Shown here one piece after another: positions 1 through 59,182 of a stretch of 59,182 bases of DNA. How positions within the stretch are numbered: the stretch's first letter is position 1; every line of letters begins with the position of its first letter. The stretch is from NCBI GenBank assembly GCA_949299165.1, contig CASFZJ010000015.1, positions 1 to 59,182 on the forward strand. Direction: 5' to 3'. The position numbers and the translations under genes were made by a program. The stretch is from an uncultured bacterium. GTDB lineage: Bacteria; Bacillota_I; Bacilli_A; RFN20; CAG-826. Below the pieces are notes generated by a model. The model did no database searches. It was not told the DNA's origin and saw nothing but the letters and a program-made list of their open reading frames with translations.

Positions 1-130
1 GATAACGTCTCGCTTTGCCTTTTGTGATTTCGTCAGGCTTAAGTAAACCTTTCTTGTCCCAATTACGAAGTGTGGTAGTAGTTACACCTAAAATTCTAGC
101 CGCTTCGCTTATATTAACTAATTTTCCCAT
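1..130 (-). CDS. IS607-type TnpA (serine recombinase), N-terminal fragment at window edge
   Basis: Reading leftward from an ATG at 130-128, 43 codons run off the edge, beginning MGKLVNISEAARILGV and continuing with a helix-turn-helix ending in KGKARRY. This is the MerR-like winged helix that opens IS607-family TnpA, where it precedes a serine recombinase domain, which lies outside the window. A stand-alone MerR regulator or another MerR-headed protein would look the same at this length. The context favours the IS reading: the putative upstream end of the element faces an ABC-F gene that has lost its 5' part about 65 bp away. Confidence 0.55.
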   Translation of the reverse strand, partial: MGKLVNISEAARILGVTTTTLRNWDKKGLLKPDEITKGKARRY

Positions 131-195
131 AATTTATTATAACATAATTATTGTAAAATTAATATATATTTTTATAATTTTTTGTAATAATTAGG

Positions 196-1449
196 TTGCA
201 GTTAATAACCCTTTTTTATAAACTCCTTGATAAGTTCAAAATTGATGAAAATAAATTAAATGACCCTGAGTTTAAACTCAAATCATTAAGCGGAGGTGAA
301 AGGATTAAATTTCTTCTGTTTTCAGTTTTAGTGAACGATCCAACTATTCTTTTTCTAGATGAACCAAGTAATGATTTAGATATTTCATCTTTAAAATTGC
401 TTGAAAGTGTGATTAATTCCTCATCAATACCAGTAATGTTTATATCTCATGATGAAGATTTGTTATCGAATTATACAAATAGAATAATTAACTTTGAATC
501 TTTAAAATCTAAAAATGAGCCACGCACAACGATTAAAAATTCATCTTATAAAGATTATAAAAAAGAAAGACTTTCATTTTTAGATAAAAATGTTCAACTC
601 GTTAAAAAAGATAAAGAAAATTTTGATAAAAAGATGGAAAAATTTCGACGAGTTTATGATAGTGTTGATTACGCTTTAAATACTGTTTCAAGACAAAATC
701 CAAGCGAAGCAAAAAATTTGAAAGATAAGATGCATTCGGTAAAATCAATGGAAAAACGAATTGGAAAAGAAAAAGAAAATTTAACAAAAAAATTTGAAGT
801 CGAAGAGTCGATAATATTAAAATTTAACAGTGAAACTGAGTTGATTCCTCCTTCAAAAGTGGTTTTGGATTTAGAGCTAGAGAATTTAAAAATAAACGAT
901 AAAATATTGATTAATAATCCAATAAATCTTTTCATCAAAGGCCCTGAAAAAATAGTAATTATTGGTGATAATGGTGTAGGTAAAACTACTTTGCTCAAAT
1001 TAATTTATGAAGAACTAAAAAACAAAGGCTTTAAAATTGGTTACATGCCACAAAACTATGAAGATTTATTGTTAAACTATAAATCACCTTTAGAATATTT
1101 AATTAAGTCTTATAAAAAAGAAGAACTCGACAAAGTTTATACATATTTAGGTAGTTTAAAATTTAAAAAAGAAGAAATGGATCGACCAATTTATTCTTTA
1201 AGCGGTGGAGAGAAAGCTAAAATATTTTATTCAAAAATGGTTTTAGATAATGATGAAATATTAATTTTAGATGAACCAACTAGAAATATTTCACCTTTTT
1301 CGCTTGATTCTTTTATTGCAGCTTTAAAAGATTATAAAGGTGCAATTATAGCTATTTCTCATGATAGAAAATTTATAAAAAATGTTTTTGACAAAATCTA
1401 TTTATTATCTAAAGAAGGTTTAAAAGAAGTTGACCAAAAAATTTTTTAG
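196..1449 (+). pseudogene. ABC-F family ATPase, 5'-truncated remnant
   Basis: ABC-F proteins carry two ATPase domains in one chain and act on the ribosome (translation factors or antibiotic-protection proteins). This frame opens at 178 with no proper start; the first possible codon is TTG at 196. It enters the first ATPase domain just before its signature motif (LSGGE, residues 31-35) and Walker B (ILFLDEPSNDLD, about 51-62). The first Walker A and everything before it are missing. The linker and second domain are complete: Walker A GDNGVGKTT near 256, LSGGE near 334, Walker B LDEPTRNISP near 358. About 100 N-terminal residues are missing and no ribosome binding site is visible, so it is probably dead. 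The break lies next to the IS607-like TnpA start, and a GG dinucleotide (194-195) sits at the boundary. Confidence 0.8.
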
Positions 1450-1480
1450 ATTGAAAAAATACGTTTATATTTTAAAAACA

Positions 1481-1519
1481 TATATATTTTTTAAAAAAGT
1501 TGAGTTTTGCATGGTTTTT
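1481..1519 (+). repeat. Dispersed intergenic repeat, copy 1 (AGTTTTGCATGGTTTTT core at 1503-1519)
   Basis: A 39-nt AT-rich block ending in a 17-nt core. A near-identical block lies at 4991-5031, and the core recurs at 21557, 36098 and, in reverse, 24291. Each copy sits directly behind a stop codon. It forms no obvious hairpin, so it is not a standard terminator. Confidence 0.7.
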
Positions 1520-1550
1520 ACCAGAAATTCAAGTAAATTTTGAGAAAATA

Positions 1551-2162
1551 TTATTTTATTAAATCCTCAATTGAACATTTTAAAACTTGTGAAAGAAGAT
1601 ATAATGTTTCAGCTTCAGCTTTAGCGATATCGGTTGTTTCTTGTTCATAAGATCTAATAGTTCGAAGCGGAACGTTAGAAAGATTAGATAATTCTAGTTG
1701 ACTTAAGTTCATTTTTTTACGGTATGTTTTAAGTTTTGATTCGCGTTTTAAGTTTGACTTAATTAAGTCTACTATTTGCATAATATCCATTTCGTGATAT
1801 GGAAAATAATAATTTAAGAGTTCACTACAAGGTATAACATTAATTATATCTTTAAAAGTTGTGTTTAAATACCATTGCGCATAAGATAAAATCCAACCAA
1901 CCCGATATTCTGGTGTAATATTTGAATTAATTTCTTTGTTAATTGGAGTTTTGTTTAGAATTAAAGCTAATAATTCGTTAGAAGATTTTCCTAAAGCAAA
2001 GATAGGATCGGCGGTTTCCAAACTATGTGCGATATCCGAAGATATAAATCTTTGTGCAAAAATATCGATATTTATATTTTCTTCTAAAACCGCAAGTTCA
2101 AAAAGTGAGGCAACTTTTGGCTGAATTATTTCAAGAAATTGTTCATTGTAGGCGTGGATCAT
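1551..2162 (-). CDS. Helix-turn-helix antitoxin-like protein paired with DUF3990
   Basis: A 203-residue protein. The N-terminal two thirds is a helical domain I cannot name. The C-terminal ~65 residues are a Cro/CI-type helix-turn-helix (YRKKMNLSQLELSNLS followed by a recognition helix with RTIRSYE). It follows the DUF3990 gene and overlaps it by 20 bp on the same strand, so the two are translationally coupled. DUF3990 genes are commonly partnered with such DNA-binding proteins, so the likely role is toxin neutralisation and autoregulation through the palindromes at 2848-2896. Toxin-first order is unusual but known. The family pairing is firm; the antitoxin role is inferred. Confidence 0.75.
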   Translation of the reverse strand: MIHAYNEQFLEIIQPKVASLFELAVLEENINIDIFAQRFISSDIAHSLETADPIFALGKSSNELLALILNKTPINKEINSNITPEYRVGWILSYAQWYLNTTFKDIINVIPCSELLNYYFPYHEMDIMQIVDLIKSNLKRESKLKTYRKKMNLSQLELSNLSNVPLRTIRSYEQETTDIAKAEAETLYLLSQVLKCSIEDLIK

Positions 2163-2823
2163 TTGACTTTAACCCTCCTCTTATAATATCTATTAAATAA
2201 AGGTCGTCTAATAAAGGAATACCTGCTTTATTGTTCAAAAACGCTTTTCTTGCTTCATCGTTTCGAGCCTTTCTTAAAGGATAATAAACTTCTTTTTGAG
2301 CGACTTCATAGCCAAGAAAATTTAATTTATCAAATGAGCGTTTCGATATTAAAACAATTTGTTCTCCGAGGTTTCCTAATTTTAGTGCTTCTGAAAGTCT
2401 TTTCAAAGAAATAGTGTTATTAAGAAAACTTGTTGCGTAAGCGAAATAAGAATCATCAGCTCTATAACCTTTAATAATATCTATATCTTGGGTCGATATG
2501 GAGAAATTCTTTATTAAATAATCTTTGCCTACTTTAGAAACTTCGCTTTTTAAATTAAAGATTCGATTTTGCAAAAGAATAGTTATCCAATGTAGAGTTG
2601 TATATTCTTTGCTGGACAAATCTAATATTTTTAAACCATCAAGGTCTAGCGAATATTTGTTAGCGAAGCCACTTTGCTTTTCGGTTACCGCCCATTCTTT
2701 TGCTAAATCAAGAGATTCGGTACAATAAAAACCTCTTCCATAATCATTATAAATTTTACCTTGTCCGAAAGCTGGTTTCGTGATGATTTTGACTGAACCA
2801 TGATATAAAATTTTTTTGTGCAT
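2143..2823 (-). CDS. DUF3990 protein, ADP-ribosyltransferase-like putative toxin
   Basis: The sequence opens ILYHGS and continues with GRGFYCTESLDLAKEWA, the hallmark of DUF3990, a family with an ADP-ribosyltransferase-like fold treated as the toxin half of toxin-antitoxin pairs. The middle part (GYRADDSYFAYATSFLNN and EQIVLISKRSFD) also fits the family. I chose the ATG at 2823 because GAGGTGA lies five bases upstream; an ATG ten codons earlier (2853) lies inside the upstream palindrome and has no ribosome binding site. Length 226 residues. The target is unknown. The next gene is the overlapping helix-turn-helix partner. Confidence 0.8.
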   Translation of the reverse strand: MHKKILYHGSVKIITKPAFGQGKIYNDYGRGFYCTESLDLAKEWAVTEKQSGFANKYSLDLDGLKILDLSSKEYTTLHWITILLQNRIFNLKSEVSKVGKDYLIKNFSISTQDIDIIKGYRADDSYFAYATSFLNNTISLKRLSEALKLGNLGEQIVLISKRSFDKLNFLGYEVAQKEVYYPLRKARNDEARKAFLNNKAGIPLLDDLYLIDIIRGGLKSNDPRLQ

Positions 2824-2838
2824 GTGAATCACCTCGTA

Positions 2839-2896
2839 ATTATATTGTATCATTAAAATGATATTTTTTTAAATTATTTATAACATTATAATGTTA
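2839..2896 (-). promoter_or_regulatory. Promoter and two palindromic operator candidates for the DUF3990/HTH operon
   Basis: On the minus strand a perfect TATAAT -10 box lies at 2844-2839. Just upstream is a 16-bp inverted repeat at 2848-2863 (arms TATCATT/AATGATA, 2-bp spacer) covering the -35/-10 spacer. A second, perfect 16-bp palindrome, TAACATTATAATGTTA, is at 2881-2896. Dyads at the promoter of a toxin-antitoxin operon are the expected binding sites of the helix-turn-helix partner. Confidence 0.6.
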
Positions 2897-3110
2897 GTTT
2901 TTATTAATTGTTTTACTAAATTGTTAAACTAAAAATAAATAAGAAAAAATCAAAAAAATGGCAGATACGCAAAAATTAATTAAATTCACAATGCATTAAA
3001 ATTAACTATTTTCCAAAGATTGTGAAAAATTTTTAATATATTTTCACGCATTTTTCTAAGGAATTTAGCATATATTTTGAATTATTTTTTAGAAATGTGA
3101 AAAAATTCTC

Positions 3111-3140
3111 TTGTTTTATAATTCCATTTCGTAATATAAT
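3111..3140 (+). promoter_or_regulatory. Probable promoter of the MarR-MATE pair
   Basis: TATAAT at 3135-3140 with a weak -35 (TTGTTT, 3111-3116) 18 bp upstream. The preceding stretch (3022-3047) holds an inverted repeat GTGAAAA...TTTTCAC with a ~12-nt spacer, and TGTGAAAAA recurs near 3096. These could be operator elements for the MarR protein. Confidence 0.45.
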
Positions 3141-3176
3141 TTCATTGTTCGATTTCGGATTTTAAGGTATGTAATT

Positions 3177-3605
3177 ATGAAAAAAGATTTAATGAGAAAA
3201 TATACTATTTCAATTATTAGAGTAGAAGAACTTTATTCTTATTATGGTATGAAATTAGGAATGACCGAATCTGAATTTTGTTTGCTTTATGCCTTAAATC
3301 CTGATTATGTTCTTTCTCAAAAAGAAATAAGTGAAGAGCGGGCTATTCCAAAATCTACTCTTAACACGATTGTTAAAAAATACGAAAGTAAAGGATATCT
3401 AGTTGTTGAAAGAAAAGAAGGAGCAAAAAGAGAACTACTAATAAGATTATCTAAAAGTGGAAAAAAATTTGCTGAGGAGTCCTTAAAGCCAATATACAAA
3501 GCTGAAAAAACAGCAATTAAAAAGTTTCTAGAGAAATACGATGTCACTTATTTAATTGCATTAGATGATTTCTCTCAATATTTAAAAGAAGCGTTCGAAA
3601 GCTAA
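3177..3605 (+). CDS. MarR family transcriptional regulator
   Basis: A 142-residue winged-helix regulator. The core (SQKEISEERAIPKSTLNTIV, then YESKGYLVVERKEGAKRELL) is the MarR helix-turn-helix plus wing, flanked by helices for dimerisation. Length is typical. It lies 36 bp ahead of a MATE exporter in the same direction, the classic arrangement in which the MarR protein represses itself and the pump until a ligand binds. The ATG at 3177 follows a modest AAGG site. Confidence 0.88.
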   Translation: MKKDLMRKYTISIIRVEELYSYYGMKLGMTESEFCLLYALNPDYVLSQKEISEERAIPKSTLNTIVKKYESKGYLVVERKEGAKRELLIRLSKSGKKFAEESLKPIYKAEKTAIKKFLEKYDVTYLIALDDFSQYLKEAFES

Positions 3606-3641
3606 AATTTGCTTTCATTTTGTTAACTAGGAGGCCGCATC

Positions 3642-4985
3642 ATGATTAATAATCAATATTTTGAAACGGCAAAAATTAGTAGATTATTTTTTAAGATTGC
3701 TATACCTGGAGCAATTGGCATGCTTTTTTGTGCTATTTATGCTGTATTTGATGGGATTTTTGTCTCTAAGTTTTTAGGGGACGTTGCTTTTGCCGCCTTT
3801 AACTTAATGTATCCTTATTATTTTATTTTGGTATCAATTGCTGACTTGATTGGAGTTGGATCAAGCGTTCTTATAGCGATTGCTTTAGGCAAAAAAGATA
3901 ACGAAAAAGCAAGCAGATTATTTACGGCTTCCGTATTGCTAATTGTTGGGTTAGAAGCGCTTGTTGGTCTTGTTTTTTATTTTTGTACTCCACCATTAAT
4001 ACAAGCAATGGGAGCAGAAGGCGAGTTATTTAACTTGGCGGTAGAATATTTTAGGATTTATTGCATCTGGTTGCCTTTCATTTCGCTTTTTTATGCAGTT
4101 GATAATTATTTAAGAATATGCGGAAAAATTAAAACAAGTATGTTTTTAAATATTACAATGTCGATTCTTGTAGTTTTAATTGAGTATTTATTTTTAGGCG
4201 TTGCTAAAATGGGAATAATTGGAAGCGCATTAGCGGTTTGTATAGCAACTTTCGTTTGTACGATTTTAGCTTTATTAAAATTTGTTAGAGGAAAACTGAC
4301 TCTTAAATTTACAAAACCTAAATTCTATTTTAAAGAAGTTCTTTCGATATTCAAAAATGGAGGAGCGACTTTTATTAATAATATATCGGTTAGGCTAATG
4401 GGTATTATTTTTAATGTCTTGCTATTACAACTAGCTGGTCAAGATGGCATCAATTCTTATGGAGTTATTGTAAATGTTAGTGAATTTATTATTCCTTTAA
4501 TGTATGGAACTTGTGATTCTTTACAACCAGTCACTGGATATAACCTTGGTGCAGGACATATTGATAGAGTTAAAAAGATCCAAAAGTATGCATTTTTAGC
4601 ATCATTTACAATTTGTATTGTTTCTTTTGCTTTGCTTATTGGACTTGCACAAAATTTTGCTGAGATTTTTATTTCTGCGGAAAATACTGCAGGAATTATG
4701 ATGGCTGCAAATGCTTTAGGTATATTTTCATTTACTTATTTAACAAAGTGGGTTTCTTATGCTGGACAATCTTTCTTTTCTTCAATTGAAAAGCCAATTG
4801 AATCATCAATAGTTTCAATATCTTCTGCTTTGATTGTCCCTTTAACTTTAATAGGATGTTTTTATTCTTTAGGGCTAAGTGGAATTTGGCTTAATTTTCC
4901 TATAACTTCGCTTATAGTTGGTATAGAAACAATTATTATAATTTTCATACTTTATAAACGTAAAACACTTTACGTAAAAAAATAA
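3642..4985 (+). CDS. MATE family multidrug/toxin efflux transporter
   Basis: A 447-residue polytopic membrane protein with about twelve hydrophobic segments and the two-lobed MATE pattern (YFETAKISRLFFKIAIPGAIG at the start, PLMYGTCDSLQPVTGYNLGAG in the middle, a repeated signature of the family). MATE proteins export cationic drugs or metabolites by Na+ or H+ antiport. A strong AGGAGG site supports the ATG at 3642. The MarR gene just upstream is its probable regulator. Substrate unknown. Confidence 0.9.
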   Translation: MINNQYFETAKISRLFFKIAIPGAIGMLFCAIYAVFDGIFVSKFLGDVAFAAFNLMYPYYFILVSIADLIGVGSSVLIAIALGKKDNEKASRLFTASVLLIVGLEALVGLVFYFCTPPLIQAMGAEGELFNLAVEYFRIYCIWLPFISLFYAVDNYLRICGKIKTSMFLNITMSILVVLIEYLFLGVAKMGIIGSALAVCIATFVCTILALLKFVRGKLTLKFTKPKFYFKEVLSIFKNGGATFINNISVRLMGIIFNVLLLQLAGQDGINSYGVIVNVSEFIIPLMYGTCDSLQPVTGYNLGAGHIDRVKKIQKYAFLASFTICIVSFALLIGLAQNFAEIFISAENTAGIMMAANALGIFSFTYLTKWVSYAGQSFFSSIEKPIESSIVSISSALIVPLTLIGCFYSLGLSGIWLNFPITSLIVGIETIIIIFILYKRKTLYVKK

Positions 4986-4990
4986 AAAAG

Positions 4991-5031
4991 TATATATTTT
5001 TTAAAAAAAGTAAAAGTTTTGCATAGTTTTT
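4991..5031 (+). repeat. Dispersed intergenic repeat, copy 2 (core 5015-5031)
   Basis: Almost identical to 1481-1519, including the AT-rich lead-in and the core AGTTTTGCATAGTTTTT. It starts six bases behind the MATE stop codon. Confidence 0.7.
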
Positions 5032-5154
5032 CTTAGAAAAATATGTATTTTTAGTAGGAAATTTCATAAAAAATACCTATTTTATATGTTTAAAATTTAA
5101 GTGTTTTATCTTAATATAAATACAAGAACAAAAATTAATCGCAAGGTTAAAATT

Positions 5155-5478
5155 ATGAAAAAATGTAAAATTACAATTTTAAAAACAACGCTTCAAAAAG
5201 ATTTAGCCGAAGAATATGCTATTAAAAGTTTTGGTGTTTGCCCTCTTATGAAAGAAGGACAAGTATTTTATTCAGATTATGCAAAACCAGACGGTTTTTG
5301 TGATGAGGCTTGGAAAGCAATTTATCAATATGTTTTTGCTTTAGCGAATGGTTCAAATGGTTGGTATGATGAAACTTGGATTGATACCAAAAAACATCCG
5401 GGAACAGCTATTGTTTCATGCAATGATGGTTTAAGACCTGCAATAATTAAAATTGAGAGAATCGATAATGAAAATTAA
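5155..5478 (+). CDS. TIGR04076 family protein
   Basis: A 107-residue soluble protein: MKKCKITILKTTLQKDLAEE, then CPLMKEGQVF, and near the end GTAIVSCNDGLRPAIIKIER. This pattern matches TIGR04076, a small family of unknown function found in anaerobes. I chose the ATG at 5155 (AAGG site upstream) over a GTG at 5101 that would add residues lacking family similarity. Its 3' end overlaps the next gene by 11 bp, so they are probably co-transcribed. Confidence 0.7.
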   Translation: MKKCKITILKTTLQKDLAEEYAIKSFGVCPLMKEGQVFYSDYAKPDGFCDEAWKAIYQYVFALANGSNGWYDETWIDTKKHPGTAIVSCNDGLRPAIIKIERIDNEN

Positions 5479-6133
5479 AGGCATAATTTACGATTTTAAT
5501 GGGACCATGTTTTTTGACAGCGACTTTCAAAATGAAGCACGGAGAAAATTCTTTTTAGATAAATATAATCGAAAGGTTACTGGTGAAGAATTCGACTTAT
5601 ATATTCATGGCGTAAACTCGGTTGATACATTTAAATATTTTTTAAATAAAACAATTAGTTTTGAAGAAGCGAGAGTTTTAGAAGAAGAAAAAGAGGTTAT
5701 TTATCGTAATTTATGTTTAAAAAGCGACAAATTTAAATTAGCCGATGGATTAGAAGAATTTTTAAATTATGCAAAAGAAAAACATCTTCTGCAAAATATA
5801 GCTACCGCGTCAGCATTTAAAAATACAAAATTTTTCTTCGACAATTTAGATTTATACAGATGGTTTGATTTAGATCAAACCGCATATAATAATGGAAAAA
5901 TAAAGAGTAAACCCGATCCTGAGATTTTTATTAAAGCAGCCAATAATTTAGGATTAACTTTAAGCGAATGTATTGTTTTTGAGGATTCTAGAAATGGTAT
6001 TATTGCGGCAAAAAGAGGTGGTGCCAAGCTTGTTATTGGCGTTAGTTCGCGCTTAAGTGAAGAAGATTTAAAAAAACATGGCGCTGATTTAGTTATAAGC
6101 AATTATATAGATTTAGATAAGAAATTATTTTAG
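5468..6133 (+). CDS. HAD superfamily hydrolase, beta-phosphoglucomutase-like
   Basis: A 221-residue HAD protein with a helical cap: motif I YDFNGTMFFD, motif II T-A-S-A near 120, the Lys of SKPDPEIF, and motif IV FEDSRNG. Motif I carries Asn where most phosphatases have the second, acid-base Asp (DxD). This DFNGT version occurs in a recognisable subset and could alter phosphatase activity. I chose the ATG at 5468; an upstream TTG at 5453 has no better site. It overlaps the TIGR04076 gene. Substrate unknown. Confidence 0.8.
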   Translation: MKIKGIIYDFNGTMFFDSDFQNEARRKFFLDKYNRKVTGEEFDLYIHGVNSVDTFKYFLNKTISFEEARVLEEEKEVIYRNLCLKSDKFKLADGLEEFLNYAKEKHLLQNIATASAFKNTKFFFDNLDLYRWFDLDQTAYNNGKIKSKPDPEIFIKAANNLGLTLSECIVFEDSRNGIIAAKRGGAKLVIGVSSRLSEEDLKKHGADLVISNYIDLDKKLF

Positions 6134-6164
6134 GTATAAGTTTTAAGGATTTGGAGGACTGATT

Positions 6165-7799
6165 ATGAAGTATGTAATAATTGGTGGTGTTGCAAGTGGA
6201 GCAAGTTTTGCTTGTAGATTAAGAAGACTTGATGAAAATTGTGAAATTGTGATTTACGAAAAAACCAATTTTGTTTCTTATGCAAATTGTGGTTTACCTT
6301 ATTACATTTCCTCAACAATAGAAAATCAAGATAGTCTAACTTTACAAACTCCAGCAAGTTTAAAAAGTAGGTTTAACATTGATGTAAAAATCAATTCTAA
6401 AGTTGTTGAAATTATAAAAGATAAACACGAAATTAAAGTAAAAAACCTTAAAACTGCAGAGATTTTTATTGATTCATACGATAAATTAATAATAGCGACA
6501 GGTGCTGAAGCCATAAAAATTGCGCCACTCAGTGACCGAATTTTTGAACTTAAGACAGTTGAAGATGCATCAAAAATCAAAAAATATATCACCCAAAATG
6601 ATGTTAGAAGTGCAATTGTAATTGGTGGAGGATTTATTGGTTTAGAGATATTGGAAAATCTCGCCAAGCTAAATATTAATGTGACTCTAATTGAGGCACA
6701 AAACCATTGTCTTGCGAATTTAGACTCGGAGATGGCAACTTTAGTGCATAATGAAATTTTAAAACACTGCATAGACCTTAGATTAAATACCTTTGTTACT
6801 AAAATTCATGAAGAAGACAAAATTATAGTATCGACTGATAAAGGTGAATTTACTTCTGATATTTTAATACAAGCCATTGGTGTAAAACCTGCTTCTGAAT
6901 TAGCAAAGGACAATCTTGATTTAAGTTTTAAAAATACTATTAAAGTTAATTCTAATTTTGAAACTAGTGATTCAGATATTTTCGCAATAGGTGATGTAAC
7001 ATCTTGTTTTTCTGAAATTGATGATGGAGTAACTTACATACCTTTAGCGGGATTAGCTAATAAAGAGGGAAGAGAGTTAGCAAACTTTCTTGTTAATAAA
7101 GAAAATATTTTGATAAAAGCGTTAGGCACATCAATTTTAAAACTTTTTGATTTATCCATCGCCTCAACTGGTTTTAATGAGACGCAATTAAAATCTAAAA
7201 ATCTGAAATACGGAAAGATTTATTTAACACCTGCAAACCACGCAAGCTATTACCCTGGGAGTAAATCATTAACAATGAAAGTTTTATTTGATGAAAAAAC
7301 TTATGAACTTCTTGGAGCACAAGTTATTGGAGAAGAAGGTGTTGATAAACGAATTGATTTATTGGCAGCGATGATGAAATTTAAAATCAAAGGCTATGAA
7401 CTTAAAAATTTGGAATTATCATATGCTCCACCATTTGGTTCTGCAAAAGATCCGATAAATATGGTTGGTTACATGATTGAAAACATTAAAAATGGATTAG
7501 TAAAAGAGTTTTATGTCGAAGATATTGAATCGATTAAAAATAATCCTAATTGCATGCTAGTGGATGTTAGAACAAGAGCTGAATATGCAGCTGAACATAT
7601 TGACGGAAGTGTTAATATTCCTATAGATGAATTGAGAGAAAACCTTGCAAAACTTGATAAAAATAAAGAAATTTGTTTAATTTGCTTAAGTGCAATTAGA
7701 TCTTACATTGGTTGCAGAATCTTATCTCAAAAAGGTTGTAAATGTCGACACCTAGCTGGCGGATTTAAGATATATCAACTTTATAAAAACATAATTTAA
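6165..7799 (+). CDS. CoA-disulfide reductase / NADH oxidase-like flavoprotein with C-terminal rhodanese domain
   Basis: A 544-residue fusion. The N-terminal FAD-binding fold (VIIGGVASGASFACRLRRLD) is followed by SYANCGLPYY with the redox Cys42 characteristic of CoA-disulfide reductases and NADH oxidases, an NAD-binding segment (AIVIGGGFIGLEILENLAKL), the FAD signature IFAIGDV, and a dimerisation domain. From about residue 455 a rhodanese domain follows, with a persulfide-capable Cys507 in CLSAIRS. Such CoADR-RHD proteins reduce CoA disulfides, persulfides or polysulfides with NAD(P)H. A strong GGAGG site precedes the ATG. The next gene starts one base after its stop. Confidence 0.85.
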   Translation: MKYVIIGGVASGASFACRLRRLDENCEIVIYEKTNFVSYANCGLPYYISSTIENQDSLTLQTPASLKSRFNIDVKINSKVVEIIKDKHEIKVKNLKTAEIFIDSYDKLIIATGAEAIKIAPLSDRIFELKTVEDASKIKKYITQNDVRSAIVIGGGFIGLEILENLAKLNINVTLIEAQNHCLANLDSEMATLVHNEILKHCIDLRLNTFVTKIHEEDKIIVSTDKGEFTSDILIQAIGVKPASELAKDNLDLSFKNTIKVNSNFETSDSDIFAIGDVTSCFSEIDDGVTYIPLAGLANKEGRELANFLVNKENILIKALGTSILKLFDLSIASTGFNETQLKSKNLKYGKIYLTPANHASYYPGSKSLTMKVLFDEKTYELLGAQVIGEEGVDKRIDLLAAMMKFKIKGYELKNLELSYAPPFGSAKDPINMVGYMIENIKNGLVKEFYVEDIESIKNNPNCMLVDVRTRAEYAAEHIDGSVNIPIDELRENLAKLDKNKEICLICLSAIRSYIGCRILSQKGCKCRHLAGGFKIYQLYKNII

Positions 7800-7800
7800 A

Positions 7801-9402
7801 ATGCCTTATAAATTTTTAGTCTTAATAGATTCTTTTAAAGGATCAATTTCTTCTATTGAACTTGCGAAGTTATTTAAAACGAACCTAGCCGGTTCTAAAA
7901 CTTATCCCATTTCAGATGGTGGTGATGGTTTTTATGAAACAATCAAATATTATAAAAAAGGAAAAGAAGTTTTTATAAATGTTGATTCGCTAGAAGGAAG
8001 GCAAATTAGCGTTCCAGTTTTAATCGATGAAAATAATAACGCGTATCTTGAATCAGCAAAAATAATCGGATTAACTATTTTGCAAGACGTAAATAGTACC
8101 AATATTTTTGATAGATCAAGTTTCGGACTTGGGCAAGCACTTATAAAGTTAAATGATTTTAATATTAATAAATTGTTTTTAGGATTAGGTGGAAGCGGAA
8201 CTTCAGATCTTGGTTTAGGAGTTCTCTCAGCATTAGGCTATAAGTTTTTAAGTGAAGATGGCCAAGAGATTAAAAATTTGAATATTCGAAAAGCTAAAAC
8301 AATTAAGACAATAGATTTAGCTAACATAACTAAATTAAATTATGAAATAACTATCGTAAATGATTGTAAAAACGAACTGTTTGGTTTAAATGGCGCAAAT
8401 TTTGTTTATGCTCATCAAAAAGGCGCTAATAAAGAGGAAATTATAACTTTAGATGAGAATTTTATTTATTTGAACGATTTATTTTCTAAATATTTTTGTA
8501 TAACTAAAGACACAATAGGAGATGGTTCAGCTGGTGGTCTTGGATATGTTTTTAAACACATATTGCATGCTAACTATTTTCAAGGAATTGACTTCTTGTT
8601 AGAACAAATTAATTTCGACAAGATAAAAAATAATTTTGATTACATAATAAGTGGTGAAGGTTGTTTAGATGAACAAAGTTTTGATGGAAAAGTTGTAGGA
8701 GGAATTTTATCAAGATTGGATGAAAATTGGAAAAATCGTGTTTTTCTTTTTTGTGGACAAAATAAAATTTCTAGGGAAAATGATAAAAATCTAGAGAAAA
8801 TTAAAAAAATATATACTATTTTGCAAAAACATACAGAAAATGAAAAAAATGCTATAAAAAATGTAAAAAAGTATATAAAAATGAATATTACCGAACTTAA
8901 AAAAGATTTAGAAATTATTAAAAAAGTAAACCATACCTTTCCGATATTTATTAATGAAAATTCAAAAATATTAATCTTAGGTTCTTTTCCAAGCGTAAAA
9001 TCAAGAGAAGAAAATTTTTATTATATGAATCCTCATAATAGGTTCTATTCGGTTTTAGCCTCCGTCTTTAACGAAGAAATACCTATAACGTTAAACGATA
9101 AAAAAGATTTTTTGAGAAATCACAACATTGCTTTATACGACGTTATAGAAAGTTGCGAAATTGAAGGTTCGAAAGATAATTCTATTTTAAATGTGGTTCC
9201 TATAGATTTAGATAAAATTATGAGTAAATATAAAATAGATAAAATAATCTTAAATGGAGGAAAGGCTGCAAGTCTTTTTAAGAAATATTTTAAAAAATAC
9301 TTGATTTTTGCAAGGATTTTGCCTTCAACTTCACCTTTAAATGCTAATGATAAATTAAACAAATTAGTAGAAGTTTATAAAAAAGCTATTTTGGACGACT
9401 AA
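7801..9402 (+). CDS. Glycerate kinase fused to hypoxanthine/uracil-DNA glycosylase (family 6-like)
   Basis: One continuous 533-codon frame joins two unrelated enzymes. Residues 1 to about 360 are a glycerate 2-kinase of the GlxK/GarK type: FLVLIDSFKGSISS, SDGGDGFYETI, LGGSGTSDLGLGVL, then DGSAGGLGY. Residues from about 375 match the hypoxanthine-DNA glycosylase family: ILILGSFPSVKSRE, FYYMNPHNRFYSVL and the closing RILPSTSPLNA. An internal ATG at 8881 (residue 361) sits at the boundary, so this may be two genes whose stop was lost, a true fusion, or a sequence error. No ribosome binding site is obvious before the internal ATG. The gene lies one base after the flavoprotein gene. Both domains look intact. 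Confidence 0.82.
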   Translation: MPYKFLVLIDSFKGSISSIELAKLFKTNLAGSKTYPISDGGDGFYETIKYYKKGKEVFINVDSLEGRQISVPVLIDENNNAYLESAKIIGLTILQDVNSTNIFDRSSFGLGQALIKLNDFNINKLFLGLGGSGTSDLGLGVLSALGYKFLSEDGQEIKNLNIRKAKTIKTIDLANITKLNYEITIVNDCKNELFGLNGANFVYAHQKGANKEEIITLDENFIYLNDLFSKYFCITKDTIGDGSAGGLGYVFKHILHANYFQGIDFLLEQINFDKIKNNFDYIISGEGCLDEQSFDGKVVGGILSRLDENWKNRVFLFCGQNKISRENDKNLEKIKKIYTILQKHTENEKNAIKNVKKYIKMNITELKKDLEIIKKVNHTFPIFINENSKILILGSFPSVKSREENFYYMNPHNRFYSVLASVFNEEIPITLNDKKDFLRNHNIALYDVIESCEIEGSKDNSILNVVPIDLDKIMSKYKIDKIILNGGKAASLFKKYFKKYLIFARILPSTSPLNANDKLNKLVEVYKKAILDD

Positions 9403-9459
9403 AAGTATAGTTATTAAAAAGCTAATTTATATATTTATGCATAATTAATAATAAAAATG

Positions 9460-9465
9460 TATAAT
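9460..9465 (+). promoter_or_regulatory. -10 box of the NAD salvage operon
   Basis: A perfect TATAAT preceded directly by TG, 28 bp upstream of the pncB start. No convincing -35 box is seen, consistent with an extended -10 type promoter. Confidence 0.45.
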
Positions 9466-9493
9466 TAATTGCGAAGAAAAAAGGGTTAAGGTT

Positions 9494-10936
9494 ATGAAAG
9501 AAAAAAGAAATGTTTCGTTGTTAATGGATTTCTACGAATTAACGATGTCAAATGGATATTTTGTTGAAGGAAAAGCCGAACAAATGGCTGTCTTTGACTT
9601 ATTTTATAGAAAAAATCCTGACGATGCTGCTTATTCAATTTTTTGTGGATTAGAAGACGTCATTGAATATGTTAAAAACTTGAAATTTGATAAAGAAGAT
9701 ATCGATTACTTAAGATCTTTAAATATATTTGATGAAAAATTCTTAAACTATTTAGCAAATTTTAAGTTTAGAGGAGATATTTATTCTTTTCCAGAAGGCT
9801 CAATCATTTATCCAAACGAACCTTTAATTACAGTTGTCGCTCCTTTAATTGATTGTCAATTACTTGAAACTGCATGCTTAGCAATAGTAAATCACGAAAC
9901 TCTTATTGCAACAAAAGCAAATAGAATTGTATTAGCAAGTGAAGGTCGTGGAGTATCTGATTTCGGCGCAAGAAGAGCTCATAATATTGACAGTGCTTTA
10001 TATGGAGCAAAAGCTAGTTATATTGGAGGAGTCAATTCAACTGCAACAACACTTGCCGGAGAAATGTTTGGTATTCCTGTTAGCGGCACAATGGCTCATT
10101 CATGGGTTATGTCCTTTGATAGTGAATACGATGCTTTTTTAAGTTATGCAAAACTTTATCCAACTAATTCAATTTTTTTGATTGATACTTATGATGTTGT
10201 CCATTCAGGGTTACAAAATGCTATTAAAGTCGCAAAAGATTATTTAATTCCTAATGGATATAGATTAAAAGGTGTTCGTATTGATTCTGGAGATTTAGCA
10301 TATTTATCGAAAAAATGTCGTAAAATTCTTGATGAAAACGGTTTAAACGATGCAATTATTGTCGCTTCAAATTCGCTTGATGAATATAAGATTAGTTCCC
10401 TTATTTCTCAAGGTGCAAAACTTGACTCTTTTGGAGTTGGTGAAAATTTAATTACTTCAAAATCTGAACCAGTTTTTGGTGGAGTTTATAAACTTGTTGC
10501 GATTGAAGAAAATGGACAATTTATACCTAAAATTAAAATTAGTGAGACTCTTGAAAAAATTACTAATCCTTCTTTTAAAGATGTTTATAGAATGTATAAC
10601 AATGAAGGTAGAGCAATTGCTGATTTATTAACATTACACGATGAAGAAATTAAACTTCCACTTAAAGTTGTTGATCCAAATAAGCCATGGAAGAATTTGG
10701 TTTTTGAAGATGTTGAAATTAAAAATGCAAGAGTTAAAGTCTTCGAAAAAGGTGAGTTAATTTATACTTTACCTACAATAAATGAAAGAAGAAATTTTGT
10801 GCGTCATCAAGTCGAAAATGTTTTATGGGATGAAGAAAAACGTTTTGTTATGCCTCATATCCATTACCTTGATTTTTCTGAAAGTTTATACAATTTAAAA
10901 ATTAAATTAATTCAAGAAAATAAGTATGAGAAATAA
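9494..10936 (+). CDS. pncB: Nicotinate phosphoribosyltransferase
   Basis: A 480-residue enzyme that joins nicotinate and PRPP to make nicotinate mononucleotide, the first step of NAD salvage. Family signatures: SLLMDFYELTMSNGYF at the N-terminus, FRGDIYSFPEG, GRGVSDFGARRAHN (phosphate-binding), SGTMAHSWVMSF, and RLKGVRIDSGDLAYLS. Length is normal for the family. An AAGG site precedes the ATG. It overlaps nadD by 11 bp and begins a three-enzyme operon, indicating reliance on imported or recycled nicotinate. Confidence 0.93.
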   Translation: MKEKRNVSLLMDFYELTMSNGYFVEGKAEQMAVFDLFYRKNPDDAAYSIFCGLEDVIEYVKNLKFDKEDIDYLRSLNIFDEKFLNYLANFKFRGDIYSFPEGSIIYPNEPLITVVAPLIDCQLLETACLAIVNHETLIATKANRIVLASEGRGVSDFGARRAHNIDSALYGAKASYIGGVNSTATTLAGEMFGIPVSGTMAHSWVMSFDSEYDAFLSYAKLYPTNSIFLIDTYDVVHSGLQNAIKVAKDYLIPNGYRLKGVRIDSGDLAYLSKKCRKILDENGLNDAIIVASNSLDEYKISSLISQGAKLDSFGVGENLITSKSEPVFGGVYKLVAIEENGQFIPKIKISETLEKITNPSFKDVYRMYNNEGRAIADLLTLHDEEIKLPLKVVDPNKPWKNLVFEDVEIKNARVKVFEKGELIYTLPTINERRNFVRHQVENVLWDEEKRFVMPHIHYLDFSESLYNLKIKLIQENKYEK

Positions 10937-11552
10937 GCAAATTCTTATTTTTGGTGGTACATTTAACCCTTTATCTAGAGCTCATGGGGATTTAATTCGA
11001 TATTTAAAAGGAATTTTTAAACCTGAAAAAGTAATTATTTTGCCAACAGGAAATAATTTTTTTCATTCTTGGAAGCATTTTGATGAAAATAGTATCTTGC
11101 CGTTAGATTTAAGATTAAAAATTCTTAATGAATATGAAAAAAGGAACAAAAACATAGAAATTGAGCTTATTGAAGTTAATGGTATTACTTCTAAAACGTT
11201 TGATTCTTTAAATTATTTACAAGAGAAATATCCGGATTACGAATTGCTATTTTGCTTCGGAACAGAAAAAGCAGATGAACTAGTTCGCTGGTATAAAATT
11301 GAAGAATTGTTAGAAAAATATCGTATAGTTCTAATAAGAAGGAACTTTGACGATTTCGGAAATTTATTTACCGGAAATGAATTTCTCAAAAAACACAAAG
11401 AAGATTTTATTCTTGTTGACTCAAAAGACAATTTGCAAGATATATCTTCGACAAAAATTCGTGAAGCGATTAAAAATAAGAATATTGATGAACTAAAGAA
11501 ACTTACTTATGTTTATGTTATTGATATATTAAAAAGCGAGGGATGTTTATGA
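10926..11552 (+). CDS. nadD: Nicotinate-nucleotide adenylyltransferase
   Basis: A 208-residue nucleotidyltransferase that adenylates nicotinate mononucleotide to deamido-NAD. The (H/T)xGH-type motif appears as FGGTFNPLSRAHGDL, and the C-terminal ISSTKIREAI matches the phosphate-binding ISSTxIR motif. Length is typical. It overlaps pncB by 11 bp and nadE by the four bases ATGA, so the operon is translationally coupled. Confidence 0.92.
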   Translation: MRNKQILIFGGTFNPLSRAHGDLIRYLKGIFKPEKVIILPTGNNFFHSWKHFDENSILPLDLRLKILNEYEKRNKNIEIELIEVNGITSKTFDSLNYLQEKYPDYELLFCFGTEKADELVRWYKIEELLEKYRIVLIRRNFDDFGNLFTGNEFLKKHKEDFILVDSKDNLQDISSTKIREAIKNKNIDELKKLTYVYVIDILKSEGCL

Positions 11553-13441
11553 AGTCAAAATATGGATTTTACAAGGTAGCAACTGGAAATTTTATTACAC
11601 ATGTAGCAGATGTTGAGAAAAATAAGGAAGAAATTGTTAAGTTAATTAATGAAGCTTCAAATAAAGAAGTTAACGTTTTGGCTTTTCCTGAACTTGCATT
11701 AACTGGTTATACTGCTCAAGATTTATTTTTTCATAAAGAGTTGATTGATGAAGAATTTAAAGCAATTAAAGAAATTTGCAAAATCGTTCCAGAATCAATG
11801 GTTGTTTTTGTTGGAGGAATTTTCTCTCATCTTGATAAACTTTATAATGTTGCTTTTGCTTTGGTTAAGAATAAAATTTTAGGCATTGTTCCAAAATCTT
11901 ACATCCCAAACTATAATGAATTTTATGAAAAAAGATGGTTTTCTGCAGGGAAAAATGTTAAAAATGCGGAAGTTTTTGTAAATGATGAAAAAACAAATTT
12001 TGGCACAAATTTAATTTTTGATATTGATGAAATGAAAATCGGATGTGAAATTTGTGAAGATTTATGGGTCATAAATCCCCCTTCAAATTTACTTTCTTTA
12101 AAAGGCGCAAATGTTATTGTTAATTTATCGGCTTCTAATGAAATTATCGGGAAAAGAGATTATCGAAAAACTTTAGTTAAGACTCAATCCGCAAAAAATT
12201 ATTGTGCTTATATTTATTGCTCAAGTGGCTTTGGCGAATCAACACAAGATGTTATTTTTTCTGGCCATCAAATTATCGCTTCTTCAGGTCATATTATTGA
12301 AGAAAATAACGATAAAAAAGGCTTAACTATCGGATTAATTGATATTAATCGTATCTTAAATGATAGATTAAAATACAAAAGTTCTTTTGAAGAAACAAGC
12401 AATGAAGAATTTGTTTATTTAAAGAAAAATGATGAAATCACTTTAAATTTATTACCAGAAAAAGTAAATCCATATCCATTCATTCTTCAAAATAAGAGCG
12501 AAAGAAAAAATAGATCACTTGAAATTATTAATTTACAAGCAACAGGTCTAGCGACTAGACTTTATAATAGTCATTTTAAAGATACAGTAATTGGAATAAG
12601 TGGTGGTCTTGATTCGACACTTGCACTTGTTGTAATTTATGAAGCATACAATATATTAAATTTGGATAAATCAAATATTCACATTTTAACTTTGCCTGGA
12701 TTTGCGACTTCTGATAAAACATTTAAAAATGTCAAAAATTTATTGAAAGCATTTAATTTAAATTATAAGAAAATTAATATCTCAAAACTTGCAACTAAGC
12801 ATCTTGAAGATTTAGATCATTCATTAGATTTATATGATGTTGCTTATGAAAATACTCAAGCTCGTATTAGAACATTATATTTAATGGATTATGCAAATAT
12901 GGTTAATGGACTTGTAATTGGAACAGGCGATTTAAGTGAAATTGCTCTTGGTTTTTCAACATATAATGGCGACCATATGTCGATGTATGGAGTAAATTCA
13001 AGTGTTCCAAAAACTTTAATTAAAGTTTTACTTGAAGATTATGGAGAAGAACATCCTGAATTTAAAAAAGTTTTAAACGATATTATCGAAACTCCTATTT
13101 CTCCAGAATTAGTGCCTTCAAGTGACAAAAATATAGGTCAAAAAACTGAACAAATTCTAGGGAAATACGATTTACATGATTTCTTTTTATATAATTTTAT
13201 AAGAAATTCGTTTACAAAAGAGAAAATTTATGAGCTTGCAAAGATTGCCTTCTCTAATTTAGATCAAAAATATATTAAAGATACTCTAGATTTATTTATG
13301 AAGAGATTCTTCACTCAACAATTTAAGAGAAGCTGTATTCCTGATGGACCAAAAGTTGGTTCAGTTTCTCTTTCTCCAAGAGGAGATTTAAGACTTGCGA
13401 GTGACTTAAATTTCATTAACTCTATTAATAAAGATGAGTAG
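11549..13441 (+). CDS. nadE: Glutamine-dependent NAD+ synthase
   Basis: A 630-residue two-domain enzyme: an N-terminal nitrilase-type glutaminase (Glu in FPELALTGY, Lys in VPKSYIPNYNEFYE, Cys in CEICEDLW) feeding ammonia to a C-terminal NAD synthetase with the PP-loop GISGGLDSTLAL. It amidates deamido-NAD using ATP. I chose the ATG at 11549, which overlaps the nadD stop as ATGA and has GAGGG six bases upstream; the ATG at 11543 would sit right against that site. It completes the pncB-nadD-nadE pathway. Confidence 0.93.
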   Translation: MKSKYGFYKVATGNFITHVADVEKNKEEIVKLINEASNKEVNVLAFPELALTGYTAQDLFFHKELIDEEFKAIKEICKIVPESMVVFVGGIFSHLDKLYNVAFALVKNKILGIVPKSYIPNYNEFYEKRWFSAGKNVKNAEVFVNDEKTNFGTNLIFDIDEMKIGCEICEDLWVINPPSNLLSLKGANVIVNLSASNEIIGKRDYRKTLVKTQSAKNYCAYIYCSSGFGESTQDVIFSGHQIIASSGHIIEENNDKKGLTIGLIDINRILNDRLKYKSSFEETSNEEFVYLKKNDEITLNLLPEKVNPYPFILQNKSERKNRSLEIINLQATGLATRLYNSHFKDTVIGISGGLDSTLALVVIYEAYNILNLDKSNIHILTLPGFATSDKTFKNVKNLLKAFNLNYKKINISKLATKHLEDLDHSLDLYDVAYENTQARIRTLYLMDYANMVNGLVIGTGDLSEIALGFSTYNGDHMSMYGVNSSVPKTLIKVLLEDYGEEHPEFKKVLNDIIETPISPELVPSSDKNIGQKTEQILGKYDLHDFFLYNFIRNSFTKEKIYELAKIAFSNLDQKYIKDTLDLFMKRFFTQQFKRSCIPDGPKVGSVSLSPRGDLRLASDLNFINSINKDE

Positions 13442-14111
13442 TAGTGAGTTTGATTATATTAAATATAAAGTTTATAAAAATGACGAAAAAGCACCTTTGA
13501 TCGTAGTTAATTCTTTCGAAGATGAATACGAAAATTTGCATATAGAAATCAAAAAGTCCACAACAAAAGTTTTTAACTTGCTCTATATCTATAACCTAAA
13601 TTGGAATGATGACTTAACACCATATCAAGTCGAATCCATTTTTAAAAATGAAAAAGATTTTGGTGGTAATGCTAAAAGTTATTTAGATTTTCTGGTTAAT
13701 AATTTAATTCCTAAAATCAAAAATGAAAAAAATATTAATAGTGAAGAAAACTATTTAGTTGGCTATTCTTTAGCTGGATTATTTTCACTTTATTCAATTT
13801 TCGAAACAACTTATTTTAATAAAATTGCTTCAATTTCTGGATCATTATGGTATCCAAATTTTGATAGTTTTGTCAAAAATAGTGGGGTTTTGCAGGCTTT
13901 TTGCAAAATTTATCTTTCTTTGGGCGACAAAGAAAAACATGCAAAAAACAAAATTTTAGCTAGTGTTGAAGATAAAACTTTAGAAATCATGGAGTTATTA
14001 AAAGACAAAGGAAACGATGTTTATTTTGAATTTAATGAAGGAAATCATTTTCAAAATGTTAACGAAAGAACAGCAAAAGGCATAGCTTATTTGCTCGAAG
14101 ATAATTTTTAA
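13434..14111 (+). CDS. Alpha/beta hydrolase, esterase D / enterochelin esterase-like
   Basis: A 225-residue alpha/beta hydrolase. The nucleophile elbow is GYSLAG, followed by SISGSLWYPNFDSF as in IroE/Fes-type esterases. A late Asp (LSLGDKEKHAKN) and His (EGNHFQN) complete a plausible triad. No signal peptide, so cytoplasmic. It overlaps nadE by 8 bp and closes the operon. Substrate unknown; the link to NAD metabolism is positional only. Confidence 0.78.
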   Translation: MSSSEFDYIKYKVYKNDEKAPLIVVNSFEDEYENLHIEIKKSTTKVFNLLYIYNLNWNDDLTPYQVESIFKNEKDFGGNAKSYLDFLVNNLIPKIKNEKNINSEENYLVGYSLAGLFSLYSIFETTYFNKIASISGSLWYPNFDSFVKNSGVLQAFCKIYLSLGDKEKHAKNKILASVEDKTLEIMELLKDKGNDVYFEFNEGNHFQNVNERTAKGIAYLLEDNF

Positions 14112-14118
14112 TTTTACA

Positions 14119-14147
14119 TAAAAAAATCCACCTCATTACGAGGTGGA
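14119..14147 (-). terminator. Intrinsic terminator of the minus-strand acyl-CoA synthetase operon
   Basis: Perfect 8-bp stem TCCACCTC/GAGGTGGA (14127-14134 and 14140-14147) with a 5-nt loop. On the minus strand it is followed by seven T's. It lies just past the stop at 14162. In the plus direction there is no T-tract, so the NAD operon may end less sharply here. Confidence 0.85.
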
Positions 14148-14161
14148 GTCTCAAAATTCAA

Positions 14162-15559
14162 TTATTTATTTTTACCATAATTATAAAGAGCAACCATCGC
14201 ATTAACTGCTTGTTCGGCTGTTGCATAAGCAGGTATTCCATGTTCTCTTAAAAGTTTAATTGCGTCATGACATTCTTGACCGCCTTGGCAGATCATAATA
14301 AATGGTTTGTTTAATTTTTTGGTCGATTCATAAACTTCTATTGCAGCTTTAGCAACACCCATAACATCTGTAACAGCAGTTGGACAAATCGCACCTAAAA
14401 CGCCATCAACATTTGGGTCTCTTAACGCTTGTTGAAAAGCGCCTTTATATTGAATTACGTTAGCAGTGCCAGATATGTCGACTGGGTTTAATGGTGAGCC
14501 AAACATTGGCATATAAGCTCTGATTCTTTGAGCAAGAGCTGGAGAAATTTCTTTAAGTTCGTGTAATGGCATTCCAAGTCTTTCAAAATGATCACAACTT
14601 AATAAACCTGCACCTCCACCATTTGTAATCATGACAACTTTATCACCTTTTAGTGGTGGTAAATAGCCTAAAGCGAGCGAGACGTCGAGAAATTCTTGCC
14701 AAGTTTTAGCTCTAATTGCGCCAGCTTCATGGATAATTTTATCGTAATAATCGTCACTATTTGGATTTTCACTAGCAGTATGAGCAAATGCTGCCTTTAC
14801 ACCAATTGTACTTCCGCCAACTTTAATAACAACAATTGGTTTATCGACCTTCTTACAACTTTTAACAAAAGCTTCTGGTGAATCTAAACCTTCAATATAA
14901 ATTGATAGACATTTTGTGTGTTCATCTTGACCAGCAAATTCTATAAATTCAGCAAAATCAACATCAGCTTTATTGCCTAAGCCAACAAAGAAAGACATAC
15001 CAAAATGTTCTGCTTGACTTGTGCCTAAAGCAGCAAGTAAATTTGCACCTGATTGAGAAATCATAGCGATAGGGCCTTCAACTGGAAGATAAGGTATAAA
15101 TCCACAATTGAAGTGTTCATAAGGAGAGCCAAGTCCAACAAGATTTGGTCCAATTAAAGGAAGTTTAGCTTTTCGACATGTTTCAACAATGTCGTTTTGA
15201 AGTTTTTCTCTTCCAATTTCTTTAAAGGCACTTGTTGCGACAACTAAAACTTTAGCTTTTATTGCGATTGCATCGTTTACAATTGAAGTTACAAGATGTG
15301 CTGGAACCGCGACAAATACTAAATCAACCGGTTTATCAACATCTTTTAATGTTGGATAACATTTTAAACCTAAAATCTCTTTAGCACGTGGATTTACTGG
15401 ATATATTTCTCCTTTAAATCCCCATTTCATAAGTTCATAAACGACTTTATAGCCAACTTTAGTTGGATATCTACTTGCACCAACAACAGCAATAGATTGA
15501 GGGTTAAGAGCATATTTTAAATTTTTAACTACGTAATCTCTGGCTTCCAAAATTTTCAT
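14162..15559 (-). CDS. ADP-forming acyl-CoA synthetase alpha-subunit-like CoA-binding protein
   Basis: A 465-residue protein matching the alpha subunit of ADP-forming acetyl-CoA synthetase: CoA-binding Rossmann domain (NPQSIAVVGASRYPTKVG), a succinyl-CoA-ligase-like domain (GPNLVGLGSP, ISQSGANLLAALG), and the segment with the phosphorylatable His (KAAFAHTASENP). These enzymes make ATP from acyl-CoA. The beta subunit with the ATP-grasp domain is absent from the neighbourhood, so it must be elsewhere or this protein does another job. An AGGAGG site precedes the ATG. It lies 14 bp behind the Lrp-like gene. Confidence 0.85.
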   Translation of the reverse strand: MKILEARDYVVKNLKYALNPQSIAVVGASRYPTKVGYKVVYELMKWGFKGEIYPVNPRAKEILGLKCYPTLKDVDKPVDLVFVAVPAHLVTSIVNDAIAIKAKVLVVATSAFKEIGREKLQNDIVETCRKAKLPLIGPNLVGLGSPYEHFNCGFIPYLPVEGPIAMISQSGANLLAALGTSQAEHFGMSFFVGLGNKADVDFAEFIEFAGQDEHTKCLSIYIEGLDSPEAFVKSCKKVDKPIVVIKVGGSTIGVKAAFAHTASENPNSDDYYDKIIHEAGAIRAKTWQEFLDVSLALGYLPPLKGDKVVMITNGGGAGLLSCDHFERLGMPLHELKEISPALAQRIRAYMPMFGSPLNPVDISGTANVIQYKGAFQQALRDPNVDGVLGAICPTAVTDVMGVAKAAIEVYESTKKLNKPFIMICQGGQECHDAIKLLREHGIPAYATAEQAVNAMVALYNYGKNK

Positions 15560-15573
15560 ATAGCAATTCCCTC

Positions 15574-16755
15574 CTATTCTTTACTACGATCAAGTAAAAC
15601 ATCATCGGTAAAAATGCATTCCTCATAGTAACCATTTTTATCATCTAAACGACAAGTCCGTCTTCTAAATTGACGAGGAGAATTGGCCTCTAATACTTCG
15701 ATAACCTCGCCATACCCTAATATTTTTTGTCTAATTTTTTCGATATCGGTGATTCCATCATAGACTGAAAGAACGTAATTATGATGTCCATCAGCACAAT
15801 CAAAGATATTTTCAAAAGCTGGGTCTTGAGCAAGTTCGTCGCATATTTGTTCAGCTCTATAAGTTGGTGTATTTTGGAAAAGTGATACAACAAAGAAATG
15901 TAATTTAAGACCTAAACTTGCATAGTTAAAATAAATCATTGGAATAATTGTTTTTTGTTCATCAACGATTTTAATTATATCTTCTTTCATTTCTTTAGCG
16001 TCAAGTCCTGATAAACGAGCTAAAACGTCGTAATCAAACATGTTACCAACTGATTCACAATTATTAATTGCATCAATAATTGCAAAATCATATTTGTCCA
16101 TCTTGTTTTGAATCTTTAAGACTTTTTCTTTTTGTTCGTCTGACCAGAAGTAGTGACCAACGTTTTCTTTAGCATCAAACATGTTGACATGAGATTCTCT
16201 AACTAATCTTCTAATAGGTAAAATATGAACATATTCGACACATCTATTGAATCTGAATTTATCTAAAACTCCATAGATTAAATTGTCGAGATTTCTCATA
16301 TGATTTCCGTTGAAGTAGTCAAAGTCTCCACCTTCTTCCATCATGTAGCCGGTGCAAATTTGATCATTATCTTGCATCCGCTTAGTTAAGGCTTCTCTTT
16401 CTTCTTTAGTAGTATCATCTTTTAATTTAACTACCCAATAATAAAGACCAAAACCCATGATTCCAACGTAAGAATTTGATACGAGCATAAAGAGACGTTC
16501 ATCATACATTCTTTTAATTCTTCTTTTTATCTCGTCTTCTTTAAGCCCAACTTTTTTTGCGATGTAAGGCAAGTTAAAGACTTCAGGATAAACTTGATAA
16601 AAAGATTTAGCGATGTTAAAAGCGACGAACTCTTTTGCATCTTTTGCGTAAACCCCGGGTTCGAGGAACGCGCAGCCTTTAGGAGCGATATTATAGTCCT
16701 TGAAATAAAGCTGTTGTTGATCCGTTCCTACTTTGTAATGTTTTGCTTTCTCCAT
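15574..16755 (-). CDS. Tandem Lrp/AsnC-like regulator paired with the CoA-binding protein
   Basis: A 393-residue soluble protein made of two similar halves. Each has a winged-helix segment (first: LPYIAKKVGLKEDEIKRRIK; second: YDVLARLSGLDAKEMKEDII) followed by an Lrp-type alpha/beta sensor segment (GLYYWVVKL; KLHFFVVSLFQ). I take it for an internally duplicated Lrp/AsnC-type regulator. It has an AGGAGGTG site and is first in an operon with the acyl-CoA synthetase subunit, so it probably senses a metabolite of that pathway. It has no predicted secretion signal. The function is inferred. Confidence 0.6.
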   Translation of the reverse strand: MEKAKHYKVGTDQQQLYFKDYNIAPKGCAFLEPGVYAKDAKEFVAFNIAKSFYQVYPEVFNLPYIAKKVGLKEDEIKRRIKRMYDERLFMLVSNSYVGIMGFGLYYWVVKLKDDTTKEEREALTKRMQDNDQICTGYMMEEGGDFDYFNGNHMRNLDNLIYGVLDKFRFNRCVEYVHILPIRRLVRESHVNMFDAKENVGHYFWSDEQKEKVLKIQNKMDKYDFAIIDAINNCESVGNMFDYDVLARLSGLDAKEMKEDIIKIVDEQKTIIPMIYFNYASLGLKLHFFVVSLFQNTPTYRAEQICDELAQDPAFENIFDCADGHHNYVLSVYDGITDIEKIRQKILGYGEVIEVLEANSPRQFRRRTCRLDDKNGYYEECIFTDDVLLDRSKE

Positions 16756-16900
16756 ATTTAATTTTCACCTCCTACATTATTAGAGAAAAACTTTTTTAGG
16801 AATGCTTTTTATTTCATTTCTAGATACTTTTATTTTAACACTAAAAAATGGAAGTGAATCAGGAAACTTCGGAAAATTTTAAAAATGAATTTTGAAAGAA

Positions 16901-17512
16901 TTATTTAATTATTTTAAGTTTATCGTTAATTGCAATTCTTAAAATTAATGCAACTTGAATTGGAATCATCAAGACAAAAAGTGGCCAAATATTGTACTCA
17001 ATAAATTGAATATAAGCAGCAATAGTTAATGTCCAAAAGAAAAAAGTTGAACATATAAAATTATAAATCTTATTTTTCCAAACTTTTACGAATAAAAAGC
17101 CAATTACACCAGTAGCAGGGATAGCCCGGATATAAATTTGCCAGAAGTTAAATTGTGAGAAAATAAGTAAATAGATATAAATAATAGTTGCTAAAATCCA
17201 AACGAAGGAACAATAAAGAGTTTCAATCATTGAATTGTTAATGATAACTGCTTTATTCATGTGTTTGATGTATTTTATTTTATCTTCGAAACTATCTGGA
17301 GAGACAATAAAATCTAAACTGACATTATAAAATTCACAAAGTTGATATAAAGTTTCAATGTCTGGTAATGTATCCCCGTTTTCCCATTTTGAAACCGCCT
17401 TATCGCTATATCCAAATTTTTCAGCGAGCTCACTTTGAGTAATTTTTTTATTTTTCCTGAGATTTGCAAGGTTTTTTGCGACAATTTGCCTTATATTTCT
17501 ATTTTCTTCCAT
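16901..17512 (-). CDS. XRE family regulator with C-terminal membrane domain
   Basis: A 203-residue protein with a Cro/CI helix-turn-helix at about residues 10-62 (LANLRKNKKITQSELAEKFG, then AVSKWENGDTLPDIETL) followed by four hydrophobic segments from about residue 95. This is a common Firmicutes layout for membrane-bound regulators of envelope stress or antimicrobial response. It is transcribed divergently from the exported-protein pair at 17653 and may regulate it. There is no recognisable ligand domain. Confidence 0.8.
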   Translation of the reverse strand: MEENRNIRQIVAKNLANLRKNKKITQSELAEKFGYSDKAVSKWENGDTLPDIETLYQLCEFYNVSLDFIVSPDSFEDKIKYIKHMNKAVIINNSMIETLYCSFVWILATIIYIYLLIFSQFNFWQIYIRAIPATGVIGFLFVKVWKNKIYNFICSTFFFWTLTIAAYIQFIEYNIWPLFVLMIPIQVALILRIAINDKLKIIK

Positions 17513-17554
17513 GAAATGATTTTACAATAAACAGAAAAAATATGCAATTCTCTT

Positions 17555-17586
17555 AAAAAGAGAGTTTGAGAGAGGACTCTCTTTTT
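17555..17586. terminator. Bidirectional terminator-like hairpin between divergent genes
   Basis: A perfect 11-bp stem (AAAAAGAGAGT at 17555-17565, ACTCTCTTTTT at 17576-17586) with a 10-nt loop and A/T tracts on both sides. Its position between two divergent starts is odd for a terminator. It may insulate the two promoters or act as an attenuator in the leader of the gene at 17653. Confidence 0.6.
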
Positions 17587-17652
17587 AGTTCTTTTAAGTT
17601 ATCGTGATTAATTTTGACGCTTTCTGTAAAGTATAATCCGCAAGAGGCGAGT

Positions 17653-18576
17653 ATGAACGAAGAGAAAAGTAAAGAAAAAAGATTTTGGAAAAAGCCAAGC
17701 AAAAGAACGATAGTTACTTGCTCAGGAATTGTTGCTGCACTTTGTGTAGGCGGCATTTCTGGCTATTTTTTAGCTGGTGCTTTTTCACCATCTGGAACTG
17801 ATTATTCAAATATCAACGCTGATGGACTTCAAGATGACCAAGAAACATTATATAAAGATTATATAGAAAATAAAAAAGATCCATTATCTTATTCACCTAA
17901 CGATTTAGCAAATATTGCAATTTATAAATATTCACAAGAAAAATACACAAGCAGTGATGTTCGTTCTTCTGCATTAGCGATGGGTGTTAATCAAAAGACA
18001 TATGGGAGAACCATTAAAAATGATGGAGAACTTTTTACAGAAAGCATTTCTCATTCTGCAATGGTAAAAGCTGCTAAAAGATTTTACGAAACCGAAGAAA
18101 AAGTTGATATCTATAACGGGGAAGTAGTAGTTGGCGATAAAAATGTTAGTGGAAAATATGGAACAGAAGAAACATTAACAAGCCAAGAATATAAAGATAC
18201 TTGGGGTAAAAACATGCATTCGCCAGTAATCTATGTAATTTCTGAAAAAACTACACTAGATACTTCAAAAGTTGAAAAAACTGATAGTGGATATTTAATC
18301 AGTTTGGACTTAGATCCTGTTTATAGCGTTGTAAATTACGTTAAACAAATGGTTAAAATGTCTAATTTATCTAGATCACCTGAATTTGAGAACGTTCACC
18401 TTGAATTCACTGTTGATAACGAACTTAACTTACAAGAAATGAATGTAACCGAGAATTATAAGGTTTGGTATATTATCGAAGCTGCGACAAGTGCAACTTT
18501 AACTGAAACTTATCACATTTATGATAGTCCAAACGATGTGCCAAATTTCGATGAAATTATATTTTATGAGGAGTAG
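17653..18576 (+). CDS. Membrane-anchored extracellular protein of unknown function
   Basis: A 307-residue protein with a charged cytoplasmic tip, one membrane helix at about residues 19-44 (IVAALCVGGISGYFLAGAF), and a polar outer domain. I do not recognise a family. I chose the ATG at 17653, which has GAGG nine bases upstream; an upstream TTG in the same frame (17614) is less likely. It is 8 bp ahead of the large exported protein at 18585, so they form a two-gene unit, and both are probably partners at the cell surface. Confidence 0.7.
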   Translation: MNEEKSKEKRFWKKPSKRTIVTCSGIVAALCVGGISGYFLAGAFSPSGTDYSNINADGLQDDQETLYKDYIENKKDPLSYSPNDLANIAIYKYSQEKYTSSDVRSSALAMGVNQKTYGRTIKNDGELFTESISHSAMVKAAKRFYETEEKVDIYNGEVVVGDKNVSGKYGTEETLTSQEYKDTWGKNMHSPVIYVISEKTTLDTSKVEKTDSGYLISLDLDPVYSVVNYVKQMVKMSNLSRSPEFENVHLEFTVDNELNLQEMNVTENYKVWYIIEAATSATLTETYHIYDSPNDVPNFDEIIFYEE

Positions 18577-18584
18577 ATTAACTT

Positions 18585-21494
18585 ATGAAGCCTATTTTTA
18601 AACAAGTAACGATTTGGGCCAGCACTTTGGTCGTTTCTGCAGGTGTAGCATTTGCAGCGTTTTTTGATTACTCTGCTTTAAACAAAAACCCTGCAAATAA
18701 CGGGAATAATGGCGGAAATAATCAAAACGGAAACGTTGAAAAACCTTCTTTAAGCCCACAACAAGCTTTACTTAATAGTTTAGTTAGTATCGATGAAGCA
18801 AAAATTGATGGCGGAATCGAAGTTACAACAGTTGATAATACAAAAATTAACGTTAACTTAGATGGCAATCTATCAATTGATACTGCAAATCTTGATAACA
18901 TTCGTTTTGAAGGCGGTGCAGATTTAGAATTTAGTGGGACCAAATTCCATGGTGATTTAAATTACTATCAAGGTAAAATTTTCTTTGATTTTGAGCAAGC
19001 TAAGTTATTCCTTGAAACGCAATCTTTATTAGATTTTGTCGAAATGATTCCAAATTATGGAGTTGATATAGCTCTTCCTCAAGAAATTACAAATATTGAT
19101 GTAAATGGAATTATTGAAAAAGTTAATTCAATGACACCAGAAAAAGCACCAAATGGTTATTACTTTTTATTACCTTTAAATGATGAAATCGAACTTTATT
19201 TAAAGAGTGATGAAAATTACAACTTTACTGGTGTAAGAACAAATAAATTTTATTTCCAAGATACTTATATTTATTTAGATTTTGATGTTGACCAAACCTT
19301 TGAAGAAGAATTAGAATTTACAACTCCAAATATTCTTGAATATCAAGACTTTGCCCCAACATTTGATTTAATAAATGTTATTTACAATACCTTCAGCAAA
19401 GACAACAACACTTTAAATTTAAATGTTGACATCAACCATTTAGATAATCCTTATTTAAATTTTGACGCAGATTTATCTTATGATAAGGCTTTATCTTCAC
19501 TTTCTTTAGATGGTGTAGTTTTAGAAGCAAGTCACGAACGTACACACGAATTCAAATTAGGTTATCAAAACAGCAATTTAATTGTTGATTACAATAATTT
19601 AAAATTTAAAATTGAAGGTCGAAATATTAATGCTTTAATCAATTATATTTTAACAAAAGTTGGTGATGCTTTATTAAGCGATTCACTTGCTGATTTATCT
19701 GGTGTAATGCAAGGCGTTGATATCAATGGAATTATTAACAATTTAACTACAGCTAACAACTTCATTAAAAAGATCGATGTTGGAAGTGAATCAATTAAAG
19801 TAACTTTAAATTTAGATACTCTTGGCTTAGAAGCAGGAGATATCATATTTGAATTGGCTTTTGATAAAACAACATTTAAAGGTATTTCTATTAACGATTT
19901 AATGATTAACGGTTATACAGTCGATATTAATTTATCAACAACGGAATATAATCCAGTTAATTTTGTTGAAAGTGAATATATCGCAATTGATCCAGCATTA
20001 TGTTTAGTTGATGCTTTTGAAGGATTATCTCAAGAAAGCAAATTCAGAGTTGATTTTAAAGCTACAGTTGATGATTCGGTTGTCGAAACACAAGATATTG
20101 CTATAAATGGTGGTTTACAATTCGATATTGATGGTCAATTTGGATATGGTGATTTAAATTTAGTTGATAAAGCTAATTATGCTCACAATATTAAAGTTGA
20201 TATGGTAAATTACGATAAAATCCTCTTCGCTTATAACGAAACAATGAAAGGAAAATTCACTAGTAATTTCTTTACTGACGTCTTCGATATGGTAAGTGAA
20301 ATCTTAAATAATAAAGATGACCATTTCTATGAATTATTTGGCGATTTATTAAATAATATGTCTTCGCTACCATTAATGGACGCTATCAACAGTGGTGATT
20401 ATGGAAAATTATTTGAAATTGGTTTAATCGATTCATTAAATGTTACTGAAAATACAATTGAACTTGGCATTTATGGTGGATTGTTGGGATTAGATAATGT
20501 AATTAATATTGAAATTAATTACGATAGAAATACGGAAGATGCAACTTCAATCTTAAAAGGAATTAAAGTTAAAGATTTCAAAGTTGGCGAAAATACATTT
20601 AATTTTGAAGCAAATTTAGTAAAATTTGATGAGTCATTAGAAAGCACAAGACTAAATCCTGCTGACACTTATATCGAGTTTGATAGTTTAGCAGTTTTGC
20701 TCCGTTTAGGCATTAATACATCCGTATACAATCATTATCACTTTAATGGAAGCGTAAAAATTAACGCTAAAATTCTCGGTGGTTTATTTAATTATAATGA
20801 AAATATAGATGTTGAAGTTAAAGTTTTAAATGAAAAAGGTAATGTCAGCGTTGCCGTTGAATTGCCAGATATACCTATTATTTCGCTTGTAAATGGCGGA
20901 GAAAGCGGACAACGGAATAACGAAAATAGAAGGGCCTCCTTATATTTTAAAGATGGATATTTCTACATAAATAGAAAAGAAGATTATAGAGAAGGATTAT
21001 TCTGGGGCGATTGGAAAACGTACGAAATTTACGCCAAAGTCGATTCTAACTATTTCTTAGATAATATCCTTTATTATTTCTGCGATATGATACTTGGATT
21101 TAACGACACGATAATGAACGCAATTAATGGTAGCGATAGCGATGATTCGAGCGGCGACACATCAATCAAATATGAAAATTTAATTACTGATTATTCGTAT
21201 AATGAAAATTCAGAAAATCCATTCTTCAAATTCGGTTTGAATTTATATGAATTAACCAAAATGGGAATGTTTGATACATTAAATCTTAAAGTTTATGTTG
21301 ATGATGTTGGAAAAACTTTAAAGGGTTTAGATGTTGGCTTGAATATAAACTTAGCTGGCGCTATATTGTCTTTGGAGCTTGGCGCTAAATTAGACTTAGT
21401 TGATCTCGGTAGTGAGTTCACACTAGACACAATGAATTCATATATCGAACAGCATCAAAACGATGTGGTAAATCAAACTTATACAATTAATTAA
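18585..21494 (+). CDS. Large secreted beta-rich protein of unknown function
   Basis: A 969-residue protein. Residues 1-25 form a signal sequence (VSAGVAFAAFF), followed by an Asn/Gly-rich linker, then a long chain of beta-strand-like stretches such as KINVNLDGNLSIDTANLDNI and YKLGYQ-type strands that repeat with different sequence. The pattern resembles stacked LolA/LppX-like lipoprotein domains, but I cannot assign a family. There is no lipobox Cys, sortase motif or C-terminal membrane helix. It has a GAGGAG site and follows the anchored protein at 17653. A terminator follows at 21497. Confidence 0.7.
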   Translation: MKPIFKQVTIWASTLVVSAGVAFAAFFDYSALNKNPANNGNNGGNNQNGNVEKPSLSPQQALLNSLVSIDEAKIDGGIEVTTVDNTKINVNLDGNLSIDTANLDNIRFEGGADLEFSGTKFHGDLNYYQGKIFFDFEQAKLFLETQSLLDFVEMIPNYGVDIALPQEITNIDVNGIIEKVNSMTPEKAPNGYYFLLPLNDEIELYLKSDENYNFTGVRTNKFYFQDTYIYLDFDVDQTFEEELEFTTPNILEYQDFAPTFDLINVIYNTFSKDNNTLNLNVDINHLDNPYLNFDADLSYDKALSSLSLDGVVLEASHERTHEFKLGYQNSNLIVDYNNLKFKIEGRNINALINYILTKVGDALLSDSLADLSGVMQGVDINGIINNLTTANNFIKKIDVGSESIKVTLNLDTLGLEAGDIIFELAFDKTTFKGISINDLMINGYTVDINLSTTEYNPVNFVESEYIAIDPALCLVDAFEGLSQESKFRVDFKATVDDSVVETQDIAINGGLQFDIDGQFGYGDLNLVDKANYAHNIKVDMVNYDKILFAYNETMKGKFTSNFFTDVFDMVSEILNNKDDHFYELFGDLLNNMSSLPLMDAINSGDYGKLFEIGLIDSLNVTENTIELGIYGGLLGLDNVINIEINYDRNTEDATSILKGIKVKDFKVGENTFNFEANLVKFDESLESTRLNPADTYIEFDSLAVLLRLGINTSVYNHYHFNGSVKINAKILGGLFNYNENIDVEVKVLNEKGNVSVAVELPDIPIISLVNGGESGQRNNENRRASLYFKDGYFYINRKEDYREGLFWGDWKTYEIYAKVDSNYFLDNILYYFCDMILGFNDTIMNAINGSDSDDSSGDTSIKYENLITDYSYNENSENPFFKFGLNLYELTKMGMFDTLNLKVYVDDVGKTLKGLDVGLNINLAGAILSLELGAKLDLVDLGSEFTLDTMNSYIEQHQNDVVNQTYTIN

Positions 21495-21496
21495 TC

Positions 21497-21520
21497 AGGG
21501 CAAAATAAAATGCCCTTTTT
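21497..21520 (+). terminator. Intrinsic terminator after the exported-protein pair
   Basis: Stem AGGGCA/TGCCCT with an 8-nt loop and a T-tract, starting two bases after the stop at 21494. Confidence 0.8.
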
Positions 21521-21556
21521 AATTTAATAAAATTTGCTTAAATTTAAAAATACTTG

Positions 21557-21573
21557 AGTTTTGCGAGGTTTTT
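21557..21573 (+). repeat. Dispersed intergenic repeat, copy 3
   Basis: AGTTTTGCGAGGTTTTT followed by GAAATAA. The same seven-base extension follows copy 4 at 36098. It lies between the terminator at 21497 and the PNP gene. Confidence 0.6.
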
Positions 21574-21690
21574 GAAATAAATTAAATAATTTTTGGAATT
21601 ATTTAAAACTTAACAAACAACTAAATTTTTCAAAAAACAATATCTTTCCTAGCGATTTATTTTTATAATTATTTTAGTTGAGGAATAAAT

Positions 21691-22524
21691 ATGGGGTTAA
21701 AATTAGAAGACTATAAATTAATGGTAAGCGAAGTTAGAAAAATAACTGATTTTGTGCCTAAAGTTGGTGTTGTTCTCGGCACTGGACTTGGTAATTTTGT
21801 TAATAATGTTAAAGTTGTTGCAAGTATTCCATATAGTGAAATTTCAAATTTGCCACGTTCAACAAATCCTGCACATCAAGGGAAATTTATCTTTGGATAT
21901 TTTGAAGATATTCCTGTTGTCTTGATGCAAGGAAGAGTTCATTACTATGAAGGTTTTTCTAGCGAAGAAGTAACAAGACACATTCGTTTAATGGGCTTTT
22001 TAGGAATTGAGCATTTAATCCTAACTAATGCTGCTGGCGGAGTTAATTTTGATTATAAACCAGGCGATTTTATGATTATTGATGATCACATAGATTGTTT
22101 TATGCCTAGTCCATTAAGAGGAGAAAATGACGATAGAATAGGCACAAGATTCCCTGATATGTCCGATCCATATTCTTCTAATTTAAATCAAAAAGTTTAT
22201 GAAAAAGGTCTTGAACTTAATATTCCAGTCCATAAAGGAGTATTTATGCAATACCCTGGTCCTCAATTTGAAACTAAAGCTTTAATCAAAACTATTAGAA
22301 ACATGGGTGCTGATGCTGTTGGAATGTCAACTGCTATTGAAACTATCGCCGCAAATCACCAAGGAATCAAAACTATTGGTATAACTTTTATTTCCAATCT
22401 CGCTTGTGGTATGAGCAAAAATAAAATTAGTGATGAAGAAGTAATTATTGAAGCCAAAAAGAGCGAAATTAATTTTACAAAATTATTATCAGAAGCAATT
22501 AAAATCGTTTATTTAGATAAATAA
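21691..22524 (+). CDS. punA: Purine-nucleoside phosphorylase (trimeric type)
   Basis: A 277-residue enzyme that splits purine nucleosides with phosphate into base and ribose-1-phosphate. Signatures: VGVVLGTGLGNFV, GRVHYYEGFS, LTNAAGGVN, and MQYPGPQFET followed by GADAVGMSTAIETIAA. This is the low-mass PNP class (PunA/PNP-I). Length is typical. It has a TATAAT about 20 bp upstream and a GAGGAA site. It begins a run of co-directional metabolic genes. Confidence 0.93.
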   Translation: MGLKLEDYKLMVSEVRKITDFVPKVGVVLGTGLGNFVNNVKVVASIPYSEISNLPRSTNPAHQGKFIFGYFEDIPVVLMQGRVHYYEGFSSEEVTRHIRLMGFLGIEHLILTNAAGGVNFDYKPGDFMIIDDHIDCFMPSPLRGENDDRIGTRFPDMSDPYSSNLNQKVYEKGLELNIPVHKGVFMQYPGPQFETKALIKTIRNMGADAVGMSTAIETIAANHQGIKTIGITFISNLACGMSKNKISDEEVIIEAKKSEINFTKLLSEAIKIVYLDK

Positions 22525-22525
22525 T

Positions 22526-23870
22526 ATGGATAACAAAATTCGGAAAAGTTTTAGGAATTGAAAACGAAAAGGGGTTCCGTTTTTTAGGGATACCTTTTGC
22601 TAAGCCACCACTTGGTGATTTAATGTTTTCTCGCCCTGAAAAACCTGAAAAATGGAACGGAATTTATAAAGCCGATACTCCAAAGGCAAATCCAATTCAA
22701 AGAAAAGGCACTTTTAGTGTTGGAAATAATTCTTTAGATTGTTTATATCTTAATATTTATGTGCCTAAATCAGTAAATGAAAGCACTAAAAAACTACCAG
22801 TTATGGTTTGGATATATGGAGGTAGTTTTGCAACTGGTGGAAGTGGTTTAAAAATTGAAGGTACAAATCAAATAGAATATGATTGTTCTGATTTTGCTAA
22901 TGAAACAAATTGCATCTTAGTAACTTTTAATTATCGACTAAATTTATACGGATATTCCAATTTGGAATTTTTAGGTGATAAATTTGATTTTAACAACGGA
23001 ATTAGAGATCAAATTTTAGCTTTAGAATTCGTTAAAGAAAATATTGAAAATTTTGGTGGCGATTCAAATAATATCACTATTTTTGGTCAATCAGCCGGAG
23101 GTGCTTCTGTTTTATTTTTAATGTGCATCAAAGAATGTGAAAATTTATTTAATAAAGCAATTGCAATGTCGCCAGTTTCTGAACATTATTTTACTAAAGA
23201 AGAGAGTGCAAAAATTGCTAAAAGATATCTAAAATATTTAGGAATTTCGAAAAATAATTATAAAGATTTATATAATTTAAAACCTGAAGTGATTGTTGAA
23301 GCAAATAAGCAAATTGGAAATTATTTATATCGAAAAGGAGAATTACGCTGTCCTTTTTCACCAACTATTGATGGTGAACTTTTAACTGATGAACCAATGA
23401 AATTAATTCAAAATTCAACTAAACCATTATTAATCGGAAACGTAATCAATGAAGGCAACCTATTTTTATTAGATATACCAGATTTTGTTTTACCATTTAT
23501 GGTTAAAATCTTTAAATTAAAACCTAAAAAAGGTAAAGAAAGTTATCGATATAGAGCAAGCATTGCTTTAACGCATCATATTTATCTTGATCCATTATTA
23601 AATATTCTTTCTACTTATAAAGGAAGAGCGTATCGCTATCAATATCGCTATGTTTCACCAACTTGTGAAGATTTAGGGGTCGAAACTTTCCATGCTTGTG
23701 ATGTGCCAGTTTTGTTCGATTATAATACTCACTTTGAATCAGTCGACGATAAAGAAACTAAAAGAGTAGGAAGAGAAACGAGAAAATTATTCTCTGATTT
23801 TGCTAAAGACAAATTTAGCGAATATTCTGAATATAAAAATAACGAAAAGAATCTTATTATAATTAAATGA
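22526..23870 (+). CDS. Carboxylesterase type B, apparently frameshifted near its start
   Basis: The main frame holds a type B carboxylesterase: LPVMVWIYGGSFATGGSG (oxyanion hole), FGQSAGGASV with the nucleophile Ser, and HACDVPVLFD with the His. The first clean ATG in this frame is 22623, but family-like sequence continues upstream without a start (GKVLGIENEKGFRFLGIPFA, then KPPLGDL). An ATG at 22526, two bases after the PNP stop, is in another frame and hits a stop after 11 codons. Removing one A from the run AAAA (22535-22538) joins that ATG perfectly to the esterase frame. So this is a real +1 frameshift, a slippery site, or a sequence error. Otherwise the gene is full length and overlaps the GNAT gene. 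Confidence 0.75.
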
Positions 23871-24292
23871 TGGATAATTTAACTTGGGAATTTTTTAATT
23901 GCTTAACCGAATATTCTCGACATATTCGAGAAGAAGTTTTTGTTAAAGAACAACATTTTAAAGAAGAGTTTGACTTAATTGATAATGAAGCGACTCATAT
24001 AGTTTTGTTTTTAAACAATGTGCCGATTGGAACTGGCAGATTCTTTATAGAAAATGATGAACATCGCGTTGGAAGAGTTGCTATTTTAAAAAACTACCGA
24101 AATAAAGGATATGGTTCAATCATTTTAAAAGAATTAGAAAATAAAATTAGAACTTTAGGTGGAAACAAAATTGTTCTTTCTTCTCAAAAACAAGCGATTG
24201 GTTTTTACAAGAAACTTGACTATATAGAAACTGGTGATTTCTATCTTGAAGAACATTGTCCGCATATCAAAATGATTAAGGTTTTAAACTAA
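23867..24292 (+). CDS. GNAT family N-acetyltransferase
   Basis: A 141-residue acetyltransferase of the ElaA/YjcF type: IREEVFVKEQHFKEEFDLID at the N-terminus, acetyl-CoA loop VAILKNYRNKGYGSIIL, and the C-terminal GFYKKLDYIETGDFYLEEHCPH. The acceptor substrate is unknown. Its ATG overlaps the esterase stop (ATGATGG; the second ATG at 23870 is an alternative start). Confidence 0.85.
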   Translation: MMDNLTWEFFNCLTEYSRHIREEVFVKEQHFKEEFDLIDNEATHIVLFLNNVPIGTGRFFIENDEHRVGRVAILKNYRNKGYGSIILKELENKIRTLGGNKIVLSSQKQAIGFYKKLDYIETGDFYLEEHCPHIKMIKVLN

Positions 24293-24308
24293 AAACCTTG
24301 CAAAACTT
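24291..24308 (-). repeat. Dispersed intergenic repeat, reversed copy
   Basis: The complement reads AAGTTTTGCAAGGTTTTT, matching the core of the repeats at 1503, 5015, 21557 and 36098. It overlaps the stop codon region of the GNAT gene and is the only copy in this orientation. Confidence 0.55.
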
Positions 24309-24339
24309 AACTATTTTCATAGAAAAGGAGAATAAACAT

Positions 24340-25452
24340 ATGGAAAAATTTAGTGAAATCAAAAAGAATTTTGGCTTTGGAGTAATGAGACTTCCTCTTT
24401 CGGAAGATAAAAAAATCAATCTTGACGAATTCAAGAAAATGGTTGATTACTTTATTGAAAATGGATTTAACTATTTTGATACTGCACATGGCTATTTAAG
24501 TGAACAAAGCGAGCTCGCTATAAAAGAGTGCCTTACCAAAAGATATAAAAGAAGTGATTATGTTTTAACTAATAAACTTTCACCAAATTATTTTTCTAAA
24601 GAAGAAGATATTTTGCCACTTTTTGAAAAGCAACTCGAATGTTGTGGAGTTGATTATTTCGATTTTTATTTAATGCACGCTCAACAAAGAAATAATTATG
24701 ATCAATATAATAAATGTCACGCTTATGAAATCGCTAAAAAGTTAAAAGAAAAAGGTAAAATCCATCATATAGGTATTTCGTTTCATGATTCAGCTGAATT
24801 TTTAGAGAAAATATTGATTGAACATCCTGAAATCGAAGTAGTTCAACTTCAATTTAATTATCTTGATTATGAAGATGAAAACGTTCAATCAAGAAAATGT
24901 TATGAAGTTGCTAAAAAATACAATAAACCAGTTATTGTAATGGAGCCAGTTAAAGGCGGGAAGCTTGTTAATCTTCCTAAAAAAGCTGATGAAATTTTAA
25001 AAAGTTTAAATAATGGAAGTAACGCATCTTATGCAATTAGATTTGCTGCATCTTTTGAAAATGTATTTATGGTTTTAAGTGGGATGAGTGATATGGAGCA
25101 ACTTAAAGATAATGTCTCATTTATGAAAGATTTTAAAGCACTTAATGATAAAGAAATGGAAACATTAAAAGAAGTAGTTAAAATTTTTAACGAACTACCA
25201 ACTATCCCTTGCACAAATTGTAAATATTGTGTAGATGGATGCCCTAAACAAATTTTAATTCCAAATTTATTTAATGCCTACAATCAAAAGGTTATGTTTA
25301 ATGATAGTGAAGCAAATTGGCGCTATAAAAATAGTATAGAAAACCATGGTAAGCCAATAGATTGCATTAAATGTGGTAAATGCGAAAAGATTTGTCCACA
25401 ACATTTACCAATCAGGGAGCTACTTTTAAAAGTAAACGAAAGTTTTAAGTGA
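24340..25452 (+). CDS. Aldo/keto reductase with C-terminal 4Fe-4S clusters
   Basis: A 370-residue protein: an aldo/keto reductase barrel (FGFGVMRLPLSEDKKINLDE; catalytic Asp/Tyr in YFDTAHGYL; Lys in TNKLSP; His in LMHAQ) followed from about residue 290 by two ferredoxin-like Cys clusters, CTNCKYCVDGCP and CIKCGKCEKICP. Such proteins are frequent in anaerobes and are thought to couple NAD(P)H or ferredoxin electrons to an oxo substrate. I chose the ATG at 24340 with its AAGGAG site; a TTG at 24298 is unlikely. The stop is TGA. Confidence 0.88.
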   Translation: MEKFSEIKKNFGFGVMRLPLSEDKKINLDEFKKMVDYFIENGFNYFDTAHGYLSEQSELAIKECLTKRYKRSDYVLTNKLSPNYFSKEEDILPLFEKQLECCGVDYFDFYLMHAQQRNNYDQYNKCHAYEIAKKLKEKGKIHHIGISFHDSAEFLEKILIEHPEIEVVQLQFNYLDYEDENVQSRKCYEVAKKYNKPVIVMEPVKGGKLVNLPKKADEILKSLNNGSNASYAIRFAASFENVFMVLSGMSDMEQLKDNVSFMKDFKALNDKEMETLKEVVKIFNELPTIPCTNCKYCVDGCPKQILIPNLFNAYNQKVMFNDSEANWRYKNSIENHGKPIDCIKCGKCEKICPQHLPIRELLLKVNESFK

Positions 25453-25504
25453 TTTTGTAAAGAAAAATTTACAAACTTTCAAAAAGAAATGAATTTAAAA
25501 ATGA

Positions 25505-25510
25505 TATAAT
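25505..25510 (+). promoter_or_regulatory. -10 box overlapping the HAD gene start; candidate leaderless transcript
   Basis: A perfect TATAAT overlaps the first possible ATG (25509). Transcription would begin near 25517, four bases before the ATG at 25521, leaving no room for a ribosome binding site. Confidence 0.4.
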
Positions 25511-25520
25511 GAAAACTGTT

Positions 25521-26156
25521 ATGAAAAAGGGCGTATTTTTTGATTTAGATGGTACATTATGGGATGCTCTTTTTGAAATCACTGAAAGTTGGAATAAAGC
25601 AATGAAAGATAATAATTTGCCTTATTCTTTTTCGCTTGAAAAAATCAAAACTTTTATGGGGCTTACTCCAGAAGAAACCGCTCCACTTGCTTTTATTGAT
25701 GTAGATTTAAATACTGGATTAAAATATTTTTCATTAGCTTTAAACGAAGAAATAAAATATATGAAAAATCATCCAGGTAAACTTTATGAAAATGAAATTG
25801 AAGTGTTAAAAGAGCTATCTAATAAATATCCTTTATTTATTGTTTCAAATTCAGATAAAGGTTATATCGAAAATTATTTAAATTACTATTCATTAAATAA
25901 TTTATTTAAAGATCATGTTTGTGCAGGAAATACTTCTTTACCAAAATATAAAAACATAATTCTTTTAAAAGAAAAGCATAAATTAGATGAAGTTATTTAT
26001 GTTGGCGATACTAAAAAAGATATGGATGAAAGTTTAAAAGCAGGGGTCAAATTCGTTCATGCTTCATACGGATTTGGTGAAATTAAAGAAAAAGTTTTAT
26101 CCATTAAAAATTTAAAAGAACTACCTCAAATTATTGAAAAAGCTTTTAGAAATTAA
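25521..26156 (+). CDS. HAD superfamily hydrolase, phosphoglycolate phosphatase-like
   Basis: A 211-residue HAD phosphatase with intact motifs: GVFFDLDGTLWD (nucleophile and acid-base Asp), IVSNSDKGYIE (motif II), a Lys in LPKYKNI, and VGDTKKDMDESLKAG (motif IV). Substrate unknown. I prefer the ATG at 25521, which gives the usual compact N-terminus and avoids the -10 box; an in-frame ATG at 25509 is the alternative. Neither has a clear ribosome binding site. Confidence 0.82.
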   Translation: MKKGVFFDLDGTLWDALFEITESWNKAMKDNNLPYSFSLEKIKTFMGLTPEETAPLAFIDVDLNTGLKYFSLALNEEIKYMKNHPGKLYENEIEVLKELSNKYPLFIVSNSDKGYIENYLNYYSLNNLFKDHVCAGNTSLPKYKNIILLKEKHKLDEVIYVGDTKKDMDESLKAGVKFVHASYGFGEIKEKVLSIKNLKELPQIIEKAFRN

Positions 26157-26186
26157 ACATTTTTTGTAAATTTAAGGAGAAGAAAT

Positions 26187-27614
26187 ATGGAAAATGCAAC
26201 GAACAATGTGGGCAAAGTAAAGTTAAAACTTAATTACAAAAGAACAATTATAATTGGCTTTGCCTTTTTTGGTATTTTGTTACTCTGGCAGGTTTTTGAC
26301 TCTCGGTGTCCTACATTTTTGACCGAGCTTTTTACTAAAGCATTTGGCGAAGGAACGCCAGTAGAAGAAGTTCAATATCTAGTCGGAATTATCATGGCAT
26401 TAGATAATTTAGCCGCTTTAATATTGTTACCAATTTTTGGTCATTTATCAGATAAAACAAAATCACCTATTGGTAAGAGGATGCCATATATTTTAGTTGG
26501 AACTTTTATAAGCGCAATTGCTTTTCCTTTTATTCCTGTATTTTTTCACTATAACAATATTGTTGGAGTCATCGCAATGATGGCAATCGTTATCATCTTC
26601 ATGATGATGTATCGCAATCCTGCTGTAGCATTAATGCCAGATTTAACACCAAAACCATTAAGAAGTAAAGCTAATGGAATCATTAACATCATGGGTTATA
26701 TTGGTGGGGCATTCGCAACAGTAGTAGGAATCGTTTTTGTTTTAAGTGATTATTTAGGTAGAAACGGTGTAACCTGGGCTACCGGCAATATCTGGGCTAT
26801 TGAAATTCCATTTTTAATGGCTTCCGTATTAATGGTCATTTCAGCTCTAGTTCTTTTCTTTAATGTTAATGAAAATAAAATAAGGAAAGAAGTTGAACCA
26901 GAAATGAAACTTGGTGAGGAAATGTCTGAGTTAAAGGAGAAGGTGAAGGATGATGCCCCTTTAACAAGAGGAAACAAAATCATGCTTATTTTGATTTTAA
27001 CTGCAGAATTCTTCTGGTTCATGTCGGATAATGGTATATCAACATTTATGACAAATTACACTATTTATTATTTTGGTGCTTCATCAAGTTCATCAATGAT
27101 TAATACTATTGTGGGTGGAGTTGGATCAGTTATTGGTTTTGCAGTAGGTGGTATCATTGCTGGAAAAATTGGCAGAAAATATACACTTATCGGTGGGTTA
27201 GGTTTAACTTTAATTTCTTATATAATTTGGGGAATTTTAAGTGTAACGATGCTTGAATTCCAAGAAGGTGCTGGTTCATTTCCTATTTTCCTTTACTTTA
27301 TTTGGTTCATTAAAGGTTTTGGAATGTCACTAGTCCACGTTAACTCATATCCTATGGTTGTCGAGTTATGTAACTCCGAAAAGATTGGTAGATATACTGG
27401 ATATTACTACGCTTCTAGTATGGCCGCTCAAACGATTACTCCTATCGCATTAGGTTCGATTTTATTAATTCCTAATTTTGATTTTGGAATATTGCCATTC
27501 TACGCTTTAATTTGCTTAGCTGTATCGTTTGTTATTTTCTTCTTCGTTAAGAACGTAAAGACTGTCAAAACAAGTTTTAAAAAAGGTTTAGAATCCTTAG
27601 ATAACGATGACTAA
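26187..27614 (+). CDS. MFS transporter, sugar permease-like (GPH/SLC45 type)
   Basis: A 475-residue twelve-helix transporter. The loop FGHLSDKTKSPIGKRMPYIL is the MFS motif A as found in glycoside-pentoside-hexuronide and SLC45-like sucrose/maltose permeases, and the early GILLLWQVFDSRCPTFL region fits that group. Probably a cation-coupled sugar importer; specificity cannot be read. AAGGAG lies upstream of the ATG. It overlaps the GDPD gene by 8 bp. Confidence 0.85.
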   Translation: MENATNNVGKVKLKLNYKRTIIIGFAFFGILLLWQVFDSRCPTFLTELFTKAFGEGTPVEEVQYLVGIIMALDNLAALILLPIFGHLSDKTKSPIGKRMPYILVGTFISAIAFPFIPVFFHYNNIVGVIAMMAIVIIFMMMYRNPAVALMPDLTPKPLRSKANGIINIMGYIGGAFATVVGIVFVLSDYLGRNGVTWATGNIWAIEIPFLMASVLMVISALVLFFNVNENKIRKEVEPEMKLGEEMSELKEKVKDDAPLTRGNKIMLILILTAEFFWFMSDNGISTFMTNYTIYYFGASSSSSMINTIVGGVGSVIGFAVGGIIAGKIGRKYTLIGGLGLTLISYIIWGILSVTMLEFQEGAGSFPIFLYFIWFIKGFGMSLVHVNSYPMVVELCNSEKIGRYTGYYYASSMAAQTITPIALGSILLIPNFDFGILPFYALICLAVSFVIFFFVKNVKTVKTSFKKGLESLDNDD

Positions 27615-28344
27615 TATGAGAAAAGATAAAGTTTTAAAAAGAATAAATAAGAAATTTTTAAATGGTGTAGCCCATAGAGGTTTACATAATTCCTTATATC
27701 CAGAAAACAGCGTTTCTGCTTTTAAGAATGCAATTGATAAAGATTTTGCATTCGAACTAGATGTACACTTAACAAAAGATAATGAAGTATTAGTTAGTCA
27801 CGATTCTAATTTAAAGAGAATGTGTAATAAGGATGGTGTAATTGAGGAGTTAACTTTAAAAGAGATTAAAGCTAATTATAAATTACCTAATGGTGAAACA
27901 TTACCTACCCTTAAAGAAGTCTTAACTATATGTGATGAGAAAGTTCCGATAGTAATAGAACTAAAACCTTATGCTAAGACCAAGAATTATAAAGTTTTAT
28001 CTAATAAGGTTTTAGAACTATTAAGTAAAGTTAGAAATAAAGGGAACTTTATCATCATCTCCTTTTACCCTCAATGTCTGCTTCCTTTTAAAAAGCATGA
28101 ATTTGTGAGGTGCTTATTAGTTGATTCTAAAAATAGATGGACCTACATGTTTAGGTATTTCTTTGAAGGACTTGATTTAGAATACACTCTCCTTAAAGAA
28201 AGAAAATATCAGAAAGCCTTCAAGAGATATTTAATGATGGCTTGGACCATTGAAAGTGTTGAAGAGTTAAAATCTATTAAAGATTACATTGATTTACCTA
28301 CATTCCAATATATCCATATAAAGGAATTGATGGAGTTTAAGTAA
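27607..28344 (+). CDS. ugpQ: Glycerophosphodiester phosphodiesterase
   Basis: A 245-residue cytoplasmic GDPD that releases glycerol-3-phosphate from glycerophosphodiesters. Signatures: VAHRGLHNSLYPENSVSAF (catalytic His and Glu), ELDVHLTKDNEVLVSHD (metal-binding Glu/Asp and second His), and IVIELKP. Length is typical. It overlaps the MFS gene, so co-transcription is likely; the transporter could supply its substrate. A second ATG at 27616 is an alternative start. Confidence 0.9.
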   Translation: MTNMRKDKVLKRINKKFLNGVAHRGLHNSLYPENSVSAFKNAIDKDFAFELDVHLTKDNEVLVSHDSNLKRMCNKDGVIEELTLKEIKANYKLPNGETLPTLKEVLTICDEKVPIVIELKPYAKTKNYKVLSNKVLELLSKVRNKGNFIIISFYPQCLLPFKKHEFVRCLLVDSKNRWTYMFRYFFEGLDLEYTLLKERKYQKAFKRYLMMAWTIESVEELKSIKDYIDLPTFQYIHIKELMEFK

Positions 28345-28394
28345 AACTTAAATTGTAAGGCATCCGTTTCCGTCCAACTAACAAATTAATCTAA

Positions 28395-28520
28395 TTTTAG
28401 TGCTCTTTACGAGCTTCTCGAATCATAGAGCCCACCTCAATGGGTGGATAACGTTCTCAAGCGAGCTTATATTCGGCTGCCGGCCAACCTACATTTATAA
28501 TTTTTAATTAAAAATTATAC
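28395..28520 (-). ncRNA. Probable omega RNA (TnpB guide RNA) at the element's right end
   Basis: On the minus strand, directly after the tnpB stop, lies a compact stretch clearly richer in G+C than its surroundings. It holds a 22-nt AT palindrome (28497-28518), GGCcGGCaGCC-type pairing, a CCACC/GGTGG hairpin, and near the end GAGAAGCTCGTAAAGAGCAC with a GCTC/GAGC hairpin. Structured RNA overlapping the tnpB 3' end and finishing at the element end is how omega RNAs (HEARO) of IS200/IS605 and IS607 elements are placed. The guide would follow near 28395. The exact ends are estimates. Confidence 0.6.
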
Positions 28521-29858
28521 ATTTGATAAACTAATTTTTGCCTTATTAGATTGATTTATTAATTTTGTATAATCAGTAGCTTTATTTGGAAGTTCTACGA
28601 AATTATATTGAATCTTGTTAATTTTTAAATCTTTCTCTAACTTTTTAAATTCTTCATCGTTTAATTTAGAAGATCCATATCCAATCGTTTTCTTCATATA
28701 TTTAAATAAATTCGATGCTGCATTTAAATCACGATCTATTTTTAAACCACAGTTTGTGCATTCATATATTCTGTCGCTTAATTTTATATTATCTTTTTTG
28801 TGATCACATTTTACACATAATTTAGTGCTTGGGTAATCCATTGGTGCTTCAACAATTCTTCGGCCGTTTATTAAATTAATTTTCTTTTTAAGTTTGTCTA
28901 GGGTTTCCGCAAAGCAGATATCATAGTTTTTTCTAGCGAAGAATTTCTTCTTCGTTAATTCTTTTACATCTAATGTTTCTATACATATTGCTGCAAAGTT
29001 TCTTATTAATACAGAAACTACTTTATTTAAATAATCTTCCTTCTTGTTGAAAATTTTTCGTCGAAATTTCCTAAGTTTTGCAGTCATTTTGAGAAAATTG
29101 TTAGATTTTTTTGTTATGTCTCCCTTACTTCGCGGGTGTCGTTTTCTTGCTAATTTAATATTTATCTTCTTAAGTTTTATCAAAGATTTTTTGAAGTGTA
29201 ATGGGTTATCAATAGCTAGACCGCAAGAGATTGTAATTGCAGTCTTTAAACCTAAGTCAATACCAATAGCTTTATCTGTGTTTAAGAATTTATAAGAGTG
29301 CGACTTAAGAAAATCCTCTTGTGTCATTGCATAAAGTAAGCTGACATAATATTTTTCACAATCTTTTTTAAAGTAAGCAGCGATTATGTGTCCGCTAGGG
29401 AAGCGTAAAGCATTGAAGATTTTAATTGGAGTTTTAAGTCCATTAAAATATATGAACGATCGTTGTTTATGTATTCTTGTTGTGATTTTAATTTCATCAC
29501 CTTTTAAATAAAACTTGTTGTAGTTATTTTTGTCTTTTAGTTTAAATAAACGAAGATTTTCAGGTTTAGGATCTTTTCTAAATGAATAAATTTTAATCGC
29601 TAAATTATTAAAAGTCTTATTAATTGATGAAAAAGGAATATCATCAAATTGATGAAAGTTTCTTTTGTTTTTTAAGAAATCTCTTTTTAAATATTCAGCT
29701 GATAATATAAGACCTTCTTTTTCTAATCTTTCTTTAAAATTAGTTAAAGAAAAATTGATAACTGATCTTATCTCGCTAAACTTTTTATCTAAAAGTTTAC
29801 TTTGAGTTTTGTTAACAGCAAGAGCTACGACTTGAGCGACATAAATTAAATTAGACAT
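28515..29858 (-). CDS. tnpB: TnpB, RNA-guided transposon-encoded nuclease
   Basis: A 447-residue TnpB with all catalytic parts: RuvC-I Asp201 in GIDLGLK, RuvC-II Glu294 in ICIETLDV, the zinc ribbon C348-x2-C351 and C367-x2-C370, and RuvC-III Asp377 in DRDLNAASN. TnpB proteins use an omega RNA to cut DNA and help keep the element in place. The ATG has an AAAGGAA site. A ~65-residue Lys-rich tail follows the last motif. Nothing is missing, so it is probably active. Confidence 0.9.
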   Translation of the reverse strand: MSNLIYVAQVVALAVNKTQSKLLDKKFSEIRSVINFSLTNFKERLEKEGLILSAEYLKRDFLKNKRNFHQFDDIPFSSINKTFNNLAIKIYSFRKDPKPENLRLFKLKDKNNYNKFYLKGDEIKITTRIHKQRSFIYFNGLKTPIKIFNALRFPSGHIIAAYFKKDCEKYYVSLLYAMTQEDFLKSHSYKFLNTDKAIGIDLGLKTAITISCGLAIDNPLHFKKSLIKLKKINIKLARKRHPRSKGDITKKSNNFLKMTAKLRKFRRKIFNKKEDYLNKVVSVLIRNFAAICIETLDVKELTKKKFFARKNYDICFAETLDKLKKKINLINGRRIVEAPMDYPSTKLCVKCDHKKDNIKLSDRIYECTNCGLKIDRDLNAASNLFKYMKKTIGYGSSKLNDEEFKKLEKDLKINKIQYNFVELPNKATDYTKLINQSNKAKISLSNV

Positions 29859-29887
29859 AATTAATATTCCTTTCTCTTAATAAATAA

Positions 29888-30221
29888 GTAGCAATAGAAG
29901 GCATAGGAATGAGTGCGAAGCACATAAAGCACTATGCCTTCCATGAATGGGCAGCAATTCTTTGCTACCTATATGAAGAAATCTATTCAAGAAAGAAGGA
30001 TAAACATAATAGATTTCTTCATATAACAAAACGATAGATATAAGTAAGGCACTAGCTAGTGAAAGAAAAGAAAATTTTAGCGGAAGGTCTAACTAGCACC
30101 CTAACTTAATAAGACTTAACGAAACTTGATAAATATCTATTCAAGTTTCGTTATATGAAGACACTCAAGATAACAGTTACTTAGCGAAAGGGGGTAAATG
30201 GAATTGAGTGTCCTCATATAA
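29888..30221 (+). ncRNA. Chain of strong stem-loops upstream of the small-ORF array (putative structured RNA)
   Basis: No convincing gene but at least four strong hairpins. (1) Nested stems GTAGCAA/TTGCTAC (29888-29968), GAAGGCATAG/CTATGCCTTC and GTGC-GAA-GCAC. (2) A perfect 18-bp stem, 29970-29987 with 30008-30025. (3) A perfect 12-bp stem, AACGAAACTTGA/TCAAGTTTCGTT (30118-30152). (4) 17 bp with one mismatch, 30151-30168 with 30204-30221, ending 10 bases before the first array ATG. A possible plus-strand promoter is TTGAGC (29832) - 18 bp - CATAAT (29856). Strand is inferred from the array ORFs. It could be partly the left end of the TnpB element. Confidence 0.55.
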
Positions 30222-30231
30222 TACGACGGAG

Positions 30232-30324
30232 ATGAAACTCAATTTTGTCAAAAAAATTTTCACAAAATTTAAATTTCTTTATTTCTGGCACCTAGTGAAG
30301 AAGAATTTTAAGAAGTTTCCTTAA
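30232..30324 (+). CDS. Array peptide 1, 30-residue cationic peptide
   Basis: Begins MKLNFVKKIFTKFKFL and continues YFWHLVKKNFKKFP: nine Lys, one His, no acidic residue, ten aromatic residues, so amphipathic and antimicrobial-like. It differs from peptide 2 by two silent changes (GTC/GTT, TTC/TTT) and a final Pro/Ser. The upstream GGAG touches the ATG, closer than normal, so translation is unproven. Confidence 0.45.
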   Translation: MKLNFVKKIFTKFKFLYFWHLVKKNFKKFP

Positions 30325-30353
30325 AAATAGATCCTTCACTTAATACGAAGGCG

Positions 30354-30446
30354 ATGAAACTCAATTTTGTTAAAAAAATTTTTACAAAATTTAAATTTCT
30401 TTATTTCTGGCACCTAGTGAAGAAGAATTTTAAGAAGTTTTCTTAA
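30354..30446 (+). CDS. Array peptide 2, 30-residue cationic peptide
   Basis: Same as peptide 1 except for a C-terminal Ser. The leader is GAAGGCG directly before ATG. The last codons and stop lie in the loop-side half of the hairpin that precedes unit 3. Confidence 0.45.
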   Translation: MKLNFVKKIFTKFKFLYFWHLVKKNFKKFS

Positions 30447-30475
30447 AAATTGGTTCTTCACTTAATACGAAGGCG

Positions 30476-30544
30476 ATGAAACTCAATTTTGTTAAAAAAA
30501 TTTTTACAAAATTTAAATTTCTTGTTTCTGGCACCTTGCATTAA
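30476..30544 (+). CDS. Array peptide 3, 22-residue version with altered C-terminus
   Basis: Shares MKLNFVKKIFTKFKFL, then reads VSGTLH and stops, because one base is lost relative to copies 1 and 2 after codon 16. It looks like a frameshifted, possibly degenerate copy. Confidence 0.35.
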   Translation: MKLNFVKKIFTKFKFLVSGTLH

Positions 30545-30596
30545 TGGATTTTAAGGAATTTCTTTAAAAATAGTTCCTTCACTTAATACAACGGAG

Positions 30597-30674
30597 ATGA
30601 AACTCAATTTTGTTAAAAAAATTTTTACAAAATGTAAATTTCTTCAAAGGCACTTAATTTTTAAAAAGCTTTGA
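30597..30674 (+). CDS. Array peptide 4, 25-residue cationic peptide with one Cys
   Basis: MKLNFVKKIFTKCKFLQRHL followed by IFKKL: seven Lys and one Arg, no acidic residue. Phe13 of the other copies is Cys here. The C-terminal half differs from copies 1-2 but keeps the basic, hydrophobic pattern. Confidence 0.4.
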   Translation: MKLNFVKKIFTKCKFLQRHLIFKKL

Positions 30675-30722
30675 GAGAGGGGGGAGAAAAAAATTTAAGT
30701 GCCTTCATATATTACGAAGGCG

Positions 30723-30851
30723 ATGAAAACGAAAAATGTTAAAAAAATTTTTAAGAAAATTAAAAATATTTTTCTTAAATTTAAAAAATACGATATTTAT
30801 CGATATTTTTTGACAAAAATTTTTTTAAAAAAATTTGAACTTTTTTACTAA
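30723..30851 (+). CDS. Array peptide 5, 42-residue divergent cationic peptide
   Basis: Starts MKTKNVKKIFKKIKNIFLKF and ends KIFLKKFELFY: thirteen Lys, one Arg, one Asp, one Glu. The DNA is clearly divergent from the other copies, yet the spacing of Lys pairs and hydrophobic residues is kept, as is the GAAGGCG leader. This is the best hint that a peptide, not only an RNA, is conserved. Confidence 0.45.
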   Translation: MKTKNVKKIFKKIKNIFLKFKKYDIYRYFLTKIFLKKFELFY

Positions 30852-30865
30852 AATTTTAATAAAAG

Positions 30866-30895
30866 TTTAAAAAAGCTCCTTTTTGAGAAAGGAGC
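30866..30895 (-). terminator. Intrinsic terminator of the minus-strand GNAT gene
   Basis: Stem GCTCCTTT/AAAGGAGC (30875-30882, 30888-30895) with a 5-nt loop, followed on the minus strand by a T-rich tract. It lies 20 bp past the stop of the GNAT gene and separates it from the array. Confidence 0.8.
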
Positions 30896-30915
30896 GGAAG
30901 GAGTTTTGGCTTACT

Positions 30916-31419
30916 TCATTCTTTAAATGATTCTTTTGGATTAGCAACAAATTCTAAACCTTGAAAATTAAATTTTTTAGTTTTACCTGCAATAGAAGTA
31001 GATAAAGTAATTGTATCAATCGCGTTAAAACCTAATTTATGATAAAGCTTTAAAGCACTAATGTTATTTGGCGCAACTTCTATTTGAACACGAGGATTAC
31101 CGCGTGATAAAACAATCTCTTTAAGTCTTTTTAAAGCAAAACTTGCTAAACCTTTTCTTCTAAAATCACTTTTTATATAGAGATATTCAATATTATTAGT
31201 ATATCCATATTTTTCATTAGCAAAGATAAATCCAGCAATTTCATTTTCAAAAGTAATTAAATATCCATAACATTTTGGAGAAAGCATACGTCTAATATCT
31301 TCTAAAACATCATCATCACTTACATCAACAAGTTGCGTTCTCCAAAAATCTTTGAGCATTATTGAAAGCTCACTTAAATCATGTAACGATATTTTTCTAA
31401 TCTCTTTTTTGTTTTGCAT
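30916..31419 (-). CDS. GNAT family N-acetyltransferase
   Basis: A 167-residue acetyltransferase: LYIKSDFRRKGLASFALKRL is the acetyl-CoA loop, followed by QIEVAPNNISALKLYHKLGF, typical of RimI-like members. Substrate unknown. It lies between the small-ORF array and the primase-helicase gene, facing the array; no functional link is visible. Confidence 0.85.
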   Translation of the reverse strand: MQNKKEIRKISLHDLSELSIMLKDFWRTQLVDVSDDDVLEDIRRMLSPKCYGYLITFENEIAGFIFANEKYGYTNNIEYLYIKSDFRRKGLASFALKRLKEIVLSRGNPRVQIEVAPNNISALKLYHKLGFNAIDTITLSTSIAGKTKKFNFQGLEFVANPKESFKE

Positions 31420-31529
31420 GTTTAAAATCTAGCATAAATAAGGCATAATTGCAAATTTAAGGGATTTTGACCGGCACTTTTTCAGCGACAAGATCGGTTT
31501 AAAGAAAAAGTTTTTTTCACAATAAAAAA

Positions 31530-34283
31530 ATGTTAAAGATTAAAAAAATCACACTTTTATGTTATTTTAAATTTGTGGATGAAACATTCTTAATTGACAA
31601 AATTAAAAAAGAAAATGAATTACTTAAGGCCGAAAACGAAAAGCTTAAGAGACTTTTAAAATTACATAATATTAGCTTTGAAGAAGAATTATTGGAAGAT
31701 TTAAAATTTTCAAAAAGCGAAAAAATAAGTCTTTATCGCTCATTATTTATTGGTCGAGAAGATGTTTTTGCCGAACAATATGTAACAAAACTTGGCAAAA
31801 AAGGATTTTCTCCCGTTTGTAAAAATAAATTTCAATACGGATGTCAAATTGCGACTCTTGGTTGTAAAAATTGCAAAAATAAAGAATATCTAACTTATTC
31901 AGATGATGTTATTGAGCAGCACATAAGAGGCGAAAAATCTTATGGAATTTATGCATTAAATCAAGAAGACAAATGTAAATTTGTGGTTGCTGATTTTGAT
32001 AAAGATGATTTTAAAAGAAGTGCTCTTGAATTTAAAAAAGTTGCAAGTTTTTATGATATTGATGTTGCGCTTGAAATTTCTCAGTCAGGAAACGGGGCTC
32101 ACGCCTGGATATTTTTTGATGAATTTGTTCAAGCAAAAAGTGCAAGAAAAATAGCTAACTTTATTTTAGAAAAATGTTTTGAAAACGGTGAAAATTCTGA
32201 TTTAGATAGTTTTGATCGAATCATTCCTAATCAAGAAAAAAATGGTGTTACTGGTTTTAGCTCACTTATTGCTTTGCCATTAAGCGGAAGATGTCAAAAA
32301 ACTAAAACCACCTTATTTGTTAATCAATATTTTGAACCTTATGAAAATCAGTTTGCGTATTTATCAAAGGTGAAGAAATTAAGCTTTTTTGATGTTCAAA
32401 GAATTTTAGGAATAATTATTGAAGAATATAAAGATAATGACTTAATTGGGTTTCAAAATATAAGAATTGATAAAAGTGATTTCAAAGATAATTTTTCTAT
32501 TTTGTTAAATAATACTATCGAAATAAATAAATCAAAAATATCCAAGAAATGTGAGGGATTTTTTAGAAAACTCGGCGTTATTTATAACAAATCTTACTTT
32601 GAAAATATGGTAAAAGGCTTTCCAACCTATGGTGAAAAATCACGTTTTAAACTGTATGAAGAAAATGATTTTTTGATTAAATTACCTCGTGGCGTTTTGT
32701 CAAACTTAAAAGAAATATTAGATGCAAAAGGAATAAAATATTCTTTTATTGATAAGCGAGAAAGTGGCACAAAAATTGATGTTAATTTTAATGGTGCGTT
32801 ACGTTACGAACAAGAAATTGCTCTTAAAGCTTTAAAAGATAGTGAAAATGGGATTCTTGTTGCCCCAACTGCATTTGGTAAAACAATTGTTGCGATTGCC
32901 TTAATTTGCGAATTAAAAATAAATACATTAATCTTAACCGATAAAATTCAATTAATTGGTCAACGGAAAGACAAAATTACTGAATTCACAAATTTAGATA
33001 AAAAAGAAATTGGCGAATATCACTCTACCAAAAAGAAGTTAACTGGAGTTATTGATATTTCATCTTTGAAATCTTTAAGTAGCGAAAATGTTGATGAATC
33101 AATTTTTACAAGGTATGGACTTATAATTGTTGATGAAGTTCATCATATTGGTGCAGAAAGTTATTTTCAAACGATAAAGAAATTTAACGCTAAATATATG
33201 TTTGGTTTAACTGCAACGCTCAAAAGAAGTGATGGAAATGAAAAAATTGTGACAAAAGCGATTGGAGACGTAATTTTTGAAGCAAAAGAAAACGGCACCG
33301 ATTTTGAAAGAATATTACACCCTATATTTACTGATTTTAATTACGATTTGAATTTATTAAAAACGAGATCGAATCGAGTTGACTACAATGAACTCGTCAA
33401 ATTTTTATATAAAGACAATGAAAGAAATGAACTTATAGTTTCTTATATAAATAACGATATTGGGATAAGAAATATTTTGATTTTAACTGAAAGAATTGAA
33501 CATGCTGAGATTTTAAAAGATATGTTATCAAGATTAAATCCAGATAAAGAAATTAAAATGATAAATGGTTCAATGACGAGTCCTGAAAAACGCGAATTTA
33601 AATCTTATCTTGATTCTCTTAATGATGATAAGGTAACGATAATTTCGACTGGTAAATTTATTGGTGAAGGATTTGATTTAGATCGACTAGATGAACTATT
33701 TATTGCTCTTCCAATAAAATGGGAAGGAAGCTTACAACAATATGTCGGACGTTTACATCGAAAAAGAAATGGAAAAGAAAAAGTTGATGTCTATGATTTT
33801 GTTGATGTTAAAATTCCTATTTTTGAAAACATGTTCAACGCAAGACTTAATAAATATCATAAGTTGAAATATGTCGCTAAGGTTAACAAAGAAGAAAATA
33901 TAATTTTTGGCATAGATAACTACTTTAAACGAGTGTTAGAAGATATTAAAAACGCTAAAAATTCGATTCGTATCTTTGCAAATTATTATTTTGATAAAAC
34001 TTTAGAAATTATCTTAAATAATTCTAGTGTTGAAACTCTTGTATATATAAATAAGGATATAAGTTTTAAAGTTAATGAAAACGTTAAAATAATCAGCAAA
34101 AAAGTTTTGTTAAACGCAATTGTGATAGATGATGAAATAATCCGGCACGGCTCTTTAAATCCATTTATATTTAATAAAAAAGAAGATGAAAATGCGATTT
34201 TAAGAATCGTTGATAAAAAATACTCAAAGATCCTTGTTAATGAGCTTGGCGAAGATGAAGTGCTTAAAAATTTCTTGTTCTAA
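31530..34283 (+). CDS. TOTE-type archaeo-eukaryotic primase fused to SF2 helicase and PLD-like domain
   Basis: A 917-residue multidomain protein. A short coiled coil (KIKKENELLKAENEKLKRLL) is followed by an AEP primase domain of the TOTE conflict-system type, with VVADFDKDDFKRSA (metal Asp residues) and SQSGNGAHAWIFF. Next comes an SF2 helicase: Walker A APTAFGKT near 445, DEVHH near 535, and motif VI QQYVGRLHRKR near 736. The C-terminus resembles a phospholipase-D-like domain (RHGSLNPFIF). Such fusions are linked to conflict with mobile elements or repair priming. There is no ribosome binding site before the ATG at 31530; a GTG at 31575 is an alternative start. Confidence 0.8.
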   Translation: MLKIKKITLLCYFKFVDETFLIDKIKKENELLKAENEKLKRLLKLHNISFEEELLEDLKFSKSEKISLYRSLFIGREDVFAEQYVTKLGKKGFSPVCKNKFQYGCQIATLGCKNCKNKEYLTYSDDVIEQHIRGEKSYGIYALNQEDKCKFVVADFDKDDFKRSALEFKKVASFYDIDVALEISQSGNGAHAWIFFDEFVQAKSARKIANFILEKCFENGENSDLDSFDRIIPNQEKNGVTGFSSLIALPLSGRCQKTKTTLFVNQYFEPYENQFAYLSKVKKLSFFDVQRILGIIIEEYKDNDLIGFQNIRIDKSDFKDNFSILLNNTIEINKSKISKKCEGFFRKLGVIYNKSYFENMVKGFPTYGEKSRFKLYEENDFLIKLPRGVLSNLKEILDAKGIKYSFIDKRESGTKIDVNFNGALRYEQEIALKALKDSENGILVAPTAFGKTIVAIALICELKINTLILTDKIQLIGQRKDKITEFTNLDKKEIGEYHSTKKKLTGVIDISSLKSLSSENVDESIFTRYGLIIVDEVHHIGAESYFQTIKKFNAKYMFGLTATLKRSDGNEKIVTKAIGDVIFEAKENGTDFERILHPIFTDFNYDLNLLKTRSNRVDYNELVKFLYKDNERNELIVSYINNDIGIRNILILTERIEHAEILKDMLSRLNPDKEIKMINGSMTSPEKREFKSYLDSLNDDKVTIISTGKFIGEGFDLDRLDELFIALPIKWEGSLQQYVGRLHRKRNGKEKVDVYDFVDVKIPIFENMFNARLNKYHKLKYVAKVNKEENIIFGIDNYFKRVLEDIKNAKNSIRIFANYYFDKTLEIILNNSSVETLVYINKDISFKVNENVKIISKKVLLNAIVIDDEIIRHGSLNPFIFNKKEDENAILRIVDKKYSKILVNELGEDEVLKNFLF

Positions 34284-34351
34284 AAAATATAAAAATTACT
34301 ACTAATCAAACTCTTTTTTCATTATAATTACTAGCGAAAGAAAACTTAATT

Positions 34352-36085
34352 ATGAATAGAGAAGCTATATTACATCGCATTGATTCAGAGTATGCCTATC
34401 CGCTTGATAAAAATACTCTTGTTCTTCGCCTTCGCGTATCAAAAAATGACAAATTTAAAAGTGTAACATGTTTATTTAACCCTGCTATGAGATTTATCAA
34501 AACTCAAGAAGTAGTAGAGATGAAACTTAAATATGTTGATTTTAATTTTGCTTATTATGAGGCACGTATTTTTAGCGCGTTTCCTTCATTTTCTTATATT
34601 TTTAAATTAGTAGATATAAATGATGATTTGCTCTATGTAAGTGATGAAGGTTTATCAACTCATTATGATTTTAAACTCTCACAAGTTAGTGCTTTTCGTT
34701 ATGCTTTTATAAATGATGATGACATCATTAAAGTTAATAAAAAAATAGAAGGTAGGATCTTTTATCAAATCTTTGTTGATAGTTTTAATAAAGGAAGCAA
34801 TGAAAATAAGGAATATGTCACAAGAGATTGGGGCTCAACTGATTTATTAGCTTTCGATCACGTTAATAAAGCTTATCACCCAATCTTTCTTGGAGGAGAC
34901 TTAAAAGGTATTATTGATAAACTTGATTATCTTTCTTCTTTAAATATAGGCGCTATATATATCACTCCAATTTTTAAAGCGATGACAAATCATAAATATG
35001 ATACAGTTGATTATTACAAGATTGATGAAATGTTTGGTAATCTTGAAACTCTTAAAGAACTCGTATCTAAGGCGCACGAAAAAAATATTTTGATTTTTCT
35101 TGATCTTGTTTTTAATCATACCTCATTTTTTAACCCTATGTTTCAAGATGTTTGTAAGCTCGGCACAAAATCAAAATATTTTGATTTTTATATGGTAAAT
35201 GGTGAAAAACCCTGCAGAAGTCCACTTAATTATATGACTTTTTCTGAAGGATGGATGATGCCTAAACTTAATGGCAACACTGAATCTGTTAAAAAATATT
35301 GCACCGATGTCGCAAAATTTTATTTAAATGAATGCGATGTTGATGGCTATCGACTTGATGTATCAAACGAACTTCCTCATTCTTTTTGGATGTATTTTAA
35401 ATCCGAACTTAAAAAGATTAAAAGCGATATCTTTTTAATTGGTGAATGTTGGTACAACGCTTATTCTTTTTTAAATGCTTATGAATGGGATTCTTCAATG
35501 AATTATGCCTTGTCTTTCACCGCCAAAGAATATTTTGTTGACCATCTTCTTGATACAAAAAGATTTGTTTATAAACTTAATAACATTTTGATTCGCTATA
35601 AAGAACAAACTAATCGCATGCTTATTAATCTATTAGATTCACATGACGTCGCTCGTTTTTATAACTACTTAAAACCACATAAAGATATCTATCTTTTAGC
35701 AGAATTATTCTTAATCTCTTTTATTGGTTCACCAATGATTTATTATGGCGATGAAATCTTTATGGATGGAGGAGACGATCCGTTTAATAGAAAAGGAATG
35801 GAATGGGATTCAGCTAGTTTTAACTCTCCTGAATTTGAAACACTTAAAAAGATATATCATTTAAGGCAATTAGATGCTTTTAAATATGGCGAGATGGAAC
35901 TAGAAGAAAAAGATGGAATTTTAGTAATTAAGAGAATATATTCCGACACAAAATATCTAATTTTTATTAATAACAGTAACGAAAATAAAGGTATAAATAC
36001 TCAAAAATTAGAGCTAATTCTCTCAAATAATTTAGACAATTCGACATTAAAATCAAATTCTTTTGCAGTATTTTTAGAAAAATAA
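34352..36085 (+). CDS. GH13 alpha-amylase family enzyme, neopullulanase/cyclomaltodextrinase-like
   Basis: A 577-residue intracellular glycoside hydrolase. An N-terminal carbohydrate-binding-like domain (residues 1-125) precedes the barrel: LGGDLKGIIDKLDYL, DLVFNHTS, nucleophile Asp in DGYRLDVSNE, acid-base Glu in IGECWY, third Asp in LLDSHD. The N-domain plus barrel layout fits maltogenic amylases and neopullulanases acting on imported maltodextrins. A TATAAT lies at about 34322, and the 18-nt leader has no clear ribosome binding site. No signal peptide. Confidence 0.88.
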   Translation: MNREAILHRIDSEYAYPLDKNTLVLRLRVSKNDKFKSVTCLFNPAMRFIKTQEVVEMKLKYVDFNFAYYEARIFSAFPSFSYIFKLVDINDDLLYVSDEGLSTHYDFKLSQVSAFRYAFINDDDIIKVNKKIEGRIFYQIFVDSFNKGSNENKEYVTRDWGSTDLLAFDHVNKAYHPIFLGGDLKGIIDKLDYLSSLNIGAIYITPIFKAMTNHKYDTVDYYKIDEMFGNLETLKELVSKAHEKNILIFLDLVFNHTSFFNPMFQDVCKLGTKSKYFDFYMVNGEKPCRSPLNYMTFSEGWMMPKLNGNTESVKKYCTDVAKFYLNECDVDGYRLDVSNELPHSFWMYFKSELKKIKSDIFLIGECWYNAYSFLNAYEWDSSMNYALSFTAKEYFVDHLLDTKRFVYKLNNILIRYKEQTNRMLINLLDSHDVARFYNYLKPHKDIYLLAELFLISFIGSPMIYYGDEIFMDGGDDPFNRKGMEWDSASFNSPEFETLKKIYHLRQLDAFKYGEMELEEKDGILVIKRIYSDTKYLIFINNSNENKGINTQKLELILSNNLDNSTLKSNSFAVFLEK

Positions 36086-36097
36086 TAAGGTTTTGCA

Positions 36098-36114
36098 GGG
36101 TTTTTGAAATAAGT
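36098..36114 (+). repeat. Dispersed intergenic repeat, copy 4
   Basis: GGTTTTGCAGGGTTTTT followed by GAAATAA, as in copy 3, 13 bp behind the GH13 stop. Confidence 0.6.
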
Positions 36115-36127
36115 AATAAACAATATA

Positions 36128-36156
36128 TTGTTTAAAGTTTTGATTGAGCATAAAAT
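36128..36156 (+). promoter_or_regulatory. Promoter of the SipW/TasA-like surface operon
   Basis: TTGTTT (36128-36133), 17-bp spacer, TAAAAT (36151-36156). Transcription would begin near 36163, giving a leader of about 180 nt before the first gene. Confidence 0.5.
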
Positions 36157-36162
36157 ATAGGC

Positions 36163-36346
36163 ATGCAAGGAACAGGTAGACTAAATCAAAAACTTCACGG
36201 GGGGGGGCTTAAAAAGTCAACTTTTTGGAAAGTTTTTAATTTGGCTTTCATAATCTAGTGAAGTAGGGCACGTTGGTTGCCTATTTTTGCTTTGTAAAAA
36301 AAAGTTCCACAAAAATAAAGCTTTTAAAAAGCTAGGGGAGAAAAAA
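36163..36346 (+). promoter_or_regulatory. Structured leader with a G9 tract and attenuator-like hairpin
   Basis: The ~180-nt leader holds nine G's in a row (36199-36207), striking in DNA this AT-rich. ACTTCAC (36192-36198) pairs with GTGAAGT (36258-36264), enclosing the G tract and an AAAAAGT/ACTTTTT hairpin. Immediately after comes GGGCA/TGCCT with a 7-nt loop and a T-rich tail (36266-36288), a weak intrinsic terminator. Finally AGCTTTT/AAAAGCT sits just before the GGGGAG ribosome binding site. Phase variation by G-tract slippage and/or attenuation is inferred. Confidence 0.5.
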
Positions 36347-37138
36347 ATGAAGAGAAATATTAAAAAAAGTTCTCGTAGAAAATGGGTAGTCGGAGGAATC
36401 GCATTCTTCGGATCTGTTGCTTTATTAACAACAGGTTTTGCTACTTGGGTTGTTGGTGTTAATGATAATAATGAAGAAGGAAGCGTTAGTGTCAACGTAG
36501 AAACAACAACAAATAATTCTGTTAGTTTCACAATGACTTATGCTTCAGATAATCCAGATAATTCAATAACTATTGATGAACCAACACCTTTAAATCAAGT
36601 TGGAGAAGACGGTAAAGGTTATGTCAAACAATCGGGCGATATTATTCAGCCAGGTGAGGGCGCTAGCAAATTCGATTTTACTATTAAATTCGCTAAGATA
36701 GATATTGCAATCGGCAATACTGCTTATGCTGAACCAACAACGAAATACGATTCGATTCAATTTGCAATTAAAAAAGGTTCAGGAAATGAAGTTTCTGAAA
36801 ATAAACTTGGAACTGCTCGTACTGATGGACCATGGAATTATTTAAGTGCACCTGCAACACAAACATTTACAGAACTTAAGTTAGTTGAAAGCACAAATGC
36901 GTCATCACACATTTTTACAGGAACAGATGTAACCCTTACTTTTAGTTGGGGAGATTTCTTCGGAAACGATTCACCATGTGCTTATTACAACAAATTGAAC
37001 CGTGACGGCTCTTTAAATCATTTAGAAAATGACACTGAAAAAGTCAATGCTATTTATCAAGAAATGGATGCTTTAAGCAAAGCTTTCACTTCAAAAACAT
37101 TAACTTTAACAGCAACATTAGCTGTTAGCGGACAATAA
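36347..37138 (+). CDS. TasA/camelysin-like secreted protein with SipW-type signal
   Basis: A 263-residue exported protein. A basic tip (MKRNIKKSSRRKW) and one hydrophobic segment lead to GFATW at 30-34, the pattern at which SipW-type signal peptidases cut TasA/camelysin substrates. The mature part is a polar beta-rich domain, partly repeated in the next gene (compare TFSWGDFFGN here with VNFAWGELFKY there). I chose the ATG at 36347 for its GGGGAG site. It is probably a surface or matrix fibre subunit, first in the operon with a dedicated peptidase. Confidence 0.78.
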   Translation: MKRNIKKSSRRKWVVGGIAFFGSVALLTTGFATWVVGVNDNNEEGSVSVNVETTTNNSVSFTMTYASDNPDNSITIDEPTPLNQVGEDGKGYVKQSGDIIQPGEGASKFDFTIKFAKIDIAIGNTAYAEPTTKYDSIQFAIKKGSGNEVSENKLGTARTDGPWNYLSAPATQTFTELKLVESTNASSHIFTGTDVTLTFSWGDFFGNDSPCAYYNKLNRDGSLNHLENDTEKVNAIYQEMDALSKAFTSKTLTLTATLAVSGQ

Positions 37139-37158
37139 TTATAGAAGAGGATAAATTT

Positions 37159-37899
37159 ATGAAACCTTTAAAAAGTAAAAAAGCAATGCTTGCTTCTATT
37201 ATCTTAGCTTCTGTTGCATTAGGTGGTGTTGGCTTTTCGGCGTGGGTTATTAATGCTTCAAATCAAATACAAGATTTAAATAATGTTAAAGTTGATGTTG
37301 GAAATTTCAATGATAATAGATTTACACTTTCTGTACCAACATTAAGCGATGGAAAGGTTGTTTTTGATTGGGATGGAACATCTGGCGAATTAGTTGGCGG
37401 AAGTGGCGAAAATACCGAAGATTTGGAATTTACATTTTCTACAACTTTAACTGGTTCTGTTGGACAATTAGACGGAATTAATTTGCAACTCAAAACAAAT
37501 GCTAGTTTATCAACTTTATTAGGAAGTGAAGGGACAAAAGCAACAATTCAATCACCATTAGAACCAGGCGCTGAAGCAACTGAAATTATTCCTGGAGAAG
37601 CTTTTACAAATCCTACTGGTCAAGCAGTTCAATCAGATGCTAAGTTTGCTAATGCAAGTGGCGCTACTAAGGGTGGTTCAAAATGGAGTTATACTGTAAA
37701 ATCTGCTGGAAATAGTAGTTATACAATTTCGGTTACTGTTAATTTTGCATGGGGAGAACTTTTTAAATATGCCAACCCTACTAAAATAACAGGAAGTGTT
37801 ACTGATGAACAAATTACAGGTTTAAAAGCATTAGCTGCTTTACATCAAAATGGTATAAATCTTGAATTTGTAGTCGGAGCAATCGCAAAAGCAGCATAA
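37159..37899 (+). CDS. Second TasA/camelysin-like secreted protein
   Basis: A 246-residue paralogue of the preceding product: SipW-type signal with GFSAW at 25-29, then a beta-rich mature domain ending in VNFAWGELF...ALAALHQNGINLEFVVGAIAKAA. It has an AGAGGA site and lies 20 bp after its neighbour. The pair are probable co-subunits of an extracellular structure. A strong hairpin follows, before sipW. Confidence 0.78.
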   Translation: MKPLKSKKAMLASIILASVALGGVGFSAWVINASNQIQDLNNVKVDVGNFNDNRFTLSVPTLSDGKVVFDWDGTSGELVGGSGENTEDLEFTFSTTLTGSVGQLDGINLQLKTNASLSTLLGSEGTKATIQSPLEPGAEATEIIPGEAFTNPTGQAVQSDAKFANASGATKGGSKWSYTVKSAGNSSYTISVTVNFAWGELFKYANPTKITGSVTDEQITGLKALAALHQNGINLEFVVGAIAKAA

Positions 37900-37922
37900 C
37901 AATCAAAATAGATTTATATTTC

Positions 37923-37953
37923 AAGTTTAAGAGGCAAATTGCCTCTTAAACTT
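37923..37953 (+). terminator. Perfect 15-bp stem between substrate genes and sipW (partial terminator)
   Basis: AAGTTTAAGAGGCAA (37923-37937) and its exact complement (37939-37953) with a single central A, followed by TATATTT, ending 7 bp before the sipW ATG. Most likely it ends most transcripts, or protects the upstream mRNA 3' end, so that substrates are made in excess over the peptidase. It would also hide the sipW start. Confidence 0.65.
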
Positions 37954-37960
37954 TATATTT

Positions 37961-39031
37961 ATGAACAATTTAGAGATTATTTCACTTGTTGTAACGATAG
38001 TTTGTCTTGTTTCATTTTCGGCAGTATTTACTGTTTTATTTAGACATTACTACAATTCAAATATTGATTCGATAAACAAGGGAAATGATGATCTAGATTT
38101 ATTAAATAACGCTTTAGAAATTGAAAAGGCTAAAACAGATAAAAAAAAGAAAGCATTAAAAATTGTTTCTAAATCTGTTTCATATCTTATATTTGCGATT
38201 ATCTTAGTTTTCTTTGGTTTTTCACTCTACTCAAGATTTAGTGGTAACACAATGCCATTTGGAAATACATCTCTTGTAGTAATCGCAAGTGGTTCGATGA
38301 GTGAGAAAAATGAAGATAATACTTACTTAGCTAATTTAAATAATCAATTTAATACTTATGACATTATTGGAATTAGTAAATATGATAATCAAAGTGATGT
38401 AAATTTATATGATGTTGTTGCTTTTAAAAATGAAGATGGTACAACGATTATTCATAGAATTATTGAAGTAGAAGAAGTAAATGGTGAAACTGTTTATATC
38501 ACTCGTGGCGACTCAAATAATGTAAGTGATAATGGTTCTCAATATGAAGATTACTTACATTATGAAAATATAATTGGCTATTATAACGGAACACGTATTC
38601 AAACTCTTGGAATATTTGTTATCTTCCTTCAATCAAATGCAGGAATCATTACAATTATTGCAATCGGTTATTGTCTATTTATGTTTGATTACTATAACAA
38701 CAAATTTGAGAACGCTGTTAATGATAGAACAAGTAAAATTATCGAAGCACTTGAATTCAGTTTAAGTGATGATCCTAAAAAAGTTAAACTTCTAAACACT
38801 GAAACTCTTATCTATAACGATAAGAAAGTTAACTTCTTAAATGGTGAATATTTATATGAAGTTTCGCCTCTTACTGAAGAAGATAAAATCGAATTTGAAA
38901 AATGTGAAAATTTCATTAATTCTCAAAAAATAGTTGAGAATTGCAAGGATTTAGATAAAAAAGAAAATTATTTTCAAAAAACTTTTTCAAAATTTAAGAA
39001 GAAATTTTTTGAAAATAATAAAGAAAAATAA
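37961..39031 (+). CDS. sipW: Signal peptidase I, SipW (ER) type
   Basis: A 356-residue membrane peptidase of the ER/SipW type, with Ser112 in VIASGSMSEKN and His165 in TTIIHRIIEV (a Ser/His/Asp set instead of Ser/Lys), then YITRGDSNNVSD. An N-terminal helix, a second helix before the active site and a third after it (IFVIFLQSNAGIITIIAIGY) leave a long charged cytoplasmic tail of ~120 residues. It should process the six proteins of this locus with [GS]-F-x-x-[WF] signals. Confidence 0.88.
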   Translation: MNNLEIISLVVTIVCLVSFSAVFTVLFRHYYNSNIDSINKGNDDLDLLNNALEIEKAKTDKKKKALKIVSKSVSYLIFAIILVFFGFSLYSRFSGNTMPFGNTSLVVIASGSMSEKNEDNTYLANLNNQFNTYDIIGISKYDNQSDVNLYDVVAFKNEDGTTIIHRIIEVEEVNGETVYITRGDSNNVSDNGSQYEDYLHYENIIGYYNGTRIQTLGIFVIFLQSNAGIITIIAIGYCLFMFDYYNNKFENAVNDRTSKIIEALEFSLSDDPKKVKLLNTETLIYNDKKVNFLNGEYLYEVSPLTEEDKIEFEKCENFINSQKIVENCKDLDKKENYFQKTFSKFKKKFFENNKEK

Positions 39032-39051
39032 ATTTAAGGGAGGACGTTTTC

Positions 39052-40881
39052 ATGAAAAGGAAAATACTCAAAACACACTTTACAAGAAAGAATTTAATCA
39101 CAATTGGATTAATCTTTTTTTATCTTGTGTGTTGTTTAATTTCAGCAGCTGCCACTCAAGTTGATGGCATAATGAAAGAAGGAAATCCAATTGCAGCAAT
39201 TGGGGCAACATTTGGTTTTCCATTAAGTTATGTTGTCGGCTATCAAGCTTGGGTATTAGAAATTTTGGTACTTTTCTATATTTTATTCTTTGCTTCAGCT
39301 TTTATGTATGAAGTGCGACTTGCAATTTATTACGATAACAAAGTTTGGACTAAAAAGTGGTCTTTAATTTATGTAGGCACATTTATTTTATCTTTAGCAC
39401 TTTGCTTTGGAATCGCTCTTGTTGCTCAATATCCATATAATGCTGAATTTATTGGAAATTCATTCCTTTTCATGGTTGAATCTCTTGTTGTTGGACTTGT
39501 TATATTCTTACTTATTGGTTCAATCATCACTGCAATTCTTACTTTATACATTAATTTCAAAAATATTGATAAACCATTTAGATTCTTCTCTTCAAAAGCA
39601 GAAGAAGTTATGCAAGAAGTTAGAGATTTAGAAGATGAAGAAAGAGATGCGGAGCAAGCTAATCTTGCTTCAAGTTTTGGTGATACTAATTATAATGCAC
39701 AACAAAATGCAGCTGGTGTTGGTCCAGCAATGGGTGGAGGAATTGCAGCTCCAAGTGAAGACAAAAAAGAAGAATTATCTGATAAAGAAAAAGTCTTCCC
39801 AGGTTTATGCACTATTGACTATTTAATGGACAACAGAAAACCAGATGAATTTGATGATAACGACGTAAATCTTAAAGATTTATGCGATAATTTCAGAAAA
39901 TATTTAGCTAAAGAAGAGGGTTTATTCTTTGATATTGAAACAATTAGATCTTTTGTTGCTGGTTTATCCGCATCAAGACTTATCATTCTTGAAGGTCTTA
40001 GTGGTACTGGTAAATCTTCCCTTGCAAGATATTTTAGCGAATACATAAGCGAAAAATCTTTCTTTGAACCTGTTCAAGCCACATGGCGTGATAGAACTTC
40101 AATTCTTGGTTATTTCAATGATTTCTCAAAAACATATAACGAAACTGAATTCTTAAAGAGATTATATGAAGCAAGTTTTGAATCAAATCACGTTAACATC
40201 ATGGTTTTAGATGAACTTAATATTTCTCGTATCGAATATTATTTTGCAGATTTCTTATCTATTCTTGAATATCCAGTCGATGAATGGAAATTAAGAATTA
40301 TGCAACTCCCATATGACTTTGAAGCTCCAATGCATCTTGAAAACGGAATTTTAGAAATTTCTCCAACTACTTGGTTCATTGGAACTGCTAATAAGGATGA
40401 TTCAACTTATACAATTACTGATAAGGTCTACGATAGAGCTATCACCATCTCATTTGATGATAGAAATGAACCATTTGAAGTTGATCACAATGTTCCAAAA
40501 ATTACATTATCTTACAATAAATTAATGAGTTTATTTGAAGATGCTCAAAATGACAAAGATTGTAAGATGAAGAGAGAAGATTTTGAAAAATTCAAAGTCT
40601 TAACTGATTTTACCTATAATACATTTGATTTAACATTTGGTAACCGTATTATGCACCAAATCGAACTTCTTGTCCCAGTTTACATTAAATGTGGCGGCAA
40701 GAAAGAAGAAGCACTCGATTTCATGTTTGCTAGAAAAGTTGTTGCAAAACTTGAAGGTAGATTTGAAGATTACATCAAACAAGGCCTCCTTGATTTACAA
40801 AAATTAATCCATCAAACATATGGCACAAATTCATTTAAATTAACTGAGCATGTCATTTCTAGATTATTAAGAAAGTTATAG
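39052..40881 (+). CDS. Membrane-anchored McrB-like AAA+ ATPase
   Basis: A 609-residue protein. Residues 1-175 contain about four membrane helices, followed by an acidic and Ala/Gly-rich linker (EDEERDAEQANLASSFGDTN), then an AAA+ module of the McrB type: Walker A GLSGTGKSS near 315, Walker B MVLDELNISRIEYYFADFLS, and FIGTANKDDSTYTITDKVYD with arginine-finger region. McrB domains normally drive a restriction endonuclease; here membrane anchoring and the secretion neighbours suggest remodelling of an envelope machine. It has a strong GGGAGG site and lies 4 bp before its partner. Confidence 0.82.
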   Translation: MKRKILKTHFTRKNLITIGLIFFYLVCCLISAAATQVDGIMKEGNPIAAIGATFGFPLSYVVGYQAWVLEILVLFYILFFASAFMYEVRLAIYYDNKVWTKKWSLIYVGTFILSLALCFGIALVAQYPYNAEFIGNSFLFMVESLVVGLVIFLLIGSIITAILTLYINFKNIDKPFRFFSSKAEEVMQEVRDLEDEERDAEQANLASSFGDTNYNAQQNAAGVGPAMGGGIAAPSEDKKEELSDKEKVFPGLCTIDYLMDNRKPDEFDDNDVNLKDLCDNFRKYLAKEEGLFFDIETIRSFVAGLSASRLIILEGLSGTGKSSLARYFSEYISEKSFFEPVQATWRDRTSILGYFNDFSKTYNETEFLKRLYEASFESNHVNIMVLDELNISRIEYYFADFLSILEYPVDEWKLRIMQLPYDFEAPMHLENGILEISPTTWFIGTANKDDSTYTITDKVYDRAITISFDDRNEPFEVDHNVPKITLSYNKLMSLFEDAQNDKDCKMKREDFEKFKVLTDFTYNTFDLTFGNRIMHQIELLVPVYIKCGGKKEEALDFMFARKVVAKLEGRFEDYIKQGLLDLQKLIHQTYGTNSFKLTEHVISRLLRKL

Positions 40882-40885
40882 TTTT

Positions 40886-42319
40886 ATGAACAAAATAGCG
40901 AACTATTTTGATAAATTTAATCAACAAGTTAAAAGAACTATCCACAAAGATAGCTCTTTTGGTTCGCTTTATAATGCTTTAAAACTTAACAAGATTAAAC
41001 TTAACGAAAAATATGACTTTGATGAAGTTAAAACTAAACTTGAAGAATTTGGTCGCGTTTTAGATGAAGTTATTTCAATTATTTATTCACCTCACATTGA
41101 AGTTTCAACAAGTGATATTGTTTTAAGAAGTGAACTTTCTGGTAATTTATCACGTGATTCTTTCTTTGATACAACTCGTGACACTAAACTTTGGAAAAGA
41201 AAAGGTAAAGAATTTTCTCCTGAATATGTTCACACAAAAGAACACATTGATACTATCGTTAATTATGAAAATAGATTTGTCGCAATGCTTGTTTCAGAAA
41301 TTAATGATGAATTTGAAATTTTAAGAAATTCAATTGAATTCGTAAACGACTCGATTGAAGAAAAGTTTGAAACTAAAACAATTACTTATGGCGAACATTC
41401 TATCTTTAACGAATTTGAAGAATTTTCTTTCCCATATGAAGGTGTTTTTGTAAAACCTTCTTCAAAAGTAACTGCGATTAATGAATTGATTAACAAAATT
41501 AATCGTAGATTAAAAAACATCAAAGGCACAGATTTTTATATTTTAAATAGTGAAAAAAGAATTACTGAAGCAATCATTCCAACAAACGTTATCATGCACG
41601 ATCAAAAATATAATTATTGTTATAAATATTATCGCAACAATTATTTGTATGTTCATGAAGATGAGTTCTCTTATGAAACAAGTTTTTATAACTATTTGAT
41701 TGTTTCTTTATTTTCTTATCTTGCACATTCTCGATTTGGTTACTCTAAGAAAAACATGTTAAGCAAAATTTATTTTGATGAAAACGACAGACTTCGTTTT
41801 TCACCAATTAAATTTAATAAAGGTGTTTTCTCTTATTTTGTAATGGAAGATGATAGCGCAAGTGGAGTTATCATCAAGACTCAATATCTTGAAAATCTAG
41901 TAACTAAAAACAAAAAAGCCTATAAAGATTACGCAACTTATTATCTTTTACCAGTTTTCAATTTAAATGAAGATAGTTATAAAGAGCTTGATCAAAAAAT
42001 CTTAAATTTGTCTAAAGATTATGAAAATGTAATATCAATTACTAGCGCAAATATAATTCATGATTATAACTACGTGTTGACTTTATCTATCTTTAAAGAA
42101 AATCATGATATCTTATTTAAAAATTTATTTGCTTCATTCAATATGCTTTTTATTGTTGATACAGATGAATACAAATATAAATGTCCAATTTGTGGATCCA
42201 AAAATGTTTATCAAAGCGAGAGTGAATACGGTTGTGAATTTTGTAACGCCAAGTTTTCTTTTGTTAAACACGAAAACGATGACGCACTTTGGATTAAATC
42301 TTTCAGGAGGAAATATTAA
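40886..42319 (+). CDS. DUF2357-like partner of the McrB-type ATPase, with zinc ribbon
   Basis: A 477-residue soluble protein. The segment THIDTIVNYENRFVAML-like (KEHIDTIVNYENRFVAMLVS) matches the DUF2357 signature found in McrC-like partners of McrB ATPases. The C-terminus is a zinc ribbon (CPICGSKN and CEFCNAKF). I see no PD-(D/E)xK nuclease motif where McrC would have one, so this may be a non-nuclease adaptor. Its stop overlaps the ABC ATPase start by one base, suggesting coupling. The function is unknown. Confidence 0.6.
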   Translation: MNKIANYFDKFNQQVKRTIHKDSSFGSLYNALKLNKIKLNEKYDFDEVKTKLEEFGRVLDEVISIIYSPHIEVSTSDIVLRSELSGNLSRDSFFDTTRDTKLWKRKGKEFSPEYVHTKEHIDTIVNYENRFVAMLVSEINDEFEILRNSIEFVNDSIEEKFETKTITYGEHSIFNEFEEFSFPYEGVFVKPSSKVTAINELINKINRRLKNIKGTDFYILNSEKRITEAIIPTNVIMHDQKYNYCYKYYRNNYLYVHEDEFSYETSFYNYLIVSLFSYLAHSRFGYSKKNMLSKIYFDENDRLRFSPIKFNKGVFSYFVMEDDSASGVIIKTQYLENLVTKNKKAYKDYATYYLLPVFNLNEDSYKELDQKILNLSKDYENVISITSANIIHDYNYVLTLSIFKENHDILFKNLFASFNMLFIVDTDEYKYKCPICGSKNVYQSESEYGCEFCNAKFSFVKHENDDALWIKSFRRKY

Positions 42320-43116
42320 TGCAAAATGATGAATTTTTAGCGATGAGTAAACCAAAAATTGAAAAAGCTCCTGAAATTACTAATGTTCTTGTCATTAAAG
42401 ATTTATATAAATCATATGGTAAAGGCAAAAACAAAAAAGAAGTTTTAAAAGGACTTAACCTTGAAGTTAAAAAAGGTGAAGTTTTTGGTTTTATTGGTAA
42501 AAACGGAATTGGTAAATCCACAACGATTGATTGTATCGTTGGTTTAAAAGAACAAGATAGTGGTGATATTTTAATCAATGGAATGAACACTCTTGAAGAA
42601 CCACTTGAAGTTAAATATGAAATTGGCTACGTTCCTAGTGAACCTATAAGTTATGAAGTTATGAGTGGCAACGAATATCTTCAATTTATTGCTAGTGCAT
42701 ATGGTATGTCACAAGCAAGTTTTGAAAATAACTACAATTATTTGCGCGCTAAATTTACCATGACTGAAGCGGATATGAATAGAAAAATCAAAGAATACTC
42801 TCATGGTATGAAACAAAAAATTTGTTTGATGGCATCTCTTATTCACAACCCAAAAGTTTGGATTCTTGATGAACCAACTGTTGGTCTTGATATTATGGTT
42901 TATGAAACTTTAGTTAAGATGATTAGAGAATTTGCAGATAATGGCCGAACTGTTTTTGTCACGTCTCACAATATCGAAATGGTTTCTAAACTTTGCGATA
43001 GAGTAGCAATCATCAATAGTGGTAAAGTTGATAAACTTTATGATTTAAATCTTGATCCTATTAAACGTAGAGATCTTAATAAGATATTCTTTAGAACTTA
43101 TGGAGAGAATGCTTAA
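42319..43116 (+). CDS. ABC transporter ATP-binding protein
   Basis: A 265-residue ATPase: Walker A GFIGKNGIGKSTT, signature YSHGMKQKI, Walker B VWILDEPTVGLD and switch His in VTSHN. It belongs to the ABC-2 exporter group (CcmA/NatA-like). It has an AGGAGG site and TAATG stop-start overlaps with both neighbours, so it forms a stoichiometric complex with the next gene's product. Confidence 0.9.
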   Translation: MQNDEFLAMSKPKIEKAPEITNVLVIKDLYKSYGKGKNKKEVLKGLNLEVKKGEVFGFIGKNGIGKSTTIDCIVGLKEQDSGDILINGMNTLEEPLEVKYEIGYVPSEPISYEVMSGNEYLQFIASAYGMSQASFENNYNYLRAKFTMTEADMNRKIKEYSHGMKQKICLMASLIHNPKVWILDEPTVGLDIMVYETLVKMIREFADNGRTVFVTSHNIEMVSKLCDRVAIINSGKVDKLYDLNLDPIKRRDLNKIFFRTYGENA

Positions 43117-44726
43117 TGATTATTGATCTAGTTAGAAAAGAAGTTATTCAAAATCGTACGAATAATGATACTTCATTGATTCGTAAGTTTTTGCTTGCTA
43201 TTTTAAAACTAGTGGGCGTTGGACTTTTTGTTGCGCTTGAAGTATTTATTTATATCTCTCTCGACAACAAAGTTAACGCTAATTCTAACTATGGATCATT
43301 TGACTTTTTAGTTTTATTTTTGTTCTTAACCCTTCTAATCTCAACTATTTTTACGGCTTTAAAGGGTAGAAAGATATTTTTTAACAAAGAAGATTTAACT
43401 GTTTTGTCTCCTCTTCCAATTCAAAAAGGAGAAGTAGTATTTTCAAAAGTGTTATATCTTTATATATATGAAACAATTATTTCAATTTGCATCTCTTCAC
43501 CTCTTTTAGTGACTTATTTTGTTTTACATGGTTTCTTACCTCCATTCTATGTTTTAGGTGTTGTTTATGGAGCACTTATTTCTTTATTTGGAATTGGCAT
43601 TTCAATGCTTTTAACAGTTATATTTGAATTTGTTTATCATTTACTCAAAGTTTCAGATATTGCTCAATTTATTCTTGCTTCAGTAGTAGTTGTTTTACTT
43701 TGTTTTGCTTATCAAGTTGTTTTAAATCTTTTCCTTGATGCATTAAATAACAATGAAGGAACTGGAATGCTTTCTGAATCACTTATCACTTTAGTTCATC
43801 AAACATCAGTTGGTTTACTTCCAATTTATACTTTGCTTGATCCAATTTGTAATAATGGAGTGAATTTAGCAAGTGGGGTATGTATTACTTTTGGTATGAT
43901 TTTACTATCACTTTTAATTTGTGCATTTGTTTCTTCTTTTTCATATAGTTACATTAACTCCCATAACTTTGAACTCAAGATTACAAAAGTTAAGAATAGA
44001 AACAATTTAGTTATCTCGCCATTTAAAGCTTTGATAAAAAAAGAGTTCTCATTACTCTTTAAAGATTCATCTTATACTTTCTCTTATACCTCGCTTTTAA
44101 TTATGGCTCCATTCTTATCTTTTGTTGTCATTTCCTCACTAAACTCAATTATTTATCAAAATTTAAGATATTTTAGTGTTTATTTCCCTGACCTTGTCAA
44201 TGGACTTAACATTTGTTTAATTTTATTATTCTCAAGTGTTATTAACGCCAGTGCTTCACAATCCATAACGCGTGAAAACAAAGCACTTCAAATTGTTAAA
44301 TACATTCCAGTTAATCCAATTAAACAAGTTATTGCTAAAGTTTTGATGCCAATTATTTTATCAAGTGTATCTTTATTTATTACTCTCATTGTCTTAATCG
44401 CAACTCAAAATATCGATTACAAAGTTTTCTTAATCTCCTTGTTTGTTGGACTTATTCTTATTGTTGTTACAACTGTTTTAGGTCTTTATCTTGATATGTA
44501 TGACAAGAGTGACACCGAACTTAAACTCAGTTTCATCAATAATTTAATTTCAATTCTTTTCCCTATTGTTATTTTATTAATTCACTTTGGAATTTCTTTA
44601 ACAAGAATTGATACGATGTATATTTATATTGCAGAAGCGGTTACAGCTTCTTTGCTTCTTATACCTATTTTCATCAAACCTAAAAAGGTATGGACAAAAG
44701 TCTTTAGAAAAATGGAGGTAGAATAA
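43116..44726 (+). CDS. ABC-2-type transporter permease
   Basis: A 536-residue integral membrane protein with about twelve hydrophobic segments in two halves and a central polar region (SHNFELKITKVKNRNN, then ALIKKEFSLLFKDSS, which mirrors the start of ABC-2 permeases). It pairs with the ATPase just upstream through a TAATG overlap. The cargo is unknown; proteins or envelope components of the surface locus are the natural guess. Confidence 0.85.
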   Translation: MIIDLVRKEVIQNRTNNDTSLIRKFLLAILKLVGVGLFVALEVFIYISLDNKVNANSNYGSFDFLVLFLFLTLLISTIFTALKGRKIFFNKEDLTVLSPLPIQKGEVVFSKVLYLYIYETIISICISSPLLVTYFVLHGFLPPFYVLGVVYGALISLFGIGISMLLTVIFEFVYHLLKVSDIAQFILASVVVVLLCFAYQVVLNLFLDALNNNEGTGMLSESLITLVHQTSVGLLPIYTLLDPICNNGVNLASGVCITFGMILLSLLICAFVSSFSYSYINSHNFELKITKVKNRNNLVISPFKALIKKEFSLLFKDSSYTFSYTSLLIMAPFLSFVVISSLNSIIYQNLRYFSVYFPDLVNGLNICLILLFSSVINASASQSITRENKALQIVKYIPVNPIKQVIAKVLMPIILSSVSLFITLIVLIATQNIDYKVFLISLFVGLILIVVTTVLGLYLDMYDKSDTELKLSFINNLISILFPIVILLIHFGISLTRIDTMYIYIAEAVTASLLLIPIFIKPKKVWTKVFRKMEVE

Positions 44727-47239
44727 TGCGAAAGAAAACATTAGTTATTTTACTTATTATTCCTTTTGTTATTGCACTTTTAACTTTTGTTAGTGTAGTT
44801 GCCCTTACGAATAGTGTTGCAGTAGACATTGAAGGCATTAATATCCTTAATTTCAGAGACAATGAAGGTTTTAAAATTAATGGTGAATATAAATTAGAAG
44901 CTGAAATTACTTATTCTAATAACGGAAACTCTTTACTTAAACCAGGAGCAGATGAGCTTGTTTGGTCAATAACTAACACGAGCGAAGACTTTACAGATGA
45001 TGTTGCAACTATAGAAGAAAAAGATGATGGCTTCTATCTTAAAACCGGCTCAAGTGAAGGAAGCTGTAGATTGGTTTGCGCAAATTCTATTGGATCAAAA
45101 AGTGATTATATTGAAGCTCATATTTATGATAAAGGTGTTATTTTAATTAACCCACATGCTTCAAATAGTGGCAGTCAAATTGATCCTATTAGATATTTTG
45201 GGGAAAGTGATTTTGTTTATGATGGGAGCGGAAACGTAAGAAAACAAAATGCTCAAATTCCACTTGATATTGAAGTCATAAGCGATGTTGGAACCAATGC
45301 TTATACTTTTGAAACTTCACCAAATATTAGCTTTTCTAGGGATAATTCAACAATTACAGTTAATGGAGAGGGAGAATCTTTTGTAAAATTTGAAGCTCAA
45401 GGTGCAAGTTATATTAACAACACTTACAAATTTAATGTAGTCGATAATGGCGTAAACGTTTATTCATTTGATGATTTGATGAACTGCACAAATAAATCAC
45501 AAACTGGTGAAGTTGTAGTTATGCAAGTTAATCTTCAATCAAGAGATAATACGTTAAATAAAGATAGTAATGGAAATTATTTAGATAGTTACAAAAATAC
45601 AAATACAAAACTATTTGGAAATTATGATTTCAGAAATCAAACTTTCAATTTTAACGATTTTATCTATTATGAAGATCCAAAAATTGAAGCAAAATACATT
45701 CACCAATTTTTAGAACAAACAGAAAATTCAAATAACTATGATTATCAAACTCAACTTAAAGTTGGTGTAAGAGTTCAAAAAGATTTCTATGGTAATGGAT
45801 TTACAATTAATATGCATGAACTTGCTTATCCAGTTCATGGAAGACTTGATAATACTACAGGTATTTTCTCACCAGACAGAAATTTAGATTATTTCTTTGG
45901 TCCATTAACTTTTGTTTCAATTGGTGATTTAGAACAAATGCCTATTATTAGAGCATATCTTTGCGACAATATTGGTTTTGCTTTAGACGGAAACAACTTA
46001 ACAGTGAATGATGTTAAACTTCAAAATGCAAATAATGTTGATAACATGTATAACCTTCGTTTTACTGGTACAGTATTAGAAGTTCAAGGAACAAATAACA
46101 CTATTGAAAATTCCGTCATTCAAAACGGAAGAACTTGTATCAGAGCTTTCTCTAGTGATGGACTTTTAATTGATAATTGCTTACTTCAAAATGCTGGTGA
46201 ATTTATCGTTAAACTTGGAAGCAACGAAGTCAATCTAGTTGACCACAATAAACAAGTAACTGTAAATTACAATGGACAAGAAATTACAAAATCATTTGAT
46301 GATTTTTATAACGGTTCTGCAGAGGATTTAACGACAGCTAATGGAATTTTATCAGATTCTATTACAAAAACATTTAGTGCAGCGGGAGTAGATTCGATTG
46401 TTAAAACACTAGAAGAAATTCAAAGTGGTTTAGATAACTTAAAAGGAATTTTAGATAGTGAAGGTAATCCAATTTTTGATGCACATATCACAATTAACAA
46501 TACTTACTTCTATAATAGTGGTATTTACTCAATTGCTTTTGAAAATAGTTTTAATGGTGCGTATTTATATAATGGAATGCCTTCTCAAGTTCAACAAATT
46601 TTACAAGCATTAGGTGCTGTTTCGCCATTAGAAATTGGTGGCACTGCACATCCTGTTGAATTAACTTTAACAGGTGATACAAGATTCTACGATTGGAAAA
46701 ATATTGATGATATTGATGCAGGAGCACTTATTGAAGAAAACATTAGTTCATTAGCTTCATCACTTGATGTTCCTGAATTAGGAGATATCTTATCTGATTT
46801 ATCAATTGATGATTATTTCCCAATGAAAACTATCTTAAAAAGATACGCAATTGATCACAATTTGACCTATAAAGTTGATAAGGATGGCGTGACAAACTAT
46901 TACGTTAATAGGCCATTTGCTTGGTATGGTGGCGGCTATAATGGTTCAAAATTAATCAATAATATCGATGGAAATGATTATAGTGTCTTCAGTGAAGAAA
47001 TCGAAGTTAATTTGCCAAGAGAAGTTTATTCGAAAGCACTTGGTGGATTAAATCCGGATGACATGGAAGGTACATTATTAACTGTTGTTAATTTGCTTTC
47101 TAGATGTGTTGTTATGGCAACTGGTTCTCATCCATTTAAATTCATGACTAATGGAACAATAGTCAATAATGAGAAACCTGCATTATTTGATGAAGTTCCA
47201 TCTTATTTAGATTTAAGTTCAAGAAATGCGAGGAATTGA
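44726..47239 (+). CDS. Exported parallel beta-helix protein
   Basis: An 837-residue protein with an N-terminal membrane segment (LVILLIIPFVIALLTFVSVVAL), an Ig-like or Big-type domain (residues ~35-130: ELVWSITNTSEDFTDDVATI), then right-handed beta-helix-like repeats (NNTIENSVIQNGRTCIRAF, LLIDNCLLQNAGEF, HITINNTYFYNSGIYSIAF). No sortase motif. The gene overlaps the permease gene (TAATG), so it is part of the same machine; it may be a surface scaffold or substrate of the ABC transporter. Confidence 0.72.
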   Translation: MRKKTLVILLIIPFVIALLTFVSVVALTNSVAVDIEGINILNFRDNEGFKINGEYKLEAEITYSNNGNSLLKPGADELVWSITNTSEDFTDDVATIEEKDDGFYLKTGSSEGSCRLVCANSIGSKSDYIEAHIYDKGVILINPHASNSGSQIDPIRYFGESDFVYDGSGNVRKQNAQIPLDIEVISDVGTNAYTFETSPNISFSRDNSTITVNGEGESFVKFEAQGASYINNTYKFNVVDNGVNVYSFDDLMNCTNKSQTGEVVVMQVNLQSRDNTLNKDSNGNYLDSYKNTNTKLFGNYDFRNQTFNFNDFIYYEDPKIEAKYIHQFLEQTENSNNYDYQTQLKVGVRVQKDFYGNGFTINMHELAYPVHGRLDNTTGIFSPDRNLDYFFGPLTFVSIGDLEQMPIIRAYLCDNIGFALDGNNLTVNDVKLQNANNVDNMYNLRFTGTVLEVQGTNNTIENSVIQNGRTCIRAFSSDGLLIDNCLLQNAGEFIVKLGSNEVNLVDHNKQVTVNYNGQEITKSFDDFYNGSAEDLTTANGILSDSITKTFSAAGVDSIVKTLEEIQSGLDNLKGILDSEGNPIFDAHITINNTYFYNSGIYSIAFENSFNGAYLYNGMPSQVQQILQALGAVSPLEIGGTAHPVELTLTGDTRFYDWKNIDDIDAGALIEENISSLASSLDVPELGDILSDLSIDDYFPMKTILKRYAIDHNLTYKVDKDGVTNYYVNRPFAWYGGGYNGSKLINNIDGNDYSVFSEEIEVNLPREVYSKALGGLNPDDMEGTLLTVVNLLSRCVVMATGSHPFKFMTNGTIVNNEKPALFDEVPSYLDLSSRNARN

Positions 47240-47241
47240 AT

Positions 47242-48369
47242 ATGAAAAGAGGATTTTTTAAGAAAAGTAAAATTTTAATAGGATCTTTAGTTCTTTTATC
47301 TAGTTTGACTTTTGCAACATCATGTTCTGCCTTTTTTGGTGGCAATGAATATGCAATTGCAAATGTAACTCAAACAACGGATGAAACAACCGGAGATACT
47401 GTTGTTACAATTGAATTCCAAGATGAAAATGTTCAACCTTTGAATTTTACAATTCCTGCTGCCGGTCTTGATGGAACTGGGATTGCAGATATAAGTGCGA
47501 CAACTAATGAAGGGGTTGTAACTTTAACTATTAGTTATACTGATCCAAATAAAGAAAATACAGTAATTAGTGTTCCTGTTATTAAAGGAGACAATGGCTT
47601 AGGTATTCAAAATGTAGTAGTAGATAACGATGATGAAGGCAATATGACTCTTCAATTTGCTTATACTGATGGTTCTGCATCACCGGTTTATACAATACCA
47701 AAAGGAATTGATGGAAAAGACGGAACCGGTATTAAGGAAATAAGAACAGAAAGACTAACAACTGGAACAACTATTATTACTATTACTTTTGATGATGAAA
47801 CATTACAACCTGTAACTTTTCCTGTAAATGATGGTGTTTCGATTACAGATGTTACTTACGATCCGGAAAATTCAACAGATTTAACATATAGAGTAGTTAT
47901 TACTTTAAGTAATGGCGAAACAAGAGAATTAGACTTTCCAGCTCCTCGAATTGCAACATGGTTAAGCGGTACAACTGTTCCAAATAATGAAATAGGGAGA
48001 GTTGGGGATTTTTATTTAAATATGATTACTGGCGATGTTTATACTAAGTTAACTACTGATAGTTGGAGTTACTTATTTTGTATTAAAGGAACTGGTGCAA
48101 GCCAAGAAATTGTAAAACATAGCGTGGTTTTTAATCTAAGAGATGATGAAGTAGTTGAGAATTTAAAACCAGGAAGTCAAATTCTTGTAAGAGTAGATGA
48201 TGGTGAAACTTTATTATTAGAAGATATTCCTGTTCCTACAAAAGATGGATGCGAATTTGTTGGATGGTTTGCTGGAGAAGATGAAAGCAACCCAAATATC
48301 GGTCAAATTACAAATTTGACTGTTATAAGTAACGATTTAAATCTATTTGCTAGATGGAGAGCTATTTAG
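47242..48369 (+). CDS. Lipoprotein with Gly-rich short repeats and C-terminal InlB-type B-repeat
   Basis: A 375-residue lipoprotein: signal with FATSC lipobox near 30, then tandem ~70-residue beta-modules separated by Gly-rich links (GLDGTGIADI, GDNGLGIQNV, GIDGKDGTGIKEI), and finally a Listeria-Bacteroides (InlB) B-repeat ending CEFVGWFAGE...NLFARWRAI. I chose the ATG at 47242 with GAGG eight bases upstream rather than a TTG at 47236. Last gene of the block; its end overlaps by 8 bp with the convergent Hint-protein gene. Confidence 0.78.
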   Translation: MKRGFFKKSKILIGSLVLLSSLTFATSCSAFFGGNEYAIANVTQTTDETTGDTVVTIEFQDENVQPLNFTIPAAGLDGTGIADISATTNEGVVTLTISYTDPNKENTVISVPVIKGDNGLGIQNVVVDNDDEGNMTLQFAYTDGSASPVYTIPKGIDGKDGTGIKEIRTERLTTGTTIITITFDDETLQPVTFPVNDGVSITDVTYDPENSTDLTYRVVITLSNGETRELDFPAPRIATWLSGTTVPNNEIGRVGDFYLNMITGDVYTKLTTDSWSYLFCIKGTGASQEIVKHSVVFNLRDDEVVENLKPGSQILVRVDDGETLLLEDIPVPTKDGCEFVGWFAGEDESNPNIGQITNLTVISNDLNLFARWRAI

Positions 48370-50779
48370 AACCTGTTATTTTGTCTATTTCAATGTGGCC
48401 AAGAGATTTATATTCTTTTAATAAATCTAAATAAGAGCACAATTCTGCAATAGATGTTTTATTTTCAGAAACTAATGCTTTATAGTACTTAAGATTAAAC
48501 GCATTATAAACGTAATTTGAAAAATATGGTTTTAAGTCTGCGTATTTAAAAATTCCATATTTGTTAACGCTTTCTAAAATTTCTTCTTGATTATATATTA
48601 ATTTTTCATCGTATGAATATAGATTATAAAGCGAGTGAAGAACATTCGTAACATTAAGCAAATTATTTGCGACGCAATTAAATGATGAATAAGTAATAAT
48701 TGTATATGAATTAGTTATTTTTTCTTCTCCTTTTACTTTTAATAGTTTGACTTTTTTTAATTTATTTTCGTTAAATATAGCAAATTCCTTTCCGAGATAT
48801 AGCTTATAATTATTTTTATTTATTGATACATATTTTTTTTCATCAAAACAAAATAAGCCATGTTCTTGTACTATCCCGAATGAAATATCTTGAGTAAACT
48901 CTAAGAGAATATGGAAATATTTATTTAAACCATGATTTATTTTAACAGCAACAGGTTGGAAATTTAATTTCCCTGTAAAGTGATCGTAAGCAAGAACCAA
49001 ATCATTCTCGTGAATGAATTTAATGTTTACTTTTCCTTTATTGGTCAATAAAGTGGTATTTTCATCAAAACATCCCAAAAGGTCCATGACATTAAATTTG
49101 CCTGATGAAGATGATTTGTTTTCTTCTGGAATTTGATTTGATTTCGTTCCAAACCATACTCCGTTATTATTTGATGTATAATTAGTCGAATTTAAAAAAA
49201 CATTCTCACTTGGATTAGAAAATTCTTGATTATCGGAAATCGAACCATATGCATTCCCAGAAATATTAATGTACGAGTAATCAATGTCTCCTAAATGAAA
49301 TAAATCTGTTTTCATATTTGCTGTTATAAGTTCTTGGGAGATAGCGTTAGTGGACGCAGAAGACGAGATAACAATAAGAGAGTTGCCTATATTACTTGTG
49401 ATTTTGCCTGCAAAATTGGAATTTATATTTACTATGCCGTTATTTACTAATGAAGCTTGTGGTACGGCCTTTGGATAAATAGTACTATTTGTGGCATAAG
49501 TTACTTCGTCAATGTAATTTATATAAAAATATGATAAATTATTTATGTTTAATGTTGCACTAGGATTGACAGTATAAGTGGCGCCGGCAAGAAATTTAAC
49601 TTTGTTATCTATACTTGTAATACCTGATAATTGGTGAATCTGAAATTTATAACTGAATGGTACGATAAAATCAGCAGTATTAACATCTAGACGACCAGCC
49701 AAAGTAAGTTGAGCTGAAGAGAATGATATGTCGCCATTCAGGTTTATTTTGGTTGTATTTAAACTACTAATAGGGGTATCACTTCGTACATCATTTGTAG
49801 TATAACCAAAGTTGCTTTCTGATGGTGTATATTTCATTGAAACTTCACCAGAATTAATCTTAAAAATTGCGTTTGTAGCACCAATTAAATTTAGATTAGT
49901 TGTTTGAACTCCAGCACCAATACCTTTTAATCCATCAGAATACATGCTTACAGTAGTGTTAAACTTAGATAGGCTATCAAAATTCATTTTGACTTGAGAA
50001 TTAGGAAAATCGAAAATGTTAAAAGGCATTATTTTTTGGTAATATGCTGACAAAGCATAAGTAGCCCCTCTAAAGTCATATATACATAGAGGCAAATTCA
50101 TTGACGCATTAGAGCCTATATTATTAATAAAAGGTTGTGTTATATCATCTATATCGTGTCTATTTTTTGATTTGATGTATCCATAACAAGTGATATTTCC
50201 CTTATTGGTAATCTGACTTCCGTCAGACATTAATAATTCGATATAACTTCCAGTTGTATGGCCAGTAGGTCTTTGCCTTGATCCCGATACTGATGTGCCT
50301 AAAATTCCGCCAATATAAATAGTACCATTATTAATAAGATGTGCCTTTTCATTAAGAGTTACCAAGTTCTTTCTATTTGCTTTAACTAAACTTTCATTTC
50401 CATCAGCAAAATTATCGTTTTTTATCGTATCTCTACTCTCATCTTCCCACGTAGTACCTTCATAAGGGAATATTAAAGTATCGTTTTCTGCTACAGTACA
50501 TTCTCCTGTAATAGTAGGTTCGGAACCAGGAATAACATAAATAGTATTATTTGCAGGATCTTTTTCAGCAACATCTAATGCTTTTTCAATAGTAGTGTAT
50601 TTAATGGTTTCTTGGTCTTTAATGTAAGCAACAGGCTTTGTATCTTTTTTATCAGAACTTGCTATACCAAAATCTTTTGATTGTGATTTCGTTTTCCATG
50701 ATGAGAAACCTAAAGATGGCAGAGCAACAGCAGTAGTAATAAATGCACAAGATATAAATAACTTTGTATTTTTATTCAT
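48362..50779 (-). CDS. Left alternative surface protein: SipW-type signal, beta-helix-like body, C-terminal Hint domain
   Basis: An 805-residue exported protein. The signal contains GFSSW (24-28). An N-terminal module (YTTIEKALDVAEKD, TIYVIPGSEPTI) starts a long strand-rich body. From Cys570 a Hint (hedgehog/intein-like) domain begins, CFDENTTLLTNKGKVNI, with a block-B-like His in IVQEHGLFCF and a C-terminal NCVANN block. A ~90-residue tail follows (SVNKYGIFKYADLKPYF). The right-hand protein (52873) has the same layout and related head and tail. Hint domains self-cleave or form esters, so it probably processes itself at the surface. A GGAG site precedes the ATG. Confidence 0.78.
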   Translation of the reverse strand: MNKNTKLFISCAFITTAVALPSLGFSSWKTKSQSKDFGIASSDKKDTKPVAYIKDQETIKYTTIEKALDVAEKDPANNTIYVIPGSEPTITGECTVAENDTLIFPYEGTTWEDESRDTIKNDNFADGNESLVKANRKNLVTLNEKAHLINNGTIYIGGILGTSVSGSRQRPTGHTTGSYIELLMSDGSQITNKGNITCYGYIKSKNRHDIDDITQPFINNIGSNASMNLPLCIYDFRGATYALSAYYQKIMPFNIFDFPNSQVKMNFDSLSKFNTTVSMYSDGLKGIGAGVQTTNLNLIGATNAIFKINSGEVSMKYTPSESNFGYTTNDVRSDTPISSLNTTKINLNGDISFSSAQLTLAGRLDVNTADFIVPFSYKFQIHQLSGITSIDNKVKFLAGATYTVNPSATLNINNLSYFYINYIDEVTYATNSTIYPKAVPQASLVNNGIVNINSNFAGKITSNIGNSLIVISSSASTNAISQELITANMKTDLFHLGDIDYSYINISGNAYGSISDNQEFSNPSENVFLNSTNYTSNNNGVWFGTKSNQIPEENKSSSSGKFNVMDLLGCFDENTTLLTNKGKVNIKFIHENDLVLAYDHFTGKLNFQPVAVKINHGLNKYFHILLEFTQDISFGIVQEHGLFCFDEKKYVSINKNNYKLYLGKEFAIFNENKLKKVKLLKVKGEEKITNSYTIITYSSFNCVANNLLNVTNVLHSLYNLYSYDEKLIYNQEEILESVNKYGIFKYADLKPYFSNYVYNAFNLKYYKALVSENKTSIAELCSYLDLLKEYKSLGHIEIDKITGSK

Positions 50780-50781
50780 AA

Positions 50782-51414
50782 TTAGTTAATCTCCGCTTGA
50801 ATTCTAAAGAAAAGGCCATTGTTACCAATCTTTGAATAAATTTGATTGTTAAAATCACTTAATACACTAGAAAAATCAAAAAAGAATTTAAAAGAATAGT
50901 AAATTGTATTGATATTTTGATCAGTAAAATTAATTAAAGATAAATTAAAGTTTAAATTTGTACTCTCGATAGTGTAAGTTAATGTATTCGAAAAATCTTG
51001 TGCTTCAGTATTTAATGATTCAGAATATGTTGCTGGATTAGTTGATGAAAAATAATTAAAAATTGAGAAATTCTGGTCGGTTGTACAAATATTTCTTATC
51101 GTACATTTTAACGTTTTGGTAGAAGTCGATTCTAATCGAGTTAATAATTTTTGGAAATTTTCAATTCGAAAACTTATAACAACGTCGCCATAACTTACTA
51201 TAGTTTCATCATCTATTGGACCGGTTGGACAAAATTCAAAAAAATCGACTTGATCGTTGTATTTAATGTAATCGTTTAAAACTAAAGCGTTACCGGTTTG
51301 AATGTTAGCATTAAATACTTCAGCACCAGTTAAAGTCCAACTACAAAATCCTACGCTAAGTAGTGAAAGCGATAATAAAGGTACTATAGTCAAATATAAA
51401 CTTTTTGTTTTCAT
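50782..51414 (-). CDS. Left small TasA-like protein
   Basis: A 210-residue exported protein with a SipW-type signal (GFCSW 22-26) and a mature domain starting AEVFNANIQTGNALVL, like the N-terminus of TasA/camelysin. It contains FFEFCPTGPIDDETIVSYGD, comparable with FGFCHNGFVKDGKLTETGL in the right-hand counterpart (52277). It lies 2 bp upstream of the Hint-protein gene. The palindromic site 51431-51446 lies 17 bp upstream of its ATG. No clear ribosome binding site or promoter is seen immediately upstream. Confidence 0.75.
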   Translation of the reverse strand: MKTKSLYLTIVPLLSLSLLSVGFCSWTLTGAEVFNANIQTGNALVLNDYIKYNDQVDFFEFCPTGPIDDETIVSYGDVVISFRIENFQKLLTRLESTSTKTLKCTIRNICTTDQNFSIFNYFSSTNPATYSESLNTEAQDFSNTLTYTIESTNLNFNLSLINFTDQNINTIYYSFKFFFDFSSVLSDFNNQIYSKIGNNGLFFRIQAEIN

Positions 51415-51430
51415 TTATACTTAAAAGTCT

Positions 51431-51446
51431 AGAAAAGTATACTTTT
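51431..51446. repeat. Left recombination/operator site AGAAAAGTATACTTTT
   Basis: Contains the perfect 14-bp palindrome AAAAGTATACTTTT (51433-51446). An identical 16-mer is at 52255-52270. The two copies flank the recombinase gene and each sits immediately upstream of a TasA-like gene. Confidence 0.75.
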
Positions 51447-51610
51447 ACGCACTTTTTAAATTTTTTACACTCGTTTTTGGTAAGATGATTGCATATTACT
51501 ATAACTTCACTTTAAATTCTCATAGATAAAATAATGATAATATTTATGCTTAATAAACAAATAACTTTTTTATTTCATAAAATTAATTGAAACGAAACTT
51601 GGAGGTAATT

Positions 51611-52204
51611 ATGGAATACGCATATATAAGAGTTTCTTCAACGACACAAAATATTGGACGTCAGTTTGAAGAATTAAAAAAACTAGGTATCGACGAAAAG
51701 AATATGTTTATTGATAAAGAATCAGGTAAAGATTTTAACAGAAAATACTATAAGAAACTTATAAAAAAGATTAAAGAAAATGATGTAATTTACATCAAAT
51801 CAATCGATAGATTAGGCAGAAATTACGATGAAATAGGTAATCAATGGAAGTTAATAACTAAAATAAAGAAGGCTGATATTGTTGTTATCGATATGCCGTT
51901 ACTTGATACAAGAAATAGACCAGATAATTTGATTGGCAAATTTATCTCTGATATTATTTTACAATTACTTTCGTTTATTGCCGAAAACGAAAGAAATAAT
52001 ATTAAAGAACGACAAGCGGAAGGCATTAAACTTGCTCATGAAAGAGGTATAAAGTTCGGCAGACCACCTTTTAAAATAACCGAAGAATTTGCTAATGATG
52101 TCATAAAATTTAATAAAAAAGAATTAGATTTACGAAGTATTTTAGCAAAACACAAGATTTCTAAAACATCTTTTTATAAATACAAATCGTTAGCTCTCTT
52201 ATAA
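51611..52204 (+). CDS. Small serine recombinase (resolvase/invertase family)
   Basis: A 197-residue site-specific recombinase: YIRVSS with nucleophile Ser9, SIDRLGRNYDE with catalytic Arg67 and Arg70, ENERNNIKERQAEGI long helix E, and GRPPFKITEEF followed by a Hin-like helix-turn-helix (LAKHKISKTSFYKYK). Size and layout match Hin/Gin invertases and Tn3 resolvases. I chose the ATG at 51611, which has GGAGGT upstream; a TTG at 51587 is unlikely. It sits between two divergent surface operons and between identical palindromes, so its likely substrate is this very segment. Confidence 0.88.
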   Translation: MEYAYIRVSSTTQNIGRQFEELKKLGIDEKNMFIDKESGKDFNRKYYKKLIKKIKENDVIYIKSIDRLGRNYDEIGNQWKLITKIKKADIVVIDMPLLDTRNRPDNLIGKFISDIILQLLSFIAENERNNIKERQAEGIKLAHERGIKFGRPPFKITEEFANDVIKFNKKELDLRSILAKHKISKTSFYKYKSLALL

Positions 52205-52221
52205 AGATTATATCTTTATAA
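52199..52221 (+). other. Perfect 10-bp stem-loop overlapping the recombinase stop
   Basis: TTATAAAGAT (52199-52208) and ATCTTTATAA (52212-52221) with a 3-nt loop. No T-tract follows, so it is a weak terminator at best. As DNA it could be an accessory binding site for the recombinase. Confidence 0.5.
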
Positions 52222-52234
52222 AGCATTAAATTCG

Positions 52235-52243
52235 TGATAAAAT
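52235..52243 (+). promoter_or_regulatory. Extended -10 promoter inside the flanked segment, pointing right
   Basis: TGATAAAAT in the context ATTCGTGATAAAATA. The same context precedes the ABC gene at 57007 (ATTCATGATAAAATA), supporting it as a promoter form used by this organism. It lies 13 bp inside the right palindrome and would drive 52277-55809. Inversion of the segment would point it at the left operon. Confidence 0.55.
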
Positions 52244-52254
52244 AGTTTTCGTTA

Positions 52255-52270
52255 AGAAAAGTATACTTTT
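52255..52270. repeat. Right recombination/operator site AGAAAAGTATACTTTT
   Basis: Identical to 51431-51446, ending six bases before the ATG of the right TasA-like gene. The two sites are 824 bp apart. Confidence 0.75.
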
Positions 52271-52276
52271 TTGGTT

Positions 52277-52876
52277 ATGTTTAAAAAGAGATTTCACCAT
52301 TTTATAACAGCATTATTGCCTCTAACGTTTATAACGCTAGGTTTTTCAACTTTTTCGATTGCGGAAAACGCATTAAATAAAAATTTTGACATTGAAACTC
52401 AAACTGGCTCTTTTAGTTCTTTTTTATTTGAAAGGAAGAGCGCAACAATTTTTGGTTTTTGCCATAATGGTTTCGTAAAAGACGGGAAATTGACGGAAAC
52501 GGGACTCATTACCTATTATTTAGATTTAGATCTAAGCAAAATTAATACTGAAGATTATGTGAAAAATAATGATCTTGTATTGCAAGCTGAACTAATAGAA
52601 ACTGGAATTGCAAATTTTATATCTAATGAGCGTTTAGTAAATACTAGAGTTTTGTTTTTGGGGAAAGAGCAATTAGGTTCTAATCAACTTTCGGACAATA
52701 CTATCTTGTCATCTTTTGTATTAACAGGTGTTGACCAACAAAGTGTAATATCTATTGATCTGATTTATGAATTTAAACTAACAGAAACAGATAATTGTTT
52801 AAATTTGTATAATCTAATGTCGAATTATAATTCTCCGACAAGATTTGATTTGGGAGCGAATATTTTAAAATTATGA
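52277..52876 (+). CDS. Right small TasA-like protein
   Basis: A 199-residue exported protein, counterpart of the left one: signal with GFSTF (22-26) and a mature start ENALNKNFDIETQTGSF, resembling TasA/camelysin. I chose the ATG at 52277 over a TTG at 52271. No ribosome binding site is visible, as in the left counterpart, which is notable because most genes here have one. It overlaps the next gene by the four bases ATGA. Transcription from 52243 seems likely in the present orientation. Confidence 0.72.
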   Translation: MFKKRFHHFITALLPLTFITLGFSTFSIAENALNKNFDIETQTGSFSSFLFERKSATIFGFCHNGFVKDGKLTETGLITYYLDLDLSKINTEDYVKNNDLVLQAELIETGIANFISNERLVNTRVLFLGKEQLGSNQLSDNTILSSFVLTGVDQQSVISIDLIYEFKLTETDNCLNLYNLMSNYNSPTRFDLGANILKL

Positions 52877-55809
52877 AAAGAAATTTATTTCTTAAGATAA
52901 TGTTATTTTTTGTTACTTTGATATTATGTATACCAATTAGTTTTTCGGCTTTTATCGTTAATCAAGTTCAATCCGAAACTATAAAACCTACATATGAAAA
53001 TACCGGATATGTTTGTTATAACAAAAACACAGGTCAAAAATATACAAAAATTAACGCTGCTCTTTCAGATGCTAAAAATGGGGATTTTGTTTATTTAGTT
53101 TCAGGAACGCCTGATAAACCATCGATAATTAATTGCAACGAAGATTTATTAATAGAAGAAGGTGTTACGTTTATTATCCCTTACTTGAATGAAGAATATA
53201 TAAATAGTGATTTTTCTAAAGCTAAAGTTGATGCAATTTTAACAACAACATTAAACATTTATGGTGATATAACTATTGAGGGAAGACTTATTTTAGGAGG
53301 CGGAGTTTATCTACGTGGATTAGGAGGAAATTATTCTAAATTATCTCTGTCTGATAAAAGTCAGATTAACGTATGTGATGGTGGGCTTTTTGAATGTTAT
53401 GGGGTGGTTAATGAAATAAATCCTAATAATAATGGATCCAAAACCGAAATAAGCGGCAAGAATTTAATTGGTGATAATGGTGTTTATGATAATTCAAATG
53501 ATTTAGATAGACTAATCCATCTAGAATACGGCAGCCAACTCATAACGACTTTTTATAATGAAAATATGTCTAATTCAGGGACTGAATTAAAATCTCTTCT
53601 TGAAAATCTTGTATGCCCATTTAATTTATATACTTTTAATAACTTACAAACTTATGTAAAAATCGACTATGGTGCAAAACTTTTAACTAAAATTCGTTTT
53701 AGTTTTAGCGGAGTTAACGTTGATGAAAATGTCGAACTTGTTACAGCGAATGGTCTGTTTAGAATAAAAGATGTTAACTCCTACATGGGTATAGAATATT
53801 GCAATTCATCGTTAACAAGGTTATACATTTTCGGAAATTTGGATGTCGGGAAAATTATTTTGGAACTTCCGTCGTATGCAAATATAGTATTCGGAACAAA
53901 TATCATTGATACTTCAAATTATTTTCTTCCTTTGCATTACAAATTTAACCTTTTTACATTCGGAAATGGTGTGGTAAATGTTCCTTATAATGTAAAACTT
54001 TTACCGGGTGCAGTTTTCAAAATAGGGAGTGGAACTAATGTGATTATCGGAGATAATGCTGGCGTTAGTGTTTTTTCTGGTGGTACTTTTGCTTGGCAAT
54101 CCACAGGAGTTGATTATGGTAATATTAATAAAGATGCACTTTTAATTAATAATGGTTCCTTAATTTTAAATGCTGATACCTCAAAATTAGGTGGAAAAAT
54201 ATTAACTGAGTCAACGGATGAAACCGCGATTGTTGATGTCTCAAGAATCACTGATCAAAATAGTTTTACTCTTACAACAATAGAAGGTAAAAATACTAGT
54301 CAAACAGCTACTACAATTTGCAATGCAGATTTTGTGATAGATGATGCAATTCTATCTAAAAATGTAAAAGCCGGAACAATCTTGAAGTCAAATAATTGTT
54401 TGATTAATAACAAGGCTTCTTTTGTAGGCGACTTTGTTGATGTAAATACAATTTCAGTTAACGTAGTTGCAACTGATTATAAATATAAGGTTATCAGTTA
54501 TAGAGTCTATGTTTCTAATGTTGAGAATCCAGCTGCTTCAGAAATGCAGTTAATTTCTACTGAATCCGAAACTACATCTAAATCATTTACCATTGGTAGT
54601 GATCAATATTTCTTAATTGACGTTGATTCCAGAGTCAAAAATATAGAAATCACGAATCCAAAAGGCGAAATTTATGTTGCAAATAAGTGGCTTAAAGCGA
54701 AAGATTTATCGATTAATATAACTCCTAACGAGGGGGTAGCAGTAGCGTTCTATACTACTTCTGTTAGAGGAGCAGGCGCAATGCTTTATGAAGTTTTTGA
54801 ATCATTAGATAACGGAAATAATTTTATTTCATTAGGCAAAAAAGAAACAGGGCCAGATAATAGATTTATTTTAGTAAAAGGTGCTAAGTTTTATGCTGTG
54901 GAAAGTCATAATAATTCTGCAATGGGTTATTATATAAAGAAGGATGTATCAAAATATTTAATTTCGGAAGATGTCATTATATTACCTCAAGTTGTTGATG
55001 ATAACGTTATTATTAACACTGGCCAAATTTTTGATTTCGGAAGTTCGTTTGTTTATGAGGCGACTAATTCTTATACAATTTATTATAAAGGAACTTCTAA
55101 AAATGATATTTGCTTTGATTCAGATACAATTATTCAAACATCATTTAAAGAAAGTAAAAAAGTTAAGGACTTAAAAACCGATGATAAAATTCTTACATAC
55201 AATCATTACAGCGGAAAATTTGAAGAAAAAGAGATTCTTTCTTTAATCAAGCATCCTAAACAATATACAAATCATTTATTACTGAAATTTGAAAACGGAA
55301 ATTGTCTTGATGTCATCGGTTCGCATGAGTTATTTATGATTGAAGATAGAAAATATATTGATATTAATTATTTAAATGTAGAAAGTTTAATTGGTAAATA
55401 TTTTGGTGTTTATGAAAACGGTAAATTCGGGAAGGTAAAGCTTATTGACTATGATACTTATTCGAAATTTGATTATTCTTATTCACTTATATCTAGATAT
55501 AATTTAAACACAATATCAAATAATTTTATAAGCATGACTCCAAATATTGAAGGAACTCATAATTATTTTGAATTAGATGAAAACTTTAATATTATTAAAG
55601 AAAAAATGATTAGTGATATTAACAAATATGGACTTTATTATTATGAAGATTTCGAAAATTTGGTAAGTAAAGAAATATTTGATTATTTTAATTTTAAATA
55701 TTTCAAGGTTTCGATTGGTAAAGGGTTAATGACTTACGAAGAACTTTTATCCTATATATCTGATTTTAATTCTCTTGTTAATGATGGAAGTTGGGAAGGA
55801 ACAAATTAG
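52873..55809 (+). CDS. Right alternative surface protein: signal, strand-rich body, C-terminal Hint domain
   Basis: A 978-residue exported protein with a degenerate SipW-type signal (SFSAF 23-27). Its head (YTKINAALSDAKNGD, VYLVSGTPDKPSII) is clearly related to that of the left Hint protein. A strand-rich body follows. From Cys747 a Hint domain begins (CFDSDTIIQTSFKESKKVKD) with His in VIGSHELFMI, ending with a tail (INKYGLYYYEDFENLVSKEI) homologous to the left one. The body in between is quite different, as expected for antigenic alternatives. No membrane anchor or sortase motif. Confidence 0.78.
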   Translation: MKRNLFLKIMLFFVTLILCIPISFSAFIVNQVQSETIKPTYENTGYVCYNKNTGQKYTKINAALSDAKNGDFVYLVSGTPDKPSIINCNEDLLIEEGVTFIIPYLNEEYINSDFSKAKVDAILTTTLNIYGDITIEGRLILGGGVYLRGLGGNYSKLSLSDKSQINVCDGGLFECYGVVNEINPNNNGSKTEISGKNLIGDNGVYDNSNDLDRLIHLEYGSQLITTFYNENMSNSGTELKSLLENLVCPFNLYTFNNLQTYVKIDYGAKLLTKIRFSFSGVNVDENVELVTANGLFRIKDVNSYMGIEYCNSSLTRLYIFGNLDVGKIILELPSYANIVFGTNIIDTSNYFLPLHYKFNLFTFGNGVVNVPYNVKLLPGAVFKIGSGTNVIIGDNAGVSVFSGGTFAWQSTGVDYGNINKDALLINNGSLILNADTSKLGGKILTESTDETAIVDVSRITDQNSFTLTTIEGKNTSQTATTICNADFVIDDAILSKNVKAGTILKSNNCLINNKASFVGDFVDVNTISVNVVATDYKYKVISYRVYVSNVENPAASEMQLISTESETTSKSFTIGSDQYFLIDVDSRVKNIEITNPKGEIYVANKWLKAKDLSINITPNEGVAVAFYTTSVRGAGAMLYEVFESLDNGNNFISLGKKETGPDNRFILVKGAKFYAVESHNNSAMGYYIKKDVSKYLISEDVIILPQVVDDNVIINTGQIFDFGSSFVYEATNSYTIYYKGTSKNDICFDSDTIIQTSFKESKKVKDLKTDDKILTYNHYSGKFEEKEILSLIKHPKQYTNHLLLKFENGNCLDVIGSHELFMIEDRKYIDINYLNVESLIGKYFGVYENGKFGKVKLIDYDTYSKFDYSYSLISRYNLNTISNNFISMTPNIEGTHNYFELDENFNIIKEKMISDINKYGLYYYEDFENLVSKEIFDYFNFKYFKVSIGKGLMTYEELLSYISDFNSLVNDGSWEGTN

Positions 55810-56120
55810 TAAATCTAAAAAAATTTTTGCTAAATATTCAAGAGATATAAAACCAAATATTTTATATAAAATTTAGATAATTTAGCTAAACTGTAATTCA
55901 GTTAATAATTTGTTTGGACTTCTGACTAATATTAATTATATGTATCATTTAGCTAATTATTGCTCACGCTAAAATATTACATGTTTATGTTGTAAAACTT
56001 ATGATTGAAATCGCGCCTAATAGTGCTGGGAAAGTATTTATTTAGTAAACTATTTTTGCAGAAAAAATCATTATTGACTCTTTTTGCATTTAATTACACT
56101 ATTACTTATATATTGAAACC
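55810..56120. other. Intergenic region, 311 bp, no gene seen
   Basis: AT-rich, with no ORF, repeat or strong hairpin. A possible promoter (TTGACT at 56074, weak -10 near 56097) precedes the membrane gene at 56121. Confidence 0.5.
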
Positions 56121-56741
56121 ATGTCCCCCTTCGAACTCCTCGACCTACTACAAATCATCTTTTGGTCAATAGCTTATATATTGATCATAATTTTTAGTAT
56201 TAAATATAAGAAGTGTTTAATGCCTTTTACTTGTTTAACATTTAATTTTGCTTGGGAAATAATGTCGATGATAAATAGCTTTCCTGATCTTACTTATTTT
56301 GTTTTACGTTTAGTATGGGTTTCTTTAGATCTAGTTATATTAATAGTTCATTTTATTTATGGAAATATAATTATAAATAAAAGAAACTAGTGTTTCTTTT
56401 ATGCTCTTTCAACCTCTTTACCAATATCAGTAACTATTCTATTTATTGTATTAAGTAGGTTCATTTTATATTTTGATTTATATAGTGCATTCGTTATTAA
56501 TGTTTATATGTCTTTAATCTTTTTGCTTCTTATAGGAAGAAGCAAAAAATATGTAAAAGGATTAGTAGCAATTGGTTTATTTAGAATGAGTGGAACATTA
56601 TTTGCTTCAATTACTTATAGTTTTTATGATGGAATTGACTTAGTTATACTTATTTCTGGTTTATTTATATTACTTATTGATTTGATATATGTGTGTTTAT
56701 CAATACAAAACAAAGATGTTGGTTTAATTAGGAGTTCGTGA
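56121..56741 (+). pseudogene. Polytopic membrane protein split by an in-frame TAG
   Basis: Two short hydrophobic ORFs (56121-56390 and 56508-56741) are in the same frame, and the 39 codons between them are open and equally hydrophobic, so they form one 206-codon gene with six or so membrane segments, interrupted by TAG at 56388-56390. The pattern FTCLTFNFAWEIMSM and RLVWVSLDLVILI loosely recalls PaxB-like membrane terpene cyclases; this is weak. The first ~15 codons are C-rich (TCC CCC TTC GAA CTC CTC), unlike the rest of the window. Either a nonsense mutation, a readthrough gene or a sequence error. Confidence 0.65.
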
Positions 56742-56991
56742 TTGAGTTTATTATATTGATAATCTTTTGAGTTTGTAGAAATGTTTGTGAAGATGAAGTG
56801 GAATGATTTAAAGAAGATTTCGGCGTATTTGACCACCTTTATTCAATGGAAGTTTTAATCAAAAAAAGATAAACGCAATTCAAGTTTTAAAATTTTAATT
56901 GGTAAGATATAAATTGTCGAAAACTTCAAAGAGAAGTGCCCAAACTTACCATTTCTTTACAATTCATTTAATGAAAAAATACCTTAATTCA

Positions 56992-57000
56992 TGATAAAAT
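56992..57000 (+). promoter_or_regulatory. Extended -10 promoter of the NatAB-like genes; candidate leaderless start
   Basis: TGATAAAAT ending 6 bp before the ATG at 57007, leaving no leader for a ribosome binding site. Same context as the promoter at 52235. Confidence 0.5.
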
Positions 57001-57006
57001 ATCTCC

Positions 57007-57780
57007 ATGATTGATTTAGAAGTTAAAGGAATATCAAAGCGCTTTAAGTTAAGCAAAAAGCAACAAAAAACTAATAAGACGAGTAGTGAATATTTAGTCG
57101 CACTAAAAGATTTTTCCATCTCTTTAAAAGAAGGAGAAATTTATGGACTTCTTGGTCCTAACGGAGCAGGTAAAACAACTGCTTTAAGAATAATCTCTTC
57201 TCTTATTAAAGCAGACACAGGAGAAATATTACTTAATGGGGAAGATATATATAAAGATATATATGGTTATCGTAAGAAAGTAGGGTTTTTAACGAGTGAA
57301 CTAAAACTAGATGATTTCTTTACGCCAGATTATACCTTTACTTATATGTCTCGTTTATATGGATTAGATGAAGAAAAGATTAAAGAAAACAAAGAGAAAC
57401 TTTTTGCTAGGTTTGGTATTAATTCATTTAAAGATGTTAAGATTCATGATCTTTCTACTGGTATGAAGCAAAAAGTTTCACTTGCAATTTCTTTATGTAA
57501 TGATCCAGATATCATCATTTTTGATGAACCAACAAATGGACTTGATATAGTTGCTAGCAAAGACGTAGAAGACTATCTTCTTTCACTAAAAAAAGAAAAC
57601 AAGACTATTCTTATTTCAACTCATATTCTTTCAATCATTGAAAAACTTTGCGACAAAGTCGCAATCATTTTAAAAGGTAAATTAATAGTGGAAGGCGATT
57701 TGAAAGAGTTAACAAGTAAAGAAAGTTTGGATGATCTTTTCTTTAGACTTTATAAGGAGCATGGCGATGAAGAATATTAA
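57007..57780 (+). CDS. natA: ABC transporter ATP-binding protein, NatA-like
   Basis: A 257-residue ATPase: Walker A GLLGPNGAGKTTAL, signature LSTGMKQKV, Walker B IIIFDEPTNGLD, and switch His in STHIL. Similar to NatA of the NatAB sodium exporter, although related ATPases export other substrates. Its end overlaps the permease start by 14 bp. It probably starts from a leaderless transcript. Confidence 0.85.
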   Translation: MIDLEVKGISKRFKLSKKQQKTNKTSSEYLVALKDFSISLKEGEIYGLLGPNGAGKTTALRIISSLIKADTGEILLNGEDIYKDIYGYRKKVGFLTSELKLDDFFTPDYTFTYMSRLYGLDEEKIKENKEKLFARFGINSFKDVKIHDLSTGMKQKVSLAISLCNDPDIIIFDEPTNGLDIVASKDVEDYLLSLKKENKTILISTHILSIIEKLCDKVAIILKGKLIVEGDLKELTSKESLDDLFFRLYKEHGDEEY

Positions 57781-58984
57781 AACTATCTTTTTTAAAGAGA
57801 TGAAAAGGTTCTTTACTGAACCTAGAATGCTAGCAGCCTTATTTTTACCAGGTATTATTATTTGTATTATCTATTCTTTACTTGGCTCTTTTATGGAATC
57901 GAGTTTTTCAACCTCTTCTAGTATGCCTTCAAATTATACATATAATATTGCTCTTACTGATAACTATCAAAAAGATGAAAGTGCCACTTCCTTCATTGAG
58001 TTAACATTTGATGAATACTTAAAAGAAAACGAAAAGACCAACAAAGTTAACTATATCGAAATCAAAAAAGAAGAAGTAGAGACATATAAAACTAGAGTAG
58101 TAGAAGGTGAATTTGACCTTCTTGTTTCTTTTGATGATGAATTTGAAAACAAGCTATTTGAACAAAATAGCTCGCAAAAACCTAATATTTCTCTTTTTTA
58201 TAATGGTGCTAATGAAATATCAACCTATACCTATTCAATCGTTTCTTCTTTAGTTAATGCAACTTATACTAATTTTACAGTTAACATTGAAAATAATGCA
58301 CTTGTTGATGCTAATTTAAGTACAGAAAATTTTACATTTAAAAACATCATGAGTTTTGTTATTCCTCTTGTGACGATTTCACTTCTTTTTTCTACTGTTA
58401 TTTCAATTTGTCCAGAGGCAATTGCTGGAGAAAAAGAAAGAGGAACACTTGCTTCTGTTTTAATGACACCTATTAAAAGAAGTGAACTAGCAATTGGTAA
58501 AATCAGTGCTTTAACGATAGTGAGTCTTGCAAGTGGAATAGTTTCCTTTTTAGGACTTATTATCTCTCTTCCTAATTTATATGGAGGAGGAGTAAATCTT
58601 GCTAGTTTATTTTCACCAAGTGCCTTTATCATGCTTTTACTTTTAATCATTACTTCCTTAATCGTTTTTGTAACACTTGGTTTACTTATTTCAACATTTG
58701 CTAAATCAATTAAAGAAGCTGGTTCTTATCTTACGCCTCTTATGACTATCTTAATGATTGCTGCAATCATTCCGTTTAGTGTAGATATGAGCAATATTGG
58801 TTTTGCTTTTATTCCTTTACTCAATATTGTTTCATCAATGAATTTACTTATTAAAGAAACAAGTATGGCCTTACTTGTGCCTTATCTTGCTGTAACTGTT
58901 GTTATTAATTTGGTGATTTCGGGCGTACTTGTATTTATTACCGCTAAGATGTTTAATAGTGAACAAGTGATGTTCCAAAGATAA
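57767..58984 (+). CDS. natB: ABC-2 type permease, NatB-like
   Basis: A 405-residue permease with one N-terminal membrane segment (LAALFLPGIIICIIYSLLG), a ~150-residue extracellular domain, and five or six C-terminal segments including the conserved AGEKERGTLASVLMTPIKR, typical of NatB/YhaP ABC-2 permeases. I chose the ATG at 57767 with AAGGAG seven bases upstream; ATG 57761 sits too close to it. Works with the preceding ATPase; probable Na+ or peptide/drug export. Confidence 0.85.
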   Translation: MKNIKTIFFKEMKRFFTEPRMLAALFLPGIIICIIYSLLGSFMESSFSTSSSMPSNYTYNIALTDNYQKDESATSFIELTFDEYLKENEKTNKVNYIEIKKEEVETYKTRVVEGEFDLLVSFDDEFENKLFEQNSSQKPNISLFYNGANEISTYTYSIVSSLVNATYTNFTVNIENNALVDANLSTENFTFKNIMSFVIPLVTISLLFSTVISICPEAIAGEKERGTLASVLMTPIKRSELAIGKISALTIVSLASGIVSFLGLIISLPNLYGGGVNLASLFSPSAFIMLLLLIITSLIVFVTLGLLISTFAKSIKEAGSYLTPLMTILMIAAIIPFSVDMSNIGFAFIPLLNIVSSMNLLIKETSMALLVPYLAVTVVINLVISGVLVFITAKMFNSEQVMFQR

Positions 58985-59023
58985 TTTTTCTTATTTTCTC
59001 GAATTTTGCGTGGAAAAACTTAA

Positions 59024-59092
59024 TGTAGTTTTGAATGTAGTAGGCATGTAGTTTAGAGTGTAGTACCTATGTAGTTTTGAGTGTAGGGCAAT
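59024..59092. repeat. Three 23-bp direct repeats, each with two TGTAG half-sites
   Basis: Units start at 59024, 59047 and 59070, each beginning TGTAGTTT and with a second TGTAG 12 bp later, so TGTAG recurs six times at alternating 12- and 11-bp steps. It lies between the NatB stop and its terminator. Looks like an iteron-type protein-binding array or an RNA-binding tract. Confidence 0.75.
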
Positions 59093-59113
59093 TGCAAGAA
59101 ACTAAGATATAAA

Positions 59114-59157
59114 GAATTTGCGCAATTATTCAAAAAATGGTTGCGCATTCTTTTTTT
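59114..59157 (+). terminator. Intrinsic terminator after the NatAB-like genes
   Basis: Stem TGCGCAA/TTGCGCA (59119-59125, 59141-59147), extended by GAAT/ATTC with a bulge, followed by seven T's. Confidence 0.8.
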
Positions 59158-59182
59158 ATGTATTGTATAAATCTACAATACA

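Follow-up and report, generated by a model that had tools for sequence, protein, structure and literature searches.

We observed in a contig of 59 182 nt from an uncultured bacterium (this whole stretch of DNA is called the window below) a compact locus that is very likely a self-inverting cassette of the Hin kind. A segment of 824 bp (51440–52263), delimited by in silico inversion and by comparative evidence, carries a recombinase gene together with a promoter and would switch the surface operons that flank it. The first-pass annotation had proposed a self-inverting switch at this place as a candidate; the proposal is supported by the layout and the sites seen in sister species, by a promoter present at one end only, by alternative joints of the promoter end in one related genome (G008) and by the varying facing of the cassette among species. 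In our view the locus is genuine and probably functions as a DNA switch, in which the choice of a surface protein would be made by flipping.

The cassette lies between two divergent operons, each with a small gene next to the cassette and a large gene behind it. In the left operon (minus strand) these genes encode a predicted small secreted protein of 210 aa (50782–51414) and a large predicted surface protein of 805 aa (48362–50779); in the right operon (plus strand) the predicted products are a small secreted protein of 199 aa (52277–52876) and a large surface protein of 978 aa (52873–55809). Both large proteins carry a putative C-terminal Hint-like domain.

The sole gene between the two palindromes that end the cassette runs from an ATG at 51611 to a stop codon at 52204 (plus strand) and encodes a Sin/Tn552-like serine recombinase of 197 aa. 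With 91.5 bits against PF00239 (cut-off 23.3; E = 7e-26) the protein belongs to the small serine recombinases. Among solved structures it is closest to Sin and Tn552 bin3 (E = 2.4e-27), and an alignment with Sin shows that its RVSS and SIDRLGRN motifs are kept; the DNA-invertase chains 4m6f and 3uj3 were matched far more weakly (E = 6e-9 and 2e-8, respectively). Thus, in sequence the enzyme is related to the Sin/beta group and is not close to the Hin/Gin group, although the layout of the latter, with inverted sites on the flanks, was found in four species (the repeats being inverted in G008 and G007). Plasmid-borne relatives of the recombinase are 48–58% identical to it. The equivalog model of the Mpi family gave 42.6 bits, far under its cut-off of 272.

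The identical 16-mers AGAAAAGTATACTTTT that had been reported to bracket the recombinase gene are exact; they occupy 51431–51446 and 52255–52270, and each holds the 14-bp palindrome AAAAGTATACTTTT. We take the palindromes as the left recombination site (51433–51446, the E5 end of the cassette) and the right recombination site (52257–52270, the E3 end, on the 3′ side of the recombinase gene), with crossovers that would fall at 51439/51440 and 52263/52264. The window holds 20 perfect palindromes of 14 bp or longer, of which these two make the only identical pair. A pattern search over the 1.43-Mb genome found the exact 14-mer in two copies only, both at the cassette ends. With up to two mismatches allowed, the genome contains 99 matches as compared with 79 for a reversed control pattern, i.e. 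near the control level. As the exact site occurs just twice and mismatched copies are hardly above the control, we rejected a genome-wide multi-site system similar to that of Mpi.

The first-pass annotation had warned that the sites might be direct repeats, in which case excision would be favored. In the window the match between the two sites is 16 bp long in direct and 14 bp long in inverted register; since they are nearly symmetric, their orientation cannot be read from their sequence. A cassette of another nature could therefore be thought of: an excisable or mobile element, either deleted as a circle or inserted at GTATAC in front of surface operons. The longer match in direct register, the symmetry of the central AT and the fact that the Sin/Tn552 relatives are resolvases rather than invertases would all agree with such an element. 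We nevertheless regard it as very improbable, given what was observed in related genomes.

Orthologues of the recombinase were searched for in the genus (26 genomes) and in the family (224 genomes); they were found in four other congeners and in 14 genomes from other genera. In three of the congeners (G008, G022 and G007) the gene resides beside the same conserved neighbor genes, referred to below as anchor genes, between divergent surface operons, and GTATAC-centred sites, the counterparts of those in the window, are present at both cassette ends. In the fourth one (G002) the recombinase frame contains a stop codon and the context is different. The half-sites on the gene side are mostly TACATTTATG, while those on the cassette side differ; as a result, the sites of G008 are identical over 22 bp as an inverted repeat, TTTCATAAATGTATACTTTTTT, and over just 7 bp in direct register. 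In G007 a 21-bp inverted repeat compares with 13 bp in direct register. These repeats fix the inverted orientation in the two species and, as far as sequence comparison can tell, point to inversion rather than excision. Hence the worry about direct sites is answered in the relatives, though not by the near-symmetric sites of the window itself. Moreover, six recombinase-less congeners yielded no empty site, which speaks against an excisable or inserting element. In the leaders of both operons of G007 (L046), both outer arms, GTATACATTTATGAACTTTTA, hold an ATG followed by a nearby stop codon ahead of the operon start; possibly, this is a tiny leader ORF, or it may be merely a part of the half-site. 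A search for the same species in the other orientation gave two distant relatives only among genome contigs and none among viral contigs.

To characterize the cassette ends, we scored sigma-70-type promoters in outward direction over the final 75 bp that precede each crossover; random 75-mers drawn from these loci served as the background (95th percentile, 7.6). At the E3 end the scores were 7.9 in the window, 7.7 in G008, 9.7 in G022 and 7.7 in G007; at the E5 end they were 2.6, 3.3, 6.3 and 0.8, respectively. Thus, in four out of four species the E3 end is high and the E5 end is low. The promoter predicted in the window (52215–52243, plus strand) consists of TTTATA, a spacer of 17 nt and a TG-extended TAAAAT. 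The rightward promoter-like sequence noticed earlier inside the segment, TGATAAAAT at 52235–52243, 13 bp ahead of the right palindrome, was borne out by this analysis, with the -35-like hexamer TTTATA added 17 bp upstream. In silico inversion places this promoter before the left operon and removes it from the right one, exactly as had been anticipated. Across the species the -10 element ends 10–21 bp short of the crossover, so transcription should begin just before the site.

The one-sided promoter also bears on a simpler explanation, that the palindromes are plain operators at which the recombinase-like protein, or some other regulator, controls both operons with no recombination involved. 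Symmetric sites do adjoin start codons on both sides (6 bp past the right palindrome and 18 bp past the left one), and small serine recombinases can double as autoregulators. Still, the left end has no promoter, which leaves an operator nothing there to control, and the inverted repeats of 21–22 bp in relatives are asymmetric. Together with the joints in G008, described below, this makes the explanation quite improbable.

The mechanism we propose for the self-inverting cassette is as follows. The cassette comprises the Sin/Tn552-type recombinase gene and a single outward promoter at its 3′ end (E3). The recombinase would cut both ends at the centre of GTATAC, presumably with a 2-bp stagger, and rejoin them in reverse; staggered cuts of 2 bp are what small serine recombinases make. 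The promoter half (…GTAT) would thus be connected to either of the divergent operons, at its leader and start region, and the operon apart from E3 would be silent, so that expression of the two should be mutually exclusive. With the cassette oriented as it is now, we predict the right operon to be ON and the left one to be OFF; an inversion, if it is active in the window's own species, would swap these states. Extra sites in front of further operons, as in G022, could let this one promoter act on more than two operons.

Joints of the kind expected from such a reaction were observed in G008, an 80%-complete metagenome-assembled genome (MAG). Its recombinase contig (C28) has the half-site ...AAAAAAGTATA as its exact end. 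C10 and C61 are two further contigs that start with the same last 127 bp of the cassette and part from each other at the very next base; the shared length of 127 bp suggests the k-mer overlap of the assembler. Beyond the site C10 encodes a small protein of 212 aa and then a Hint-like protein of 1115 aa, while C61 encodes a small protein of 209 aa and a Hint-like protein of 796 aa, followed by an anchor gene in convergent orientation. The left operon of the window has its orthologue in the C61 operon (39% identity for the small proteins and 45% over 806 columns for the large ones). The left-type operon is therefore on E5 in the window and on E3 in C61, which means that the promoter end in G008 is joined to two different surface operons, of which one has the sense opposite to that of the window. 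The joining of one promoter end to different operons indicates that the bacterium probably picks its surface protein by flipping. The plain-operator explanation, raised as an alternative in the first-pass annotation, accounts neither for an assembly fork located exactly at the site nor for a promoter end found with two operons; with the promoterless E5 unexplained as well, we disfavor it. Two insertions of a mobile element would be a less probable account of the G008 joints, as a single E5 joint was found.

A different possibility is that recombination in the past produced the differences among species and strains, and that the cassette is now inactive or rarely active, its arrangement being effectively fixed. 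A single arrangement was assembled in the window, in G007 and in G022. The two copies of the G008 anchor gene, in C28 and C61, are 84% identical, which is compatible with separate strains; as, in addition, a single partner was found for E5, a mixture of strains or a duplicated locus in G008 is inseparable from flipping within a clone. In the same population, the one with two alternative joints, the C28 recombinase gene (L044) has an in-frame TGA, so flipping in G008 either requires another copy or belongs to the past; that copy may be inactive now. On the other hand, the 127 bp at the two joints are 100% identical while the neighboring genes differ by 16%, an observation that a mere mixture of old strains would not readily explain. 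In addition, the recombinase gene is uninterrupted in the window, G007 and G022, and both cassette ends have retained the site core. We consider a fixed arrangement unlikely.

The orientation of the cassette can be judged against the anchor genes, which encode proteins of 837 and 377 aa (44726–48369, plus strand, in the window) and represent a conserved chromosomal flank. In the window and in G008 contig C28 the anchor genes lie towards E5; in G007, G022 and G008 contig C61 they lie towards E3. With respect to the anchor genes, then, the cassette faces different ways across species. In the six recombinase-less congeners examined, the surface genes come after the anchor genes in co-linear order, and GTATAC sites were not seen at the starts of their operons. 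Thus, the switch arrangement and the sites occur together. The 837-aa anchor protein has a paralogue in the genome of the window (G000:C6:35009-37291, 35% identity). In another congener (G014:C2, ∼176027; L124) a sequence match falls inside a giant gene, an open frame reported as 24683 aa long.

In G022 (L045, 11376–14340) we saw a third site, located before a third operon of a small and a big gene that converges on the right operon. The third site is inverted with respect to the right site and direct with respect to the left one. An inversion between the right site and the third one would place the third operon next to the promoter, and the G022 locus could in this way exceed a two-way switch. 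The earlier description of a switch between two operons needs a correction here, in that the number of operons served may be more than two. The leader of the third operon resembles that of the right operon over ∼45 bp.

The nature of the switched proteins is less certain than the layout of their genes. The mirror-symmetric order reported at first, with a Hint protein and a small TasA-like protein on either side of the recombinase, stood as far as the order is concerned, and the label 'TasA-like' did not. The N-terminus of the small proteins carries a signal similar to the SipW-dependent type; no match to any Pfam or NCBIfam model, TasA/camelysin included, was found for them, and a fold search with a small protein (model pLDDT 64) gave weak pilin-like matches only (best E-value 6e-3). 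TasA membership thus found no support. A gene for a SipW-like signal peptidase is present in the window (38165–38689, plus strand; TIGR02228 above cut-off), and further SipW-like copies reside in the same genome (G000:C6, C21 and C2). As to the large proteins, the 978-aa protein matches PF01079 with 19.9 bits, under the cut-off of 29.7; Cys570, His640 and Asn705/706 are invariant in four homologues, and the two large proteins are 29% identical across the domain. On the strength of the sub-threshold Pfam match and the conserved Cys, His and Asn we call the domain common to both proteins Hint-like. The predicted model of the 805-aa protein (pLDDT 48) was too poor for a fold search.

Outside the genus the recombinase orthologue is often divergent, beside type III or type I-like methylase/restriction genes, an Eco57I-type methylase, an EAL gene or a C-lectin/GLUG protein. 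In these genera a site like CGAAAnnGTACCTTTTGAG is located ∼80–110 bp before the recombinase gene, with an inverted partner ∼60–150 bp further up. For ten loci the summed best inverted match was 135, while the maximum among 300 sets of dinucleotide shuffles was 123 and the direct match was 121; not all of the single loci were significant. In eight loci (L048, L050, L052, L053, L054, L058, L059 and L061) an inverted pair of GTAC-type sites encloses a short putative promoter upstream of the recombinase orthologue; located beside restriction-modification (R-M) or surface operons, these loci are candidates for a group of phase-variable R-M promoters. In one of them (L054, G159:C48) a run of Ns fills exactly the space between the half-sites, ∼130–75 bp upstream of the recombinase gene. 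This would fit an assembler unable to pick an orientation; masking by operators is an alternative. From this comparison, the wider group would seem to flip a short promoter, and the recombinase gene may have come inside the flipped segment in the genus of the window. A more far-reaching version of our proposal, to which we give even chances, is that the locus is a switchable expression site, in which inversion at half-sites could activate two, three or more operons of small secreted and Hedgehog-like Hint proteins, a promoter-moving shufflon with a Sin-type recombinase derived from a family that flips R-M promoters of ∼60–150 bp.

Among known systems, Hin/fljBA of Salmonella has the recombinase gene and an outward promoter inside a segment between inverted sites (PMC9368917; PMC5903667). 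The architecture of the window matches this one, with inversion connecting or disconnecting a promoter and a surface-protein operon. However, Hin serves one operon (fljBA) and affects the other flagellin via a repressor, whereas the cassette described here has an operon at each end and its enzyme is nearer to Sin/Tn552 than to the Hin/Gin group. For the beta recombinase, both inversion and resolution have been reported, according to the titles of works by Canosa et al. cited in PMC8493755 and PMC2428073. Sin, Tn552 Bin and beta are the best sequence match to the window enzyme; the known Sin/beta members mostly resolve plasmids or transposons with the help of accessory sites, whereas the sites in the window flank a promoter cassette between surface operons.

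In Campylobacter fetus one promoter is joined to alternative sapA surface genes by inversion, through homologous recombination. In Mycoplasma (vsp/vpma) and Ureaplasma (mba/UU376) inversion joins one promoter or 5′ region to alternative surface genes (PMC3047005), with candidate recombinases of the tyrosine type in Ureaplasma (PMC3599477). These systems share with the window the logic of a single promoter, including oppositely oriented genes, and differ from it in that their genes are non-Hint and the recombinase lies outside the cassette, the Ureaplasma enzymes being encoded elsewhere. Bacteroides Mpi, a serine recombinase, and gut invertons invert promoters at short inverted repeats near surface genes (PMC5903667; PMC11892184); Mpi acts at many genomic sites, unlike the recombinase of the window, whose exact site is confined to the cassette ends and whose score is far under the Mpi cut-off. 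In the open-licence papers searched we did not find a cassette that unites a Sin-type recombinase with a promoter, has an operon on either side and serves surface proteins of the Hint type.

If the proposed switch is true, the half-site logic, with the promoter half inside and the start-region half outside, offers a simple rule for locating similar loci in MAGs, and short-read assemblies may be interrupted at such switches. Promoter flipping would be extended to Sin/Tn552-type recombinases, which are usually regarded as plasmid or transposon resolvases, and surface variation would be linked to a wider recombinase group that apparently flips short R-M promoters. Uncultured bacteria of this family would then carry a compact, self-contained switch determining which putatively autoprocessing surface protein is displayed.
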